The translations under genes and the position numbers were made by a program. Shown here piece by piece: positions 1-64,000 of a stretch of 64,000 nucleotides of DNA. Under the pieces are notes generated by a model, which did no database searches, was not told the origin of the DNA, and saw only the letters and a program-made list of their open reading frames with translations. The stretch is from Bizionia myxarmorum (GTDB taxonomy: Bacteria > Bacteroidota > Bacteroidia > Flavobacteriales > Flavobacteriaceae): contig NZ_VSKK01000001.1 of the NCBI RefSeq assembly GCF_008086205.1, forward strand, positions 310,001 to 374,000, in the 5' to 3' direction. Every line of letters begins with the position of its first letter. Position 1 is the first letter of the stretch.

Positions 1-2
1 TT

Positions 3-89
3 TATTACGTATTAGGATTTTTAACGCTGATATTTATTGTATTTTTGATATTAAGAAAACGCATAATTAATGAGCGAAAAAGCAGCTAA
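3..89 (+). CDS. C-terminal fragment of a membrane protein (cut by window edge)
   Basis: An open frame enters from the left edge and ends at TAA 87-89, overlapping the next gene by 20 bases. The visible 28 residues are a hydrophobic stretch (YYVLGFLTLIFIVFLIL) followed by basic residues (RKR), which looks like a last membrane helix with a positive cytoplasmic tail. The family cannot be told from this fragment. The neighbouring frame is also open here but encodes no membrane segment. Confidence 0.35.
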   Translation, partial: YYVLGFLTLIFIVFLILRKRIINERKSS

Positions 90-525
90 AAGTCTGAAAG
101 ATTTTCTTTTGGAAAAAGGGTATACTAGGACCAAATTAAAGTTAACAAGAACCAATCATTTTGAAATAAAAGCTACTATAAACGGCATTAAAGGGTTGTT
201 TATTCTAGATACTGGTGCATCCAGTTCTTGTGTAGGTTTTGAAGCTATTGAAACCTTTAAGCTGAAAGTCATAGATTCTGAAATGAAAGCTGCCGGTGCT
301 GGCGCCATTGATATGCTAACGCAGATTTCAAAAATAAATCAGGTTAAAATCGGCAAATGGAAACAAGATAAAGTTCCCTTAATTTTATTCGATTTAACCC
401 ATGTGAACACAGCTTTAATAAGTCATAATTCACAACCTGTTGATGGTATTATTGGCGCTGATATTTTAAAAAAAGGAAAAGGTATTATTGATTACGAAAC
501 AAAATATTTATACTTAAAAATGTAA
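70..525 (+). CDS. Retropepsin-like aspartic protease family protein
   Basis: A 151-residue single-domain protein with the clan AA aspartic protease signature: FILDTGAS at residues 44-51, with the catalytic Asp at 47, and the family's second conserved motif GIIGADIL at about 126-133. Such half-size domains act as homodimers, each chain giving one aspartate. There is no signal peptide or membrane segment, so a cytoplasmic location is inferred. It overlaps the end of a membrane-protein gene and is followed by a response regulator after 62 bases. The substrate is unknown. The fold assignment is fairly sure; peptidase activity is inferred from the intact DTG motif. Confidence 0.8.
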   Translation: MSEKAAKSLKDFLLEKGYTRTKLKLTRTNHFEIKATINGIKGLFILDTGASSSCVGFEAIETFKLKVIDSEMKAAGAGAIDMLTQISKINQVKIGKWKQDKVPLILFDLTHVNTALISHNSQPVDGIIGADILKKGKGIIDYETKYLYLKM

Positions 526-587
526 GAAAAACTATACCTTTCTTAAAAATACTTATCTTTATCACGTTATACTAACCAACCACAGCC

Positions 588-1223
588 ATGCAACCTTCTA
601 TTATTATAGCGGATGATCATCCATTAATGTTACGCGGTCTTCACGACTTTTTAAAGTCTAAAGGTTACAATATTTTAGGAAGCGCCAAAGATGGCAAGGA
701 AGCTTACAATTTAATTGTTAAGCACAAACCAGAAATAGCTATTCTAGATATTCGGATGCCGTATTTAACTGGATTAGAAGTTGCTGAAGAATGTTTAAAA
801 AATGAAATTCCCACCAAAATTATCCTCATTACATTTGATAAGGGTGAAGAACTTTATGACAAAGCGAAAGAATTAAACATTTTTGGATACATTCTTAAAG
901 AGTTTGCCATTGAAGAAATTGAACTATGTATAGCCAATGTTATCAATAACAAACCCCATTTTAGTGAAGAAATAGCCTTATATCTTAATTCTACTTCAAA
1001 TACTCATAAGCCGCAAACTTTAAATAATTTAACGAAAACAGAATTAAAAGTATTGGCATTAATAGCGCAAAACCAAACCGCAATTGAAATTGGAAATGCA
1101 CTATGCGTTTCTAGCAGAACTATTGAAAAACATAAAAGTAATATTATTAAAAAATTGAATTTAGAATCCAAGCATAACAGCCTTTCCTTGTATGCGAAAG
1201 AAAATGAACAATTTCTAAACTGA
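588..1223 (+). CDS. LuxR/NarL-family response regulator, orphan
   Basis: A 211-residue two-component response regulator. The receiver domain (about 4-122) has the acidic pair D9-D10, phosphoacceptor D54 (AILDIRMP) and conserved K104. The C-terminal LuxR/GerE helix-turn-helix lies at about 147-208, with the typical SSRTIEKHKSNIIKKL recognition helix. No histidine kinase is encoded next to it. A promoter-like TATCTTTAT lies at 554-562. Directly downstream are four promoters carrying the same paired TACGTA operator. LuxR-type dimers usually bind such ten-base-spaced sites, so this protein is the natural candidate activator of the array. That link is inference from position and site geometry. Confidence 0.92.
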   Translation: MQPSIIIADDHPLMLRGLHDFLKSKGYNILGSAKDGKEAYNLIVKHKPEIAILDIRMPYLTGLEVAEECLKNEIPTKIILITFDKGEELYDKAKELNIFGYILKEFAIEEIELCIANVINNKPHFSEEIALYLNSTSNTHKPQTLNNLTKTELKVLALIAQNQTAIEIGNALCVSSRTIEKHKSNIIKKLNLESKHNSLSLYAKENEQFLN

Positions 1224-1231
1224 ATATAAAT

Positions 1232-1279
1232 TACGTATTTCTACGTATTTCAAGCCAAGTTAATATGTTGTATCTTTAC
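1232..1279 (+). promoter_or_regulatory. Paired TACGTA operator with -7 box, promoter 1 of the array
   Basis: TACGTA boxes lie at 1232-1237 and 1242-1247, each followed by TTTC. The -7 element TATCTTTAC (TAnnTTTRC) is at 1271-1279. The first T of the -7 box comes 20 bases after the last C of the operator, as in the other three promoters. The operator occupies the place of the -33 element, as expected for an activator-dependent promoter. In this copy the two halves are direct repeats rather than a clean palindrome. Confidence 0.7.
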
Positions 1280-1281
1280 AG

Positions 1282-1360
1282 TGCTATTAATCGGAGACCT
1301 TGTTTTTAACAGGTTGAAAATCAAAAGGCTTTGGACGTTTATCGTGCAAAGCCTTTTTTT
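1282..1360 (+). ncRNA. Putative small RNA 1 of the TACGTA array
   Basis: The predicted transcript starts near 1282 (TGCTATTAATC, 11 bases after the first T of the -7 box). It ends at a strong intrinsic terminator: stem AAAGGCTTTG 1324-1333 with CAAAGCCTTT 1347-1356, then a T run to 1360. No convincing reading frame fits inside. The unpaired 5' part holds the G-rich CGGAGACC. Length is about 79 nt. Start and end are predicted from sequence only. Confidence 0.6.
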
Positions 1361-1387
1361 ATGCCCTATAATAAAATGCAGAAAATA

Positions 1388-1435
1388 TACGTAGAAATAC
1401 GTATTTCACAGCTAGACAATCTACCTTATATTTAC
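1388..1435 (+). promoter_or_regulatory. Paired TACGTA operator with -7 box, promoter 2 of the array
   Basis: TACGTA boxes at 1388-1393 and 1398-1403 are separated by GAAA and followed by TTTC. The -7 element TATATTTAC is at 1427-1435. The spacing from operator end to the -7 box is again exactly 20 bases. The halves form an inverted repeat. Confidence 0.7.
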
Positions 1436-1437
1436 AT

Positions 1438-1508
1438 TGCTATTAGTTAGTTATTTGAGGGAAATTCTGAAAGGGCTTTTTATCTGCAAAGATGAAAAGC
1501 TTTTTTTT
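1438..1508 (+). ncRNA. Putative small RNA 2 of the TACGTA array
   Basis: The predicted RNA begins with TGCTATTAGTTAGTTA at 1438. It contains the motif TTGAGGGAA and ends at a terminator hairpin (arms 1475-1485 and 1490-1500, GCAA loop) followed by eight T at 1501-1508. Length is about 71 nt. It is closely similar to small RNA 3 along its whole length, pointing to tandem duplication. No open frame of useful length is present. Confidence 0.62.
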
Positions 1509-1536
1509 GGTGTCAATATAGGTTTTAATTGAAAAA

Positions 1537-1584
1537 TACGTAGTTATACGTATTTCAAATGATGAAGATTGCTTATATCTTTGC
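1537..1584 (+). promoter_or_regulatory. Paired TACGTA operator with -7 box, promoter 3 of the array
   Basis: TACGTA boxes at 1537-1542 and 1547-1552 lie within a palindrome (AAATACGTA and TACGTATTT arms). The -7 element TATCTTTGC at 1576-1584 matches the Bacteroidota consensus exactly. The operator end to -7 spacing is 20 bases, as in the other copies. Confidence 0.72.
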
Positions 1585-1586
1585 TT

Positions 1587-1653
1587 TGCTATTAGTTAGT
1601 TATTGAGGGAATATTATAGAAGCTTTTTATTTGTAAGGATAAAAAGCTTTTTT
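1587..1653 (+). ncRNA. Putative small RNA 3 of the TACGTA array
   Basis: The predicted RNA begins TGCTATTAGTTAGTTATTGAGGGAA at 1587, given here as one shared block with small RNA 2 apart from one base. It ends at a hairpin with arms 1620-1630 and 1639-1649 followed by T-rich sequence to 1653. Length is about 67 nt. The 166 bases between it and the fourth promoter show no gene or repeat that I can support. Confidence 0.62.
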
Positions 1654-1825
1654 ATTTTAATAAAATAATAAGGTCAATTCCGAATTTAACCCTAAACATC
1701 TTTTTCAAATCATATTTAAAAGTCACCTGGAATTCATTAACCATTATGAATTAATCTGTAAGATTTTACTGTATTACACTGATTATTAGCACTATAATTT
1801 TAAAAAAGTTGATAAATTCGAAAAA

Positions 1826-1873
1826 TACGTATAACTACGTATTTCAAAATCAAAAGGTTAGCATTATCTTTAC
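1826..1873 (+). promoter_or_regulatory. Paired TACGTA operator with -7 box, promoter 4 of the array
   Basis: TACGTA boxes at 1826-1831 and 1836-1841, TTTC ending at 1845, and the -7 element TATCTTTAC at 1865-1873, with the same 20-base spacing. The transcript again would begin TGCTATTAATC (1876). Here, in contrast to copies 1-3, it runs into a small protein gene. Confidence 0.72.
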
Positions 1874-1936
1874 AATGCTATTAATCACGGTTGGAGTTGT
1901 CTTTCAAGATCATTTCTACGTACAAACCAAATCAAC

Positions 1937-2071
1937 ATGTCAGAACAATCTCATCTGTTAAAGAATTTAGAAATCATGCAGGATTCTAACACAAACAAAT
2001 TTTTCGTTTTCGGAATAATTTTATTAGTCGTCATTGTAATCTCAATGAATATTGTTGTGTGCTTTTTTTAA
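1937..2071 (+). CDS. Small single-pass membrane protein (44 aa) of the array
   Basis: ATG 1937 to TAA 2069-2071 encodes 44 residues. There is a polar N-terminal part (MSEQSHLLKNLEIMQDSN) and one hydrophobic helix at about residues 22-42 (FFVFGIILLVVIVISMNIVV). The predicted leader is about 60 nt from the fourth TACGTA promoter, and a strong terminator follows at 2100. The unit is therefore a complete promoter-gene-terminator cassette, which argues that the frame is real. The function is unknown; small inner-membrane proteins often modulate membrane sensors or transporters. Confidence 0.6.
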   Translation: MSEQSHLLKNLEIMQDSNTNKFFVFGIILLVVIVISMNIVVCFF

Positions 2072-2099
2072 TGCAACAATTAATTTTTAAAAAGCAAAA

Positions 2100-2128
2100 G
2101 GGCTATTTCTCATGAAATAGCCCTTTTT
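2100..2128. terminator. Bidirectional terminator between the array and sucB
   Basis: Perfect ten-base stem GGGCTATTTC 2100-2109 and GAAATAGCCC 2114-2123, loop TCAT, with a T run on the plus strand. A-rich sequence on the other side gives a T-rich tail on the minus strand. It can end both the small-protein transcript and the convergent sucAB transcript. Confidence 0.8.
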
Positions 2129-2151
2129 ATTTTTAAAAATATTTTTTGAAA

Positions 2152-3414
2152 TTATAACTCCAAAGCTCTTTTCACATCATTATCCATTAACAATTCCGTA
2201 GGATTTTCTAATGCTTCTTTAATAGCCACCAAGAAACCAACAGATTCTTTTCCATCAATAATTCTATGGTCATAAGATAATGCTACATACATAATTGGAC
2301 GAATTTCCACGTGCCCATCAATAGCAACTGGTCGTTCAACAATATTATGCATTCCTAAAATACCACTTTGAGGCGGGTTAATAATAGGGGTTGAAAGCAT
2401 ACTTCCAAAAACACCACCATTAGAAATAGTAAATGTTCCGCCTGTCATTTCATCCACTGTAATTTTACCATCACGTGCACGCAATGCTAAACGTTTCACC
2501 TCATCTTCAACACCTCTAAAGCTTAAGTTTTCAGCATTTCTAATAACAGGAACCATTAAACCTTTAGGTCCAGAAACCGCAATAGAAATATCAACAAAAT
2601 CATAAGTTATCATTTCGTTTCCATCTATCATGGAGTTCACATCTGGGTACATTTTCAAAGCTCTAACTACAGCTAAAGTAAAGAAGGACATAAATCCTAA
2701 TCCTACACCATGCTTGCTTTTAAAGGTTTCTTTGTATTCATTTCTCAATGCAAAAATTGGCGACATATCTACTTCATTAAACGTAGTAAGCATGGCAGTT
2801 GTATTTTTAGCTTCCACTAAACGTTCTGCTACCTTACGTCTTAACATAGACATTCTACTTCTAGATGATGAACGGTTTCCACCTGTTGGTGTTCCCATAG
2901 AAGGTACTGCATTTACAGCATCATCTTTAGTGATACGACCATCCTTTCCACTTCCAAAGATTCCTGAAGCATCCATATTTTTTTCAGCTAAAATCTTTTT
3001 AGCAGCAGGACTTGCTGTTCCAGTAGCATATGTTTTAGTTTCCGCTTTAGCTTCTGGTTTTGGTGCTTGCTTTTTAGCTTCAGCCGGCGCTTCTTTGGTT
3101 TCTTTAGCTTCTTCTTTAGATTCAGATTTAACTGCTTCTTTCTTTTCAGAACTTTCAGAGCCACCTCCTGGTTTTTCAGCAGATGTATCAATTAAGCAAA
3201 CAACAGCTCCAACCGCAACGGCATCACCTTCTTCAGCTTTAAGCGTTATAGTTCCACTTGCTTCTGCAGGCAGTTCTAAAGTGGCTTTATCGCTATCTAC
3301 TTCCGCAATAGCTTGGTCTTTTTCTACGTAATCACCATCGGCAACTAACCATGTTGCAATTTCTACTTCTGTAATAGATTCTCCTGGCGAAGGAACTTTC
3401 ATTTCTAAAATCAT
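2152..3414 (-). CDS. sucB: 2-oxoglutarate dehydrogenase E2, dihydrolipoamide succinyltransferase
   Basis: A 420-residue E2 subunit that moves the succinyl group from the E1 product to CoA in the TCA cycle. The lipoyl domain is residues 1-80 with lipoyl lysine K43 in [11 protein letters not shown] long Lys/Glu/Ala-rich flexible linker (about 85-128) follows, then a peripheral subunit-binding domain (about 133-170, [10 protein letters not shown]) and the catalytic acyltransferase core with [12 protein letters not shown], active H383 and D387. Length and order are normal for the family. It lies 24 bases after sucA on the same strand, so the two are co-transcribed. Confidence 0.97.
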
Positions 3415-3438
3415 CGTGATACTGTTTTAGTTTTTATT

Positions 3439-6240
3439 TTATTTTTTGTGTTGGTTGTTTTTCGTTTTGTCAAAAACATAGTCTATAACTTCTTTATGAC
3501 GTTTTTTAGATCTTACCGAGCTTCCAGCTGCTGGTGCTCCATAAGGTCTACGAGAAACGGCTCTGAATGTTTTGGCTTGGTCTAAATGCATTAGCATGTG
3601 ACTGTAAGCACCCATGTTTCTAGGTTCTTCTTGAGCCCAAACAATTTCTTCAGCATGCTTATATTTCTCCATAACCGCTTCAATTTGTTCGATTGGTAAT
3701 GGAAATAATTGCTCTATTCTTACTAAAGCAACATCTTTACGTTCTAGTTTATCGCGTTCTTCATGTAAATCATAATAAAACTTACCGGTTACAAACACTA
3801 ATGATTTCACATCAGCTGTTTTAATTTCCACATCGTCTATTAACTCTTGGAATCCACCATTTGCAAACTCCTCAACGGTTGAAACCACTTTAGGATTACG
3901 CAACAAACTCTTTGGTGTAAATATAATTAACGGTTTACGGTATTTCGCTTTTACTTGACGACGTAATATATGGAACATGTTGGCTGGCGTTGTACAGTCT
4001 GCCACAAACATATTATCTTTCGCACATAATTGTAAAAAACGCTCCATACGCCCTGATGAATGTTCAGCACCTTGACCTTCATAGCCGTGAGGTAATAACA
4101 TAACCAATCCGTTTTGTAGTTTCCATTTATCTTCTGCTGCAGAAATGTATTGATCCACCATAATTTGGGCACCATTACCAAAATCTCCAAACTGTGCTTC
4201 CCAAATAGTTAATGTTTTCGGACTTGCCATGGCGTAACCATAATCAAAACCAACTACACCATATTCAGATAATAAGGAGTTATAAATAAAGAAATTTCCT
4301 TGGGTATCGCTCAATTGGTTGTGTAAGATAATTTCTTCCTCACTATCTTCAACTTTTACAACCGCATGTCTATGCGAAAACGTTCCACGCTCCACATCCT
4401 GACCTGAAATTCTAACATCATTACCATCTAAAAGTAAAGTTCCGTAGGCTAAATGTTCTGCCATTGACCAGTCTAATTTATCTTCATCAAACATAGTTTG
4501 TCTAGATTCTATTAAACGCTCAATTTTACGAATGAACTTTTTATCTTTTGGAAGCGTAGAAATAACTTTCGTTACTTTTTCTAAATCCGACTTGCTACAT
4601 GTAGTATCAATCGGTTTCAGCATTTTATCTTCTTCAACAGAAATAAAATCTACCCATTCATTTTGCATAAATGGTGTAATTTCTGTTTTATCTTCTTTTC
4701 TAGAATCCTCTAAATTTTCTTCTAGCTTATTTTTGTAATCTTCTTCTAATTTTTGAACATGTTTTTCATCAATGATACCTTCAGAAATAAGCTTGGCAGC
4801 ATAAATATCTCTAGGGTTTTGATGTTTTGCAATAGCTTTATATAATTTTGGCTGTGTAAAACGTGGCTCATCACCTTCGTTATGTCCATATTTTCTATAA
4901 CCCAATAAATCAATAAAGACGTCGCGCTTAAATTTCATCCTAAAATGAAGCGCAAATAACATAGCGTGCACAACTGCTTCCGCGTCATCCGCATTAACAT
5001 GTAATACTGGCGACAAGGTTACTTTTGCAATATCCGTACAATAGGTGCTAGAACGCGCATCCAAATAGTTGGTAGTAAAACCGATTTGGTTATTTACTAC
5101 AATATGAATGGTTCCACTTGTTTTATAACCATCTAATTGCGCCATTTGCACAATTTCATAAACCAAACCTTGAGCTGCAATGGCTGCATCTCCATGTACA
5201 ATAATTGGAAGTACTTGTGATGGGTTATCAGAATATTTATCGTCTTGTTTGGCTCTAGTTATACCTTCTACTACAGCACCAACAGTTTCTAAATGCGAAG
5301 GGTTAGGTGCAATATTTAGGTTTATTTTTTTACCGTTTTCAGTAACACGATCACTCGTCCAACCTAAATGGTATTTCACGTCGCCATCAAAAACTTCTTG
5401 TTCGTAATCTTTTCCATCAAATTCACTAAAGATGTCTTTCGCTGATTTACCGAAAATATTTGTTAAGGTACTTAAACGACCACGGTGAGCCATTCCCATT
5501 ACAAATTCTTTTACGTCGTATTCTGATGCTTTTTCAATTAAAGCATCTAAAGCAGGAATTAAGGATTCGCCACCTTCTAAAGAGAAACGTTTTTGACCTA
5601 CATATTTGGTATGTAAAAATGTTTCAAAAGAAACGGCTTCGTTTAACTTTTTAAGAATGTGCTTTTTTTCATCCTTTGAAAAATCAGGTAAATTATCATT
5701 CACATTCAATTTTTCCTGAATCCATTTAATTTCTTCAGGTTTTCTAATGTACATGTATTCCACACCTATGGAAAGGCAATAGATGTTTTCTAAATGTTTG
5801 ATGATGTTTCGCAACGTATCAGAACCTAAACCTAAAGTGTTTCCAGCACTAAAAGATGTGTCTAAATCTGATTGTGACAAACCGAAATTTTCCAACGCTA
5901 GAGTTGGCTCATACGTTCTTCTGTCTCGTACAGGGTTTGTTTTAGTAAACAAATGCCCTCTGGTACGATAGCCATCTATTAATTGTAAAACCTGAAATTC
6001 TTTCGTGACACTAATGGATACATGTTCACAGGAATCATCTGTTCCTATAACCTGTTCTGTTTCCACTTGGGCTGCTTGAACAGATTCATCCTTTATGCCA
6101 TAGCTTTCGCTACCAAAATCGAAACCTTGAAAGAAAGCTCTCCAACTTGGCTCGACAGAATCCGGATTTTTTAAGTATTGGTCGTATAAATCAGCAAAGT
6201 ATGCCGAATGTGCTGCGTTTAAAAAAGAATATTTATCCAT
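3439..6240 (-). CDS. sucA: 2-oxoglutarate dehydrogenase E1 component
   Basis: A 933-residue thiamine-diphosphate-dependent decarboxylase of the 2-oxoglutarate dehydrogenase complex. The N terminus has the usual short E2-binding helix (YFADLYDQYLKNP). Active-site motifs are GMAHRGRL (249-256), the GDAA of the ThDP/Mg motif (350-353) and NNQIGFTT (383-390). Full length compares well with E. coli SucA. It is the first gene of the sucAB pair, with a -7 element 38-46 bases upstream of the start. No lpd (E3) gene is present in the window. Confidence 0.97.
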   Translation of the reverse strand: MDKYSFLNAAHSAYFADLYDQYLKNPDSVEPSWRAFFQGFDFGSESYGIKDESVQAAQVETEQVIGTDDSCEHVSISVTKEFQVLQLIDGYRTRGHLFTKTNPVRDRRTYEPTLALENFGLSQSDLDTSFSAGNTLGLGSDTLRNIIKHLENIYCLSIGVEYMYIRKPEEIKWIQEKLNVNDNLPDFSKDEKKHILKKLNEAVSFETFLHTKYVGQKRFSLEGGESLIPALDALIEKASEYDVKEFVMGMAHRGRLSTLTNIFGKSAKDIFSEFDGKDYEQEVFDGDVKYHLGWTSDRVTENGKKINLNIAPNPSHLETVGAVVEGITRAKQDDKYSDNPSQVLPIIVHGDAAIAAQGLVYEIVQMAQLDGYKTSGTIHIVVNNQIGFTTNYLDARSSTYCTDIAKVTLSPVLHVNADDAEAVVHAMLFALHFRMKFKRDVFIDLLGYRKYGHNEGDEPRFTQPKLYKAIAKHQNPRDIYAAKLISEGIIDEKHVQKLEEDYKNKLEENLEDSRKEDKTEITPFMQNEWVDFISVEEDKMLKPIDTTCSKSDLEKVTKVISTLPKDKKFIRKIERLIESRQTMFDEDKLDWSMAEHLAYGTLLLDGNDVRISGQDVERGTFSHRHAVVKVEDSEEEIILHNQLSDTQGNFFIYNSLLSEYGVVGFDYGYAMASPKTLTIWEAQFGDFGNGAQIMVDQYISAAEDKWKLQNGLVMLLPHGYEGQGAEHSSGRMERFLQLCAKDNMFVADCTTPANMFHILRRQVKAKYRKPLIIFTPKSLLRNPKVVSTVEEFANGGFQELIDDVEIKTADVKSLVFVTGKFYYDLHEERDKLERKDVALVRIEQLFPLPIEQIEAVMEKYKHAEEIVWAQEEPRNMGAYSHMLMHLDQAKTFRAVSRRPYGAPAAGSSVRSKKRHKEVIDYVFDKTKNNQHKK

Positions 6241-6277
6241 AAATGAATTAAAACTGAATCGTTCTGACTTAATTTAT

Positions 6278-6286
6278 ACAAAAGTA
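6278..6286 (-). promoter_or_regulatory. -7 element of the sucAB promoter
   Basis: On the minus strand the sequence TACTTTTGT fits TAnnTTTG. It would place the transcript start about 30 bases before the sucA ATG. Confidence 0.45.
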
Positions 6287-6353
6287 CAACTTTTAGTAAA
6301 ATTAGATATGCTTTTCTTACATTTATAACATGTAATTAACTAAAATTTAGAAA

Positions 6354-6896
6354 ATGAAACAGGATTCCAAATTCCCAAAAATAAATAGCATTTTATTTGG
6401 CTTCATTTGTCTTTTTTTTACCACAATTTCGGCTCAAACTACCACAAATGATTTTTGGAGTTATGTGCGTTTTGGTGGCGGCATCGGATTGGGTTTTTCA
6501 GGTGATTACTTCAGTGGAACATTAGCACCAAGTGCCATTTACAGATTTAATCCGCAGTTTGCTGCAGGTGTTTCCTTAAACGGAACCTATTCCACCCGAA
6601 AAAACTATTATAAAGCTACCATTTTAGGCGGAAGCGTGCTTGGTTTGTTTAATCCAATACCGGAATTACAACTGTCGGTAGAATTTGAAGAACTTCACGT
6701 AAGCAGAAAATTTGATAACAGATTGCTTTTGCAAAACGACGATTATTGGTATCCCGCTTTATTTGTAGGCGCTGGATATACCATAAGTACAGGACGTGTT
6801 TCCACGGCTATCGGTGTTCGGTATGATGTTTTATATGATAGAAATAAAAGTATTTACGGAAGTTCGTGGATGCCGTTTTTTAGAATTTATTTTTAA
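6354..6896 (+). CDS. Small secreted beta-barrel-like protein
   Basis: A 180-residue protein with a signal peptide (hydrophobic FGFICLFFTTISA, cleavage after about SAQ 28). The alternating glycine/aromatic pattern (RFGGGIGLGFSGDYFSG) and C-terminal FRIYF are typical of outer-membrane beta-barrels. It is divergent from sucA. From memory, homologues next to sucA in flavobacteria are often labelled alpha-ketoglutarate decarboxylase, but nothing in this sequence resembles an enzyme of that kind. A -7-like TACATTTAT lies upstream. The exact function is unknown. Confidence 0.75.
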   Translation: MKQDSKFPKINSILFGFICLFFTTISAQTTTNDFWSYVRFGGGIGLGFSGDYFSGTLAPSAIYRFNPQFAAGVSLNGTYSTRKNYYKATILGGSVLGLFNPIPELQLSVEFEELHVSRKFDNRLLLQNDDYWYPALFVGAGYTISTGRVSTAIGVRYDVLYDRNKSIYGSSWMPFFRIYF

Positions 6897-6906
6897 AACT
6901 CTTACT

Positions 6907-7257
6907 TTATTGATAGACATTTTTAAACCAAACCTTTTGCCATTCGCGCTGTAATATGAAAAACGCCACGTGTTCTGACATGACTACCGTATCTGAACCA
7001 TCCAATTGTTTGACTTTATCTTCGGAAACATCAATAATGTACAGCAGATTTAAATAGTCCATAAATTTTTCTTGAACTAATTTATAAACCGTTTCATGCA
7101 ACATGAGTTTTAAACTGGAAGGCAAAACTTCCAGCTCAAATTCAAAGTCCACATTAGCCAAAGCCAAGTCTTTATTTAATTGTTGAATAAGTTTTTGATA
7201 CAGATCCAAATTATTGGCTTCTTCAATTAAATCATTAAAAGTAGCAGGTAATTCCAT
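6907..7257 (-). CDS. Conserved hypothetical protein after the polyprenyl synthase
   Basis: A 116-residue soluble protein with no signal peptide, rich in Leu, Glu and Asp and probably all-helical with some strands. Its ATG shares one base with the stop codon of the polyprenyl synthase gene (TAATG), so translation is coupled. I do not recognise a domain. The tight coupling suggests a role linked to isoprenoid synthesis or simply operon membership. Confidence 0.65.
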   Translation of the reverse strand: MELPATFNDLIEEANNLDLYQKLIQQLNKDLALANVDFEFELEVLPSSLKLMLHETVYKLVQEKFMDYLNLLYIIDVSEDKVKQLDGSDTVVMSEHVAFFILQREWQKVWFKNVYQ

Positions 7258-8231
7258 TATACATTTCTATTCATTAATTGTTGCCCAAAAGTTTTAAGAA
7301 GTAACTTTTTTTCTTCGGAAACGTGTAAGCCTTCCAAAATATCAAAGGCTTTAAGCGTGTATTCTTCTATAACTTTTCTTGTAGCTAAACTAGCTCCGGA
7401 AGCATCAAAAACCTCTTTTATGGTCTCAATTTTTCCCGTCTGGTCTGAAGGTTTTAAACTATATAAATGTAAAAGTTGTTGCTTTTCTTCAGCATTTGAA
7501 AACTCCAATGCTTTTAAATACAAATAGGTTTTTTTATTTTCTATAATATCGCCTCCCACTTGTTTTCCAAAGGTTTCAGGATCGCCAAAAGCATCTAAAT
7601 AATCATCTTGTAACTGAAATGCAATACCTAAATTTTTACCAAATTCATAAATATTTAAAATATCATCTTGAGACGCTTTGGCCACAATAGCTCCCATTTC
7701 CATAGCTGCACCAACTAGAACTGCTGTTTTATACTCAATCATTTTTAAATATTCTGAAATAGAAACATCATCTCTACTTTCAAAATCCACATCGTATTGT
7801 TGGCCTTCACAAACCTGCAAAGCTGTTTTGCTAAATAATTGAGCTAAAGCTTGAAAGGTGGTAGCATCATAGTTTTCAAATAATTGGTATGCCATAATGA
7901 GCATAGCGTCACCAGAAAGAATTCCGGTGTTTATATCCCATTTTTCATGAACTGTTTCTTGTCCACGACGCAAAGGTGCATCATCCATAATATCATCATG
8001 AACCAAGGAAAAGTTATGAAACACCTCAATACTTAAGGCCGCATTTAAAGCCTTTTTGTGATCACAATCAAAAATATCGGCCGCCATCAAGGTTAAAACG
8101 GGACGTAAGCGTTTTCCGCCTAATTGTAGAATATAATTAATAGGTTGATATAAAGATTGCGGCTCTTTGTCTTGGATGTAACCATCTAAGTAATCCACAA
8201 AGGCTTGTTGATAAAATGGTATGTTTTGCAT
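7257..8231 (-). CDS. Polyprenyl (trans-prenyl) diphosphate synthase
   Basis: A 324-residue class I trans-prenyltransferase that condenses isopentenyl diphosphate onto allylic diphosphates. The first Asp-rich motif is HDDIMDDAPLRRG (near residue 80) and the second is QLQDDYLDAFGD (near 200); GGKRLRP binds the diphosphate. The chain length of the product cannot be read safely; supply of farnesyl/geranylgeranyl units or the menaquinone side chain is plausible. Translation probably begins at the 5' end of the mRNA, because the -7 box ends five bases before the ATG. Confidence 0.9.
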   Translation of the reverse strand: MQNIPFYQQAFVDYLDGYIQDKEPQSLYQPINYILQLGGKRLRPVLTLMAADIFDCDHKKALNAALSIEVFHNFSLVHDDIMDDAPLRRGQETVHEKWDINTGILSGDAMLIMAYQLFENYDATTFQALAQLFSKTALQVCEGQQYDVDFESRDDVSISEYLKMIEYKTAVLVGAAMEMGAIVAKASQDDILNIYEFGKNLGIAFQLQDDYLDAFGDPETFGKQVGGDIIENKKTYLYLKALEFSNAEEKQQLLHLYSLKPSDQTGKIETIKEVFDASGASLATRKVIEEYTLKAFDILEGLHVSEEKKLLLKTFGQQLMNRNV

Positions 8232-8234
8232 CTG

Positions 8235-8243
8235 GCAAAAATA
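8235..8243 (-). promoter_or_regulatory. -7 element directly in front of the polyprenyl synthase start
   Basis: The minus strand reads TATTTTTGC then CAG then ATG. The last G of the element is four bases from the start codon, so the transcript is predicted to be leaderless. Confidence 0.55.
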
Positions 8244-8304
8244 AGGGAATTGGATTAATATTTACAACAACCTGTGGGCAATAATAAAAAAAGATTAAAA
8301 CTAT

Positions 8305-8346
8305 GGAAACTTTTTAGGTTTTTAAAGTTTCCTAATGTACATTTGC
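8305..8346 (+). promoter_or_regulatory. Palindromic operator and promoter of the TetR-RND operon
   Basis: A perfect nine-base inverted repeat, GGAAACTTT 8305-8313 and AAAGTTTCC 8324-8332, with a ten-base spacer. It lies just upstream of the -7 element TACATTTGC at 8338-8346. The repeat covers the -33 region and is the expected size for a TetR dimer site, so autorepression of the operon is inferred. Confidence 0.7.
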
Positions 8347-8354
8347 ACCCGATT

Positions 8355-8960
8355 ATGAAAGACAAAATACTTAATAACGCAGCAGATCTGTTTTTAAGTT
8401 ACGGCTTTAAAAGCGTAACCATGGACGATATTGCCAATGAAATAGGCGTTTCAAAAAAAACCATATACCAACATTTTGCCACCAAAACCAAATTGGTTCA
8501 AGCGGCTACCATGTATATGTTTACGTTTATTTCGGAAGGTATTGACGGTATTTGTGCCTTAAACAAAAATCCGATTGATGAAATTTTTGAAATTAAAAAA
8601 TTCACCATGACCCATTTAAAGGACGAAAAATCATCACCTCAATACCAACTTAAAAAATATTATCCGAAGATTTTTGAATCTTTAAAAAATAACCAATTCC
8701 ATATTATGCAGGATTGTGTTACTAATAACTTGAAGCGTGGTGTTTCAGAAGGTTTATATCGAAATTCTATAGACATTGAATTTGTTTCGCGCTTATATTT
8801 TAACACCATGATGAGTTTAAAAGACGCCGAATTGTTCCCTGCTGATGATTTCTCCATGCAAACCTTAATGGACAGTTATTTAGAATACCATATACGTGGC
8901 ATTAGTACCGATAAAGGCATTGCCAAATTAAACACCATTTTATTGACCGCTGAAAAATAA
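8355..8960 (+). CDS. TetR/AcrR-family transcriptional regulator
   Basis: A 201-residue regulator with an N-terminal TetR helix-turn-helix (residues 2-50; FKSVTMDDIANEIGVSKKT, IYQHF) and a variable C-terminal ligand domain. The frame remains open to an upstream GTG at 8274, but that extension contains the operator and the -7 element TACATTTGC (8338-8346). The ATG at 8355 is therefore the start, giving a leader of only a few bases. It is followed by TolC, adaptor and RND pump genes, so it most likely represses this efflux operon and is released by a pump substrate. Confidence 0.88.
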   Translation: MKDKILNNAADLFLSYGFKSVTMDDIANEIGVSKKTIYQHFATKTKLVQAATMYMFTFISEGIDGICALNKNPIDEIFEIKKFTMTHLKDEKSSPQYQLKKYYPKIFESLKNNQFHIMQDCVTNNLKRGVSEGLYRNSIDIEFVSRLYFNTMMSLKDAELFPADDFSMQTLMDSYLEYHIRGISTDKGIAKLNTILLTAEK

Positions 8961-8962
8961 AA

Positions 8963-10324
8963 ATGAGACGCATACAAACCATGAAAAATACATCACTTTT
9001 AATATTGAGCTTATTATTCTCTTCTTGGCTATTTGCCCAAGAAACACCAAGTTCTTTCACCTTACAAGAAGCTATAGATTATGCTTTGGCCAATAATCGA
9101 TCGGCAAAAATTGCGCTTATGGATATAGAAGCTGCTAAAAAGCAAAAATGGGAAACTACCGCTACGGGATTACCTCAATTAAATGCTGATGCAGATTATA
9201 CCAATTGGATTAAGCAACAAGTGTCCCTTTTACCAGCTGAATTGGCAGGTGGCACACCAGGAACTTTTGTTCCGGTTAAATTTAGTCCAAAACAAAATAT
9301 GAATGCCACTGCAACTTTAAGTCAGCTAATATTTGATGGGTCTTATTTAGTAGGACTTCAATCGGCTAAAGTATATTTAGAAATCTCTCAAAATGCCAAG
9401 GTAAAAACTGATTTAGAAATTAGAAATGCTGTTATTAACGCTTATGGAAACGTTTTGCTTTCAGAAGAAAATTATGAAATTGTAGTTAAAAACATTGATG
9501 TTCTAGAAAAAAACCTCAACGAAACAACCAAAATTTATGAAAATGGTTTAGGTGAAGAAGAGAGTGTTGACCAATTACAAATTACATTAACGGGTTTAAA
9601 AAACTATTTGAGTAATGTAGAACGCCTAAATGATATTGCTCATAAAATGTTCAATATTACGTTAGGAATTGATTTAAACCAAACGGTTAGTTTAACAGAA
9701 AACCTAGAAGCTCTAACGCTAAAAAACATGTCTTTAGAAATTTTAGGGACTGATGATAATGTTGAAAATAGTATTGATTATCAAATAGCAAAAAACCAAG
9801 AAGAAGCGCAAGAATTACTTTTAAAACTAGAGAAAAGTAAATTTTTACCCACTTTAAGCGCTTTTATAAATGCAGGTTATAGTGGTTACAGTGAAACTTT
9901 TTCATTTGCTAATGAAAATCAAAAATGGTACGGATCCTCATTATTTGGTGCCAATTTAACCATTCCTATTTTTAGTTCAGGAATGCGAAGTGCTGCTACA
10001 CAGCGTGCACAAATAAATTTAGAAATCGCCCAAGTAGAATTAACCGAAACAGAACAACAATTAAAGTTTCAAATTTCAGCTGCAAAAAGTGATTATTTAT
10101 TCGCTATTGAAGAATATGAAAACAAGCGTGAGAATTTAAATTTATCAGAACGCATTGAGCAAAAAAATCAAACTAAATTTTTTGAAGGTATCGCAACTAG
10201 TTTCGATTTAAGACAAGCACAAACGCAACTTTACTCGGCACAACAGGAATATTTACAATCCATGTTTAATGTTATCACGAAAAAATCAGAATTAGAAACC
10301 ATATTAAATACCGTAAAGTATTAA
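8963..10324 (+). CDS. TolC-family outer-membrane efflux protein
   Basis: A 453-residue outer-membrane channel component of a tripartite efflux pump. A Sec signal peptide (SLLILSLLFSSWLFAQ) precedes a mature chain with two long helical OEP repeats, the usual TolC pattern (FTLQEAIDYALANN at the start, QAQTQLYSAQQEYLQS near the end). Two in-frame starts are possible, 8963 and 8981; the second gives the more usual signal peptide MKNTSLLIL. It starts two bases after the TetR stop and precedes the adaptor by 22 bases. Confidence 0.92.
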   Translation: MRRIQTMKNTSLLILSLLFSSWLFAQETPSSFTLQEAIDYALANNRSAKIALMDIEAAKKQKWETTATGLPQLNADADYTNWIKQQVSLLPAELAGGTPGTFVPVKFSPKQNMNATATLSQLIFDGSYLVGLQSAKVYLEISQNAKVKTDLEIRNAVINAYGNVLLSEENYEIVVKNIDVLEKNLNETTKIYENGLGEEESVDQLQITLTGLKNYLSNVERLNDIAHKMFNITLGIDLNQTVSLTENLEALTLKNMSLEILGTDDNVENSIDYQIAKNQEEAQELLLKLEKSKFLPTLSAFINAGYSGYSETFSFANENQKWYGSSLFGANLTIPIFSSGMRSAATQRAQINLEIAQVELTETEQQLKFQISAAKSDYLFAIEEYENKRENLNLSERIEQKNQTKFFEGIATSFDLRQAQTQLYSAQQEYLQSMFNVITKKSELETILNTVKY

Positions 10325-10346
10325 GCCAATCCATCATTATAATCTC

Positions 10347-11543
10347 ATGAAAAATTTAAAAATCCTTTTTATTCTTGCCCTTATTATTTCGTCTTGTGGC
10401 AACAAAGATGAAAAATCGTTTGATGCTGTTTTGGCATCTGGAAATTTAAGCGATTTAAAAGAAAAGCGCAACGAAATAGACAGCAAGCAACAAGCATTGA
10501 ATGAAAAGATTAAGTTGCTTAACGAAAAAATTTCGAAATTAGATACGGTAAGAAAAGTACCATTAATTACAACTTTTACGGCTAAACAAGAAGTTTTTAA
10601 CCACCAATTGGAAATTCAAGGAAACGTAACTACTAAAGATTTATTAGTTATCACGCCGGAATACAATGGTATTTTAACAAAGGTTTACGTTACGGAAGGC
10701 CAAAAAGTTAAAAAAGGACAGCTTTTAGCTAAAATTGATGATGGTGGCTTAAGTCAACAATTTGCACAAGCCGAAATTCAAGCCAATTTAGCTAAAACAA
10801 CTTTTGAACGTCAAAAGCGTTTGTGGGATGAAAATATTGGTAGTGAAATTCAATTTTTGCAAGCTAAATCCGCTTATGAAAGTCAAGCAGAGTCTGTAAA
10901 TCAAATCAGACAGCAAATTTCAAAAACAAGTGTTACGGCGCCATTTTCAGGAACTATTGATGATGTTATGACGGAGCAAGGAACGGTGGTTATGGCAGGA
11001 CAAAGTCAGTTAATGCGTATTGTAAATTTAGACAATATGTATATTGAAACCGATGTTCCAGAACGCTACATAGCCAATGTAATTCGTGGTAAAAAAGTAA
11101 CGGTAGATTTTCCTGTGCTAGGTAAAACCATAGAAACAGAAGTGCGTCAAGCCGGCGATGTGATTAATCCAGCAAACCGAACTTTTAAAGTGGAAGTAAG
11201 TATTCCGAATAAAGAGAAAAGCATTAAACCAAACTTAACAGCGCGACTTAAAATCAACGATTATACCAATGAAAAAGCACTGTTAATTCCACAAAGTATT
11301 ATTTCAGAAAATGCGGAAGGTGAACAATATATTTATGTTATCACCAACAAAAAATCCAATAATGAAGGCGAAGCGAAACGTGTTATTATAAAAACTGGAA
11401 AAACGCAAGGTGACGTGATTGAAGTTTTAGAAGGTCTTGAAGATGGTGCTGAAATTATAGAAGAAGGCGCCAGAAGCGTTAAAGACGGTCAAACCGTTAA
11501 AGTCATTAGCATGCAAACTGAAACCACCAGCACCAACGAATAA
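10347..11543 (+). CDS. RND efflux periplasmic adaptor (membrane fusion) lipoprotein
   Basis: A 398-residue HlyD/AcrA-type adaptor bridging the inner-membrane pump and the TolC channel. The N terminus is a lipoprotein signal with lipobox IISSC at about residue 17. A coiled coil at about 30-65 precedes the barrel-sandwich hybrid (GILTKVYVTEGQKVKKGQLLA, cut here for length, near 110-130), a short helical hairpin, and the beta-barrel and membrane-proximal domains. The extra N-terminal coiled coil before the lipoyl domain is typical of Bacteroidota adaptors. It is the middle gene of the efflux operon. Confidence 0.93.
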   Translation: MKNLKILFILALIISSCGNKDEKSFDAVLASGNLSDLKEKRNEIDSKQQALNEKIKLLNEKISKLDTVRKVPLITTFTAKQEVFNHQLEIQGNVTTKDLLVITPEYNGILTKVYVTEGQKVKKGQLLAKIDDGGLSQQFAQAEIQANLAKTTFERQKRLWDENIGSEIQFLQAKSAYESQAESVNQIRQQISKTSVTAPFSGTIDDVMTEQGTVVMAGQSQLMRIVNLDNMYIETDVPERYIANVIRGKKVTVDFPVLGKTIETEVRQAGDVINPANRTFKVEVSIPNKEKSIKPNLTARLKINDYTNEKALLIPQSIISENAEGEQYIYVITNKKSNNEGEAKRVIIKTGKTQGDVIEVLEGLEDGAEIIEEGARSVKDGQTVKVISMQTETTSTNE

Positions 11544-11554
11544 ACAAATACATC

Positions 11555-14500
11555 ATGACTAAAAAGAAAAAGCAAGTCGATAAAGAATTTGGTTTATCAT
11601 CTTGGGCTATTAATAATAAAACCACGATGTATGTCTTAATCTTGGTGATATTTTATTTGGGTGTTGCGGCATTTTTTGAAATGCCCCGAGAAAGCTTCCC
11701 TGAAGTAAACGAAACCAAGATATATATAAGTTCTATTTACCCAGGAAACACGGCTGAAGATGTTGAAAAACTCATCACCGATCCTTTGGAAGATGAGCTA
11801 AAAACGGTAAGTAATGTGGTTGAAATTACCTCCACATCACAAGAGGATTTTTCCATGATTATTGTGGAATTTGACGAACATATCACCGTCGAACAAGCCA
11901 AACAAAAAGTAAAAGACGAAATAGACACTAAAACGGCAGGCGAAGATTGGCCAATGTCCAATGGTGCAAAGGTAAAACCGGATGTTTTTGAATTGAGCCT
12001 TTCTGAAGAAATGCCCATTTTAAACATTAATATTTCTGGTGATTACACTGTAGAAAAACTGAAAGAATACGCCGAATACCTTCAAGATGAAATTGAAGAT
12101 TTAATTGAAATTAAAAAAGTTGATATTCGTGGCGCTCAAGATAAAGAGGTCGAAGTTGCTGTAGACATCTATAAAATGATGGCGGCTGATGTAACCTTTA
12201 ATGACATTATTAGCGCCATAAATAATGGCAACATTACCATGTCTGCTGGGAACTTAAAAGCAAGTGGTCAGCGTAGAACAATTCGAATTTTAGGAGAAAT
12301 TGAATCGCCTAAAGAACTCGAGAATTTTGTGGTTAAAGCAGAAAAAGGCAACGCCATATATCTTAAAGATGTGGCAACCGTAACATTTCACGAGGAAGAC
12401 AAAACCACTTTTGCTAGAGAATTTGGTGAACCCGTTGTCATGTTAGACGTTAAAAAACGTGCAGGAAAAAACATGGTGGACGCTGCGGAACAAATTCGAG
12501 TCATTGTTCAAAAGGCCATTGATACTGAATTTCCACAAGATTTAAAAGTAACTATCGCTAATGATCAGTCTTCGGTAACCATTGGTCAAGTGGACGATTT
12601 GGTAAACAACATTATTTTTGGTGTTATTTTAGTAGTTGTAGTTCTCATGTTCTTTTTAGGATTCAAAAACGCCATTTTCGTAGGTTTTGCCATTCCAATG
12701 TCCATGTTTATGTCCTTGATGATATTAAACTTATTAGGACATAGTTTAAATACCATGGTTCTTTTCGGACTTATTATGGGTCTGGGAATGCTGGTAGACA
12801 ATGGTATTGTGGTGGTAGAGAACGTGTATCGTCTTATGGATGAAGAAGGCATGAGTCGCATTGAAGCCGCTAAAAAAGGTATTGGTGAAATTGCTTTTCC
12901 TATTATCATTTCAACTGCAACCACAGTTGCCGCATTTATTCCTTTAGGTTTATGGCCAGGAATAATGGGAGAATTCATGATGATTTTACCCATTACGCTC
13001 TCCATTGTTTTAGGTTCGTCTTTATTTGTTGCTGTTCTTTTTAACTCGGTTTTAGTATCGCAGTTTATGAGCACAGAAGACAAGGACATGCCCCTTAAAA
13101 ATATTATTCGCAACACAGCCATTATAGCTGGCATTGGTATTCTGATTGTTATTTTTGGTGGAGACTATCGTGCTTTAGGAACCTTAATGATTTTTACAGC
13201 TATAATGCAATGGGTTTATCGCTTATTCTTGCGTAAGTGGGCAAACAGTTTTCAAACTAAAACGTTAGTAAGGTTGGAGCGTTGGTATGAAAATCAGTTG
13301 CGTTGGGCTTTAGCTGGATGGAAACCTTATATAATTACAATAGGAACATTTCTACTTTTAGTTCTAGCGTTTGTAGCGTTTGGGATATCATTATCTACGC
13401 AACGAACGGAAATTGAATTTTTCCCAGATAACGACCCGAACCAAATTATTGTGTATATCGAATATCCGCAAGGAACCGCTATTGAGAAAACAAATGCCAT
13501 TACCCAAGAAATTGAAAAACGTGTTTACTCGGTTGTTAATGATGAACAATATAAAGATGGCGATTATAATTTCTTGGTAGAAAGTGCCGTTTCTCAAGTT
13601 GGTGAAGGTGCTGGAAATCCAAGAGCAGATAGTGGCTCATCAGCTGAAATGCCCCATAAAGCTAAAATTACAGCTTCCATGCGGGAATATAAATTCCGTC
13701 GTGGTGCCGATAGTGAATTATTACGTCAAAAAGTTCAAGAAGCATTAGTGGGCATTTATCCAGGTGTTCTTATTTCCGTTGAAAAAGATGCAAATGGACC
13801 ACCAACAGGGTCGCCAATCAACATTGAAATTGAAGGAGACAATTATGATGAGTTGATTAACACTGCCGAAAATATGCGGGAATATATCAACACTAAAAAC
13901 ATTGCCGGGATTGATGAATTGAAAATTGATGTAAACAAAGATAAGCCATCTATGCGCGTCATTATTGACCGCGAGAAAGCAGGTGAATTAGGAATTACTA
14001 CTTCTCAAATTGGTCAGCAATTACGAAATTCTATTTTTGGTGCCAAAGCTGGAATTTATAAGGAAGATGGTGACGATTTTGATATTTACGTTCGTTTCAA
14101 TGAAGAAAATCGCTATAATACCAGCGCTTTATTTAATCAAAATATTACATTCAGAGATAACACAGGACAGATGAAAAGTGTCCCTGTTTCCGCAGTTGCC
14201 AAACACGAAAACAACTCTGGTTTTAGCGCTATTAAGCACAAAAACACACGTCGTGTTGTTACGGTATATTCAGCTTTATCACCTGGATTTATTGATGCTG
14301 GTGCTATTATAGCTCAAATTCAAAATGAAATGAAAAGCTATAAAGGTATCCCAGATATGATTACAGTGGATTATACTGGTCAAATTGAAGAACAAAAAAA
14401 GCAACAAGATTTTTTAAATGGTGCTTTATTAACTGGTTTAGGTTTAATATTTTTCATCTTAATATTTCAATTTAATTCGGTTTCCAAGCCTACCATTATC

Positions 14501-15034
14501 ATGTTGGCTATTCTTTTAAGTTTCATTGGTGTATTTGGCGGTATTGTTATAACGGGAAGTTCATTCGTTATTATGATGACTATGGTCGGTATTATTTCGC
14601 TGGCTGGAATTGTGGTAAATAATGGTGTGGTTTTACTGGATTATGCCCAATTACTTATAGATAGGAAAAAGAATGATTTAGATTTAGAGGAACGCGATTA
14701 TTTAACACAAGAGGATTTATTTGAAAGTATTGTAAGAGCTGGAAAAGCACGTTTACGCCCTGTTTTATTGACCGCCATTACCACTATTTTAGGATTGATT
14801 CCGTTGGCTATTGGTTTAAATATTAATTTTTTCACGTTATTTAGTGAATTGAATCCAAATATTTACATGGGTGGAGACAACGTTGTTTTCTGGGGACCTT
14901 TAGCATGGACCGTTATTTACGGACTTTTAGTAGCAACCTTTTTAACGCTTATTGTTGTGCCCGTACTATTCTTTTTATCCATGCAATTAAAAATGTGGTT
15001 TAGAAGAAAAACATCAAAAACAGAAAGTATTTAA
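11555..15034 (+). CDS. RND-family efflux pump permease
   Basis: A 1159-residue inner-membrane proton-driven transporter of the AcrB/MexB superfamily. The first helix (TTMYVLILVIFYLGVAAFF) is followed by a large periplasmic loop with the porter motif (YPGNTAEDVEKLITDPLE). Two blocks of helices then follow, the first including the GLIMGLGMLVDNGIVVVEN proton-relay helix and the second GIISLAGIVVNNGVVLLDY. It is longer than AcrB (1049). Substrates are unknown; drugs, bile-like compounds or metals are all possible. It is the last gene of the TetR-controlled operon and ends before a strong terminator. Confidence 0.95.
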   Translation: MTKKKKQVDKEFGLSSWAINNKTTMYVLILVIFYLGVAAFFEMPRESFPEVNETKIYISSIYPGNTAEDVEKLITDPLEDELKTVSNVVEITSTSQEDFSMIIVEFDEHITVEQAKQKVKDEIDTKTAGEDWPMSNGAKVKPDVFELSLSEEMPILNINISGDYTVEKLKEYAEYLQDEIEDLIEIKKVDIRGAQDKEVEVAVDIYKMMAADVTFNDIISAINNGNITMSAGNLKASGQRRTIRILGEIESPKELENFVVKAEKGNAIYLKDVATVTFHEEDKTTFAREFGEPVVMLDVKKRAGKNMVDAAEQIRVIVQKAIDTEFPQDLKVTIANDQSSVTIGQVDDLVNNIIFGVILVVVVLMFFLGFKNAIFVGFAIPMSMFMSLMILNLLGHSLNTMVLFGLIMGLGMLVDNGIVVVENVYRLMDEEGMSRIEAAKKGIGEIAFPIIISTATTVAAFIPLGLWPGIMGEFMMILPITLSIVLGSSLFVAVLFNSVLVSQFMSTEDKDMPLKNIIRNTAIIAGIGILIVIFGGDYRALGTLMIFTAIMQWVYRLFLRKWANSFQTKTLVRLERWYENQLRWALAGWKPYIITIGTFLLLVLAFVAFGISLSTQRTEIEFFPDNDPNQIIVYIEYPQGTAIEKTNAITQEIEKRVYSVVNDEQYKDGDYNFLVESAVSQVGEGAGNPRADSGSSAEMPHKAKITASMREYKFRRGADSELLRQKVQEALVGIYPGVLISVEKDANGPPTGSPINIEIEGDNYDELINTAENMREYINTKNIAGIDELKIDVNKDKPSMRVIIDREKAGELGITTSQIGQQLRNSIFGAKAGIYKEDGDDFDIYVRFNEENRYNTSALFNQNITFRDNTGQMKSVPVSAVAKHENNSGFSAIKHKNTRRVVTVYSALSPGFIDAGAIIAQIQNEMKSYKGIPDMITVDYTGQIEEQKKQQDFLNGALLTGLGLIFFILIFQFNSVSKPTIIMLAILLSFIGVFGGIVITGSSFVIMMTMVGIISLAGIVVNNGVVLLDYAQLLIDRKKNDLDLEERDYLTQEDLFESIVRAGKARLRPVLLTAITTILGLIPLAIGLNINFFTLFSELNPNIYMGGDNVVFWGPLAWTVIYGLLVATFLTLIVVPVLFFLSMQLKMWFRRKTSKTESI

Positions 15035-15080
15035 AGCCAATTCTTATACCCTCAAGATAAAAGATTGGCTAATAGCGAGA

Positions 15081-15107
15081 AGCCTCAACAAATGTTGAGG
15101 CTTTTTT
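15081..15107 (+). terminator. Terminator of the RND operon
   Basis: Ten-base stem AGCCTCAACA 15081-15090 and TGTTGAGGCT 15093-15102, then a T run, directly after the RND pump gene. Confidence 0.85.
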
Positions 15108-15130
15108 ATTTAATAATCGGTTAACTTCCT

Positions 15131-15139
15131 TAAATTTGC
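15131..15139 (+). promoter_or_regulatory. -7 element of the aspS promoter
   Basis: TAAATTTGC matches TAnnTTTG exactly and lies 37 bases before the aspS ATG. The same TAAATTTGCACC string precedes prs at 62243. Confidence 0.6.
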
Positions 15140-15176
15140 ACCCGCATATAACGTTTAGTTATAAAAACACAAAATT

Positions 15177-16931
15177 ATGTACAGAAGTCACACCTGTGGT
15201 GAATTACGAGCATCACACATCAATACTGAAATTACCCTTTCTGGTTGGGTACAAAAATCACGCGATAAAGGTTTTATTGTTTGGGTAGATTTACGCGACC
15301 GTTATGGTATTACGCAACTTGTTTTTGATGAAGAGCGCACACCGAAGGACATGATGGAAAAAGCTCAAAAATTGGGTCGTGAATTTGTAATTCAGGTGAC
15401 TGGAACCGTTATTGAACGCGCTTCTAAAAACATGAATCTTCAAACAGGTGATATTGAAATATTAGTTTCCAAACTGGATATTTTAAATGAATCTTTATTA
15501 CCACCCTTTACTATTGAAGATAAAACGGATGGTGGCGAAGATATCCGTATGAAATATCGCTATTTGGATATTAGACGTAATCCGGTAAAAAATAATTTAA
15601 TTTTCCGTCATAAAGTTACACAGGAAGTTAGAAACTACTTATCAAAAGAAGGTTTTATAGAAGTTGAAACGCCTTATTTAATCAAATCGACTCCTGAAGG
15701 CGCAAGGGATTTTGTGGTGCCTTCTAGAATGAATGAAGGTCAATTTTACGCGCTTCCACAGTCTCCTCAAACTTTTAAGCAATTGCTGATGGTTGGTGGC
15801 ATGGACAAGTATTTTCAAATTGCAAAATGCTTTAGAGATGAAGATTTACGCGCAGACAGACAGCCAGAATTCACGCAAATTGACTGCGAAATGGCATTTG
15901 TTGAACAAGAAGATATTTTAAACGCTTTTGAAGGTTTAACCAGACATCTTTTAAAAGAAGTAAATGGTGTTGAAATTTCAGAATTCCCAAGAATGCTCTA
16001 TGATGACGCCATGCGTTTATACGGAAACGACAAACCAGATATTCGTTTTGGGATGAAATTTGGCGAGTTGAATGATGTAGCACAACATAAAGATTTCGGC
16101 GTATTTAATGATGCTGAACTAGTTATTGGTTTCGCAGTTCCTGGCGGAAACGCTTATACTAGAAAAGAAATTGACCAATTAATTGATTGGGTTAAACGTC
16201 CACAAGTTGGTGCTTTAGGCATGATTTATTCGCGTTGTAATGACGACGGAACCTACAAATCTTCTGTAGATAAATTCTACGACCAAGACGATTTAGCCAA
16301 ATGGGCGGAAAAAACGGGCGCCAAAGCCGGCGATTTAGTTTGTGTACTTTCGGGGCCTACAAATAAAGTGCGTGCACAATTAAGTGCTTTGCGTATGGAA
16401 TTAGCAGAACGTTTAGGTTTACGAAAACCAGACGAGTTTGCACCGCTTTGGGTTATGGATTTCCCGCTTTTAGAATGGGACGAAGAGACAGAACGTTTCC
16501 ACGCCATGCACCATCCATTTACATCACCTAAACCAGGCCAGTTGGAATTATTAAAAACCAATCCAGCAGAAGTAAAAGCCAATGCTTACGATTTAGTTTT
16601 AAACGGAAACGAAATTGGCGGTGGATCTATTCGTATTCACGATAAAAATACCCAAGCTTTAATGTTTGATTATTTAGGTTTTACGGAAGAAGAAGCAAAA
16701 GCACAATTCGGTTTCTTAATGGATGCCTTCCAATATGGTGCACCACCACACGGCGGTTTAGCTTTTGGGTTAGACAGATTAGTTGCTATTTTGCATGGTA
16801 AGGAAACAATTCGCGATTTTATTGCCTTCCCTAAAAACAATTCAGGTCGCGATGTAATGATAGATGCACCAGCACCATTAGACGATAAACAACTCCAAGA
16901 ATTAAGTTTAAAGCTTAATTTAAAATCATAA
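15177..16931 (+). CDS. aspS: Aspartyl-tRNA synthetase
   Basis: A 584-residue class IIb synthetase that charges tRNA-Asp. The N-terminal OB fold (1-105; [20 protein letters not shown]) binds the anticodon. The catalytic core has motif 2 ([19 protein letters not shown]) and motif 3 ([13 protein letters not shown]). The GAD insertion of bacterial enzymes lies at about 280-410. Length is normal. It stands alone between two terminators. Confidence 0.98.
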
Positions 16932-16941
16932 AAATTTAAAA

Positions 16942-16973
16942 TTTGTCCCAATTGTTATTGGGACAAAATTTTT
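16942..16973 (+). terminator. Terminator of aspS
   Basis: Eleven-base stem TTTGTCCCAAT 16942-16952 and ATTGGGACAAA 16957-16967 with loop TGTT and a T run. Confidence 0.85.
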
Positions 16974-16987
16974 AGTAGCTTTAGATA

Positions 16988-17536
16988 ATGAAGTGGAAAC
17001 GGTTTTTTAAAATTTTTCTATATATCATTTTAGGGTTAACAGTTGTTCTGTTCGCACTATATGGTTATGCCTATTATGTATTTTACTACAAGTTTGTGCC
17101 AGAAGAAAAATACACGCGTTCCGTTGAATATATAGATCCGGAAACAGCCTTATTAAACGAGGGTTTTAAAGTATGCGATGAAAATTATATTCTTCAATAC
17201 TACAATCCTGAACGCGCCACTTATAGTAAAGGTAAAAATGGTTTGCGAGACTTTATTCTTTCAAATTATAAGAACAATAACTACAAAGACTCCGGGTATT
17301 TAAATATACGTTTTGTAATTAATTGCAAAGGGGAAGCGGGTCGATATGTGATTCATGAAAACGATTTGGATTTAAAACCTAAAGCTTTCAATAAAGATTT
17401 AGTGGATCAGTTATTTCAACTAACAACAGAGCTTAAAACTTGGAACCCAAATTATCTGTATGATGATTATCGGGATTCCTATATGTATATATCTTATAGA
17501 ATAGAAAATGGCAAGATTACTGAAATTATCCCTTAA
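16988..17536 (+). CDS. Membrane-anchored TonB C-terminal-like protein
   Basis: A 182-residue protein with one N-terminal helix (about 8-31, FLYIILGLTVVLFALYGYAYY) and a periplasmic domain. The pattern NIRFVINCKGEAGRYVI followed by a helix and WNPNYLYDDYRDSYMYISYRI resembles the C-terminal domain of TonB-like energy transducers. It lacks the long Pro-rich spacer and clear partners (ExbB/ExbD) of a true TonB, so a working energy transducer is doubtful. It overlaps the next gene by 29 bases and is probably co-transcribed with it and the ClC gene. Confidence 0.7.
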   Translation: MKWKRFFKIFLYIILGLTVVLFALYGYAYYVFYYKFVPEEKYTRSVEYIDPETALLNEGFKVCDENYILQYYNPERATYSKGKNGLRDFILSNYKNNNYKDSGYLNIRFVINCKGEAGRYVIHENDLDLKPKAFNKDLVDQLFQLTTELKTWNPNYLYDDYRDSYMYISYRIENGKITEIIP

Positions 17537-18329
17537 TATCTGTGTAGTTTTTTGTCTTTTCTCATGTAAATCAGATCGGGAAAAAGCAGAAGCATCTTAC
17601 AGTTTTGGCGTTAACAATTTCGCTCAAGGTTCTGCAGGTAGCATTAATGGTATTGCACGTGCCATAGAATTAGATTCTACTTATGAGCAAGCCGTTTATG
17701 AATTATCTGTAGCTTATTTAAAACGTGGTTTGCCTCATAAATGGAAAGAACAGTACGACAAAGCCATCCCATTAGATTCTGTAACGCGTATTCCATGGCG
17801 TGGTTATTTATACTTATGGTTTTACAGAGATTATAATAAAGCGATTGCCGATTTTGATGCATCTGATGACTTAACACCTAATTTTGTAAATCAGCCACAA
17901 GGTCATAGTGTTGATTATTGGCGTGGCATTGCTTATTTAGGTTTGAAAAATTACGATTATTCTATTGCTTATTTTGATAAATATATCAATCAAGAAATTG
18001 AAGAATCAGGTGAAGACTGGGTTGAATTAACCGCTTTTCTATATCGTGGGATTGCTTATTACGAATCTGGTGATATGGACAAAGCACTTTATAATTTTGA
18101 TAAGCGTTTAGAACACGGCCGAGATGTTAGTGCTGATGCCAAATATTACAAAGCCCTCATAGCACAAAAAGCAGGCGATTTAGAATTAGCTGAAGCATTA
18201 GTAGATGGCGCTACTGAAGACTTCAAACAAGGCTATTTCAACAACCGACCATACGTAGAAACGTTGCGCCAAATTTATATAGAAGACCTGCAAAAGCTAA
18301 AACTAGAATTAAATCCGGAAAATGCCTAA
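17508..18329 (+). CDS. TPR-repeat lipoprotein
   Basis: A 273-residue lipoprotein. The signal sequence ends in lipobox CLFSC at about residue 20. The mature part consists of tetratricopeptide-like helical pairs (for example GIAYLGLKNYDYSIAYFDKY and GIAYYESGDMDKALYNFDKR), which serve protein-protein contact. The start overlaps the upstream gene by 29 bases, and the lipobox supports this start. It ends eight bases inside the ClC gene. The partner is unknown. Confidence 0.82.
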   Translation: MARLLKLSLNICVVFCLFSCKSDREKAEASYSFGVNNFAQGSAGSINGIARAIELDSTYEQAVYELSVAYLKRGLPHKWKEQYDKAIPLDSVTRIPWRGYLYLWFYRDYNKAIADFDASDDLTPNFVNQPQGHSVDYWRGIAYLGLKNYDYSIAYFDKYINQEIEESGEDWVELTAFLYRGIAYYESGDMDKALYNFDKRLEHGRDVSADAKYYKALIAQKAGDLELAEALVDGATEDFKQGYFNNRPYVETLRQIYIEDLQKLKLELNPENA

Positions 18330-20106
18330 CAGGACCTATTTCAAACGATTTCTAATTTGGCGTGCCAAGCATATTTCTAACAAGCAATTCGTATACATTT
18401 TAAGTATATTAGTGGGTTTTACATCTGGTGTTGCTGCCGTTATTCTTAAAAACTTAACACATTTTATTCAACATTTATTAGAAGGGAATTTGGTGCGCTA
18501 TTACCACAATGCCTTTTATTTTGTGTTTCCTATTATTGGTTTCGCATTGGTTTATTTAATTATGAAATACGTTATTCGTAATAAGGTAAGTCATGGCATT
18601 CCTTCCACGCTTTATGCCATAGCCAAACGAAAAGGTATCATTAAAAGGTATCAAATGTTTGGGTCATTTTTAACCGCACCTTTAACCGTTGGTTTTGGAG
18701 GTTCTGTAGGTTTGGAAGGTCCAACTGTAGCAACGGGTGCCGCTATTAGTTCCAATATTTCTAAATTATTTCATGTAAATCAGCAAACCAAAACCTTGTT
18801 AATTGGTTGTGCAGCAGCTGGAGCTATGTCGTCTATTTTTAAAGCCCCAGTAGCAGCCATTGTATTTGCTATTGAAGTATTTAGTTTGGATTTAACCATT
18901 GCGTCCATGCTTCCGTTATTATTAGCATCTTTATCTGCTATTTTAACGTCTCATTTTTTCTTTGGAAATGATGTATTACTACCCTTTAATATTCAAGATG
19001 AATTTTCTATTTCTGACGTTCCGTTCTATATTATTTTAGGGCTATTTGCCGGCTTAACATCAATGTATTTTACCGAAATTTATGATCGGATTCAGGAATT
19101 TTTTGATAAAATAAAATCGGCTTGGAAGCGCATTTTAGTCGGTGGGATTTCAATAGGAATTCTTATTTATTTCATTCCGCCCTTATATGGTGAAGGTTTT
19201 GATGTGATGAACAATTTAATTGCTGGAAATCCAGAGAAAGCTCTTGTAAATAATTTTCTGGATTTAGACCTCAACAATATTTGGGTTGTAATTGCTTTAC
19301 TAGCAGGATTGGTATTTTTTAAAATTATTGCAAGTGCTATAACCTTTGGCGCTGGTGGTGTGGGTGGAATTTTTGCTCCTACACTATTTATGGGAAGTAT
19401 TATGGGAAATTGCCTTGCAAAAGTGATAAATAACTGTGGTTTAGGATTTTCAGTTTCTGAAAGTAATTTCACACTTGTTGGCATGGCTGGTGTCCTGTCT
19501 GGCGTTTTACATGCCCCTTTAACGGCTATTTTCTTGATTGCCGAAGTAACCGGTGGTTATGATTTGTTTATTCCGCTAATGCTTACCGCTACCATTTCAT
19601 TTTTACTTACAAAATATTTTTATCCGCATTCGGTTTATACGATGGAATTAGGACGCAAAGGCGATTTAATTACCCATGATAAAGATCACGCTGTTTTAAC
19701 CTTAATGGATATTAATACGGTTATTGAAACAAATTTCATCAGCATATCTCCCGAAATGACTTTGGGCGATATTGTGCATAATGCGGTAGTAAAATCCAAC
19801 CGGAATATTTTCCCCGTAATTGATGACGAATCAAAAATGCTTGTCGGTATCGTTTTATTAGATGATATTAGACCTATCATGTTTGATCAATCTCTTTATA
19901 GCGAAGTTTTAGCCAAAGAAATCATGCAAGATCCACCGGCTATTATTGATATGGAAAAAGACAAAATGACCACCATAATGCGAAAATTCCAAGACAGTAA
20001 TGCGTGGAATTTACCGGTAGTAAAAAATGATGAGTATATTGGTTTTATTTCGAAATCAAAGCTTTTAACAGCCTACCGCAGAAAACTTATTAATATCACA
20101 AATTAA
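18322..20106 (+). CDS. ClC-family chloride channel/transporter with CBS domains
   Basis: A 594-residue integral membrane protein. The ClC core (about 20-430) has the chloride-binding and gating motif GSVGLEGP near residue 130, with the gating glutamate present, and the filter sequence GGVGGIFAP near 350. Two CBS domains at about 440-590 probably sense adenine nucleotides. Whether it is a channel or an H+/Cl- exchanger cannot be settled by reading. It overlaps the upstream TPR lipoprotein gene by eight bases and precedes a small membrane protein by two bases. Confidence 0.93.
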   Translation: MPNRTYFKRFLIWRAKHISNKQFVYILSILVGFTSGVAAVILKNLTHFIQHLLEGNLVRYYHNAFYFVFPIIGFALVYLIMKYVIRNKVSHGIPSTLYAIAKRKGIIKRYQMFGSFLTAPLTVGFGGSVGLEGPTVATGAAISSNISKLFHVNQQTKTLLIGCAAAGAMSSIFKAPVAAIVFAIEVFSLDLTIASMLPLLLASLSAILTSHFFFGNDVLLPFNIQDEFSISDVPFYIILGLFAGLTSMYFTEIYDRIQEFFDKIKSAWKRILVGGISIGILIYFIPPLYGEGFDVMNNLIAGNPEKALVNNFLDLDLNNIWVVIALLAGLVFFKIIASAITFGAGGVGGIFAPTLFMGSIMGNCLAKVINNCGLGFSVSESNFTLVGMAGVLSGVLHAPLTAIFLIAEVTGGYDLFIPLMLTATISFLLTKYFYPHSVYTMELGRKGDLITHDKDHAVLTLMDINTVIETNFISISPEMTLGDIVHNAVVKSNRNIFPVIDDESKMLVGIVLLDDIRPIMFDQSLYSEVLAKEIMQDPPAIIDMEKDKMTTIMRKFQDSNAWNLPVVKNDEYIGFISKSKLLTAYRRKLINITN

Positions 20107-20108
20107 CT

Positions 20109-20345
20109 ATGAAGTATCTTATTTTAATATTTCTTATTATATCTGCGACATCTTTAGTTTGCGGTTTAACACTTGAATTGGAATATGCACCCAAACTAGT
20201 TGGAGGTGGTGTTGTAATTTTATTCTTTATCGTATTTCCGTTATTTTCATGGTACAGATGGAAGGATAAAAAAATGAGTGATTATCTTCTAAATAAAGAG
20301 AATTTAGATAAAATGCGTGAGAGTCAAAAACGCAAAAAGGATTAA
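20109..20345 (+). CDS. Small two-helix membrane protein
   Basis: A 78-residue protein with two hydrophobic segments (2-21 and about 31-48) and a basic C-terminal tail (KMRESQKRKKD). The start lies two bases after the ClC stop, so it is very likely translated from the same mRNA. No known domain is recognised. The end overlaps the convergent tadA gene by four bases. Confidence 0.65.
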   Translation: MKYLILIFLIISATSLVCGLTLELEYAPKLVGGGVVILFFIVFPLFSWYRWKDKKMSDYLLNKENLDKMRESQKRKKD

Positions 20346-20791
20346 TTTAAATTTCGTCTTTCAATAAAAAAACGTTTTAAAAGTAAAGCAGATTCGTCTG
20401 CCATTATCCCACCTTTTAAAATAGTTTTGGGGTGTAACTTGGTTTGTAAGTTTATACAGCCGCGTTCCTCATCTCTTGCACCATAAACAATAGTATTTAT
20501 TTGGCTCCAATACAAAGCGCCAGCACACATTTGGCAAGGCTCTAGCGTGACGTATAAGGTACAATTGTGTAAATATTTTCCGCCAATAAAGTTAGATGCA
20601 GCGGTAATAGCTTGCATTTCTGCGTGAGCCGTAACATCGGTTAGCATTTCAGTTAAATTGTGACCACGGGCAATAACTTTGTTATCTATAACTATGACAG
20701 CGCCAACGGGAATTTCGCCTTTATCAAAAGCTATTTCAGCTTCCATTAAGGCTTTTTTCATAAAATAGTTATCATCAAAAATGTTTTCCAT
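20342..20791 (-). CDS. tadA: tRNA-specific adenosine deaminase
   Basis: A 149-residue zinc-dependent deaminase that converts A34 of tRNA-Arg to inosine. The catalytic motif AHAEMQAI carries the zinc ligand His and the proton-shuttle Glu, and EPCQMCAGAL carries the two zinc cysteines. GEIPVGAVIV is a family hallmark. A start at ATG 20845 is possible in frame, but that stretch holds a terminator hairpin and the -7 element TATTTTTGC. The ATG at 20791 is therefore chosen, giving a leaderless mRNA. Guanine deaminase is a less likely alternative. Confidence 0.9.
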   Translation of the reverse strand: MENIFDDNYFMKKALMEAEIAFDKGEIPVGAVIVIDNKVIARGHNLTEMLTDVTAHAEMQAITAASNFIGGKYLHNCTLYVTLEPCQMCAGALYWSQINTIVYGARDEERGCINLQTKLHPKTILKGGIMADESALLLKRFFIERRNLN

Positions 20792-20794
20792 GGT

Positions 20795-20803
20795 GCAAAA
20801 ATA
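20795..20803 (-). promoter_or_regulatory. -7 element directly in front of tadA
   Basis: The minus strand reads TATTTTTGC, ACC, ATG. The geometry is identical to the promoters of the polyprenyl synthase and DUF3109 genes. Confidence 0.55.
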
Positions 20804-20834
20804 AAAAAGGCAACTAAATAAATAGTTGCCTTTT
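20803..20834. terminator. Terminator after the M36 protease gene
   Basis: Twelve-base stem AAAAGGCAACTA 20805-20816 and TAGTTGCCTTTT 20823-20834, with a T run on the minus strand. It ends the protease transcript and partly overlaps the tadA -7 box. Confidence 0.85.
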
Positions 20835-20855
20835 AAAAATATCATTCAAAAATTA

Positions 20856-23537
20856 TTAGTTCTTAATAATCTTATGGTTTGAATCCATATTCTGACCTTT
20901 AATATTTAAAATATAAATACCCGTTTGTAGGTTATTCATTGGTACTTCAACTGTACCAAATAAAACTGCTTGTTTAGCATAAACCTGACGTCCATTCATA
21001 TCTGTAACCGTCATCATTACCTGACCAAAACTCTTATTTGTTTTAATAAATAAATTGTTGTTAGTTGGGTTTGGATATACTTTAATGTCGCTTTGTTTAA
21101 ACTCGTCAACACTTAAGCTCGTACAGTTTGCTAAAGTTGGATCTGTATCTGGAGGAGTCGTAAAATCTTCAACTTGATCCGTTCTACTATTTTTGCTACC
21201 AGCAGATGCTGCAAAACCTAAACCTCTATTAGCAAAAACTTGCCAAATCATGCATTGATCTGCACCACCTGTACTAGCTCTATCAGCAGCTAAAATGGCA
21301 TCACGTGCCTCAACGAAATCAGGTCCACATGGCTGTAATTTAATACCGTCTAGCACTAATTGCATAATTTTATTATTCCCACCAATACCGTTATAAATAT
21401 CAGCATCAAAACCATATTTGTTTACATAAGCTTCTGTTAAATCATATAACATAGTTGCCCAAACAGATCCAATTCCGTGTGGCTGCGAGAGTTGTAAATT
21501 ATTAGTAATTCCATAGGTAAAAGGGTTTACTGAAAAATCAGTTGAATATTTGAAATTTCTAATACCATTCCCATCAACACTTTGACCTGGAGCATAGGTA
21601 ACCATACCTCGTCCTACTGCATAGTTTTCAGTAGCACGTAAAGTAATCATCAAGGCAAACCAATCAGACCAACCTTCACCCATTTGGGTTTCATTGGTTA
21701 AACAACCTGCTTGACTTGGACCACCAGTTAAACGGTTAGAAATACCGTGACCGTATTCATGAGCCACAATCATATTATCTAAACTTCCATCTAACATAAA
21801 TGGACTTGGACCTTGCAGCGTTACATTTATCGTTTGTGTTTGCATAGCTGCAATTAAAGTTTCACCGTCTGCATAATTCATAAAAACAGAAGGAATGTTT
21901 ATTGGTGGATTAACTTCTCCCGCCATTGTTACATATTGTGCATAAGCAGGATCGTTATCCGGATTATTATGATTAACAACAATAACTGCAACCGCTCCAG
22001 CATTTTGTGCATTCTGAATTTTATCGCTAAAAGCGCAAGTTCCTCTTCTCACAACAGCAATTTTACCTGTAAGACTTGTAAGAGCATTACAACCCAATGT
22101 TGGTGTTGTTGTACCGTCGTTTACTATAGCTAAATCGGCTGTTACAGGAGTTGGTCCTATTCCTGGCAAATTATTTGGTGCAGCAGTAGCTGGATTCACG
22201 GCGGTATAACTACCTGCTAGAGAACCATTATTAACAGTTATTAAATCTTGCACACCATTAGCTGGAGCTGACCATAAAAACATAGTCATAGTTGGATTTG
22301 ACCCATCTGGAGGTGTACCAAATAATGCGTTATTTATAGAACCTGCTGAACCGTTTCCATCTTGACCATCTGCACGAACGTGATCGCTACCAAGACCACC
22401 ATTTCCGTAGTTGTTGGTTTGAAAATTTCCACTTACCTCATCAAAACCGTATTGGTACCAAATATCATGCATGATATTATTTATGTAGAATAAGTTGGTT
22501 ATTGATGCATCTTGATATAATGCTGGTTGTTGATTTAAATCTAAAGGAAAATTGAAATTTAGACTTGCTGTACCACTTGGTGAGTACCCGAAGCCATCAT
22601 TTCCATTTCTATCTTCCATTGCCCAAACGTTATTACCACGTGTGCTTAAAAATTCAGCACCTGCAACACCATTATTATCATGCCATCCGTAAGGAGATGC
22701 ATTTAAGTTTGCGGGTTGGCTTAATAATGTTCTTGGACCATGATTAGGGCTTTCTGTTGGTAATGCAAAAACATTGTATTGTGATCCATCAGCTAAATAA
22801 GAAACATCTTTAAAAAGTGTAAAATTAGCTTCATTTTTCACAGAAACTGCAGGTCCATGACCATGACTCTCATGATTAGCATCATCAAAGTTACAAGCTA
22901 GAATCCAATCATTCTGATTTATTAATTCACCTGAAATTGCATCAACACGAACACTGTACCAATTGGCACCGTTTAAAGTATGAATGCTTAAATCCCATGA
23001 CAAAACCAAATTGCCTTCATTAGTTTTAAAGTATACTAATTTTACAGGAATAGTTGTTTGTGAAACATTTCCGGATGAAAAAACATAGGCTTTATAATTT
23101 GTTTCTAGAAGATCTAAATTCTGAATGGCACCTAATTTCAATTTATAAACAGCGCTTTCAATAGCTTGTTGTGCTGTTAACTGTGGAGATAGTGTATTAA
23201 TACGCTCATTTATTGCACCAGTAAAACTATTGGCAAAATAAAATACCGCATTATCTTTAATTGCGACACTTGAAATAGCATTAAAAACGGGAATACCTTG
23301 GTAACGCTGATTGATATAAACATGCGTTATTTTCGTGTTTTTTGAAAACACTTCTCTGTCAATTACCAAGTCTGAAATATCACTTACTGTTAAATTGTAA
23401 GTTTCTTTGTTTTGATTTAGGTAATTTTGAATAATGGATACATTTTTTGAATCCGGTAAGTTACTTTGCGAATAGCCCATGTTGGTGAATACCAAAATAG
23501 CTAAAACAAGTAACTGCTTTAAGTAGTTATTTTTCAT
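20856..23537 (-). CDS. Secreted M36 (fungalysin) metalloprotease, T9SS cargo
   Basis: An 893-residue secreted zinc protease. The signal peptide (LLVLAILVFTNMGYSQ) is followed by an FTP propeptide (about 25-190), the fungalysin catalytic domain with HEYGHGISNR near residue 585 (HExxH zinc site), and an inserted PA domain at about 430-560 (NPATAAPNNLPGIGP to GETLIAAM). The C terminus from about 815 is a type A sorting domain (KVYPNPTNNNLFIKT ... GIYILNIKGQ) that directs export through the type IX system. It probably digests external proteins for nutrition. Promoter-like TATATTTGT precedes it. Confidence 0.95.
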   Translation of the reverse strand: MKNNYLKQLLVLAILVFTNMGYSQSNLPDSKNVSIIQNYLNQNKETYNLTVSDISDLVIDREVFSKNTKITHVYINQRYQGIPVFNAISSVAIKDNAVFYFANSFTGAINERINTLSPQLTAQQAIESAVYKLKLGAIQNLDLLETNYKAYVFSSGNVSQTTIPVKLVYFKTNEGNLVLSWDLSIHTLNGANWYSVRVDAISGELINQNDWILACNFDDANHESHGHGPAVSVKNEANFTLFKDVSYLADGSQYNVFALPTESPNHGPRTLLSQPANLNASPYGWHDNNGVAGAEFLSTRGNNVWAMEDRNGNDGFGYSPSGTASLNFNFPLDLNQQPALYQDASITNLFYINNIMHDIWYQYGFDEVSGNFQTNNYGNGGLGSDHVRADGQDGNGSAGSINNALFGTPPDGSNPTMTMFLWSAPANGVQDLITVNNGSLAGSYTAVNPATAAPNNLPGIGPTPVTADLAIVNDGTTTPTLGCNALTSLTGKIAVVRRGTCAFSDKIQNAQNAGAVAVIVVNHNNPDNDPAYAQYVTMAGEVNPPINIPSVFMNYADGETLIAAMQTQTINVTLQGPSPFMLDGSLDNMIVAHEYGHGISNRLTGGPSQAGCLTNETQMGEGWSDWFALMITLRATENYAVGRGMVTYAPGQSVDGNGIRNFKYSTDFSVNPFTYGITNNLQLSQPHGIGSVWATMLYDLTEAYVNKYGFDADIYNGIGGNNKIMQLVLDGIKLQPCGPDFVEARDAILAADRASTGGADQCMIWQVFANRGLGFAASAGSKNSRTDQVEDFTTPPDTDPTLANCTSLSVDEFKQSDIKVYPNPTNNNLFIKTNKSFGQVMMTVTDMNGRQVYAKQAVLFGTVEVPMNNLQTGIYILNIKGQNMDSNHKIIKN

Positions 23538-23576
23538 TTTTCAAAATTAAAAATTAGAATTTTTTTTTACTATTTC

Positions 23577-23585
23577 ACAAATATA
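23577..23585 (-). promoter_or_regulatory. -7 element of the M36 protease promoter
   Basis: The minus strand reads TATATTTGT, 40-48 bases before the start, fitting TAnnTTTG. Confidence 0.4.
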
Positions 23586-23684
23586 AACAAGTTAGATTCA
23601 TTTATTGTTTTATTTATTCAGTTTAACCGCAATATTTGAGGATTTACATCTTATTTTAATAATTTTATAGCATATTATACTTAC

Positions 23685-25448
23685 ATGACTTCCAATATTC
23701 TTGATACTATAAATTCACCATCAGATTTACGTAAACTGAATTTAAAGCAATTACCAGATCTCGCTAAACAATTACGACAGTTTATTATAGACATAGTTGC
23801 TACAAAAGAAGGGCATTTAGGAGCTAGTTTAGGTGTTGTAGAATTAACTATAGCACTTCACTATGTATTTAATACACCAAACGATTTGTTAATTTGGGAT
23901 GTTGGCCATCAAGCTTATGTGCATAAATTGCTTACAAACAGGAAGTCTAATTTTCATTCAAATCGCCAGTTAAATGGTATTAGTGGTTTTCCGAAACGTG
24001 CAGAAAGTGAGTATGACACGTTTGGAACCGGACATTCCTCTACCTCTATTTCCGCTGCTTTAGGAATGGCGCTTGCTTCACAAATAAAAGGTGATTTCAA
24101 TAAACATCATATTGCTGTAATTGGAGATGCCTCTATAGCAAGTGGAATGGCATTTGAAGGTTTAAACCATGCAGGCGTAACCACCGCCAATTTACTGGTT
24201 ATTTTAAATGACAACGCTATTGGAATTGATCCTAGTGTTGGCGCTTTAAAGCAATATTTGACTAATGTGAAAAAGGGAACTGAAAAGCAGGACAATATTT
24301 TTGAAGCTCTAAATTTCAATTATTCTGGACCTATTGATGGCCATGATATATTTAAAGTTATAGCCGAATTAGAACGTTTAAAAACCGTAAAAGGCCCTAA
24401 ATTTTTACATATTATAACAACTAAAGGTAAAGGCTTAAAACAAGCCGAAGAAAACCAAGTTGTGTATCACGCTCCGGGTAAATTTGATGCCGTAACAGGC
24501 GATCTTCTGCCAAAATCAACCAAATTACAAGCTCCAAAATATCAAGATGTGTTTGGATGCACATTAGTAGAATTAGCTAGAAAGAATGAAAAAATTGTTG
24601 GTATTACACCGGCCATGCCAACGGGAAGTTCTCTAAAATTTATGATGGACGAATTCCCCGAACGCGCTTTTGATGTAGGTATTGCCGAACAACATGCGGT
24701 AACCTTGGCTGCTGGAATGGCAACACAAGGCATGATTCCGTTTTGTAACATTTATTCTACGTTTTTACAGCGCGCTTATGACCAGATTATTCACGACGTG
24801 GCGCTACAAAATTTACCTGTAATTTTTTGTTTAGATCGCGCTGGTTTAGTGGGCCAAGACGGCGCCACCCATCACGGCGTTTTTGATATAGCCTATTTAC
24901 GTTGCATTCCTAATATGATTATTTCAGCACCTCGAAATGAAATCGAATTGCGGAATATGTTATATACGGCTCAACTTGGAAAACTTAAAAACCCTTTAGC
25001 TATAAGATACCCACGAGGTCGTGGAGAAATAATAAACTGGCAAATTCCTTTTAAAGAGGTAAGCATCGGGAAAGGTGAGCAACTTAAGCAGGGTGAAAAA
25101 ATTGCTATTTTAAGTATTGGTACCATGGCAAAAAATGTTTCAGAGGCAATTGCAGGTTTAGAAGTGTCACACTTTGATATGCATTTTATAAAACCTTTAG
25201 ATGAAACGCTATTGCATTCAATTTTCCAAACCTATGAAACAATAATAACGGCAGAAAACGGCACTATAATTGGCGGTTTTGGAAGTGCTATTGCTGAATT
25301 TAAAGTGCAGCATAATTACAATAACATCTTAAAAATAATAGGTATTCCGGATACGTTTGTGGAACAGGGAACAATTGAAGAATTGGAAGAGCTAACCGGA
25401 ATCGGCGTAACTCAAATTAAAGAGGTTGTCCAATCGTATTTGAATTAA
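23685..25448 (+). CDS. dxs: 1-deoxy-D-xylulose-5-phosphate synthase
   Basis: A 587-residue thiamine-diphosphate enzyme that joins pyruvate and glyceraldehyde 3-phosphate, the first step of the MEP isoprenoid pathway. The N terminus carries EGHLGASLGVVELTIALH and DVGHQAYVHK; the ThDP motif is GDASIASGMAFEGLNHAG to NDNAIGID. The transketolase pyrimidine domain includes VGIAEQHAVTLAAGMA and DRAGLVGQDGATHHG, and the C-terminal domain follows. It is slightly shorter than the E. coli enzyme, as in other Bacteroidota. It stands alone, divergent from the protease gene. Confidence 0.97.
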   Translation: MTSNILDTINSPSDLRKLNLKQLPDLAKQLRQFIIDIVATKEGHLGASLGVVELTIALHYVFNTPNDLLIWDVGHQAYVHKLLTNRKSNFHSNRQLNGISGFPKRAESEYDTFGTGHSSTSISAALGMALASQIKGDFNKHHIAVIGDASIASGMAFEGLNHAGVTTANLLVILNDNAIGIDPSVGALKQYLTNVKKGTEKQDNIFEALNFNYSGPIDGHDIFKVIAELERLKTVKGPKFLHIITTKGKGLKQAEENQVVYHAPGKFDAVTGDLLPKSTKLQAPKYQDVFGCTLVELARKNEKIVGITPAMPTGSSLKFMMDEFPERAFDVGIAEQHAVTLAAGMATQGMIPFCNIYSTFLQRAYDQIIHDVALQNLPVIFCLDRAGLVGQDGATHHGVFDIAYLRCIPNMIISAPRNEIELRNMLYTAQLGKLKNPLAIRYPRGRGEIINWQIPFKEVSIGKGEQLKQGEKIAILSIGTMAKNVSEAIAGLEVSHFDMHFIKPLDETLLHSIFQTYETIITAENGTIIGGFGSAIAEFKVQHNYNNILKIIGIPDTFVEQGTIEELEELTGIGVTQIKEVVQSYLN

Positions 25449-25451
25449 TAT

Positions 25452-25583
25452 TTAAAAATCTTTGGCGTAAAAAGCATGTGAATCTATAACGGTCTCACTT
25501 GAAGTTGATAATTCACTAATAGCCAATAAACTAGCAAAGGTTACAAAGAAAATAACGATAGCGCCTAAAATGTTGTTTTTCAT
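25452..25583 (-). CDS. Small protein with an N-terminal hydrophobic segment (43 aa)
   Basis: ATG at 25583 to TAA at 25452-25454 encodes 43 residues: MKNN, then a hydrophobic run (ILGAIVIFFVTFASLLAI), then a short acidic/polar tail. It looks like a single-pass membrane or exported peptide. It fits neatly into the gap between dxs and the dGTPase gene. There is no recognised family, and the coding status rests on the signal-like start and good fit only. Confidence 0.45.
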   Translation of the reverse strand: MKNNILGAIVIFFVTFASLLAISELSTSSETVIDSHAFYAKDF

Positions 25584-25684
25584 TTTTGAAAATATTCAAT
25601 AGATTTTGAAAGCTAAATATAGAAATAACGTCGATTATATACAAATATTTTCGACTAAAAACACGTTACAGAAGAATTATCCTA

Positions 25685-27028
25685 CTAAAAGGCAATTCCT
25701 TTAATTTTCTTATAAATTAAAATAGCGCGACTATCGGACAAGGAAGCCACATAATTACAGACACTTAAAAGACGTTTATAAATGAGATCTTCATTAGTAT
25801 TAATGGTCCCTGAAAGCGTATTTAAAATCAACTTATCGTAGTTGGAAGCCGTTCCATTATAATCATTATTTATAGCGGCTATATAGGTTCCTAACAAGGT
25901 ATTTAACACCCTATAGCCCATAATTTCCTTTTCAACCACCTCTTTAGATTGGTACACATTATTCACGCTAATATTGATAATGTCTTTAATCTGAGCTTCG
26001 TATTTACTTTTATCTAACAATCCCGTTTGAAACGTATCATTTAAAATAGCTTCTTCGTTTTCAATAAACACAGAAACGGCTTCGTTAATTAAGGTATTAA
26101 TAGCCAATGCGCGTAAATAACTAATTCGGTCTTGCGTATTGGATAATTGATGGTATTTTTTAGTTTGAATACTATTACGCACCAACTTTATTAAATATTC
26201 TAGCGCAAATTCCTCTTGAATGAGGCCTAAATTAATGCCATCTTCAAAATCGATAATAGTGTAACAAATATCATCAGCGGCTTCCACTAAAAACGTCAAT
26301 GGATGTCTGGCGTAGCTAATATTACCATCCTTACTCCGATTAATTAAGCCCAACTCATCGGCTACATCTTGAAAAGCTTCTTTATCTCCTTGAAAAAAAC
26401 CGTATTTTTTATCAGTAATATGTTTTGTAGGTTTTTTAGGTAAAGATTCTTTCGGGTATTTAGTAAAAGCACCAAGCGTAGCATAACTTAATCGGATGCC
26501 GCCTTCTCGACCAACGCGACTTTCAGTTAAAATTTTAAAGCCATTGGCATTTCCTTCAAAATCACATAAATCCTGATATTCTTTGTCGGTTAATTCCGAT
26601 TTATACTGTTTTCCAGCTCCGGTTTTAAAGTACTCTCCGATAGCTTTTTCACCCGAATGGCCAAAAGGTGGATTTCCAATATCATGTGCTAAAGCGGCTG
26701 CGGCTACTATGGCGCCAAAATCATTTGCTTGGTAGCCATGAATATTTTGTAAATGTGGATATTTCTCAATTAACTGTTTTCCTGCTAAACGTCCGAGTGT
26801 TCTTCCTACCACGCTAACTTCCAAACTGTGGGTTAATCGGGTGTGAACAAAATCGGTTTGAGATAAAGGAATAACCTGGGTTTTATCTTGTAAGCTTCTA
26901 AATTCTGCAGAAAAAATGATGCGATCATAATCCACTTCAAAACCTAAACGTGTTTCATCTTGCTCTTTTCGTAAACGTTTATGGTTATCGCCAAAACGCT
27001 TTAATGATAATAGTTGTTCCCAGTTCAT
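25685..27028 (-). CDS. dgt: dGTPase, HD-domain deoxynucleotide triphosphohydrolase
   Basis: A 447-residue HD-superfamily enzyme that cleaves dNTPs (typically dGTP) to the nucleoside and triphosphate. The N-terminal signature RSLQDKTQVIPLSQTDFVHTR (in part) and LTHSLEVSVVGR precede the metal-binding AHDIGNPPFGHSGE near residue 115. A further conserved Asp lies in AADDICYTIIDFEDG. Length is normal for the longer Dgt type. It acts in nucleotide pool balance and possibly phage defence. It is a single gene on the minus strand. Confidence 0.93.
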   Translation of the reverse strand: MNWEQLLSLKRFGDNHKRLRKEQDETRLGFEVDYDRIIFSAEFRSLQDKTQVIPLSQTDFVHTRLTHSLEVSVVGRTLGRLAGKQLIEKYPHLQNIHGYQANDFGAIVAAAALAHDIGNPPFGHSGEKAIGEYFKTGAGKQYKSELTDKEYQDLCDFEGNANGFKILTESRVGREGGIRLSYATLGAFTKYPKESLPKKPTKHITDKKYGFFQGDKEAFQDVADELGLINRSKDGNISYARHPLTFLVEAADDICYTIIDFEDGINLGLIQEEFALEYLIKLVRNSIQTKKYHQLSNTQDRISYLRALAINTLINEAVSVFIENEEAILNDTFQTGLLDKSKYEAQIKDIINISVNNVYQSKEVVEKEIMGYRVLNTLLGTYIAAINNDYNGTASNYDKLILNTLSGTINTNEDLIYKRLLSVCNYVASLSDSRAILIYKKIKGIAF

Positions 27029-27212
27029 GCTACTTCTTTATAGAATGGCAAGATACTATTTTTTCAATGTTAAGAAATCTTTTCCAAATTAGATTATTTA
27101 GAAAATCTCATAACCTTTAGGTAATGATTTTGTGATATAGGTTTAATGGCTAGTTAACGCTGACTTTACATCTCTAGAGTTTCTTTGTACCAAGAAATTT
27201 TGTAAAAAACAC

Positions 27213-30026
27213 ATGAAATATTTACTGCTTAATTTAATAATATTCACCTCTTTTTTAGCTCATGCTAATAATCCAGGTTCACTAGTAGGAAAACTTACCG
27301 ATAAGGAATATAACAATGAACCACTTCCGTATGCGAATGTCATTATAAAAGGATCCACCAAAGGAACCACTACCGATATGGATGGTTTATATAGCATAGA
27401 CAATCTAGAACCTGGCACATATACCATCGTTTTTAGTTTTGTAGGTTACCAAACACAAGAAATTGAAGCAAATATTATTGCCGGAAAGGTTACAGAAATC
27501 AATTTACCTATGGCTATTAGTGCGGCGTCATTAGATGAAGTGATTATTACCACGACAATAAAACGCGAAAGTGAAATTGCTTTATTACTAGATCAAAAAA
27601 AGGCCGTTGAAATTAAACAAAGTATTGGTGCCGAAGAACTTTCCCGAAAAGGTGTAAGTAATGCAGCCGGTGCGGTTGCTAAAATATCAGGCGTTTCCAA
27701 GCAAGAAGGCTCTAGCAATGTATATGTGCGCGGTTTAGGCGATAGGTATTTAAATACCACCCTAAATGGTTTGTCTTTACCCTCTAATGACGTGAATAAA
27801 AAGAATATAAATTTAGATTTATTCTCTTCAGATATTATAGAAAACATTTCTATTAGTAAAGCCTATTCCACGAAGTTTTACGGCGATTTTTCTGCGGGAA
27901 ATGTCAATATCAATTCTAAAGACTACACCGGCAACGGATTTTTGGATGTATTTACGGGAACCGGATTTAACACCAACGCCATTAGCCAAGACTTTGTAAG
28001 AAGTGAAGGCACTGGCTATTTTGGCTATTATGGGCGGAATGATCATAATCCGTTTGCGGTAGTATTATCACATGGTATCGATCCCGTTTCTGCTGGAACC
28101 CCAATAAATGTTAGCTATGGTGCCTCTGCTGGGAAATCGATTCACTTTAAAGATGGTTCACGCATAAGCTTTTTTGCAACAGCGGCTTTTGAAAACGGTT
28201 TTGAATACCGCCAAGGTACTACTAGAGATTTCACACTTACAGAAAAAAAAGCCTTTGTTGATAGTGCGGAAGAATATGAATACGGCACCACAACAACCGC
28301 CATGGCAAGCATAAATTATAAAATAGACAACAGTAATACTATAAAATACAATTCGGTTTTCATAAATAATAGTTCCGATGTGGTGGGCTATTTTGGAACC
28401 AATGGCAATGGAAGAAACAGAGACGCTATCCAAAATACAGACGAAGGTTTTTACCAGATGAACGTCCAATTTGATCAAACTAAAATGTTTGTCAACCAAT
28501 TATTGGGAACTCATAAATCCGGAAAAATTGAAGTGGATTGGGGATTTGGTTATAATTATGTGAATGCCGACCAACCAGACCGTAAACGGATTAGTTTGGA
28601 AAATTACCATTTCGCTTTGGACAATAATCCAGCTACCAATCCTATTTTTTACTCTAACGTGGATTATGATAATCAACGCTACTTTCAGAAAATTACAGAT
28701 GACGAATATAATGGAAATATCAACTTTGCTTATGACGTTTCCGAAAAAGCAAAGCTAAACATAGGCTATAACGGAAAAAGCAAAACGCGCGATTTTAATA
28801 ATATTCGCTATGGTTATGATATTCTTCAAGGTAATACACCAGTTACCGATGTTCATAATTTCAACTCTATTTTCTCATTAAGCAACCTTCAAACAAATCA
28901 AAACACGGATGGTATTTATGAGATTAAGGTTATCAAACCTACTCCTGGATATTCCAACACGAATAGTTCTGGACTTTCGGAAAACACTTACCAAGGTCGG
29001 TTGGACGTTTACGCTGGCTATATAAATGCAGAGCTAAAAGTTGGCGATAATTGGTTGTTTGTGCCCGGCGTGCGCTTCGAGTCTTTTGAGCAATACATAG
29101 CATTTGATGTTATCAATTTAGGTTTAAAAGGCATTGATAACATTATAACTAAAGACAACTTATTTCTACCAAGTTTAAATGTTAAGTACAGTATTAATGA
29201 AGACCAAAATTTACGTTTTTCCGCCAGTCAAACAGCTTCCTTACCTGAATTTAAAGAAGTAGCTCCTTTTGTTTATGAAGATATTTCAACTCGGGTCGGT
29301 GGAAATCCCGATTTACTAGAAAAAGGCTTTTCTAAAATTTACAACGTCGATTTTAAATACGACTGGTTTTTTAGTAATAGTGAAATTTTATCGCTAGGAA
29401 CTTTCGCAAAGATCATTAAAAACCCCATTAATCTCGTCGTTGGAGCCGATGCCACCGGAACGCAACGTTATTTTAGAACTGGAGACAAAGCCACCGTTTA
29501 TGGTTTTGAAGTGGAAGTTAGAAAAAATATTATAACGGATGAAAATGATAACACCAATTTATCCGTCGGATTAAATGCCACATATATGCACACGTCGCAA
29601 GATTTATATTCAAGAATTGATGGAGAATTTTACGACGTCAGTTTCAATAAAACCAAAGAAAATTTGCAAGGTGCTTCACCCTTTTTATTGAATGCCGATA
29701 TCAGTTATTCCCCAACATTTAAAAATTACAAACCAGTAGCCAATTTAGTATTCTCCTACTTCTCGGATAGAATAGATGCTTTAGGTTCTGGTCAATTAGG
29801 AAACGTCATTGAAAAAGGTCTACCCACTTTAGATTTCATTTGGAAAAACAGTTTCAAAAATAATTTTGAAGTCAACTTAAGTGTCATGAACTTACTAAAT
29901 CCAACCGTAAAATATATTCGAGAAACAACGTTGGGCGATATCGTTGTGAATTCATCAAACGGGAAAGGCGTAACAGATTACAAACGCGGTATGGACGTGG
30001 GCTTACAACTTAAATATTCATTTTAA
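27213..30026 (+). CDS. TonB-dependent outer-membrane receptor
   Basis: A 937-residue receptor with a signal peptide (LLNLIIFTSFLAHA), a carboxypeptidase-regulatory-like N-terminal domain (20-110; LPYANVIIKGSTKGTTTDMDG), a plug domain (about 125-240; SNVYVRGLGDRYLNTTLNG) and a 22-strand barrel ending in aromatic SF. It imports a scarce ligand across the outer membrane with TonB energy. The next genes are a beta-helix lipoprotein and a phosphate transporter, so the ligand may be a phosphorus compound. That is inference from neighbours only. Confidence 0.92.
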   Translation: MKYLLLNLIIFTSFLAHANNPGSLVGKLTDKEYNNEPLPYANVIIKGSTKGTTTDMDGLYSIDNLEPGTYTIVFSFVGYQTQEIEANIIAGKVTEINLPMAISAASLDEVIITTTIKRESEIALLLDQKKAVEIKQSIGAEELSRKGVSNAAGAVAKISGVSKQEGSSNVYVRGLGDRYLNTTLNGLSLPSNDVNKKNINLDLFSSDIIENISISKAYSTKFYGDFSAGNVNINSKDYTGNGFLDVFTGTGFNTNAISQDFVRSEGTGYFGYYGRNDHNPFAVVLSHGIDPVSAGTPINVSYGASAGKSIHFKDGSRISFFATAAFENGFEYRQGTTRDFTLTEKKAFVDSAEEYEYGTTTTAMASINYKIDNSNTIKYNSVFINNSSDVVGYFGTNGNGRNRDAIQNTDEGFYQMNVQFDQTKMFVNQLLGTHKSGKIEVDWGFGYNYVNADQPDRKRISLENYHFALDNNPATNPIFYSNVDYDNQRYFQKITDDEYNGNINFAYDVSEKAKLNIGYNGKSKTRDFNNIRYGYDILQGNTPVTDVHNFNSIFSLSNLQTNQNTDGIYEIKVIKPTPGYSNTNSSGLSENTYQGRLDVYAGYINAELKVGDNWLFVPGVRFESFEQYIAFDVINLGLKGIDNIITKDNLFLPSLNVKYSINEDQNLRFSASQTASLPEFKEVAPFVYEDISTRVGGNPDLLEKGFSKIYNVDFKYDWFFSNSEILSLGTFAKIIKNPINLVVGADATGTQRYFRTGDKATVYGFEVEVRKNIITDENDNTNLSVGLNATYMHTSQDLYSRIDGEFYDVSFNKTKENLQGASPFLLNADISYSPTFKNYKPVANLVFSYFSDRIDALGSGQLGNVIEKGLPTLDFIWKNSFKNNFEVNLSVMNLLNPTVKYIRETTLGDIVVNSSNGKGVTDYKRGMDVGLQLKYSF

Positions 30027-30062
30027 TAAAAATTTAAATAATAAACAATTAAACTAAAAATT

Positions 30063-31235
30063 ATGAAAAACAATGTAATTCTAGGATTAGCAATCGTATC
30101 GATGCTTTTCTCATGCTCGTCTGATGATACTTCGGACATTATTTTAGATAACAACAACGGCAATAACAACCCAGACAATTCTTGCACAACTATTACTGCT
30201 GCTCAATACACCACAGATTTAGAACTAGAGGCCAACACATGTTATGTTATTAATGGCCCAGTAATTATGGCGGCTGGCACAAACTTAATCATCCATGAAG
30301 GTGTAACTATTTATGCAGAAGCTACTGGCGCCGATGTTTATATTGCTATTTCTCAAGGCGCAAAAATACGTGCAAATGGAACATTAAATAATCCAATTGT
30401 TTTAACGTCTAATGCGGCTTCACCTTCGGCTGGCGATTGGGGAGGCTTAATTATTTTAGGAAAAGCGCCTATTAACTCCGTAACGGGAACTGCAACCTCT
30501 ACTTCTGAAATTGCGAGCTTACCTTACGGTGGAAATATCAGCAATGATTCATCTGGAACTATTCGGTATATGCGTGTAGAATATTCTGGTGGTGCTGCCG
30601 ATGGGCAATCGGAAAACAATGGTTTTTCTTTTTACGGTGTAGGAAGTGGAACCGTAGTAGAATATATCCAAGCCTTTGAAGGCAAAGATGATGGCGTCGA
30701 ATTTTTTGGCGGAACCGTTAACGTTAATTATGTGTCAGTAATTAATGCACAAGATGATTCAATTGACTGGACAGAAGGTTACACAGGAACCATTACAAAC
30801 GCTTATGTTTTACATGGTAACGAACATGATAAAGGCATTGAAGCCGATGGTTTTAACACCGATTTCAGTAATGCTGGCGGTTATTATTCAAAACCAACTG
30901 TAAATAATTTAACTATTATTGGTTTAGGAACCGCAACCGATCCTGGAAGTGAAGCTATTCGTTTAAGAGCTGGAACGCAAGGCATTTTCAATAATGTGTT
31001 GATTCAAGGTTATGGTGAAGGTTTCGATTTAGATGGTGATTTAGGAGATAACCCTACTGGAAACGGTGTGGTAAATGGCGATTTAAAGGTTTCTAATATC
31101 ACATTTGTAGATGTAACGCTTACTATGAAAAATGATACGGAAGTAATTTTTACAGAAGCCGATTTTATTTCAGGAGTTGGAAATGGAACGGGAACAGATT
31201 ATACAACTTGGGGTGCAGGATGGACTATTGAGTAA
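30063..31235 (+). CDS. Surface lipoprotein with parallel beta-helix pattern
   Basis: A 390-residue lipoprotein: the signal ends in lipobox LFSC at about residue 18, followed by an acidic SDDTSD export-type signal and an Asn-rich linker. The rest shows short repeating strands with Gly/Asn turns (for example GTITNAYVLHGNEHDKGIEA, FNNVLIQGYGEGFDLDGD) typical of a right-handed beta-helix. It lies 36 bases after the TonB receptor and is most likely its surface partner. The ligand is unknown. It is not a SusD homologue by its sequence pattern. Confidence 0.78.
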   Translation: MKNNVILGLAIVSMLFSCSSDDTSDIILDNNNGNNNPDNSCTTITAAQYTTDLELEANTCYVINGPVIMAAGTNLIIHEGVTIYAEATGADVYIAISQGAKIRANGTLNNPIVLTSNAASPSAGDWGGLIILGKAPINSVTGTATSTSEIASLPYGGNISNDSSGTIRYMRVEYSGGAADGQSENNGFSFYGVGSGTVVEYIQAFEGKDDGVEFFGGTVNVNYVSVINAQDDSIDWTEGYTGTITNAYVLHGNEHDKGIEADGFNTDFSNAGGYYSKPTVNNLTIIGLGTATDPGSEAIRLRAGTQGIFNNVLIQGYGEGFDLDGDLGDNPTGNGVVNGDLKVSNITFVDVTLTMKNDTEVIFTEADFISGVGNGTGTDYTTWGAGWTIE

Positions 31236-31258
31236 AGTATAGAATTAGTCTAAAGTTA

Positions 31259-31291
31259 AAAAGGCATTCTTTCGGGAATATCTTTTTTTTT
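31259..31291 (+). terminator. Probable terminator after the beta-helix lipoprotein
   Basis: An imperfect hairpin (AAAAGGCATTC and GGGAATATCTTTT arms) is followed by nine T. It is weaker than other terminators in the window. Confidence 0.4.
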
Positions 31292-31396
31292 GTTATTAAC
31301 GGTGAAAACAAATTTATAATAACTGAAAAATTAACAATTAGGTAACATTACTATTCCAAACACTACGGATATTTGCAAACTATTTTAAAGTAACAT

Positions 31397-33697
31397 ATGG
31401 ATAATATATACTTATTAATGATTATTGCCTTGGCCGTTTTAGCAGTAGCTGATTTGGTTGTAGGTGTTAGTAATGATGCTGTAAACTTCTTGAATTCAGC
31501 CATCGGATCTAAAGCCGTTTCCTTTAAAACGATTATGATTGTTGCCAGTGTTGGTGTAGCAGTTGGAGCCGTATTTTCCAGCGGTATGATGGAAGTAGCC
31601 CGCAAAGGTATTTTTAATCCTCACGAATTTATGTTTAGTGAAATCATGATCATTTTTATGGCCGTGATGATAACAGACATTTTATTACTGGATTTTTTCA
31701 ACTCGGTAGGTATGCCAACATCAACCACCGTTTCTATTGTGTTTGAATTGTTAGGAGCTTCCGTGGCTATGTCATTAATAAAAATAGGACATGATGGCGG
31801 TAGTTTTACGGATCTTGTCAATTACATTAACACCTCCAAAGCAGCCGAAATCATTTTCGGAATTCTGCTCTCGGTCGTCGTCGCATTTTCCATTGGTGCT
31901 GCAGTACAATGGGTTGCTCGATTAATGTTATCCTATAATTTTGAAAAAAAAGCGAATTGGGTAGGTGCACTTTTTGGCGGGATGGCTTTAACATCCATTA
32001 CGTACTTCATTTTTATTAAAGGCTTAAAAGGCATGGCATTTGCCGATGATCCTATCGCTATGCTGAATGGTGCTACCACCAACGAATTTCTTGATAATCA
32101 AGTCATCCTAATTCTTTTAAGCAGTTTAGTTTTATGGACCCTGTTTTCCTATTTATTAATTACCGTTGTAAAAGCAAATATTTATAAATTAGTTATTTTA
32201 GTAGGAACCTTCGCTTTAGCATTAGCATTTGCAGGAAACGATTTAGTAAACTTCATAGGTGTTCCTATTGCTGGTTGGTTATCCTATACAACTTGGGCGG
32301 CTTCGGGTCTTCCTGCAGAAACCTTCAGCATGGGTTTCCTTGCAGACAAAGTAGCAACTCCAACCTATCTTTTAGTAGGCGCTGGATTAATTATGGTAGC
32401 AACCTTATGGTTTTCAAGTAAAGCCAAAGCAGTTGTAAAAACATCCTTAGATTTATCCAGTCAAGGTGAAACCAAAGAGCGTTTTCAACCTAACTTTTTG
32501 TCACGTAGTTTTGTCCGTTTTGCCGTTTTAGGTTCTCAAATGTCTGCTTATGTTTTACCAACTTCTTGGCAAGCTAAAATTGACAAACAGTTTGAAATAC
32601 CTGTTTATAATTTAAATAAGGATAAAACTTATGAATTACCAGCTTTCGATTTAGTTCGTGCTGCCGTAAACTTAATGGTTGCAGCTGTATTAATTTCCGT
32701 TGCAACATCCATGAAGTTACCATTATCTACAACTTACGTAACCTTTATGGTGGCCATGGGTTCATCATTAGCAGATCGTGCTTGGGGAGCAGAAAGCGCC
32801 GTTTATCGCGTAGCTGGTGTATTAAATGTTATTGGTGGTTGGTTTGTAACCGCTTTCATAGCCTTTGTTGCAGCTGCTATAATTGCCTATCTATTAAATT
32901 GGAATGTGAATGTAATGGTTCCTGTTTTATTATTATTCGCAGGGGTTTTATTAGTAAGAAACTATATTTCTCACAATAAGAAATCTAAAGAATTAAAAGC
33001 AGAAGATAGTTTAACACGTGCTGAAAGCAGCTCTATTCAAGGTGTTATTCATGAAAGCACCAATAACATTGCTAATGTTATTAAACGTGGAAATCGTATT
33101 TACACCAATGCTATTAATGGTTTAGCCAAACAAGATTTATCATTACTTAAGAAGAATAAAAAACAAGTTGTAAAACTTGGAAATGAAATTGATGAATTGC
33201 GAGATAACATATTCTATTTTATCAAGAATTTAGATGAATCTAGTGTAGCTGCAAGTAACTTCTACATTAATGTATTAGGTTATCTTCAAGATATAATACA
33301 ATCGTTAGAATACATCTCGAAGGTCAGCCATAAACACGTTAATAACAACCATAAGAAATTAAAGTTCAGTCAAATTAAAGAGCTGAAAGAGGTTGATGCC
33401 CGTTTTGAACGTTTATTCCAAAACACGAAAGCGGCTTTCGACTCGCGTTCTTTTGAAGAAATCGGCGAGATTTTAAGTAGAAAGAAAGAGATTACAGATA
33501 TGGTAACACAAAAAATCCATAAGCAAGTGGAACGCACTAGAACAGAAGAATCTAGTCCGAAAAACACAACGCTATATTTCAGTATTCTTTTAGAAACGAA
33601 AGATTTGTTAAATGCCACAATGAATCTTTTAGAAGAATATCATAATGCACATGATAGTTCTGTAGAACCCGCAACGGTTCCAGATCCTGAAGAATAA
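31397..33697 (+). CDS. PiT-family phosphate transporter with C-terminal PhoU-like domain
   Basis: A 766-residue inner-membrane phosphate permease. Both PiT signatures are present (GVSNDAVNFLNSAIGSK near residue 23 and AGNDLVNFIGVPIAG near 276), within about 12 membrane segments up to roughly residue 535. The soluble C-terminal part (about 550-755) is an all-helical PhoU-like domain (NIANVIKRGNRIYTNAINGL). This fusion is common in Bacteroidota and may let phosphate state gate the transporter. The -7-like GATATTTGC lies at 31368-31376. It is probably functionally linked with the upstream TonB receptor. Confidence 0.93.
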   Translation: MDNIYLLMIIALAVLAVADLVVGVSNDAVNFLNSAIGSKAVSFKTIMIVASVGVAVGAVFSSGMMEVARKGIFNPHEFMFSEIMIIFMAVMITDILLLDFFNSVGMPTSTTVSIVFELLGASVAMSLIKIGHDGGSFTDLVNYINTSKAAEIIFGILLSVVVAFSIGAAVQWVARLMLSYNFEKKANWVGALFGGMALTSITYFIFIKGLKGMAFADDPIAMLNGATTNEFLDNQVILILLSSLVLWTLFSYLLITVVKANIYKLVILVGTFALALAFAGNDLVNFIGVPIAGWLSYTTWAASGLPAETFSMGFLADKVATPTYLLVGAGLIMVATLWFSSKAKAVVKTSLDLSSQGETKERFQPNFLSRSFVRFAVLGSQMSAYVLPTSWQAKIDKQFEIPVYNLNKDKTYELPAFDLVRAAVNLMVAAVLISVATSMKLPLSTTYVTFMVAMGSSLADRAWGAESAVYRVAGVLNVIGGWFVTAFIAFVAAAIIAYLLNWNVNVMVPVLLLFAGVLLVRNYISHNKKSKELKAEDSLTRAESSSIQGVIHESTNNIANVIKRGNRIYTNAINGLAKQDLSLLKKNKKQVVKLGNEIDELRDNIFYFIKNLDESSVAASNFYINVLGYLQDIIQSLEYISKVSHKHVNNNHKKLKFSQIKELKEVDARFERLFQNTKAAFDSRSFEEIGEILSRKKEITDMVTQKIHKQVERTRTEESSPKNTTLYFSILLETKDLLNATMNLLEEYHNAHDSSVEPATVPDPEE

Positions 33698-33717
33698 TTG
33701 GAATTATATTTATAAAC

Positions 33718-33746
33718 AAAAAGCATCTCAATTGAGATGCTTTTTT
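33718..33746. terminator. Terminator of the phosphate transporter gene
   Basis: A perfect palindrome with AAAAGCATCTCAA and TTGAGATGCTTTT arms centred at 33731/33732 and a T run on the plus strand. Confidence 0.85.
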
Positions 33747-34050
33747 GGTTTCAAAGTGTTTCCAGTTTCTGATACTAATGGAAAACAAAAAAGGCTAGAT
33801 AAATCTAGCCTTCTGTTGATTAATAGCACATACCCTTTAATAAATGCTAAATCGTATAATAATTTAATAGCAATGCTAATGTCTGAATTAAATAGACATC
33901 AACCTCTAATTATTGTATGATTGGTAATAAATTATGTGTATTTGGTAAATATGCGAGTCCTATTAAACAAAAACTTGCTTTTATCTCATATCTGAAATTT
34001 TATTCATGACGTTTTCAACAAGAAAAAACGAAGGAAACGTAATATATTAT
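33747..34050. other. 304-bp gap without a supported protein gene
   Basis: The sequence is very AT-rich. A reading frame at 33732-33920 begins in the terminator and has no protein-like character. The only structures seen are a hairpin at 33791-33812 that is followed by a T run on the minus strand, and two copies of TTAATAGCA about 36 bases apart. The LytTR promoter begins at 34051. Confidence 0.5.
33786..33812 (-). terminator. Minus-strand terminator with no known gene
   Basis: Arms AAGGCTAGA 33791-33799 and TCTAGCCTT 33804-33812. Read on the minus strand the hairpin is followed by TTTTTTG, a good terminator; on the plus strand it is followed by CTGTTG, a poor one. No minus-strand gene lies upstream of it in this gap, so it may end a short unannotated RNA. 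Confidence 0.5.
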
Positions 34051-34058
34051 TATATTTG
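34051..34058 (+). promoter_or_regulatory. -7 element directly in front of the LytTR regulator
   Basis: TATATTTG followed by AAACC and the ATG at 34064. The start codon sits where transcription should begin, so a leaderless mRNA is predicted. Confidence 0.5.
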
Positions 34059-34063
34059 AAACC

Positions 34064-34798
34064 ATGATACGAGCAGTAATAGTAGACGATGAGCAAAAAG
34101 CCATTGAGAGTTTATCTTGGGAACTTACTAATTTTAGCGAGGAGGTTGAAATCATTGCTACTTTTACCAAACCAGAAGCTGCTTTGGAGTATCTGAACTC
34201 GCACACGCCAGACTGCTTATTTCTTGATATTAACATGCCAACCATGGATGGTTTTCAGTTTCTAGATAAACTATCTAATCAAGATTTTTCGGTTGTAATT
34301 ACTACGGCTTATAATGAATATGCTCTAAAAGCCCTCAAGCATGAGGCCATAGATTATTTGTTGAAGCCTATAGATTCGGATGATTTAAAGGAAACTTTTC
34401 GGAAAATAAAAAAACATCAAGCTGCAGCATTTCCTATTGCCAAAATTGAAGAGGTTTTAATTAATTTTAATAAAAACTTCAACCAGAAAAAAATCACCAT
34501 AAATACGGATGGAAAATTAATTTTTCTAGAAACTGATAACATTATTTATATAGAATCCGACGGTAATTATAGCACCTTTATCATGGCAGACAATCAGCGT
34601 ATTTTGGTAACAAAGAAATTGAAAGAAGTGAATGCCATTTTACCTGAAAATTATTTTTTCAGAATCCACAATTCCTATATTATAAATTTGAATAAAATTA
34701 AGGAATATATAAAAAACGATGGTTATGTGGTGATGCAAACCAATGAGAAAATACCTGTTGCCAGACAACGAAAATCTGATTTTCTAGATAAAGTTTAA
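34064..34798 (+). CDS. LytTR-family response regulator
   Basis: A 244-residue two-component regulator. The receiver domain (1-115) has acidic pair D8-D9, phosphoacceptor D55 in CLFLDINMP and K101. The LytTR DNA-binding domain is at about 140-244 (IIYIESDGNYSTFIM, FFRIHNSYIINLNKIKEY). It is followed after five bases by its likely partner, a LytS-type kinase. Gene order regulator-then-kinase, single operon. Targets are unknown. Confidence 0.94.
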   Translation: MIRAVIVDDEQKAIESLSWELTNFSEEVEIIATFTKPEAALEYLNSHTPDCLFLDINMPTMDGFQFLDKLSNQDFSVVITTAYNEYALKALKHEAIDYLLKPIDSDDLKETFRKIKKHQAAAFPIAKIEEVLINFNKNFNQKKITINTDGKLIFLETDNIIYIESDGNYSTFIMADNQRILVTKKLKEVNAILPENYFFRIHNSYIINLNKIKEYIKNDGYVVMQTNEKIPVARQRKSDFLDKV

Positions 34799-34803
34799 CT
34801 TTT

Positions 34804-36756
34804 ATGAAAACGGTTTTAAACTTTAAAATTTCAAAAAACGCTTTAGTGTTAGTCACTTTATGTCTGTTAAGCAACTTCAGTTTTTCGCAGCAGCAGAATA
34901 TTCAAGGCTTTTATAAAACTGTGGATAGTGTTATCAAACTAAAACCGCGGAGCCAATCCATTCTGGATTCCGTTTTTATAGGCATTAAGCAAGACACCAT
35001 TAAACTTTCCTATTTAGTTCATAAAAGTCACCACAGTTCATATCTGGAAGGCGAATGTTTTGCTTTAAATTCTTTAGGTACCTACTTTAGAAACATCTCT
35101 AATTATGATCAAGCCATTAATTTATATTCTCGAGCTTTATCCGTTGCCATTGAGAGTAAAAATTTAGAGATGGAAGTGATTAGCCTAAACATGTTAGGTG
35201 TTGTTTACCGGCGTATGGACGCCATTCGTTCGGCTTTGGATTACCATAAGCAAGCGCTAGATTTAGCCGAAAATGCGCCTGTAAAAACCTTAGAACTTCG
35301 CCGAAGCATCGCCGTTTCTCAAAATAGCATGGGTAATATTTATACGGCATTAAAACAATATGATTTAGCGCTCATTCAGTTTTATAAATCTTTAGCTGTA
35401 GAAGAAGAATTAAATAACAAATTGGGCCTTGCCATTAATAATCACAACATTGGTTATGCTAAAGAAAAGCTGGGGTTTTATGATGAAGCCATGGAATATT
35501 ACAATAAATCATTGCTCTTTAATTATGAAATAGATTCTGAAATTGGCATAGTAATTTGCTTTAACAGCATTGGTAAAGTGTATATTTTCCAAGAGAAATA
35601 TTACGAAGCCAACCATGTTATTCAAGATGGTTTAAGCCGTTCCATTAAAGCCAATGATCAATTTTATATTGCTATTTCATATATAAATTATGGTTTAACC
35701 CAATTGCGTTTAAACAACTTGGAGCAGGCCGAAACTAATTTGATTCAAGGATTGGAGATAGCAAAAAAATTCAATTTGAAATCTTCGGAAATTGAAGCCT
35801 ATAAATATTTAGCGGAAGTTCATGAAAAAAAGGGTGAATTTGATATTGCTTTAAACAATTATAGAAAGCATGTTTCACTAGATGAAATTTTAACTGGTGA
35901 ACGTAATATTCAGTACGTAAATGATTTGATTATTAAATATGAAACCGAAAAGAAGAACAATCAAATCAAGGAACTTGCTAGTGAAAATGAGATTGTAAAA
36001 CTTCGACTAGAGAAAAATAAACGCACACTTTTATTAAGCTTATTAGGTGCTGGTTTAGTATTTATAACCTTGTATGTACTTTACAGACAACGCCAGCTGA
36101 AAAACGAAAAGAAAATTCTAACCTTAGAACAAGAAATGCTTCGCAATCAGATGAATCCGCATTTTATTTTCAATTCTCTGAATTCTATAAAACTGTATAT
36201 TATTAATAATGAGAAGGAAAATGCGGTTTATTATCTCAATAAATTTTCGAAATTAATACGGAAAATTCTGATTGCTTCCACGGAAAAAGAAATTTCATTA
36301 GAAGATGAAATTGAAACTATGTCTCTCTATATGAATATTGAAAACATTCGGTTTTCAAATGAGATAGATTATCATGTTGAAATTGATAAAGACTTGAACA
36401 TGTCTTCTATAAAAGTGCCATCCTTAATTTTGCAACCTTTTTTAGAAAACGCCATCTGGCATGGATTATCAGCGAAAACGCAAAACAAGAAAATTGAATT
36501 GGTTGCCCAGAAAAATTCTCCAACCCATTTAACTATTACTATTTCAGATAATGGCATTGGTCGTGCCGCTGCAGATATTATAAAGAATCAGAAGAAAATA
36601 AAACAACATTCTATTGGTATCCATATTACGAAAGCGCGACTTGAAAATTTCTCTAAAAACTTCAAGGAAGATTACCACATTAGCATCCGCGATTTATACG
36701 ACTCCGATAATGTAGCCGCTGGAACTCAAGTTATTTTGAATATTCCTATAAAATAA
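34804..36756 (+). CDS. LytS-type sensor histidine kinase with periplasmic TPRs
   Basis: A 650-residue sensor. A signal sequence (ALVLVTLCLLSNFSFSQ) is followed by a periplasmic array of about six to seven TPR units (about 60-375), a coiled coil, one membrane helix at about 409-428 (LLLSLLGAGLVFITLYVLY) and a cytoplasmic kinase. The kinase has the His_kinase family motif NPHFIFNSLNS with phospho-acceptor H453, the N box LENAIWHGL near 549 and a G box ISDNGIG. Such TPR kinases pair with LytTR regulators in Bacteroidota. The signal sensed is unknown. Confidence 0.93.
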   Translation: MKTVLNFKISKNALVLVTLCLLSNFSFSQQQNIQGFYKTVDSVIKLKPRSQSILDSVFIGIKQDTIKLSYLVHKSHHSSYLEGECFALNSLGTYFRNISNYDQAINLYSRALSVAIESKNLEMEVISLNMLGVVYRRMDAIRSALDYHKQALDLAENAPVKTLELRRSIAVSQNSMGNIYTALKQYDLALIQFYKSLAVEEELNNKLGLAINNHNIGYAKEKLGFYDEAMEYYNKSLLFNYEIDSEIGIVICFNSIGKVYIFQEKYYEANHVIQDGLSRSIKANDQFYIAISYINYGLTQLRLNNLEQAETNLIQGLEIAKKFNLKSSEIEAYKYLAEVHEKKGEFDIALNNYRKHVSLDEILTGERNIQYVNDLIIKYETEKKNNQIKELASENEIVKLRLEKNKRTLLLSLLGAGLVFITLYVLYRQRQLKNEKKILTLEQEMLRNQMNPHFIFNSLNSIKLYIINNEKENAVYYLNKFSKLIRKILIASTEKEISLEDEIETMSLYMNIENIRFSNEIDYHVEIDKDLNMSSIKVPSLILQPFLENAIWHGLSAKTQNKKIELVAQKNSPTHLTITISDNGIGRAAADIIKNQKKIKQHSIGIHITKARLENFSKNFKEDYHISIRDLYDSDNVAAGTQVILNIPIK

Positions 36757-36790
36757 AATGTTAGCTTTTGTTAGGCATTCTATTTATTTA

Positions 36791-36848
36791 AAACCACCAG
36801 AAGCTTTATCCTCTATATCTGCAAAAGAAAAACTCTTGGTGGTTTTTT
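36791..36848 (+). terminator. Long-loop terminator-like hairpin after the kinase gene
   Basis: Arms AAACCACCA 36791-36799 and TGGTGGTTT 36837-36845 enclose a 37-nt loop and are followed by T. The loop is unusually long for a simple terminator; see findings. Confidence 0.5.
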
Positions 36849-36887
36849 ATTAAATAGTAAAAAACTCAATAATTTTGGGTTTTTTTA

Positions 36888-37769
36888 TTATTTCTTAATA
36901 AATTTTATAGGTTGTCTTGGTTCACCATCTTTTGTCGGACGAAGAATGTACATTCCAGAGCTTAAATTGCTGGCATGTATTCTAATATCATTAGTATAAC
37001 TAGAAAAAGATGCTTTTTGAACCAGTTTCCCAGTAACATCGTAGATGTCAAAATTTAATGTATTAAAACTCCCTGGAACATCAAGTAGTATATAATCTTG
37101 AACCGGATTTTGTTTTAAAGAAGCTTCATTTCCATAAACACCACCATCATCTGTAGTTAAAGTAGCACCAGCTGCCACTATAATTTGCCAAAAATTAAGA
37201 ATAGCAAGTTCTCCTACTCCATAATCATACAAAACAAGTGTCCATTTACCATTCAGTTCTTTCCCATTAAAATACGTAGTCATATCTATCGGGCTATGAC
37301 TAGGATAATTCGCTGAACTTAAAGTTGGTAAATAATTTCCTGACGGTATATCAGCGGTAGCTGGGATAGACGCCGCATCAATTAAATCAATGTTTTCAGA
37401 ATTAAACCCCAGTATATTAGTAGGTGCAAATTTTGAAGAATCACCGCAAGATGCGGCCGTACCCGCTCCTATTCTACGAATAAGTGTAATAGCTTCTCCT
37501 GAAGGACTAACAAGATCCACAACCACATCACCCAACCAGTCAGCTGTTAAACCCATGTTAATTGTAATTTTTGATGGGTCGAGAATGGTACCTGAAATAG
37601 GAACCGTAATTTCAGACATTTGAACTCCAGGTTGTGTTTTAAACCCACAACCTCCTAGCCTATTTTCTGCTACCGCAGGAGCTGTAACCGTGTTGTTTTG
37701 ATAGGTTTGTGCTTGCGTAAATCCCACTGCAAGGATTAAACAGCATGTAATAATGATAAATTTTTTCAT
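36888..37769 (-). CDS. Secreted P-domain protein with T9SS sorting domain
   Basis: A 293-residue exported protein. The signal peptide (IIITCCLILAVGFTQAQ) precedes a proprotein-convertase P domain-like beta-jellyroll (about 50-200; DPSKITINMGLTADWLGDVVV in part, LNGKWTLVLYDYGVGELAIL). A type A T9SS sorting domain follows from about 213 (LKQNPVQDYILLDV ... GMYILRPTKDG). No peptidase domain is attached, so it is probably a binding or adhesion module at the surface. It is a single gene, convergent with the kinase. Confidence 0.88.
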   Translation of the reverse strand: MKKFIIITCCLILAVGFTQAQTYQNNTVTAPAVAENRLGGCGFKTQPGVQMSEITVPISGTILDPSKITINMGLTADWLGDVVVDLVSPSGEAITLIRRIGAGTAASCGDSSKFAPTNILGFNSENIDLIDAASIPATADIPSGNYLPTLSSANYPSHSPIDMTTYFNGKELNGKWTLVLYDYGVGELAILNFWQIIVAAGATLTTDDGGVYGNEASLKQNPVQDYILLDVPGSFNTLNFDIYDVTGKLVQKASFSSYTNDIRIHASNLSSGMYILRPTKDGEPRQPIKFIKK

Positions 37770-37925
37770 AATAAATTAAGTTTTGGTTAATAATTAAATT
37801 GTATGTCTGAAACTTTATGTTAACTCCAATTTGAAATTTCAAATATGATAACCTGTGAAAGCAGTACATAACCATTAATGCTAGAATTATAAATAGGTTA
37901 ACATGTGATCCTTTTTTTTGTTTAT

Positions 37926-37933
37926 TATATTTG
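37926..37933 (+). promoter_or_regulatory. Possible -7 element upstream of the AlkD-like gene
   Basis: TATATTTG fits the consensus. It would leave a leader of about 115 bases before the ATG at 38054, in which no structure stands out. Confidence 0.3.
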
Positions 37934-38053
37934 AAATATCATAATCATATCAATAAGGAAAAGGTTGAGGCATTAAATGAATAATATTCGGCTCCTAAAA
38001 ACAGGTTTTCAAGTATAGATATCTCCGAATTGAGATTAATTAAAGTAAAATAA

Positions 38054-38779
38054 ATGACTTATAACGAAATCATAGATTGTCTTTATGACTTAAAAGATCC
38101 TGAAAAAGTAATTTTTAAAGCGAAGAAATTCGGAATAATCTCAAACAATTCTTTAGGTATTTATCATCAAGATTTAAAAATAATTGCCAAAAAAATCGGT
38201 TCTGATACTGACCTTGCTTTACAACTTTTTGACAGCGGAATATATGAAGCGCGATTATTGTGCAGCAAAATATTCAAACCCAAAGATATTACTGACCCTT
38301 TGATGGAAACATGGGTTAGCACCTTTGAAAACTGGGAAATATGTGATAGTTTCTGCATGGGACTTTTCTCAAAAAGCCAATTTGCAATTCCTAAAATATT
38401 GGCATGGAGCACACGTGAATACGAATTTGAAAAACGAGCAGCTTTTGCAACCTTGGCTTCTTATTGCATGGCTGATAAAACTTCAAAAAATGAACTATTC
38501 GAACAGTTTTTTACCATTATTAAATGCGAAGCACATGATGACCGCATTTATGTGAAAAAAGTGGTTAATTGGGCTTTAAGAAATATAGGAAAACGCAATG
38601 TTGATTTGAATAGAAAAGCAATAGATGTTGCCTACGAAATTTTAGAACAGGAGCATAAATCAGCAAAATGGATTGCAAAAAACGCATTAGCAGAACTGCA
38701 AAAAGACCATATTAGGATGTCTGATTATCCAAGATCAGAATACAGAAAACCTAAAATGAAAAATCAAGAATTATTTTAG
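38054..38779 (+). CDS. AlkD-like DNA alkylation repair protein
   Basis: A 241-residue all-helical protein of HEAT-like repeats, matching the DNA alkylation repair (AlkC/AlkD) family. Conserved features include ENWEICDSFC and the WALRNIGKRNVDLN segment, where the Trp and Asp/Asn positions surround the damaged base in AlkD. It would remove 3- or 7-alkylpurines by a glycosylase mechanism. Single gene. Family membership is sure; the substrate range is inferred. Confidence 0.88.
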   Translation: MTYNEIIDCLYDLKDPEKVIFKAKKFGIISNNSLGIYHQDLKIIAKKIGSDTDLALQLFDSGIYEARLLCSKIFKPKDITDPLMETWVSTFENWEICDSFCMGLFSKSQFAIPKILAWSTREYEFEKRAAFATLASYCMADKTSKNELFEQFFTIIKCEAHDDRIYVKKVVNWALRNIGKRNVDLNRKAIDVAYEILEQEHKSAKWIAKNALAELQKDHIRMSDYPRSEYRKPKMKNQELF

Positions 38780-38801
38780 ACTGCTTCTCGTCTACAAGAG
38801 T

Positions 38802-39368
38802 TTAAGTCTGTTTTTCAGCAACCTTTTCAAGTTCCTTGTACCAATCTTCACCGAATTTCCGAATCAAGCCTTCTTTTACAAATTTATAAATAGGCACTTG
38901 CAATTCCTTACCTAAAATGCAGGCATCATCACATATGTACCAACGGTTATAATTTACCGCAGAAAACTCGGTATATTCTTGAACACGAATAGGATATAAA
39001 TGGCAAGAAACTGGTTTTTTCCAATCAATTGCGCCAGCGTTATAAGCTTGCTCTATACCACATAAGGCCGTCCCTTTTTTATCAAAAGTTACGTAAGCAC
39101 AGTCTGCACCATCAATAAGTGGCGTTTCTAGTTCGCCATTTTCGGTGGTAATAAACTTTCCTTGCGCTTCAATGGCATCAATACCAATTTGGCGTAAAAA
39201 CGGCTTTACTTTTGGGTAAATATCTTCTAAAATCTGGGATTCAGCTTTTTCAAGTGGTGCACCGGCATCACCATCTATACAACATGCGCCTTTGCAAGCG
39301 GATAGGTTACAGACAAAATCTTTTTCAATAATGTCTTCTGAAACTATGGTTTTTCCTAATTGAAACAT
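38802..39368 (-). CDS. DUF3109 family protein
   Basis: A 188-residue protein of the DUF3109 family, common in Bacteroidota. It has many conserved cysteines: C20, then CKGACC near 25-30, with later cysteines in ADCAYV, ALCGIE, VSCHLYP and ICDDAC. The pattern suggests a metal or iron-sulphur site, but the function is not known. It begins directly behind a -7 box, so the mRNA is predicted leaderless. Convergent with the AlkD-like gene. Confidence 0.85.
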   Translation of the reverse strand: MFQLGKTIVSEDIIEKDFVCNLSACKGACCIDGDAGAPLEKAESQILEDIYPKVKPFLRQIGIDAIEAQGKFITTENGELETPLIDGADCAYVTFDKKGTALCGIEQAYNAGAIDWKKPVSCHLYPIRVQEYTEFSAVNYNRWYICDDACILGKELQVPIYKFVKEGLIRKFGEDWYKELEKVAEKQT

Positions 39369-39371
39369 GTT

Positions 39372-39380
39372 GCAAAAATA
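39372..39380 (-). promoter_or_regulatory. -7 element directly in front of the DUF3109 gene
   Basis: The minus strand reads TATTTTTGC, AAC, ATG, the same arrangement as at tadA and the polyprenyl synthase. Confidence 0.55.
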
Positions 39381-39528
39381 GACAAACTTTCGAATAGTTT
39401 AATGATGTAACTTTAGTAATAATGGTCTAATTTTGTAATATTAAAAATTAACGTCCTTATTTGTTTGAATTTTCAGACTTTTTCTAATTGAGAATGGCGT
39501 TTAAAATCCTTTAAAATTTCAGGTTCTT

Positions 39529-39732
39529 ATGAAAATACTCACCCTTATCCTATCGCTTATAGCCGTTGTTTTAATTGGGTTTAATGTAACGAAAATTAAC
39601 TTTAACGATCCTTTTGAAGATTCGAGTACAGTTGCCATTATAACTATTATGGCTTCTTTATGTGCTATTGTTTTATTGCAAATTTTAGCTGTTTCAAAAA
39701 AAATAGAAAAAAAATCTAAAAGCCGTTCTTAA
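39529..39732 (+). CDS. Small two-helix membrane protein
   Basis: A 67-residue protein with two hydrophobic helices (1-19 and about 36-53) and a basic tail (KKIEKKSKSRS). Its stop shares one base with the ATG of the FAD protein (TAATG), so the two are translationally coupled. It may anchor or assist that protein. No known family is recognised. Confidence 0.65.
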   Translation: MKILTLILSLIAVVLIGFNVTKINFNDPFEDSSTVAIITIMASLCAIVLLQILAVSKKIEKKSKSRS

Positions 39733-40334
39733 TGTTTGATGTTCTCGTAATTGGTGGTGGTGCAGCTGGAATGTCTTGCGCCTTGGTTTTAGGTTCTGCC
39801 AAAAAACAAGCGTTTGCTGCAGACAAAAATATGGGTATTATTCTTCATCAAAAAACGTCTCATTTACAAACCGCCTTATTCAATAATGTATTAGGATTTC
39901 ATCCTGGAACTACTGGACAATCTATTATGGATTCAGGAAGAGCGCAATTAAAAAGTGTATATCCACATGTGACTTGCATTGAAAATGAGAAAGTGAAATC
40001 CCTTTCAAAAACAGATAATGGTTTTTTAGTTGCAACTAACAAAAAAGAATACAGTGCAAAAATTGTAGTTATCGCCGTTGGTTATTCTGATTTAATTACC
40101 ATTTCTGGTTTAGACACTTATATTGAATTGCATCCGCGCGCTAAAATTGAAAAAGCTCGTATTTGGCTCAAAAATGATGATCATCTTATAGAAGAAGGTA
40201 TGTATGTTGCCGGAACACTTGCCGGATGGCGCAGTCAATATGCTATTGCTGCAGGAAGTGGCGCCCACGTTGCTACTGATATTTTAACTTTGTGGAATAA
40301 TGGACAACACGTTAAAGTTCATGACAAAATTTAA
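39732..40334 (+). CDS. Short FAD-dependent oxidoreductase of the thioredoxin-reductase fold
   Basis: A 200-residue flavoprotein. The dinucleotide-binding motif VIGGGAAGMSCA (residues 6-17) and the C-terminal GMYVAGTLAGWRSQYAIAAG, which contacts FAD, are both present. Thioredoxin reductase is about 310 residues; here the NAD(P)H-binding domain and the redox CxxC are missing, leaving a minimal FAD domain. It may receive electrons from another protein. Coupled to the small membrane protein upstream. The substrate is unknown. Confidence 0.8.
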   Translation: MFDVLVIGGGAAGMSCALVLGSAKKQAFAADKNMGIILHQKTSHLQTALFNNVLGFHPGTTGQSIMDSGRAQLKSVYPHVTCIENEKVKSLSKTDNGFLVATNKKEYSAKIVVIAVGYSDLITISGLDTYIELHPRAKIEKARIWLKNDDHLIEEGMYVAGTLAGWRSQYAIAAGSGAHVATDILTLWNNGQHVKVHDKI

Positions 40335-40344
40335 AGCCTAAACA

Positions 40345-41934
40345 CTAATCTTTCGCGTCTAGTTTTAATACTTGTTCAATCATCATATCACTTTTATTTA
40401 TCACTTCTTCAAAGGCACCTTTGCTATAAAGTTGAGAGGCTAAGGTGGCTTTAATATATTGTTTCACTTCTTCTTTATAAGCAACGAAAGTAATATTAGC
40501 GTTGGTTTTTGAATTTAAGTAATCTTGGAATGCAATTACAAATTCGTCAGGCACTTCAAAATTATCTATAAAGTCTTGCCGAGCAATATCATCATAAGCA
40601 TGACGGTTTTTCTCTAATTCTTCAAAAACAAAATTACTTACAAAGCCACGACGCTGTAAAAAAGTTAAGGTTTCATTCTGCATACTTAAATCCAATGCTA
40701 CAAAAACATCTGGAATAATCCCGCCACCGCCATATACGACTTTACCTTTTGGTGTCGTAAATTTCAGAGAATCTGCCACTATAATCATCTCAGGATCTAG
40801 AAATTCGCCACTGCTTAAGCGCTCAAAATAATCATCATAATAATCTTTGTTGCCATTACTATAATTACGTTGAATAGAACGTCCTGTTGGCGTATAATAG
40901 CGTGATACGGTTAAACGCACGGCGCTACCATCACCTAAATTCATTTCGCGTTGTACTAATCCTTTTCCGTAAGATCGGCGACCTATAATAGTTCCTCTAT
41001 CGTTATCCTGTAAAGCACCAGCAACTATTTCACTGGCGGAAGCCGAGTTTTCATCAATTAAAACATATACATCACTATTTTCAAAATCGCCTTTTTTAGT
41101 TGCATAACTTTCTTGAATAGTACCACGTTTGTTTTTAGTGAATAAAATAAGTTTGTCATTTTCTAAAAACTCATCTACAATTTGTTCAGCAATTCCTAAA
41201 AAACCACCGGGATTACCTCGTAAATCCAATACCAAATCTTGAACGCCTAACTTTTTCAAGTTATTTAGTTCGGCTTTAAATTCTTTAAACGTGGATTCTG
41301 CAAAACGGTTAATTTTTACGTAACCCAAAGTTTCTGTCAGCATATAAGCGGCATCCACACTTCGAATTGGAATATGGTCACGTTTTACAGTAAATTTCAG
41401 GAGTTTCGGTTCGCCTTTTCGGTAAACTTCCAGTTTAACCTTCGTATCAATCGGACCTTTAAGTTTATTAATAATATCCGAATTACTTAAATCCCGTCCA
41501 AAAATAGAATCGCCATTAGCGGTTATAATACGATCGCCACCTTGAATACCTACTTTATCACTTGGGCTGCCTTCAATGGTACGTATAACGGTAATTGTAT
41601 CATTATAAGTGTAGAAACTAATTCCAATCCCTACAAAGTCACCTTTCATGTTTTCGGTAACGCGCTGCATATCAGCTTTTGGAATATAAACAGAATGTGG
41701 ATCTAAATTTTCTAAAATACCATTAACCGTAACATCTACAATGCTATCGGTATTAACATCGTCTACATATTCGTAGTCGATATAATCTATAAGGCGATTT
41801 AATTTTTCCTTTTTACTATTGGAGGTAAATAACCGATCAGAAGTATCAGAAAAATTCAACTTTCCACCAATAAAAATACCGGCTGCGAGTCCGATGCCTA
41901 ATAATAATGGTGCATATTTCTTTTTAAAGGTCAT
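40345..41934 (-). CDS. S41-family C-terminal processing peptidase
   Basis: A 529-residue periplasmic serine protease (CtpA/Prc type). One N-terminal membrane or signal segment (APLLLGIGLAAGIFIGG) is followed by a PDZ domain (about 90-180; GIGISFYTYNDTITVI) and the S41 core with nucleophile Ser in ENSASASEIVAGAL (near 300) and Lys in RRSYGKGLVQ (near 325). It trims or degrades envelope proteins from their C termini. It overlaps the dCMP deaminase gene by four bases (ATGA), so they form one operon. Confidence 0.94.
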   Translation of the reverse strand: MTFKKKYAPLLLGIGLAAGIFIGGKLNFSDTSDRLFTSNSKKEKLNRLIDYIDYEYVDDVNTDSIVDVTVNGILENLDPHSVYIPKADMQRVTENMKGDFVGIGISFYTYNDTITVIRTIEGSPSDKVGIQGGDRIITANGDSIFGRDLSNSDIINKLKGPIDTKVKLEVYRKGEPKLLKFTVKRDHIPIRSVDAAYMLTETLGYVKINRFAESTFKEFKAELNNLKKLGVQDLVLDLRGNPGGFLGIAEQIVDEFLENDKLILFTKNKRGTIQESYATKKGDFENSDVYVLIDENSASASEIVAGALQDNDRGTIIGRRSYGKGLVQREMNLGDGSAVRLTVSRYYTPTGRSIQRNYSNGNKDYYDDYFERLSSGEFLDPEMIIVADSLKFTTPKGKVVYGGGGIIPDVFVALDLSMQNETLTFLQRRGFVSNFVFEELEKNRHAYDDIARQDFIDNFEVPDEFVIAFQDYLNSKTNANITFVAYKEEVKQYIKATLASQLYSKGAFEEVINKSDMMIEQVLKLDAKD

Positions 41935-42371
41935 TCAGCTGTTAAGTCGTTGATTAATTTTAGGTGAATCCCTGCTTTTTCTAAGAATTGTAAACCGGAG
42001 TCATCTTTATAAGCATCCTTGTAAACCACGCGCGTTATTCCGGCTTGGTGAATTAATTTACTACATTCTTTGCAAGGTGATAATGTAATATATAGGGTTG
42101 CGCCCATGCAGGATTGTGTGGATGCGGCGACTTTTAAAATAGCATTGGCTTCGGCATGTAATACGTACCATTTGGTATAGCCAGCCTCATCTTCGCAAAA
42201 ATTCTCAAATCCGGTTGGTGTTCCGTTGTAACCGTCGGAAATAATCATTCTATCTTTTACAATAATAGCGCCAACTTGTTTGCGTTTGCAATAAGATAGT
42301 TTGCCCCATTCTGAAGCCATTCTTAAATACGCTTTATCGTACTTAAGTTGTTTTTTTTCTTTCATAAACAT
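41931..42371 (-). CDS. dCMP deaminase
   Basis: A 146-residue zinc deaminase (ComEB family) that makes dUMP from dCMP for dTTP synthesis. The motif HAEANAIL has the zinc His and catalytic Glu, and SPCKECSKLI the two zinc Cys; GYNGTPTGFENFCE is typical of dCMP deaminases rather than TadA. A second ATG at 42365 gives MKEKK. The -7-like TATCTTCGC lies at 42383-42391. First gene of an operon with the C-terminal processing peptidase. Confidence 0.92.
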   Translation of the reverse strand: MFMKEKKQLKYDKAYLRMASEWGKLSYCKRKQVGAIIVKDRMIISDGYNGTPTGFENFCEDEAGYTKWYVLHAEANAILKVAASTQSCMGATLYITLSPCKECSKLIHQAGITRVVYKDAYKDDSGLQFLEKAGIHLKLINDLTAE

Positions 42372-42458
42372 GCTTACTTATAGCGAAGATAACGGCTTCC
42401 TATTTTAATTACAACCTGACGATTAAAGATTTATGAAAACTTTAGGCAACAGGCGTTT

Positions 42459-43049
42459 TTACGATAAAAAGTCGCTTTCTATAATCATTGGAATTACCAA
42501 ACCAATTACCACGGCTGAAATTACCATAACCCAATCGCGTTTTGAAAAACGGAAAATAGTTTGCATAATATAGCCTAGGAAAAGCACCACAAAAACAATG
42601 ATAATTTGAGCTAATTCAATACCCAAAGCAAACTCCAATAAAGTTAAAAATTTATTGCTAGATTTTCCAACCATCATTTGAAACTCCCGCGCAAAACCTA
42701 ATCCATGAATGAGTCCGAAAAATAAAGTTGAAAAAAAGAGCACACCCACTTTCTCTTTCTGAGCACCCTTTCCTGCCGTAAATACATTGAAAAGTGCCAC
42801 TACTAATATTGAAATGGGAATTAAAAATTCCACCAAGGCTGCGTTTACGCTAACTACGCCATAAACAGCTAATAATAAAGAAATGGTATGGCCTAATGTA
42901 AAAACAGAGACTAAAAGAAGTACGCGTTTCCAATCTTTGAATAAATAAGCAACGGTTAAAACAATTAGAAATAACACGTGGTCGTAGGCATTGATATCTA
43001 AAACGTGATTGATACCATATTCAACGTTAAACCAGAAATTTTCAAGCAT
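42459..43049 (-). CDS. HupE/UreJ-like membrane protein
   Basis: A 196-residue protein with about six membrane helices. The N-terminal GINHVLDINAYDHVLFL and the central FGLIHGLGFA are the histidine-containing signatures of the HupE/UreJ_2 family, some members of which carry nickel or cobalt. No hydrogenase or urease genes are in the window, so the role here is unknown. The -7 element TATCTTTGA is at 43075-43083. Confidence 0.82.
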   Translation of the reverse strand: MLENFWFNVEYGINHVLDINAYDHVLFLIVLTVAYLFKDWKRVLLLVSVFTLGHTISLLLAVYGVVSVNAALVEFLIPISILVVALFNVFTAGKGAQKEKVGVLFFSTLFFGLIHGLGFAREFQMMVGKSSNKFLTLLEFALGIELAQIIIVFVVLFLGYIMQTIFRFSKRDWVMVISAVVIGLVIPMIIESDFLS

Positions 43050-43074
43050 TTTTTATGCGGTTTTTTGGGTGTTT

Positions 43075-43083
43075 TCAAAGATA
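43075..43083 (-). promoter_or_regulatory. -7 element of the HupE/UreJ-like gene
   Basis: The minus strand reads TATCTTTGA, about 26 bases before the ATG at 43049. Confidence 0.45.
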
Positions 43084-43133
43084 CAATTTAAAATGAATTG
43101 ACAGAAAACAAGCCGAAAATTAGGAAGGTCTTT

Positions 43134-44033
43134 TTATTTCTTTTCGGGATTTTTATATTCAACACTCACCGGAATACTAGTTTGTGATCCGTATAGTTTG
43201 ATTTCTGTAATATCCGCTGGCATGTTCAATCCATTTTCAATGATTACTTGCTTCACATTTTTGATAACGCTACTTTTTACTTCTAACGCGCGTTTTCGGT
43301 ATTCTTTAGTTTTAGTCCAAAATAGAATTTTTAAATTTACAGAACTCACACCCAAGGATTCCACAACCACAAAGCATTCATGTTCTTCATCTTCAAATAC
43401 GCCTTCGGTATTTCTAACCGTATTCATGATAACGGTTTTAGCGGTTTCAATATCATCATCATAATCAATACCAACCATAAAATCCAATCTAAAAAAACCA
43501 TCTTCGGTATAATTATAAACCGCTTTTTTGATAATATCACTATTAGGAATATACACATCCCGACCATCAAAGGTTTTTAATTTTGTGTAACGAAATTCTA
43601 GAGATTTAATTTTTCCGAAGATATTATCAACCATCACGGTATCATCCACATCAAACGGACGATTAAAAGACAGAATGATTCCAGAAATAAAGTTTTCACC
43701 AACATCTTTGAAAGCAAAACCAATTATTACGGCTGATGCTCCCGCTGCGGTTAGCAATCCTGTGGCAATTCCACCTAAACCAGCGACTTTTAAGGCCATC
43801 ATAATAACTAGGATTATAACACCTAATTTAACCGTTTTAGACAAAAAATTAATCATTAACGGATCTTGCGCTCTTAAAAGAATGGTTTTTTTGAAGAAAC
43901 GGGAAATAACATTAGCCAACAAAAACCCAATGACTATCATTAAAATAGCTAAAATAATTTTGGGAACGCGCCCCAAAAAAGTTACCCAATAGGCTTTTAC
44001 TGATTCTTCAATAAGTTGTAATGATTCCACCAT
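43134..44033 (-). CDS. MscS-family mechanosensitive ion channel
   Basis: A 299-residue small-conductance channel. Three membrane helices (about 20-115) end in the pore-lining Gly/Ala-rich helix (GIATGLLTAAGASAVIIGFAFKD, given in part). The beta domain follows, with RPFDVDDTVMVDNIFGKI, and then the alpha/beta vestibule. It releases small solutes when membrane tension rises, protecting against osmotic downshock. A standalone gene upstream of HupE/UreJ on the same strand. Confidence 0.94.
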   Translation of the reverse strand: MVESLQLIEESVKAYWVTFLGRVPKIILAILMIVIGFLLANVISRFFKKTILLRAQDPLMINFLSKTVKLGVIILVIMMALKVAGLGGIATGLLTAAGASAVIIGFAFKDVGENFISGIILSFNRPFDVDDTVMVDNIFGKIKSLEFRYTKLKTFDGRDVYIPNSDIIKKAVYNYTEDGFFRLDFMVGIDYDDDIETAKTVIMNTVRNTEGVFEDEEHECFVVVESLGVSSVNLKILFWTKTKEYRKRALEVKSSVIKNVKQVIIENGLNMPADITEIKLYGSQTSIPVSVEYKNPEKK

Positions 44034-44170
44034 ATTTCTTTTGAATATAAAATTTCACTTAAAATTACGGTTTTACAAGCGAAATTTGAGACCAATTGAA
44101 TAATTTATGAATGCAAGCTTGAAGTAAATGGTAAATAAAATTTTAAGTGAAAATTTAGTTCTACATGGAA

Positions 44171-45625
44171 TTACAGGAAAGGCGAAAGTAATCGCACAAA
44201 TTTCTCCCAGATGTGTATATATTTTGGTCGGTTTAACCAATTAGCAGCATGGATTTCAGAAGATTCTTTTAAATCTTCTTCAAAGGCATCTTTTAATTGA
44301 TTGGCAATTTTTTTGCTGTAAATGAGCGCATTGACTTCAAAATTTAAATCGAAACTACGATAATCCATATTTGCGGAACCAACCACAGCTAAATCATCAT
44401 CCACTACCATAGTTTTTGCGTGAACAAAGCCTTTATTATATTTATAAATTTTTGCACCATAATTCAATAATTCCGTATAATAAGCACTTGCCGCAGCATT
44501 AACCATTACAGAATCCGATTCTCCCGGTATTAGAAGTTTCACATCCAAGCCAGCTTGAATAGCAATTATTAGGGAGTCCATCAAACTTTCGCCTGGAATA
44601 AAATACGGACTGGTAATATAAATGCTTTTTTTAGCAGAACCGATAGCCTCTAAAAGTGAATAAAAAATTACTGGTTGAATACTGTCTGGACCAGACGCGG
44701 CAAATTGAACCACATCATTTTCTAAAACGGAATTTTGAGTATCATCTAGAAAATAGGAGCTATCATAATCTAGTTTATTGGCGCTACAAAAATTCCAGTC
44801 GCAAATAAATAGATTCTGTAAATAAGCGGAAGCTTGACCTGTAATCATAATATGGGTGTCCCTCCAAAATAAATGATTGCTACTTTCAAAATCATTTCGG
44901 TACCTATCACTCATATTAATACCACCAACAAAACTTACGATGCCATCAATAATAATAATTTTCCGATGATTTCTATAATTCAATCTGTTAGCTAAAGCGT
45001 ACCATTTTATCTTAAAAAAAGGCGCTGTTTGAACGCCAGCATCTTGAAGTTTTTTTATAAAATCTTTCCCCAATCCATGGCTTCCAAAATCATCATACAT
45101 AAAACGGACCTCAACACCTTCTTGAGCTTTTTGAATAAGTATTTCTGCCACGGCATTGCCCGTTACATCATTTTCGTAAATATAATATTCTAGATGAATA
45201 TGAAATTTTGCTTGAGAAAGCGCTTTTAGTAATTCTGGAAATTTCTCTTCTCCATTAAGTAGTAATTTCACTTGGTTGTTTGCCGTTAGTGGACTACTTC
45301 CAGCACGACGAACAAATTCTGATAAAGTATGATGTTTTTCGGCTATTAATCCGGAGTTGCTGATGGATTCCGAATAGGTATTCATTTTTTGCTGAATACG
45401 CTTTCGGAGTGGTTCGTCTAATATTAATTTTTTAGAATATAGCTTTCGCTTTCTATAGTTTATTCCGAAGGAAAAATAAAAAAGCACGCCAATAATAGGC
45501 ACAAAAATGATGAAAAGAATATACGCTAAAGCTTTTGTACTACTTCGTGTATCATAGAGCACGCGCATAATAACAAAGATTATGAATATTGCGTAAACAA
45601 TTTGAACTGCTATAAACCAAGTCAT
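44171..45625 (-). CDS. cls: Cardiolipin synthase (phospholipase D superfamily)
   Basis: A 484-residue membrane enzyme that joins two phosphatidylglycerols into cardiolipin. Two N-terminal helices (1-21 and about 33-52) are followed by two HKD catalytic motifs: HRKIIIIDG with SFVGGINMSDRY near residue 220, and HAKTMVVDD with VGSANMDYRSF near 400. Length is normal for ClsA-type enzymes. It lies ten bases after the EamA gene on the same strand and is probably co-transcribed with it. Confidence 0.95.
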   Translation of the reverse strand: MTWFIAVQIVYAIFIIFVIMRVLYDTRSSTKALAYILFIIFVPIIGVLFYFSFGINYRKRKLYSKKLILDEPLRKRIQQKMNTYSESISNSGLIAEKHHTLSEFVRRAGSSPLTANNQVKLLLNGEEKFPELLKALSQAKFHIHLEYYIYENDVTGNAVAEILIQKAQEGVEVRFMYDDFGSHGLGKDFIKKLQDAGVQTAPFFKIKWYALANRLNYRNHRKIIIIDGIVSFVGGINMSDRYRNDFESSNHLFWRDTHIMITGQASAYLQNLFICDWNFCSANKLDYDSSYFLDDTQNSVLENDVVQFAASGPDSIQPVIFYSLLEAIGSAKKSIYITSPYFIPGESLMDSLIIAIQAGLDVKLLIPGESDSVMVNAAASAYYTELLNYGAKIYKYNKGFVHAKTMVVDDDLAVVGSANMDYRSFDLNFEVNALIYSKKIANQLKDAFEEDLKESSEIHAANWLNRPKYIHIWEKFVRLLSPFL

Positions 45626-45635
45626 ATATCGCGTT

Positions 45636-46535
45636 TTATCTTTGCACTAACTTGGGGTTTATTTTCTTCTCTCGAATTAAATAAATACCTATTAAAATTA
45701 ACACCGCGCCAAAAATATACCAAACTGTAAATTTCTCACCATCCAAAACACCCCAAATAACGGCTACAACTGGTAATAAGTAACTAACAGAACTCGCAAA
45801 AACTGGCGTGGTATTTTGAATCAATTTATAATATAAAAGCATAGCAATAGCTGTCCCGAAAATAGTTAAAAAACTTAAATAACCAAGAGCTTCAGATCGT
45901 TCTGGTGTCATTTCAAAATTTTCAAAAATGCCTGTAAAATACAAAATAACCAATGAAGGAACTGCCCAGAATGTAAATACGGCGGCCGTTAAATCAATAG
46001 ACGTTAAACCCGGTATTTTCTCTTTAATAACCAAGGCATTCATAGCATAAGAGCCGCCTGCCAGAACAATAAGCATAGCATACCAAAATTGTGAACCTTC
46101 CGTATTGGCCTCCGAAAAATAAATAAGACTGGCGGCACCAACAAAACCGATAATAGCGCCCAAAACTTGAGACAGTCTGCTACGTATTCCAAAGAAAAAA
46201 AATCCGAAAATCAACACAAATATGGGCACTAGAGAATCTAGAATTCCCGCTAAAGAACTACTTACTTTTTGTTGGGCAATGGGAAATAGAAACATGGGTA
46301 GAAAATTACCAAAAAACCCAGCAATGGCCACCCAAAATAGTGTTTTTAATGGCATTTTTTTGAGTGCTGGAATTCCTAAATAAGCTAAAATAAGTCCAGA
46401 AACAGCAACGCGAATGGCTCCAATTTCATAAGGTGAAAATGCAACTAATGTTTTCTTTATTAGTATAAAACTACTGCCCCAAGTTAAGGCCAGAATTGTA
46501 ACCAAAAACCACCTATTTTTAAACAATTTTATCAT
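45636..46535 (-). CDS. EamA/DMT-family transporter
   Basis: A 299-residue ten-helix transporter with two EamA repeats (first LTWGSSFILIKKTLVAFSP, second starting near residue 145 with LIVLAGGSYAMNALVIK). Substrates in the family are metabolites and amino acids; this one is unknown. The frame is open to a TTG at 46556, but the -7 element TAACTTTG (46541-46548) and a terminator lie there. The ATG at 46535 is therefore the start and the mRNA is leaderless. Followed closely by cls. Confidence 0.9.
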   Translation of the reverse strand: MIKLFKNRWFLVTILALTWGSSFILIKKTLVAFSPYEIGAIRVAVSGLILAYLGIPALKKMPLKTLFWVAIAGFFGNFLPMFLFPIAQQKVSSSLAGILDSLVPIFVLIFGFFFFGIRSRLSQVLGAIIGFVGAASLIYFSEANTEGSQFWYAMLIVLAGGSYAMNALVIKEKIPGLTSIDLTAAVFTFWAVPSLVILYFTGIFENFEMTPERSEALGYLSFLTIFGTAIAMLLYYKLIQNTTPVFASSVSYLLPVVAVIWGVLDGEKFTVWYIFGAVLILIGIYLIREKKINPKLVQR

Positions 46536-46540
46536 GGGCA

Positions 46541-46548
46541 CAAAGTTA
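46541..46548 (-). promoter_or_regulatory. -7 element directly in front of the EamA gene
   Basis: The minus strand reads TAACTTTG, TGCCC, ATG, placing the start codon at the expected transcription start. Confidence 0.5.
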
Positions 46549-46578
46549 AAAAGCAATTGCTGAATACAATTGCTTTTT
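46548..46578 (-). terminator. Terminator of the tmm gene
   Basis: Arms AAAAAGCAATTG 46548-46559 and CAATTGCTTTTT 46567-46578 with a seven-base loop. It lies between tmm and the EamA promoter, and its minus-strand T tail adjoins the EamA -7 box. Confidence 0.8.
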
Positions 46579-46637
46579 TAAAAGATTTAATAAAGTATTA
46601 ATGTACAATAAACTTGGTACTTTATGGCGTATAAGTT

Positions 46638-48273
<1,636 letters not shown>

Positions 48274-48310
48274 AAAAAAGACGATTATCTCTTAAATAAT
48301 CGCCTTTTTT
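48274..48310 (-). terminator. Terminator of the HdhA-like dehydrogenase gene
   Basis: Stem with arms AAAAAGACGATTA and TAATCGCCTTTTT, one mismatch, followed by T on the minus strand. Confidence 0.75.
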
Positions 48311-48347
48311 CACAATTGTATGATTCTATTTAAAAAATCAGATTTTC

Positions 48348-49127
48348 CTACATATCTAAAGTTTGCTCACCACCTCCATTAATAAAGATAACTTGTCCGC
48401 TTGTCCAACTTGAAATTGGAGCTGCAAAATAAAGTACGGCTCCAGCAATATCTTCTGCTTCACCTAATCTTTTTATGGGTGTATGTTTCAGCATGGCTTT
48501 TTCTAACTCTGGCGTTAAAACCGTACTCAAAGCATGTGTTCGTGTGGCTCCAGGTCCAATAGCGTTCATTCTAATATTATCTGGTCCATAGTCGAATGCT
48601 AAATTGCGCGTCATATGGTTAATAGCTGCTTTGGAAGAAGCATAAGCACTAATGGCTGGACTTTTATTTATAGACGCCATAGACGACATATTAATGATGC
48701 TTCCATAACCCGCTTTTTTCATGTGTGGCGCCACTAATTGGCATAAACGCCACATGCTAAACACGTTCATATCAAAGACTTTTTTAAATTGTTCTACGCT
48801 AATATCGTAAGGACTTTCTTTACCAGCGCCACCGCCGCCAACATTGTTAACTAGGATTTCGATACTCCCAAATTCCTTAACCGTTTTATCAACTAGGTTT
48901 ACTAAAGCATCATCTTTAGTAACATCACAATCTATTGCTATCGCTTTGCCGCCATCCGCATTTATTTCTTTGGCCGTTTTTTCTGCAGCTTCTAAATTAT
49001 AATCTGAAACAACTACTTTGGCGCCATAAGCTGCTAATATTTCGCAACATGCTTTACCTATTCCTGCAGCGCCACCTGTGACTATGGCGGTTTTTCCTTT
49101 TAAGTCAAATAATTTGGATGTATCCAT
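48348..49127 (-). CDS. HdhA-like short-chain dehydrogenase
   Basis: A 259-residue classical SDR. NAD(P) motif TGGAAGIG is at 18-25, then NNVGGGGAG near 95, catalytic Ser in INMSSMAS and YASSKAA for the Tyr/Lys pair. The Gly-rich NNxGGGG, the NVFS and QLVAPHM segments, PGATRTHAL and the ending INGGGEQTLDM resemble 7-alpha-hydroxysteroid dehydrogenase HdhA of E. coli as I recall it. The true substrate may be another secondary alcohol. It is upstream of tmm but separated from it by a terminator. Confidence 0.9.
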   Translation of the reverse strand: MDTSKLFDLKGKTAIVTGGAAGIGKACCEILAAYGAKVVVSDYNLEAAEKTAKEINADGGKAIAIDCDVTKDDALVNLVDKTVKEFGSIEILVNNVGGGGAGKESPYDISVEQFKKVFDMNVFSMWRLCQLVAPHMKKAGYGSIINMSSMASINKSPAISAYASSKAAINHMTRNLAFDYGPDNIRMNAIGPGATRTHALSTVLTPELEKAMLKHTPIKRLGEAEDIAGAVLYFAAPISSWTSGQVIFINGGGEQTLDM

Positions 49128-49214
49128 AATACATTATTGTGAAAATATGTGTTTCATAATGTGAGCGTTTTTGTTCTATTTCTTATCACATTCTAATAAT
49201 AAAGGTGATCTTCA

Positions 49215-49631
49215 TTAATCCACCAATTTAATATCCATAATATGGTCATTTGCGAATGAAAATTTACAGTCTTTAAATTTAGGAGCTGAAAATTTCGGTT
49301 TAAAGTTATTTGAGAAACCATAAGCTTCTTTCGGAATTCCCACAAAATTAAGATTACAAATACCATCAGAATTCGCATCATGATACATAGACACAGCATA
49401 ATCCCCTTTTGGCAAATCAGTAATTACGAGACTTTCAATAGTGCTATTTACGGGTATGCGATAATGTTTAATTTCCGAATCTTTTTCAAGCCAACCATGT
49501 TCTGAACTATATATACCAATAATAATATTGCCTTGAAGCGCATCTATATTATGAATATTAATAGTCAATGTCGGATTTTCATTTGATAATAATCCCAGTA
49601 AAACGGACAGGTATATAAATAGTGAGTTCAT
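49215..49631 (-). CDS. Secreted DUF2141 protein
   Basis: A 138-residue exported protein with a short signal sequence (LFIYLSVLLGLLS) and the DUF2141 beta-sandwich: GNIIIGIYSSEHGW, LPKGDYAVSMYHDANSDG and GIPKEAYGFSNN are its usual motifs. The family is periplasmic and of unknown function. It follows the DsrE-like gene by 17 bases and is in one operon with it and probably with the epimerase. Confidence 0.85.
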   Translation of the reverse strand: MNSLFIYLSVLLGLLSNENPTLTINIHNIDALQGNIIIGIYSSEHGWLEKDSEIKHYRIPVNSTIESLVITDLPKGDYAVSMYHDANSDGICNLNFVGIPKEAYGFSNNFKPKFSAPKFKDCKFSFANDHIMDIKLVD

Positions 49632-49648
49632 GGTAGTGATTTTAAAAA

Positions 49649-50179
49649 TTAATAAATAATACTATAGCCTTGCATTTCATAGGTGGGAATATCCACTAAT
49701 GCTGATAATGTAAGTGTGAAATGTGAATTTAAATCCTTTTCAGGATCTATATTTTTTTCGGCAGCTGCTTGTCCGCAGAAATGAAGCGTTGTGCCGTAAG
49801 TTGCTAGTTTCTCAATCAAATCTAGATTGGGATTGGCTTCGCCGGTTTTTTTAAAATACGCATCTTTTGATAAAACAATAAGCGCGGCGGGACCACTAAC
49901 TACACCTCCAATATGAATGTTATTTTTTGGAACGCCGCCATTTTCCAATAAGTTAATAATACGTGCCATTTTCCAAAGGGAAACATTAACGCCTTCCCGC
50001 TCTTTGTCTGTAGTAATATTAAAAAACAATTTATAGTGGGCTGTAGAATCTGGTTTAATGGCAACATTGTCATACTCTACAATTCTACCATAACCTTCAA
50101 TAGTTGGTGTTTTCCAGCTTTGAGCATTCATATTCAATTGAATTATAACTATAAATAATATGGTAATATATCCCTTCAT
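49649..50179 (-). CDS. Secreted DsrE/DsrF-like protein
   Basis: A 176-residue protein with a signal peptide (ILFIVIIQLNMNAQ) and a DsrE-like alpha/beta fold. KLFFNITTD begins the domain and TTLHFCGQAAAEKNID carries a single cysteine where DsrE proteins bind sulphur. Export of a DsrE-like domain is usual in Bacteroidota, and its role is unknown. It is 18 bases after the epimerase gene and 17 bases before DUF2141. Confidence 0.8.
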   Translation of the reverse strand: MKGYITILFIVIIQLNMNAQSWKTPTIEGYGRIVEYDNVAIKPDSTAHYKLFFNITTDKEREGVNVSLWKMARIINLLENGGVPKNNIHIGGVVSGPAALIVLSKDAYFKKTGEANPNLDLIEKLATYGTTLHFCGQAAAEKNIDPEKDLNSHFTLTLSALVDIPTYEMQGYSIIY

Positions 50180-50197
50180 TCAGGTTGTTTTATAAGA

Positions 50198-51205
50198 CTA
50201 ATTAAAATAATGCTGTATGCGTTCTTTATCGTTCGTTTTTAAAGCCTCCAACGGTTCAGATTGTTTTAAAAGATACCATTTTACTAGTTTCTTAAATACG
50301 CTTGCCGCTATTTTAGTTAAAGATGAAACTTTATCAGCTTCCATTTTAAAATAATCTTCAAGTGAATCATCTCTAAAGTTAAGTATTTTTTCTAAAACAT
50401 CACCATCATCATAATAACCACAATGAAAATTTTTATCGGCAAAGGCATTTTTAGGAAAATCCAGTTTGCCCAGTCCGAAAATGGCAAAAGAGCGCTCTAA
50501 AAAATGTTCGTAGATAATTCTGCAGCTTTCTCCTCCACCCAAATTGAAAATTTGTTTAAATAATTCCGTTTGCTTGGGAATAGCATTGACAAAAGCACGC
50601 GCTGTATCTCGCGGTGTAGCAATTTCTAAAGCTGTATTTAAAGGTTGATGGAACATTAATTTAGACATTTTATGATTGCCCATAATAGCAGCTAATCTAA
50701 AAATAGTCCAGTCTAAATTGCTATTTTGCAAGGCTTTTTCTGCTGCAATTTTGGTTTCCGCATAAGCATCGCCTTCACTTGGAATTAGTGGATCACCTAC
50801 TTTTATATACGGATTTTTAATACGGTCGCCATACACCGAAATACTCGAGCTATACATAAAAAAGGCATTTGGCGAATGGCGTTCCAACTGCTTAATTAAA
50901 TTCTGTGTACCTATGGTATTTACGTTATGAGCTAATTCCGGCAAATCATCAGCTAAAGGCGGAATAATGGCCGCTAAATGGATTACAGCATCCATATTGG
51001 TGATTTTCTCTAAATGGGAAGCATTACTAATGTCACCATAAATAAGGTCAATTTGATTTTCAAAAGGCGCCAATTTTTTAACCGATAACTTCGATTTTTT
51101 ATCAAAAACGGTCACATTATAACAGCCTTTTTCAAGTAACTGTTTTAAAGCTTCAAAACCGACAGTCCCTGAAGCTCCAGTAAGTAAAACGTTTATTTTT
51201 TTCAT
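50198..51205 (-). CDS. NAD-dependent epimerase/dehydratase (extended SDR)
   Basis: A 335-residue extended SDR. NAD motif TGASGTVG is at 9-16, HLAAIIPP near 76, Ser in MYSSSISVYG and the catalytic YAETK near 150. Such enzymes change nucleotide sugars or reduce carbonyl groups, and the substrate cannot be read. First gene of a probable operon with the DsrE-like and DUF2141 genes. A half copy of the GbsR operator (GTTCGTAATG) lies at 51220-51229. Confidence 0.87.
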   Translation of the reverse strand: MKKINVLLTGASGTVGFEALKQLLEKGCYNVTVFDKKSKLSVKKLAPFENQIDLIYGDISNASHLEKITNMDAVIHLAAIIPPLADDLPELAHNVNTIGTQNLIKQLERHSPNAFFMYSSSISVYGDRIKNPYIKVGDPLIPSEGDAYAETKIAAEKALQNSNLDWTIFRLAAIMGNHKMSKLMFHQPLNTALEIATPRDTARAFVNAIPKQTELFKQIFNLGGGESCRIIYEHFLERSFAIFGLGKLDFPKNAFADKNFHCGYYDDGDVLEKILNFRDDSLEDYFKMEADKVSSLTKIAASVFKKLVKWYLLKQSEPLEALKTNDKERIQHYFN

Positions 51206-51315
51206 AAATTGGTTACGTGGTTCGTAATGAATAAAGCAAACGCTATTCCAAAACTTTGTGATTCCTTTTTTTTGGCAAAACTTTATTAAAAAAACGTTTA
51301 TAGACTTATTTAGGT

Positions 51316-52128
51316 TTAAGACATTTTCATAATATTTCGAATAACGCCACCATCCACTAGAATATCTGTTCCTGTAATAAAACGAGCCGCATCACTTGCT
51401 AAAAAAAAGACCACATCAGCAATGTCTTCCGGTTGTCCATGACGTTTTAACGGTGTCGCTTTTTTAATAAGTTCCATGCGTTCTGGGTGTTCTTGAGCCG
51501 CTTTTAAAGCCATTGGCGTTTCTATAACACCTGGAGAAACACTGACAATTCTAGCGCCTTTTTCACCCCATTTTCCAACATTTTTATGCGTTAGTAAATG
51601 TACTCCGCGCTTGGCAAAATTGTACATTAAATCGGAATCATTGTTTAAATATGGACTTATGGTTTCAAATGCTTTTGGATCTTGTGGATTTTTTAAAGCC
51701 TCATCATATACAGCATTTTCAGGAACCGTATGCGCCATCATGGAAGCCAAAAGAATGGCTACAGAATCCTGTTCAGCAATGGTATAAAAAGCATCCAATA
51801 AATAATCGGTTGCCAACAAATCTATAGTAAAAACTTTTTTTAAATCCTTTACTGTACCACTCACGCCAGCTGTATGGATAAAGGCTTTTAAGGAGCCACG
51901 ATTTGAAACAAATTTTACCAGATTTTCAATATCGTTTTTATTCGTAATATCGCAGGCAATTCCAGAAGCGTCTAAACCTTCATTTTGAAGTGTTTTTATC
52001 GATTCATCCACCATTTCTTGCGAATAATCCGTAATAATTATAGGCTGATTTTTAAAGGTTCTAGCACAAGCTTGACCAATTCCACCGGCGCCACCAGTTA
52101 TAACAATTAATTTATTTTGGGTTTTCAT
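51316..52128 (-). CDS. SDR-family oxidoreductase with an insertion
   Basis: A 270-residue classical-type SDR. NAD(P) motif TGGAGGIG is at 11-18, Asp in CDITNKND, Ser in ILLASMMA, and the active Tyr-Lys in YNFAKRG. About 40 residues separate the Ser strand and the Tyr helix (VPENAVYDEALKNPQDPKAF and following), longer than in standard SDRs and probably a substrate-pocket lid. C-terminal PLKRHGQPEDIADVVFFLAS is typical. The substrate is unknown. Preceded by the terminator of the release-factor-like gene. Confidence 0.88.
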   Translation of the reverse strand: MKTQNKLIVITGGAGGIGQACARTFKNQPIIITDYSQEMVDESIKTLQNEGLDASGIACDITNKNDIENLVKFVSNRGSLKAFIHTAGVSGTVKDLKKVFTIDLLATDYLLDAFYTIAEQDSVAILLASMMAHTVPENAVYDEALKNPQDPKAFETISPYLNNDSDLMYNFAKRGVHLLTHKNVGKWGEKGARIVSVSPGVIETPMALKAAQEHPERMELIKKATPLKRHGQPEDIADVVFFLASDAARFITGTDILVDGGVIRNIMKMS

Positions 52129-52177
52129 TTTTATAGGGTTTAAAGGTTAACACTAGCATTTTTGATTTGCTATATTC

Positions 52178-52221
52178 AAAAAAAAACTCTAGCCAAACAT
52201 AATGTTACAACTAGAGTTTTT
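52178..52221 (-). terminator. Terminator of the release-factor-like gene
   Basis: Arms AAAAACTCTAG 52182-52192 and CTAGAGTTTTT 52211-52221 with an 18-base loop and a nine-base T run on the minus strand. Confidence 0.75.
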
Positions 52222-52240
52222 AAAATTTCAATAGGACTCT

Positions 52241-53314
52241 TTAGTAACGCGTAATAGCACCGAAACCATTGAATTTACTTAATTCTCCTTTTGGAAGAAA
52301 AACAACATCACCTCCAAAATTCATATTTAATTCAATCATTTCGTCAAAAATATCATCTATCACATTTTTATCTGTTCTGTGATCTTCAGTTACGTAGCTA
52401 ATCTCATCATCGTCCATAATAGCAGGTTGAAAAAGGCCTTGTTCAATGAAAAGCGTTTGAATTTTACCATCTTTAATTGCTTTCCAAATCTCGTTGGTAT
52501 CACTTAAAAACTTGTTATCAGAAACTGCTTTTAATAATTCAGTTTTTCTGTTGGAATTTAATTCTGAATTATGTGATTTCACTAATTTCCAAGCTTCTGT
52601 TACAATAGCGTGATCTTTTTCTGAAATTCTATTTTTATTCAAATAGGTGTTTAAAATGCTGTGTTTTTCATCTGCAATTTTTAAATACTCCGCATAATTT
52701 TCTTCTAAAGAACAGATTAAAACGGGAAGTGGATTCTCTTTTCTAATGGTATTTACGGCCTTATCCACTTGGTTAAAATATTCAGCAATCAAGCTAGATT
52801 CACGTGAAGCAACCGCAGATTCCGCTTTGTTTCTGGTGAAAAACTGCTTGTTTTCCATTGGAAACGGCGCTTTAAATTCTTGAACCACTTTATCATTTAA
52901 AGCTTCAATTAAGCGTGAATTTTCCTGACTTAAAACGAGTACATAATAATGTGCTTCCGCATGCATAGCTCTAACCAAATCGCGGGTTGCAAAGGAGTCA
53001 TCTATTACCACACGGTCCGTTACTTTTATAGGTAAGCGCGTATATTCTGCCACATCATCATTTACAAAAAGCAACAAGCTATCTAAATTATGACTATGAT
53101 CTATTTGCTCTACCAAAGCGTTCAATTTTTCTAATAATCCAGTGGCATTGCGCTTTGTAGTATCAGCAAGCAATCTCGTTTCCACTTCTTTAATATGATT
53201 TTTTAAAGTGATGGCATCTTTTAAAGCATCCGGATTTGTTCTGTGTGAATTCATTATGATGGTAATGCAATTTTCAGAATGAATGTTTTTTAGTTTTTTT
53301 AGTGTTGTGTTCAT
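52241..53314 (-). CDS. Archaeo-eukaryotic release-factor-like protein (baeRF/Balon-type)
   Basis: A 357-residue protein resembling the bacterial aeRF1-like group that includes the hibernation factor Balon. The N-terminal part begins ITIIMNSHRTNPDALKD and the middle domain runs from about 135 (PVLICSLEENYAEYLKI). The C-terminal domain (about 270-357) has QTLFIEQGLF and ends GDVVFLPKGELSKFNGFGAITRY (in part), the usual ending. The GGQ of true release factors is absent, so it should not hydrolyse peptidyl-tRNA. A role in stress or ribosome hibernation is inferred. It follows the META gene by 100 bases. Confidence 0.8.
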   Translation of the reverse strand: MNTTLKKLKNIHSENCITIIMNSHRTNPDALKDAITLKNHIKEVETRLLADTTKRNATGLLEKLNALVEQIDHSHNLDSLLLFVNDDVAEYTRLPIKVTDRVVIDDSFATRDLVRAMHAEAHYYVLVLSQENSRLIEALNDKVVQEFKAPFPMENKQFFTRNKAESAVASRESSLIAEYFNQVDKAVNTIRKENPLPVLICSLEENYAEYLKIADEKHSILNTYLNKNRISEKDHAIVTEAWKLVKSHNSELNSNRKTELLKAVSDNKFLSDTNEIWKAIKDGKIQTLFIEQGLFQPAIMDDDEISYVTEDHRTDKNVIDDIFDEMIELNMNFGGDVVFLPKGELSKFNGFGAITRY

Positions 53315-53414
53315 GTGTTTAAGTTTAAGCGATTAATGTTTATTATATTTAAAGAAGACCTTTATAAAATGTGAAGCAATTCATTAAGGCCTTAAAAATT
53401 TTTACTAATATGGA

Positions 53415-54140
53415 TTAGTCGAAATAAATAGCCTCAAAAACGGCTAAAGGTGCGCGTTTGGCCACATTTAATGACAATACATCATCAGTTATCGTGTAAT
53501 TATCTGCTAATTCAAAGACTTTTAAAAATTGAGATTCGTCAACAACTACATCAGGACAAGCCTTAAGTGTTATTCCCATATTTGAAAAACGAATCCTATT
53601 TCCATCTTCTAAAGTATAAGCACCTGTAATTTGATTACAACCTGCAAAACCAGTTACTTGACTTTCATTTGTTTTCAACATGAAATAAATTTCACGTTCT
53701 TGATTGTCCGCCATTTTAACCTCTTTACCTCCTAATATTTTAAGCTTCCAATACTTTTCAGTTATTGGATTATCATGCATTTCTGACTTTTTAAAGATTG
53801 CTAATGGTGTCATTTTCGCTTTGTTTAATTCTAAAGTATTATTGGTAATTCTAAAATTATCTGCCGTTTCAAAAACGCTTAAAATAGCTGCTTCGTCAAT
53901 TTTTGAATCTGGGCAAGCCATTCTTGTAGAACCTAATTCTGAAAATGAAATTCTATTTCCATCCTCTAATTTATAGGTACCCATAAAGGTATTACATCCT
54001 GAAAAACCACTTACACGCATGGTTTTAGAATTTAACATAAAGTGAATATCTTGATCGCTTTCACCGGCATTCGTCATGTCTTGAACTTCTAATCTAGAAA
54101 TTACCCATTTGGTGTTTTCAATGAATACCTCTTCTTCCAT
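53415..54140 (-). CDS. Double META-domain protein, cut from its lipoprotein signal
   Basis: A 241-residue protein with two META (heat-shock HslJ-like) domains: about 5-117 with VSGFSGCNTFMGTY and SELGSTRMACPD, and about 128-238 with VTGFAGCNQITGAY and GITLKACPD. The two are clearly duplicates of each other. Most such proteins are exported lipoproteins, but this frame starts without a signal. The signal and lipobox lie just upstream in the same frame, separated by a single TAA (54153-54155). Thus the product is cytoplasmic, or the gene has been broken recently, or the stop is read through. Mutated family, clear assignment. Confidence 0.8.
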   Translation of the reverse strand: MEEEVFIENTKWVISRLEVQDMTNAGESDQDIHFMLNSKTMRVSGFSGCNTFMGTYKLEDGNRISFSELGSTRMACPDSKIDEAAILSVFETADNFRITNNTLELNKAKMTPLAIFKKSEMHDNPITEKYWKLKILGGKEVKMADNQEREIYFMLKTNESQVTGFAGCNQITGAYTLEDGNRIRFSNMGITLKACPDVVVDESQFLKVFELADNYTITDDVLSLNVAKRAPLAVFEAIYFD

Positions 54141-54152
54141 GGTAGTGTTGGC

Positions 54153-54287
54153 TTACATTTCTATAGTTGGTTCTGATGTTTCCATCTTATCCGTGCTTTC
54201 AGTTTTCTTGCCATTATTGCAACTCATAATAGTTACAGCAATTAAGGCTAATGTTGCTATTTTTGTTTTCATGTTTTTTGTTTTCAT
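54153..54287 (-). pseudogene. Lipoprotein signal peptide split from the META protein by a stop
   Basis: A 44-residue frame (or 39 from the second ATG, 54272): MKTK repeated, a hydrophobic core IATLALIAVTIMSC with lipobox IMSC, then a polar linker ending PTIEM and TAA. Four codons later and in the same frame is the ATG of the META protein. Together they read as one lipoprotein with one nonsense codon. It could also be a genuine short lipoprotein followed by a coupled gene. The GbsR-type promoter lies directly upstream. Confidence 0.6.
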
Positions 54288-54305
54288 GTTTTTTGTTCTA
54301 GCAAA

Positions 54306-54339
54306 ACAAATATAGTTTTAGTTCGTAACATTACGAACT
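54306..54339 (-). promoter_or_regulatory. GbsR operator and -7 box before the META lipoprotein
   Basis: A perfect palindrome, AGTTCGTAA 54320-54328, CA, TTACGAACT 54331-54339. On the minus strand it is followed after five bases by TATATTTGT (54306-54314). The same palindrome with the same five-base distance precedes the GbsR gene. Confidence 0.75.
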
Positions 54340-54398
54340 ATATAAGGCTAAAGTATTGTTAAAGTTTAAATGTCGGGAAATTAGGCGCTTAAAAGAAT

Positions 54399-54884
54399 TT
54401 ACTTTTCCGTTTTACGAAAATTGGCCAGAGCCTGAATAGCTTCATTAACCAAAGTTTGGGTTCTTCTTAAATAATCTTGTGTAATATTTCCGACAGATTT
54501 TTCAAGTGAAAATTTCTCCGGAAGATATGTTTTATTAAAATCATTAATTTTTTCTACCATCTCAATTTCGCGTTGAAGCGATTGATGATAAATTTCTAAA
54601 GATTCCATTTGATAATATTTGGACACTTTAAAATAGCGCTTTCTATCGCCTGGTTTTGTGTAATAGGCTAAATAACCTAATTGCGTAAGCAAATTCAAAT
54701 TTACAGAAGTCGAACTTTTACTAGCAACTATAGCTTCCCGTATGGCTTCAAAGGTTAATCCTTCATAAGACGATAAGGTAAGTAAGGCGTAAATTCTCGA
54801 AGCTAAAGGTGATATATGAAGTCGCGCTTCCATGCGGATTCCAATTTCTTCAATAAGCTTATTTTTTTCTGTATTAAATGTCAT
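54399..54884 (-). CDS. GbsR/MarR-family transcriptional regulator
   Basis: A 161-residue winged-helix regulator of the GbsR/MarR type: IEEIGIRMEARLHISPLASRI (in part) at the start, the helix-turn-helix LTFEAIREAIVASKSSTSVNLNLL (in part), the wing TKPGDRKRYFKVS and a C-terminal dimer helix. In Bacillus, GbsR controls choline and glycine betaine import. The frame is open to TTG 54893, but that codon is inside the -7 box, so ATG 54884 is chosen. The operator in front is shared with the META lipoprotein promoter, suggesting autorepression and control of that unit. Confidence 0.9.
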   Translation of the reverse strand: MTFNTEKNKLIEEIGIRMEARLHISPLASRIYALLTLSSYEGLTFEAIREAIVASKSSTSVNLNLLTQLGYLAYYTKPGDRKRYFKVSKYYQMESLEIYHQSLQREIEMVEKINDFNKTYLPEKFSLEKSVGNITQDYLRRTQTLVNEAIQALANFRKTEK

Positions 54885-54889
54885 ACCAA

Positions 54890-54923
54890 ACAAAAGTATG
54901 TTTAGTTCACAACATTACGAACT
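54890..54923 (-). promoter_or_regulatory. GbsR operator and -7 box before its own gene
   Basis: AGTTCACAA 54904-54912, CA, TTACGAACT 54915-54923: the same 20-bp site as at 54320 with two changes in one half. Then five bases and TACTTTTGT (54890-54898), whose last G is six bases from the ATG, so the mRNA is predicted leaderless. Confidence 0.75.
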
Positions 54924-55039
54924 AAACGGTGGTAAATTTTTGTTATTTTTTAGATAGTCGTTGAATTCCAAATTATTTGACAGTTATTATTGAAGTTATA
55001 CAGATAAAAAACCATTCAAAAACTAAATTGATTTTACGT

Positions 55040-55070
55040 AAAAAAAAACCGCCTCGAATTGAGGCGGTTT
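55040..55070 (-). terminator. Terminator of the 1106-residue GEVED gene
   Basis: Arms AAACCGCCTC 55046-55055 and GAGGCGGTTT 55061-55070 with a T run on the minus strand. A close copy follows each of the two other copies of this gene family. Confidence 0.85.
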
Positions 55071-55111
55071 TGGTATTTATGAAGAACAATAATTTCTTCT
55101 ATTTACTACAA

Positions 55112-58100
55112 TTAGTTCTTAACGACTCTAAATGTATGTGATTCGCCAGCGTGTTTAAGTGTTACCAAATACAGACCAGACGTTAAAGCATGATTTACTG
55201 AAACCGATACTTTACTGTTATTTACAGACAATGTATTATTAAAAACTTGTCTTCCTGCCATATCCGAAATATTCACCTCAACTTGCTCTCCATTTAATGA
55301 AGGTGCGTGAATATAGAATGTTCCATCGTTTATTGGGTTTGGATACAAACGTGCTTCAGCTAACTTAAAGTTATCATCAACACTCATGGCACCTGTAACT
55401 TCAATCGTATAATCTTCAGTTTCACCGTAGACTTGACTTTCATCACAAGCCATATCCCAAGTAGCGGTAGCGACCGATACTGCTGCTACACGAACTCTCA
55501 TTCTGTATTCTCCAATAGCTAAACCTACAGGAATAGCAATATCTTCGGTTAAAACTTGAGCACTTCCTGTTCCAATATAAAAGAATTCATCTTGATCAAA
55601 AGATCCATTATCGTTAAAATCAATCCAAACAGAAACTGATTCATTCGCGAATCCGTCTCCTACGGTTACTGATATAGGATATGTATCACCAGAAAGAACT
55701 CCGGCAACCATACCTGTAAAGTCTCCATATCCATTAGGACTACAAGTTGTGGTATTGTCAATCTCTTGGAAGGTAACATTTAATATATTATCTCCATCAC
55801 TACAATCTAACGTTGGCGTACAATAAAGCGTCACAGCCGAAGTTGTAAAGGTCGCAATCGCCGAATAGCTAGTCTCAACTGAAATAGTGCAAGTTACTTC
55901 TAATCTCCACTCAATATCAATTCCACGTACAGAAGAAGCTGTTGCGGTAAAAGCAGCATAACTAGTCTCAAGACCTCCTTCATTTACCCATCCTGCGCTA
56001 TTTGTATTGGATTGCCACTGATAGGTTAATCCATTTCCAGTAGTATAGCCTGTAGCGGTAACGGTATAGCTAGACCCAGCATTACCTGTTACAGGGTTCA
56101 CAATTGCTATACCTCCATCTGGCGTACCTGAACAATCTGAAGCTACTTCTACTAAAATAGTATAATCCTCTGCCTGACCAAAACCTGCTGCATTACATGG
56201 AGCAGCTACAGAATTAAATTTCTTCATAACACGCATTGTGGTATTTCCTAACATTGCGGATGCTGGAACAGCAATGGAACCAACAGATGAAATTGCATCT
56301 TCACCAGTAGATCCAACAATATCTGGAAGCGTGTACATTTCTTCAGAACCTACAGCATTATCAAAAACGCCATCCTGATTCCAGTCAATATAAACTACAA
56401 TTTTTGATGTAAATCCACCATCTGTATTTCCTTTGATTTCAATTGGATACATTTCCCCTTGAAAGACAGAAGCCATTAGCGAGGTAAAATCCTCTAAAGC
56501 TGGACTTCCACCAACTACCGCGCTAGTCGTATTATCTATGCCACCAAAATTCACATAAGTAATGGGCTCAACGGCAGAAGGAAAATTAACATTACAATAG
56601 GTAACTGCGGTAGTAAAAGTTGCCACACTAGAAGTTGCAGACTCAGATGAAATTGTACAGGTAGTAATCAACCTCCACTCTACATCTATTTCAATCATAG
56701 CAGGTGCAGTTGCAGTAAATGCAGCATATTGTGTTAAAAGAACGCCTTCATCAACCCAACCGGCTCCATCGGTATTTGATTGCCACTGATACGTCAATCC
56801 ATTTCCTAAAGTTAATCCCGAGGCAGAAACGGTATATGTACTATTAATATTCCCAACGGAAGGACTTACAGACGCTATACCTGCATCAGGAGTTCCTGAA
56901 CAATCTTGTGAGGCTCCTACTAAAACGGTATAATCTTCAATTTCTCCATAACTAAAAGTTCCACAAGGGTTAGGCGTAGATTCATTCCAACCAACCTTAA
57001 CTCGCATACGCGTATTTCCAAGAACTGCGTCCGTTGGAACCGTAATATCCATGGTGTGTGGTCCAACACTAGAGGTACCAGGAGCAATTGTATAAACCTC
57101 TCCTGCATCATCTAAAGTACCATTTTGGTTCCAGTCGATAAACGCATAAACGAAATCATCGCTATCAGCTGTAATTGTTACCGAAATTTGATTAGGAGAA
57201 CCTTGCATCACGCTTCCAATTTGTGCCGTAAAATTATTATATCCAGCATGGGCAGTTGTGGTATTGTTAATACCTGCATATGTAACATTAGCTATATTTT
57301 CAAAAGTTGTACTACCACCTGCCGCTTCACAATACGAAATTGCAACAGTAAAAGTGGCTACATCCGAATAAGCTGTATCTGTTGTAGCTACGCAAGTCGA
57401 AGCCAATCTCCACTCCACAACATCCCCAAGTTGGGTAGGAGCTGTTGCAGTGTAAGCCGCGTATCCAGTTGTAGCAGCTCCTTCATCTATCCAGCCTGCA
57501 CTGTTAGTATTGGATTGCCATTGAAAAGAAATCCCAGGTGCTCCTGAAGTTCCTTGCGCTGATACAGTATATGTAGAACCTTCATTACCACTTGCTGGAT
57601 TGACTATGGTAATTCCAGCGTCAGGAATCCCATTACAATCTGGTAGAAGTGGGCCATAAACAGTAAACGCTAAGGCATTAAAATCGGTACCAGCAGTCAG
57701 AACATTTAAATCCAACCAGCTTGCGTCCGAGCCAAATAGAGCTTGCGGATCAGACAATTTAGGTAAAGCACCGTTTATATCATTAGATGTGATCCAATTA
57801 AATCGTGCTGAACTAGTAGGTCCATTAATTTTAGCCGCTATAACTACCCAGTAGTTTCCTGCCGCCAAGGTAAGAACGTTTCCTAGAGCTTCTTCAATAT
57901 CAAAAGTAACAATGTAAACTGGAAAGAACCCGTCTTCTTCAATTTTCTCATAGGATAGGCCAGCATCAGGACCATTAACAGCATCCCAGTTAAGATCTAA
58001 TTCAAGTATAGCAGGATTGGGACCACTTGGATAACCCGCTGGCGCTCCGCCAGTATCTGCATATACATAAAGTTGAAAACCGCCTAAAACTGATTCTAGT

Positions 58101-58432
58101 CCCGCTGTATCATTTCCAAAACCCTGGAATTGCATCAGATGCACATCGGTTTCTGCAGTTAAAGCGAAATCATCAGCAGAATAAGCTCCAGAATCTATGG
58201 GTATATAATAATCCGAGACAATTCCGTTTCCACCACCTTCTACTTGTTCGAAAATAACAGTGTTATTGTCACCAGCTCCACGGTAAAAGTTTCCTGAATT
58301 GTGACTTAAGTTTTGAGTACCACGAATCGTTGTTTGTTTAGACGAAAGTTGTAAATCGATTTGAGCATTACTTGGAACCCACATGAGTGTGGAAACCACG
58401 GTAGCTAAAAATAGCATTGTAATTTTTTTCAT
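55112..58432 (-). CDS. Large secreted GEVED-domain protein, T9SS cargo
   Basis: A 1106-residue secreted protein. The signal peptide (MLFLATVVSTLMWVPSNA) leads into a unique N-terminal jellyroll-like part (30-265). Three units of about 245-255 residues follow, beginning near 270, 513 and 770. Each has an Ig-like module (DCSGTPDAGI, then TYQWQSNT, then VEWRL) followed by a GEVED domain (VYIDWNQDGVFD, GQAEDYTI). A fourth GEVED domain without the Ig-like module precedes the T9SS type A sorting domain from about 1030 (LYPNPINDGTFYIHA). It is probably a surface adhesin or binding protein; the ligand is unknown. Confidence 0.9.
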   Translation of the reverse strand: MKKITMLFLATVVSTLMWVPSNAQIDLQLSSKQTTIRGTQNLSHNSGNFYRGAGDNNTVIFEQVEGGGNGIVSDYYIPIDSGAYSADDFALTAETDVHLMQFQGFGNDTAGLESVLGGFQLYVYADTGGAPAGYPSGPNPAILELDLNWDAVNGPDAGLSYEKIEEDGFFPVYIVTFDIEEALGNVLTLAAGNYWVVIAAKINGPTSSARFNWITSNDINGALPKLSDPQALFGSDASWLDLNVLTAGTDFNALAFTVYGPLLPDCNGIPDAGITIVNPASGNEGSTYTVSAQGTSGAPGISFQWQSNTNSAGWIDEGAATTGYAAYTATAPTQLGDVVEWRLASTCVATTDTAYSDVATFTVAISYCEAAGGSTTFENIANVTYAGINNTTTAHAGYNNFTAQIGSVMQGSPNQISVTITADSDDFVYAFIDWNQNGTLDDAGEVYTIAPGTSSVGPHTMDITVPTDAVLGNTRMRVKVGWNESTPNPCGTFSYGEIEDYTVLVGASQDCSGTPDAGIASVSPSVGNINSTYTVSASGLTLGNGLTYQWQSNTDGAGWVDEGVLLTQYAAFTATAPAMIEIDVEWRLITTCTISSESATSSVATFTTAVTYCNVNFPSAVEPITYVNFGGIDNTTSAVVGGSPALEDFTSLMASVFQGEMYPIEIKGNTDGGFTSKIVVYIDWNQDGVFDNAVGSEEMYTLPDIVGSTGEDAISSVGSIAVPASAMLGNTTMRVMKKFNSVAAPCNAAGFGQAEDYTILVEVASDCSGTPDGGIAIVNPVTGNAGSSYTVTATGYTTGNGLTYQWQSNTNSAGWVNEGGLETSYAAFTATASSVRGIDIEWRLEVTCTISVETSYSAIATFTTSAVTLYCTPTLDCSDGDNILNVTFQEIDNTTTCSPNGYGDFTGMVAGVLSGDTYPISVTVGDGFANESVSVWIDFNDNGSFDQDEFFYIGTGSAQVLTEDIAIPVGLAIGEYRMRVRVAAVSVATATWDMACDESQVYGETEDYTIEVTGAMSVDDNFKLAEARLYPNPINDGTFYIHAPSLNGEQVEVNISDMAGRQVFNNTLSVNNSKVSVSVNHALTSGLYLVTLKHAGESHTFRVVKN

Positions 58433-58626
58433 AATACATTCATTTTAAATTGATTAAATTAATAGCTTACTATTTTTCAAATTCGAAATTATGTTAATAA
58501 TCAAGCCTTTCGAAGGTGCCTATAAAGCTATCCATTTGGAGTGGATATAAAATTGCGCATTTGAAACTAGCACATGAAATTAGTGAATCTTTTTGAAGCT
58601 ACCAAAAACATATTTAGAGTTAGCAT

Positions 58627-58654
58627 AAAAAAACCGTCTCAAATTGAGACGGTT
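58627..58654 (-). terminator. Terminator of the 555-residue GEVED gene
   Basis: Arms AACCGTCTCAA 58632-58642 and TTGAGACGGTT 58644-58654 with a T run on the minus strand; paralogous to the terminator at 55046. Confidence 0.85.
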
Positions 58655-58696
58655 ATGATATTTAAGAAGAACAATAATTTCTTCTATTTACTAAAA

Positions 58697-60364
58697 TTAA
58701 TTCTTAACAACTCTAAATGTATGTTGTTGGCCAGCATGTTTAAGCGTTACCAAATAAAGACCTGACGTTAAAGCATTATTGACAGAAACTGTTACTTTGC
58801 TATTGTTTACGGATAGTTTATTGTTAAAAACTTGTCTTCCTGCCATATCAGTAATATTTACTTCTACTTGCTCCCCATTTAATGTTGGTGCGTGAATGTA
58901 GAATGCGCCATCATTTATTGGATTAGGATATAAACGTGTTCCTGATAGTTTAAAGTTGTCATCAACACTCATAGCTGGATCTACAACTTCCACGGTATAA
59001 TCTTCAGCTTGACCATAACCTGACACATTACATGGAGCAGCCGCAGTACTAAACCTCTTCATAACACGCATAGTGGTATTTCCTAACATTGCAGATGTTG
59101 GAACCGCAATAGAACCTGTAGATGAAATTGCATCTTCACCAGTAGATCCATAAATATCAGGAAGCGCATACATTTCATTAGAACCAACGGCATTATCAAA
59201 AACGCCATCTTGATTCCAGTCCACATAAACCATAATTTTTGATGTGAAACTGCCATCTGTATTTCCTTTAATTTCTATAGGATAGCTTGATCCTTGATCT
59301 ACAGAAGCTATTTGAGAGGTGAAATTCTCTAAAGCTGGACTTCCACCAACCGCAGCACTAGTAGTATTGTCTATATCGGCAAAATTTACATACGTAATTG
59401 GCTCTACCGCAGAAGGGAATTGAACATCACAATATGTAATTGCTACAGTAAATGTGGCTATATCAGAAGTAGCTACATCTCCTGTAGATACACAGGTAGA
59501 AATCAATCTCCATGAAACTTCATCCCCAATCTGGGCAGGAGCTGTTGCAGTGTACGCCATATATGAATTTGAAGCAGTTCCTTCATCTATCCAGCCTGCG
59601 CCGTTAGTATTGGATTGCCATTGAAAAGAAATCCCTGGTGCTCCAGAAATTCCTTGAGCCGTTACAGTATAGTTAGAACCCGCATTTCCAGTTGCTGGAT
59701 TAACTATTGTAACTCCCGCATTAGGCATACCACTACAATCACTAGAGGCTATACAATCTCCGAAAAAAGAAATAATTCCATCAGATACTTCGTCATATCC
59801 ATCAATGGGGTCTGAACTACCAACCCAAGTTGTCCCATTTAAGTAATAAATTTCATTTGGCGTATTAGTGTCTGTGGTAATTTCCATAAAAGCATCGGCT
59901 CCTACATGATTAACTGTTACACCAACCCAAAATACGCTTGCACTACCATTACCGGTAAAAGTAAATGGCGTTATTAAATCAACGTCTACTTCAAGACGAT
60001 CGAAAGAGCCAAAAACTAAACCTAAATTATTAATTGTAGTTGGTGCAAGCAAAGGAGTTGATCCTATTTCTGCTCCAGGTCCGTTACCAGAAGCGGAATC
60101 CTCATAAAAACGCAGTGTAACCCCGTCTAAAGTAACACCTGTATTTACCATCACATTTAATTGAACACTGTTCAATGTGAAGGAGTCAACGCCACTCAAG
60201 GCCAAATCATTTGCAAATATTAGGGTTTTAAGGTTACCATAACCATTCTCGGCCACTGCGGTTGCCAAAGTCTCTTGGGAGCATGACTGCGTTTGCGCAA
60301 TACTTGAGGTCCAAAATAGCGTGGCACCTAGGGTTGCAATAAATAACATAGTAATTTTCTTCAT
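58697..60364 (-). CDS. Secreted GEVED-domain protein, T9SS cargo, paralogue of the neighbour
   Basis: A 555-residue protein with signal peptide (MLFIATLGATLFWTSSIAQ), an N-terminal jellyroll-like domain (22-205) unlike that of its neighbour, one Ig-like/GEVED unit (about 210-475) and a type A sorting domain (about 478-555) almost identical to that of the 1106-residue protein. The first 40 bases upstream of both starts are also nearly the same. The two are tandem duplicates that differ in the number of units and in the N-terminal domain. Confidence 0.9.
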   Translation of the reverse strand: MKKITMLFIATLGATLFWTSSIAQTQSCSQETLATAVAENGYGNLKTLIFANDLALSGVDSFTLNSVQLNVMVNTGVTLDGVTLRFYEDSASGNGPGAEIGSTPLLAPTTINNLGLVFGSFDRLEVDVDLITPFTFTGNGSASVFWVGVTVNHVGADAFMEITTDTNTPNEIYYLNGTTWVGSSDPIDGYDEVSDGIISFFGDCIASSDCSGMPNAGVTIVNPATGNAGSNYTVTAQGISGAPGISFQWQSNTNGAGWIDEGTASNSYMAYTATAPAQIGDEVSWRLISTCVSTGDVATSDIATFTVAITYCDVQFPSAVEPITYVNFADIDNTTSAAVGGSPALENFTSQIASVDQGSSYPIEIKGNTDGSFTSKIMVYVDWNQDGVFDNAVGSNEMYALPDIYGSTGEDAISSTGSIAVPTSAMLGNTTMRVMKRFSTAAAPCNVSGYGQAEDYTVEVVDPAMSVDDNFKLSGTRLYPNPINDGAFYIHAPTLNGEQVEVNITDMAGRQVFNNKLSVNNSKVTVSVNNALTSGLYLVTLKHAGQQHTFRVVKN

Positions 60365-60542
60365 AATACATTAATTTTAAATTGATTAAATTAAAAGCTT
60401 GGTAATTTTCAAACCGAATTTGGCTTTATCCATCAACTCCTTCAAGTGATTCTAAAAGTGATACATTATTTTGTATCCCAAATTGCGAATTTGAAATTAA
60501 CATAACTTTTTGAAGCTACCAAATTAAAATTAGGTTTAGCAT

Positions 60543-60570
60543 AAAAAACCGCCTCAAATTGAGACGGTTT
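60543..60570 (-). terminator. Terminator left behind by the decayed third GEVED copy
   Basis: Arms AACCGCCTCAA and TTGAGACGGTT (60547-60569) with one mismatch and a T run on the minus strand; it lies behind the pseudogene as the other two lie behind their genes. Confidence 0.75.
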
Positions 60571-60620
60571 AGATGTTTCCAAAGAAAAATCAATGTTTTC
60601 TATTTAATTTCTCACTAAAA

Positions 60621-60800
60621 TCAGTTTTTAATTAAGCGGAACGAATGTTGTTTGCCCGAATGTTTTAGAGTTACTAAATACAAATTAGACTTTAAAGCGT
60701 CATTTACTGAAACAGCAACTTTGTTATCATTTACAGATAATTTATTATTAAAAATTTGTCTTCGTAACATATCAGTACTAGTATATAGACAAAGTTGTGC
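60621..60800 (-). pseudogene. Remnant of a T9SS sorting domain (third GEVED-family copy)
   Basis: The minus strand from about 60797 to TGA 60621-60623 reads TDMLRRQIFNNKLSVNDNKV and onward to LYLVTLKHSGKQHSFRLIKN. It aligns over its full length with the last 55 or so residues of both GEVED proteins (TDMAGRQVFNNKLSVNNSKV, HTFRVVKN). An in-frame stop lies about 10 codons before it and no signal peptide or body is present, so only the 3' end of the gene survives, along with its terminator. Confidence 0.85.
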
Positions 60801-61044
60801 ATTCTAAACTAATTGTGAAACCTCCTTGACCTGCACTCCTTTTATAAGACGAAAGAACAAAGAAATATTTCGAGAACTTAATAAAACAGAACTGTTTCAT
60901 TCTAATTATAAAAAAACGAATTAAATTAAGGATGAACGTACTTAATTTTATGAAATAGTAATTTCTCCATAATTTTTGAGTAGTTGAATTTCATTAGAAT
61001 CAATAATTATAGTATTTGAATTAAAAGACGCGACAAATGCGACT
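60801..61044. other. Gap upstream of the VOC gene, nothing recognised
   Basis: AT-rich sequence without a protein-like frame or strong hairpin. It contains the edge of the decayed GEVED copy and leads into the promoter at 61045. Confidence 0.4.
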
Positions 61045-61053
61045 TATCTTTAG
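61045..61053 (+). promoter_or_regulatory. -7 element of the VOC-hpf operon
   Basis: TATCTTTAG, 16-24 bases before the ATG at 61069, fits TAnnTTTR. Confidence 0.45.
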
Positions 61054-61068
61054 AGAAAACCAATAATT

Positions 61069-61467
61069 ATGAATGTACAAGCATATTTAGCCTTTAATGG
61101 CAATTGTCAAGAAGCACTTAATTTTTATGGCAAATTATTTAATGCCGAAATTAAAAATCGTCAAACCTATCAAGATAGAGAAATAGATATTCCATCCTCG
61201 TACAGGGAAAAACTACAGCATGCCGAACTAAAAGGAAAAGGCATACACTTTATGGCTTATGATGCCTCTCCAGACACGCCCATAAATCATGGCAACCAAA
61301 TTCACATGAGTGTCGATATTGCAGATAAAGGCGAAGCTGAAAATATATTCAATCAACTTTCTAAAAGTGGGAAAATACATCATAACTTTAAAGCGCGCAA
61401 ATGGGGATATTTTGGCAGATGTACGGATCAATTCGGTATTAATTGGATGGTTAATTGCGATAATTAA
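61069..61467 (+). CDS. VOC-family (PhnB-like) protein
   Basis: A 132-residue protein of the vicinal oxygen chelate fold, PhnB/3-demethylubiquinone methyltransferase-like type. It has the typical start (AYLAFNGNCQEALNFYGKLF) and end (WGYFGRCTDQFGINWMV). Two beta-alpha-beta-beta-beta modules form a metal or ligand pocket, but the substrate is unknown; members often lack the catalytic metal. It is 30 bases upstream of hpf and probably in the same operon. Confidence 0.88.
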   Translation: MNVQAYLAFNGNCQEALNFYGKLFNAEIKNRQTYQDREIDIPSSYREKLQHAELKGKGIHFMAYDASPDTPINHGNQIHMSVDIADKGEAENIFNQLSKSGKIHHNFKARKWGYFGRCTDQFGINWMVNCDN

Positions 61468-61497
61468 TCAATAGTACTAATAAATAAAAATAAAACT

Positions 61498-61800
61498 ATG
61501 CAAATAATTTTTGAATACCACGATGTGGCATCTAGTCAAGATTTAGAAAATATAGCTCAAGAAAAGTTAGAACAATTGGGCACAAAATATGATATGGTTA
61601 TTCGGGCGGACGTTTTCTTTAAAACAGAGAACACAACATCCGATGAGACTGGAAAAATATGTAATATTAGATTAAGTCTTCCAGGACCAAGATTGTTCGC
61701 AGAAGCGAGTCACGGTAACTTTAGAGATTCAATTTCAGAATCAGTAAAAGATTTAGAACGTCAATTACAGAAGGTTAAGGAAAAAATGAAAACGTATTAA
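61498..61800 (+). CDS. hpf: Ribosome hibernation promoting factor (short HPF/RaiA)
   Basis: A 100-residue protein of the HPF/RaiA family with the beta-alpha-beta-beta-beta-alpha fold. LENIAQEKLEQLGTKY is the first helix and ISESVKDLERQLQKVKEK the second. It binds the 30S decoding centre in stationary phase and blocks translation. It lacks the C-terminal dimerisation domain of long HPF. Together with the Balon-like protein at 52241 it makes two putative hibernation factors in this window. Confidence 0.88.
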   Translation: MQIIFEYHDVASSQDLENIAQEKLEQLGTKYDMVIRADVFFKTENTTSDETGKICNIRLSLPGPRLFAEASHGNFRDSISESVKDLERQLQKVKEKMKTY

Positions 61801-61830
61801 TGATTCAGTTTAATTCTTAAAAATATAATT

Positions 61831-61980
61831 ATGGTAAAGACATTGTTATTAGGTGCCGCGTCCATTTTAATGCCCGGCAGAAAAGCGAAAATTGTTTTAG
61901 TAGGTTTACAATTTGGATATTTAGCCTATAAGATACTTCAGAATAAAAACAAAACCGAACATGTACGTGTTAGGAGATAA
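61831..61980 (+). CDS. Small membrane-associated protein downstream of hpf (49 aa)
   Basis: ATG 61831 to TAA 61978-61980, 30 bases after hpf, encodes 49 residues: a moderately hydrophobic part (VKTLLLGAASILMPGRKAK, then IVLVGLQFGYLAYKIL) and a basic tail. It lies before the operon terminator at 62033, so it would be the last gene of the VOC-hpf operon. No family is recognised. Confidence 0.5.
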   Translation: MVKTLLLGAASILMPGRKAKIVLVGLQFGYLAYKILQNKNKTEHVRVRR

Positions 61981-62032
61981 GTTTTTAATAAAAATAAAAG
62001 CCATCCTTCCTGAACTTAAATATAAAGCAATA

Positions 62033-62064
62033 AAAAAGCCTTAACAAATTTGTTAAGGCTTTTT
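62033..62064. terminator. Bidirectional terminator between the hpf operon and tRNA-Leu
   Basis: A perfect palindrome of two 16-base arms, AAAAAGCCTTAACAAA and its complement, 62033-62064. It serves the plus-strand hpf operon and the convergent tRNA gene. Confidence 0.88.
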
Positions 62065-62065
62065 G

Positions 62066-62147
62066 TACTCAAGGCGGGAATCGAACCCGCACGTCTTGCG
62101 ACATTGGATTTTGAATCCAACGTGTCTACCAATTCCACCACTTGAGC
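62066..62147 (-). tRNA. tRNA-Leu (anticodon CAA)
   Basis: The minus strand from 62147 folds as a class II tRNA. The acceptor stem is GCTCAAG with CTTGAGT, the D arm TGGAATTGGTAGACA, the anticodon stem TTGGA/TCCAA with loop TTCAAAA (anticodon CAA, reading UUG), a long variable arm (TGTCGCAAGACG) and the T arm GCGGGTTCGATTCCCGC. The discriminator is A and no CCA is encoded. A terminator follows immediately. Confidence 0.95.
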
Positions 62148-62242
62148 ATACTTATTTTAAGTAGACCGCAAAATTAGAAAATAAAATGCTTCTAACAATT
62201 AAAAATACTACCTTTTATGCTTTTGGAGTTGAAATAAATTCC

Positions 62243-62251
62243 TAAATTTGC
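62243..62251 (+). promoter_or_regulatory. -7 element of the prs promoter
   Basis: TAAATTTGC matches the consensus exactly, with a TTTTG at 62221-62225 as a possible -33 element (17-base spacing). Confidence 0.6.
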
Positions 62252-62302
62252 ACCTCGTTAAAGTAGCGATATTATAAATCGTTACCATACAACCAATTAG
62301 AT

Positions 62303-63244
62303 ATGCCAAACGTTCACACAGAAGCCAAGATTTTTACCTGTACGCAAAGTAAAGTATTATCGCAGAAAATTGCTGATGCTTTTGGTATTCCTATGGGTAA
62401 CGTTATAACCTCAACCTATAGCGATGGGGAATTTCAACCATCATATGAAGAGTCTATTCGCGGTACGCGTGTTTTCATTATCGGATCTACAAATCCTGGT
62501 GCTGAAAATTTAATGGAAATGTTACTAATGATTGATGCTGCTAAACGTGCATCAGCCAGACATATTACAGCTGTTTTACCATATTTTGGTTGGGCAAGAC
62601 AAGATAGAAAAGACAAACCTCGTGTGCCAATTGCTGCAAAACTAGTTGCAAAAATGCTAGAAGCTGCAGGCGCAACACGTATTATAACCATGGATTTGCA
62701 CGCGGATCAAATTCAAGGTTTTTTTGAAAAACCAGTAGATCACTTATTTGCATCGACTATTTTTCTTCCGTATTTAAAAAGTTTAAAACTTGATAATCTA
62801 ACCATTGCTTCACCAGATATGGGTGGTTCAAAAAGAGCCTATGCCTATTCTAAAGCATTAGAAAGTGATGTAGTTATCTGTTATAAGCAGCGTGCCAAAG
62901 CGAATGTTATTTCCTATATGGAATTAATTGGTGATGTAAAAGGTAAAAACGTTGTATTAGTTGATGATATGGTGGATACCGCCGGAACATTAACTAAAGC
63001 TGCCGATTTAATGATGGAGCGTGGTGCCTTAAGTGTTCGTGCCATTTGTACGCATCCTATTTTATCTGGGAATGCTTATGAGCGTTTAGAAAATTCTAAA
63101 TTAGAAGAATTAATTGTAACCGATTCAATTCCTTTAAAACAAGAAAGTTCTAAAATTCGCGTATTAACCTGTGCTAATTTATTTGCTGAAGTGATGCAGA
63201 ATGTTCACTACAACAAATCTATTAGTTCAAAATTTGTCATGTAG
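62303..63244 (+). CDS. prs: Ribose-phosphate pyrophosphokinase (PRPP synthase)
   Basis: A 313-residue enzyme that makes PRPP from ribose 5-phosphate and ATP for nucleotide, His and Trp synthesis. It has the regulatory flexible-loop region FGWARQDRKDKPRVPI, metal-binding MDLHADQIQGFF, and the PRPP-binding motif VLVDDMVDTAGTL near 220. Length is standard for class I enzymes. It is followed by rplY after 58 bases, an arrangement common in bacteria. Confidence 0.97.
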   Translation: MPNVHTEAKIFTCTQSKVLSQKIADAFGIPMGNVITSTYSDGEFQPSYEESIRGTRVFIIGSTNPGAENLMEMLLMIDAAKRASARHITAVLPYFGWARQDRKDKPRVPIAAKLVAKMLEAAGATRIITMDLHADQIQGFFEKPVDHLFASTIFLPYLKSLKLDNLTIASPDMGGSKRAYAYSKALESDVVICYKQRAKANVISYMELIGDVKGKNVVLVDDMVDTAGTLTKAADLMMERGALSVRAICTHPILSGNAYERLENSKLEELIVTDSIPLKQESSKIRVLTCANLFAEVMQNVHYNKSISSKFVM

Positions 63245-63302
63245 TATTTTAAGTTTAATACTACCAAAATTAGAATATTAATAATAACTATATATTTAAA
63301 CA

Positions 63303-63947
63303 ATGAAGTCAATTACAATCAACGGATCTCAAAGAGAAAGCGTGGGCAAAAAAGCAACAAAAGCCTTACGTAATGCTGGCCAGGTACCTTGCGTATTATA
63401 CGGAGGTGACAAACCAGTACATTTTAATGCAGAAGAAATCGCATTTTCAAAACTGGTTTATACGCCTAATGCGCATACAGTAATGATTTCTTTAGACAAT
63501 GGTGTAGAATTTAATGCCATATTACAAGATATTCAACTTCACCCAGTTACGGATAGAATCTTACATATCGATTTCTACCAATTATTTGAAGACAAGGCAA
63601 TTTCAATGGAAATTCCTGTACGTTTTGTAGGAAATTCTAAAGGTGTTAAAGCTGGTGGTGTTTTACGTAAAAACGCACGTAAATTACGTGTGAAAGCTTT
63701 ACCAAGTGATTTACCTGATTTTATTGAAATCGATATTACAGATTTAAAAATTGGTGCTAAATTATATGTTACAGCTTTAGAAAACGAAGCTTACAAAATT
63801 ATGCATACTGATAACACAGTTGTTTGTCAAATTAAACGTGCAAGAGCTGCTATGGCCGTTGCTATTGATGAAGACGAAGAAGATCTTGAAGAAGGTGCTG
63901 AAGCAACTGAAGGAACAGACGCTCCAGAAGCAGAAGGTCAAGAATAA
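63303..63947 (+). CDS. rplY: 50S ribosomal protein L25/Ctc, long form
   Basis: A 214-residue L25 protein with the N-terminal 5S rRNA-binding barrel (1-90; [20 protein letters not shown]), the TL5/Ctc C-terminal beta domain (about 95-185) and an acidic tail ([16 protein letters not shown]) typical of Bacteroidota. It stabilises the central protuberance of the large subunit; the Ctc form is stress-linked in Bacillus. Probably co-transcribed with prs. Confidence 0.95.
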
Positions 63948-63974
63948 ACCTTTTCTTTTAGAGAACTTATATAA

Positions 63975-64000
63975 AAGCATTCTGATTATTCAGGATGCTT
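63975..64000 (+). terminator. Terminator after rplY, cut by window edge
   Basis: Arms AAGCATTCTG 63975-63984 and CAGGATGCTT 63991-64000 form a ten-base stem. The expected T run would be just outside the window. Confidence 0.65.

Follow-up and report, generated by a model that had tools for sequence, protein, structure and literature searches.

Downstream of the gene for a NarL/FixJ-type response regulator in Bizionia myxarmorum lie four tandem promoters that share one palindromic operator. The locus is likely to be a regulator-activated array of sibling RNAs that feeds back on the regulator mRNA, joined by a tiny protein and a second regulator. The features are listed in Table 1, in coordinates of the window (the whole 64,000-nucleotide stretch of DNA that was analysed).

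Table 1 Features of the regulator locus and the evidence for each.
Feature	Position	Strand	Basis
Retropepsin-like aspartyl protease gene	70..525	+	PF13650 3.6e-13; synteny
Regulator mRNA start region, predicted to pair with array RNAs (here mainly unit 1)	576..612	+	Duplex predictions and controls
NarL/FixJ-type response regulator, receiver and GerE/LuxR HTH, 211 aa	588..1223	+	Pfam, residue alignment
Operator 1 (TACGTA-N4-TACGTA)	1232..1247	+	Pattern search
-7 box, promoter 1, TATCTTTA	1271..1278	+	Sequence; spacing statistics
Small RNA 1 (predicted), ~79 nt, Bizionia-type core, intrinsic terminator	1282..1360	+	Sequence, folding
Operator 2	1388..1403	+	Pattern search
-7 box, promoter 2, TATATTTA	1427..1434	+	Sequence
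Small RNA 2 (predicted), ~71 nt, GAGGGA core, terminator	1438..1508	+	Sequence, folding, alignment
Operator 3	1537..1552	+	Pattern search
-7 box, promoter 3, TATCTTTG	1576..1583	+	Sequence
Small RNA 3 (predicted), ~67 nt, GAGGGA core, terminator	1587..1653	+	Sequence, folding, alignment
Operator 4	1826..1841	+	Pattern search
-7 box, promoter 4, TATCTTTA	1865..1872	+	Sequence
Leader of unit-4 mRNA, starts with GCTATTAAT as the RNAs do	1876..1936	+	Unit survey
44-aa single-span membrane protein ORF	1937..2071	+	ORF survey, codon-position substitutions
Hairpin between A and T runs, probably the terminator of unit 4	2096..2130	.	Sequence

The response regulator and its neighbourhood

The regulator matches the receiver (PF00072, 6.8e-23) and GerE/LuxR (PF00196, 4.1e-12) families, and with its aspartate pair, phospho-accepting aspartate, threonine and lysine, together with the helix-turn-helix domain, it belongs to the NarL/FixJ response regulators. 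Residues D9, D10, D54, T82 and K104 of the phosphorylation site are intact in all 81 aligned regulators (the locus set comprises the window and 80 named orthologue loci), and as judged from these residues the regulator is phosphorylatable. A homologue of the protease gene lies 5′ of the regulator in 80/80 loci. No kinase domain was found in the nine neighbouring ORFs scanned with Pfam, which cover part of the neighbourhood. A mobile origin was rejected, the sole plasmid match being distant (41.7% identity).

Operators and promoter geometry

A preliminary description, made from the DNA sequence alone, had placed four promoters with paired TACGTA boxes after a LuxR-type regulator, and the pattern search returned exactly these four TACGTA-N4-TACGTA sites in the window, all on the + strand. 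The longer pattern TACGTAN4TACGTATTTC occurs four times in the whole 3.36-Mb genome, each time as one of the window operators; read backwards, as a control, it has 0 sites. A weak fifth operator site in the same genome (C5:1511345) is without a TAnnTTT box at the right distance. The TAnnTTT box begins 23 bp after the operator end at all four promoters, so the constancy claimed for the spacing stands, and the 20 bases given between TTTC and the box are corrected to 19 intervening bases. At each promoter the T of TGCTATTA lies 11 bases downstream of the first box base, as described.

The 23-bp spacing is kept across the 81 loci at 99/104 exact operator sites, 74/78 sites with one mismatch and 27/62 with two, and exceeds chance. 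About half of the two-mismatch sites lack any box and are probably chance occurrences. The first operator begins between -6 and +13 nt relative to the regulator stop codon in 72/81 loci, and across the 81 loci the opposite strand carries a single unit.

NarL is described as binding inverted 7-2-7 sites, with activation possible from -44.5 (PMC7419079). The operator is a 16-bp palindrome whose length and ends appear compatible with NarL-family sites: its span has room for two inverted elements of 7 bases with a 2-bp gap. TACGTA, however, is its own reverse complement, the seventh operator bases are complementary in 99/205 units and in 0/4 window units, and CTACGTA is not a majority form; outer runs of A and T (at least 4 of 5) form an inverted frame in 158 of them.

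Predicted small RNAs and the small membrane protein

Conservation of the units beside regulator orthologues had been set beforehand as a test that the preliminary description had to face, and the description passed it. At least one unit is present at 81/81 loci and at least two at 76/81, with up to eight copies per array; operators and cores also adjoin orthologues of 55-59% identity (L282, L283, L286, L287). The core GCTATTAATNNGTTCTTAGGGAGAA, allowing one mismatch, occurs in 35/149 family genomes, the reversed control in 0.

Most units in the 81 loci are predicted to yield an RNA of 64-83 nt with a covarying terminator, two-sided changes being present at 12/12 pairs of the terminator stem in consensus folding. 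The terminator rule is passed by 171/205 units and gives lengths of 79, 71 and 67 nt for the three window units already recognised as ending in intrinsic terminators. When the 34 failing units were inspected by eye, 29 entered the small ORF, one lay at a contig end and four were RNA units with visible hairpins (L021, L075, L076, L081). Consensus folding recovers the terminator only and not the first hairpin, which is based on single folds and an arm-swap test: hairpin arms pair over a mean of 6.49 bp with their own partner, versus 4.98 bp when swapped and 4.39 bp when shuffled (145/200 transcripts used; 70 distinct arm pairs). For the RNA alignment 95/104 RNAs were kept, 9 odd RNAs omitted and 78 of the 95 aligned; the unpaired 5′ tail GCUAUUAAU is conserved as strongly as the loop. 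Of the 205 units in which operator and box are both good, six lack the GCTATTA motif, and since five of the six are protein-coding (L044, L048, L050, L063, L064) the promoter does not need it. No unit matched Rfam 15 at the gathering score (window positions 1-4000; L025, L058, L077, L086, L154, L155, L162); Flavo-1 was considered and rejected, as it was seen only off the units in L025 and below its cut-off.

Unit 4 had been proposed to drive a small membrane protein, and the unit indeed leads into the single-span ORF of Table 1. In 75/81 loci a unit is followed by an ORF of this kind, usually the last unit of the array and with a leader that resembles the RNAs; substitutions in the ORF number 3173/1727/4724 by codon position over 354 pairs. 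The hairpin behind it may also terminate the convergent gene. The small-protein mRNA was considered as an RNA target and rejected: across 75 loci the mean z was +0.39, with no signal.

Complementarity to the regulator mRNA

In its start region the regulator mRNA carries sequence complementary to the RNA core, and the two covary in some lineages; autoregulatory feedback would be the best reading. The first RNA of each array pairs with the regulator start region at a median duplex energy of -14.8, versus -9.4 for 722 other starts at the same loci, and the regulator is the best-ranked start in 43/81 loci (8.8 expected). The sequence ATTAATAGC is present in 25/81 regulator leaders versus 1/722 control starts, and a CTCCCT-type box in 45/81 versus 10/722. 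The P values are overstated because the loci are related. As the 722 control starts were guessed from the longest ORFs, the comparison was repeated with alignment-checked starts. Median energies were -7.8 for odhB (n=61) and -9.9 for odhA (n=59), the pairing box was found in 0/61 and 0/59 of these starts, and the regulator outpaired odhB in 54/61 loci and odhA in 45/59. For the protease, only four loci allowed a check of the start, and in one of them the regulator paired better.

Among the 18 loci with non-canonical cores, the best own unit outperforms 98% or more of the units from other loci in five (L022, L023, L086, L100 and the window); own-unit preference is weak or intermediate in six (L021, L024, L044, L048, L077, L085) and absent in seven (L075, L081, L087, L088, L089, L092, L094). 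At eight of nine further loci the best own unit reaches -13.7 to -21.9 against shuffled medians of -8.0 to -12.1, a comparison of best-of-n with a median in which L284 repeats L031; pairing fails at L280. The pairing is modest in the window itself, at -12.6 for unit 1 and near background for units 2 and 3 (-9.1 and -9.6). The computed complementarity is strong over the locus set with its controls and absent from some loci. Both the complementarity and its covariation are new here.

Targets in trans were sought in five genomes with the 9-mer TCTCCCTAA, the loop complement, which gave 56 matches versus 97 for the reversed control. Five matches were RNA loci, as were six of the 51 others inspected, and no gene recurred between genomes among these sites. 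This lack of a recurrent trans target would suit a different function, in which the RNAs act as decoys for a protein on the Gac/Rsm model: copies of a GGGA loop would titrate an RNA-binding protein and the mRNA complementarity would be secondary. The number of copies per array, the pairing of hairpin arms with their own partners, the GGG that precedes the terminator in 145/200 transcripts and control by a NarL-family regulator, a parallel to GacA over RsmY/Z, all agree with such a role. The RNAs have one hairpin each, and the Csr/Rsm family is defined by GGA motifs in loops. We nevertheless consider decoys unlikely: the 5′ tail is conserved like the loop and matched in regulator leaders at the frequency given above, and the window's own genome, 99.9% complete, has no match to CsrA (PF02599, 0 matches; detected in 3/14 control genomes), Hfq or RRM proteins (PF00076, 0 matches; detected in a Bacteroides control genome). 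Because CsrA was not found, membership of Csr/Rsm through the known proteins was rejected, and the decoy explanation is kept for some other protein.

A second regulator next to the same RNA family

A second orphan regulator, PAS-like with a LuxR domain, adjoins the same RNA family, with a different palindrome at equal distance, an association that is new here. The arrangement is present in 33/199 family genomes, the window's included, and an orthologous PAS-like/LuxR regulator was found at 29 of the 30 second-system loci retrieved, again including that of the window's genome. The leaders of this regulator were examined as RNA targets and rejected, with no general pairing and isolated cases such as L212 among the 26 leaders listed.

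The existence of a second LuxR-type protein beside the same RNA type raises the question of whether the TACGTA operators are bound by another factor, for example such a paralogue. This is improbable: the operator units stand beside the NarL-type regulator at every one of the 81 loci, the other palindrome keeps almost without exception to its own regulator, and the TACGTA palindrome appears compatible with NarL-family sites.

Proposed mechanism

Comparison among loci establishes, at the level of sequence, the operator, its spacing, the array, the RNA family, the small ORF, the complementarity and, for some lineages, the covariation; we infer transcription, binding, phosphorylation, the sign of regulation and other targets. 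The earlier reading of the locus as a two-component system acting through sibling small RNAs is supported by the conserved siblings, the phosphorylation site kept in 81/81 regulators and the apparent fit of the operator to NarL-family sites. Three points go beyond the preliminary description: the proposed target of the feedback, the association of a second regulator with the same RNA, and the conservation seen for the tiny protein.

In the feedback array that we favour, a phosphorylated dimer of the NarL-family regulator would bind the 16-bp palindrome, centred at about -42.5, and, by class II activation, switch on the tandem promoters that lie directly 3′ of its own gene. Sibling RNAs of 64-83 nt would come from most units, each with a single-stranded 5′ tail, a hairpin whose purine loop is of the UAGGGA type, and a terminator. 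Tail and loop would pair with the regulator mRNA in its leader and around its start codon, most likely blocking its translation, a negative feedback that would limit the response; the core very likely also acts on further mRNAs. The tiny membrane protein, encoded by the last unit, would be controlled in the same way. The PAS-like/LuxR regulator would produce RNAs of this type from copies at its own locus, which could allow a second signal to damp the response regulator.

It is very improbable that the units serve chiefly as decoy binding sites, or are duplicates of the tiny-protein leader, with short RNAs inactive in trans, for while tandem copies would titrate the regulator and the protein-coding unit is usually last with an RNA-like leader, the 25-nt core is nearly identical in 35 genera and reused at other loci under the second regulator, the terminators are kept by covariation and GCTATTA is not needed by the promoter.

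As a tentative extension of the feedback array, which we rate somewhat below an even chance, the Flavobacteriaceae may possess a two-input RNA circuit that works without Hfq, CsrA or RRM proteins. Both regulators would drive local RNA copies from the same promoter geometry with different palindromes, the RNA would silence the message of the phosphorelay regulator together with a set of further mRNAs, the PAS-LuxR protein would thereby veto the phosphorelay, and the co-regulated membrane protein of 30-45 aa would feed back on a putative sensor.

Comparison with known systems

The literature searched, in which flavobacterial small-RNA studies are few, held no described example of such a regulator-adjacent RNA array. 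The array would represent an RNA regulon in many genera of one family, with predicted start sites, operators and target. It makes testable both small-RNA action without CsrA, Hfq or RRM proteins, in a genome where none was detected, and which targets orphan LuxR-type regulators control.

LuxO belongs to another family, that of sigma-54 activators, and the Qrr RNAs have sigma-54 promoters and work with Hfq; here the regulator is of the NarL family, the TAnnTTT box is sigma-A-like and Hfq has no match in the window's genome. OmrA and OmrB are also Hfq-dependent, and CiaR is an OmpR-type regulator. GacA, a NarL-family regulator, controls RsmX/Y/Z, several RNAs whose hairpin loops carry purine motifs, and the present system differs in its mRNA complementarity and in a genome where CsrA/RsmA was not found. 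RbpB is an RRM protein, a family with 0 matches (PF00076) in the window's genome.

Rfp18 of Flavobacterium psychrophilum is likewise a conserved flavobacterial small RNA, set apart by its description, with at least three stem-loops and effects on proteases (PMC9723704); the term 'response regulator' is absent from the body of that paper (PMC9723704). FopS and GibS of Bacteroides, the RNAs linked to RbpB, resemble the array as multicopy paralogous Bacteroidota RNAs that pair with mRNA start regions, and differ in their many loci and canonical promoters; the relevant passages of the source mention no adjacent regulator (PMC11697453). The csRNAs of Streptococcus resemble the array as two to six siblings controlled with protein genes by one response regulator, CiaR; they belong to Firmicutes and are partly clustered and partly dispersed, and the passages describing them mention no second regulator (PMC4507080, PMC4211561). 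OmrA and OmrB of E. coli, as described, are tandem siblings driven by a response regulator, OmpR, and repress ompR; they number two copies and their regulator is of the OmpR type (PMC4211561). In LuxO/Qrr of Vibrio, as described, a response regulator activates sibling RNAs with one conserved core, as here, and the Qrr RNAs pair with the mRNA of their own regulator, luxO, as is predicted here; the Qrr genes lie apart from one another, whereas the present units form a tandem array (PMC4211561).

Results

The regulator gene is followed by four exact TACGTA-N4-TACGTA sites, and no others with the TTTC end occur in the B. myxarmorum genome (3.36 Mb, 99.91% complete). Behind each operator come, at a constant distance, a TAnnTTT box and then GCTATTA, so that the four promoters with one operator and equal distances claimed in the preliminary description were all recovered. 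Its proposed search for such units beside regulator orthologues was carried out on 80 orthologue loci, retained from 236 relatives, with a unit called where an operator with at most two mismatches had the box exactly 23 bp on. At least one unit was found in 81 of 81 loci (the 80 and the window) and at least two in 76; the largest array, running off its contig, has eight. Relative to the regulator stop, the first operator begins between -6 and +13 nt in 72 of the 81 loci. Apart from two operator sites in one locus (L021), none lies more than 1200 nt from the regulator gene in either direction, and one unit was found on the opposite strand across the 81 loci. Four loci with orthologues of 55–59% identity (L282, L283, L286 and L287) keep the operators and RNA cores, and their -7 boxes fail the strict rule.

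A sequence model of the promoter and the 5' part of the RNA, which detects the second system described below too, matched 116 of 199 family genomes at E ≤0.01, the best E being ≤1e-6 in 68 of these; many of the weaker matches may be due to chance. The class-wide search gave 2 of 198 genomes at 1e-4, B. myxarmorum and one outside the family with operator and promoter alone, ahead of a protein gene; because its filters were strict, absence across the class is soft.

The closest named orthologue loci are those of Bizionia argentinensis and B. echini (86–88% protein identity). Residues D9, D10, D54, T82 and K104 of the receiver are kept in all 81 aligned sequences, and the best NCBIfam matches listed are mostly of the NarL/FixJ type, every one far under its cut-off. 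The gene of a retropepsin-like aspartyl protease lies ahead of the regulator in 80 of 80 loci and may be part of the signalling pathway. Homologues of the PKD/DUF7619/DUF7849 and TPR-CHAT proteins of L101, the latter with a hydrophobic C-terminal segment, occur in 32 and 33 of 80 loci, respectively (6-kb flanks); CHAT protein, protease and response regulator as neighbours are suggestive. An odhB homologue is present in 65 of the 80 fetched loci.

Features of the window and of loci fetched from relatives (L-numbers)
Feature	Location	Strand	Remarks
Regulator	window 588-1223	+	receiver and GerE domains
Retropepsin-like aspartyl protease gene	window 70-525		
odhB/sucB- and odhA/sucA-like genes	window 2152-6240		presumed assignments from sequence resemblance; array end convergent to these genes
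PKD/DUF7619/DUF7849 and TPR-CHAT proteins	L101 5472-10089 (= window -4528 to 89)		upstream of protease gene
Second-system pattern	B. myxarmorum C10:325483-325539		57 bases
Second operator	L213 1501 onward		precedes putative lipoprotein gene, not RNA; regulator not alongside
Canonical RNA core	L151 1501-1567		neither known operator upstream; possible third control
TACGTA-type operator and promoter	L159 1501-1551; L163 1501-1554		ahead of small conserved protein gene (MIRL-LKPSI...), a possible protein-coding regulon member, adjoining what we take to be a murA-like gene
Flavo-1 RNA match	L025 11830-11920	-	37.9 bits, below cut-off of 42; away from array

The operator spans 16 bp and is flanked upstream by A runs and downstream by T runs, each flank reaching at least four of five in 158 of 205 units; the outer N4 bases are complementary in 99 of 205 units and in 0 of 4 in the window. 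NarL binds 7-2-7 sites and can activate from -44.5 (PMC7419079). The span and inverted frame are compatible with such sites, but because TACGTA reads alike on both strands, the sequence by itself leaves the geometry ambiguous. Were transcription to begin at the T of TGCTATTA, the operator centre would lie at -42.5, near the -44.5 of NarL.

Short terminator-ended transcripts lacking a reading frame, as described for the window, are also predicted for most units overall: 171 of the 205 units end in a hairpin and T run within 120 nt, mostly after 64–83 nt, and one of the 171 holds an ATG frame of at least 15 codons. Two-sided changes occur at 12 of 12 pairs of the terminator stem. The most frequent RNA core is GCUAUUAAUUAGUUCUUAGGGAGAAUUA, whose first 25 bases (two positions free, at most one mismatch) were found in 35 of 149 family genomes (reversed control, 0). 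In many RNAs a short hairpin presenting UAGGG can form before the terminator, and GGG stands ahead of the terminator in 145 of 200 transcripts. Over 70 distinct arm pairs, the RNAs' own hairpin arms average 6.49 bp, against 4.98 when swapped between unlike RNAs and 4.39 when shuffled. In the window, a shorter form with GAGGGA is found in units 2 and 3, and unit 1 has a different hairpin, common to the Bizionia loci L022 and L023.

A single-span ORF of 31–73 aa (mostly 31–44 aa) follows a unit in 75 of the 81 loci. Its substitutions by codon position (3173/1727/4724 for positions 1/2/3; 354 pairs) show the pattern expected for a protein, and no Pfam or NCBIfam family reached cut-off for the three small ORFs scanned.

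The first RNA of each locus was paired in silico with the regulator start region, the controls being 722 other starts in the same loci (-60 to +15, starts taken from the longest ORF). Median duplex energy was -14.8 for the regulator versus -9.4 for the controls, and the regulator gave the top-ranked pairing in 43 of 81 loci, against 8.8 expected. ATTAATAGC, complementary to the 5' end of the RNA, is present in 25 of 81 leaders of the regulator versus 1 of 722 others, and a CTCCCT-type box in 45 versus 10. With alignment-checked starts, medians were -7.8 for odhB (61 loci) and -9.9 for odhA (59), the box being absent in both; the regulator was the better partner in 54 of the 61 odhB loci and in 45 of the 59 odhA loci, and it paired better than the protease in one of the four loci with a checkable start.

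The leader has sometimes tracked diverged RNAs, as in L086, where the RNA carries UUUUGGGAG and the leader CTCCCAAAA. The canonical core is lacking in 18 loci. In five of them (L022, L023, L086, L100 and the window) the best own unit exceeded at least 98% of other loci's units; own-unit preference was intermediate in six (L021, L024, L044, L048, L077 and L085) and absent in seven (L075, L081, L087, L088, L089, L092 and L094). In eight of nine further loci the best own energy was -13.7 to -21.9, with shuffled medians of -8.0 to -12.1, a best-of-n versus median comparison biased toward the claim and including L284, from the same contig as L031; the test failed in L280. Pairing in the window is modest (-12.6, unit 1 alone). 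Since in many loci the region predicted to pair includes or abuts the start codon, the RNA likely represses the regulator mRNA.

At other loci the same RNA core is preceded by TACTCAAWTTGAGTATTG, with the -7 position once more 23 bp further on. A 57-base pattern built on this layout (at most two mismatches) was found in 33 of 199 family genomes. Of 30 fetched second-system loci (that of B. myxarmorum included), 29 encode an orthologous regulator, about 256 aa long and 63–85% identical to the B. myxarmorum copy, which lies 6–251 nt upstream of the operator in 28 (ORF rule); in the B. myxarmorum protein a GerE domain was identified, along with a PAS_3 match below threshold. L213 is the exception, its operator driving a protein gene. 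With a second operator and regulator beside the same core, two regulators therefore adjoin one RNA family, and the second system may act on the first regulator. A dihydrolipoyl dehydrogenase-like gene is present in 7 of the 30 second-system loci (3 kb each), B. myxarmorum among them, where both RNA loci adjoin 2-oxoglutarate dehydrogenase genes, perhaps by coincidence.

Discussion

Searches for CsrA, Hfq and RRM_1, each positive in some control genomes, gave no match in the B. myxarmorum genome. None of the units tested matched an Rfam family, and no description of a regulator-adjacent RNA array was found in searches of open-licence papers. Other phyla have sibling RNAs under a response regulator, as well as RNAs that feed back on such a regulator (PMC4211561, PMC4507080). 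Within the Bacteroidota, paralogous RNAs have been described in Bacteroides (PMC11697453), and Flavobacterium psychrophilum has one RNA described as conserved (PMC9723704). Taken together, these comparisons support the view that the array RNAs represent a new RNA family and that the circuit would be a new form of a known kind.
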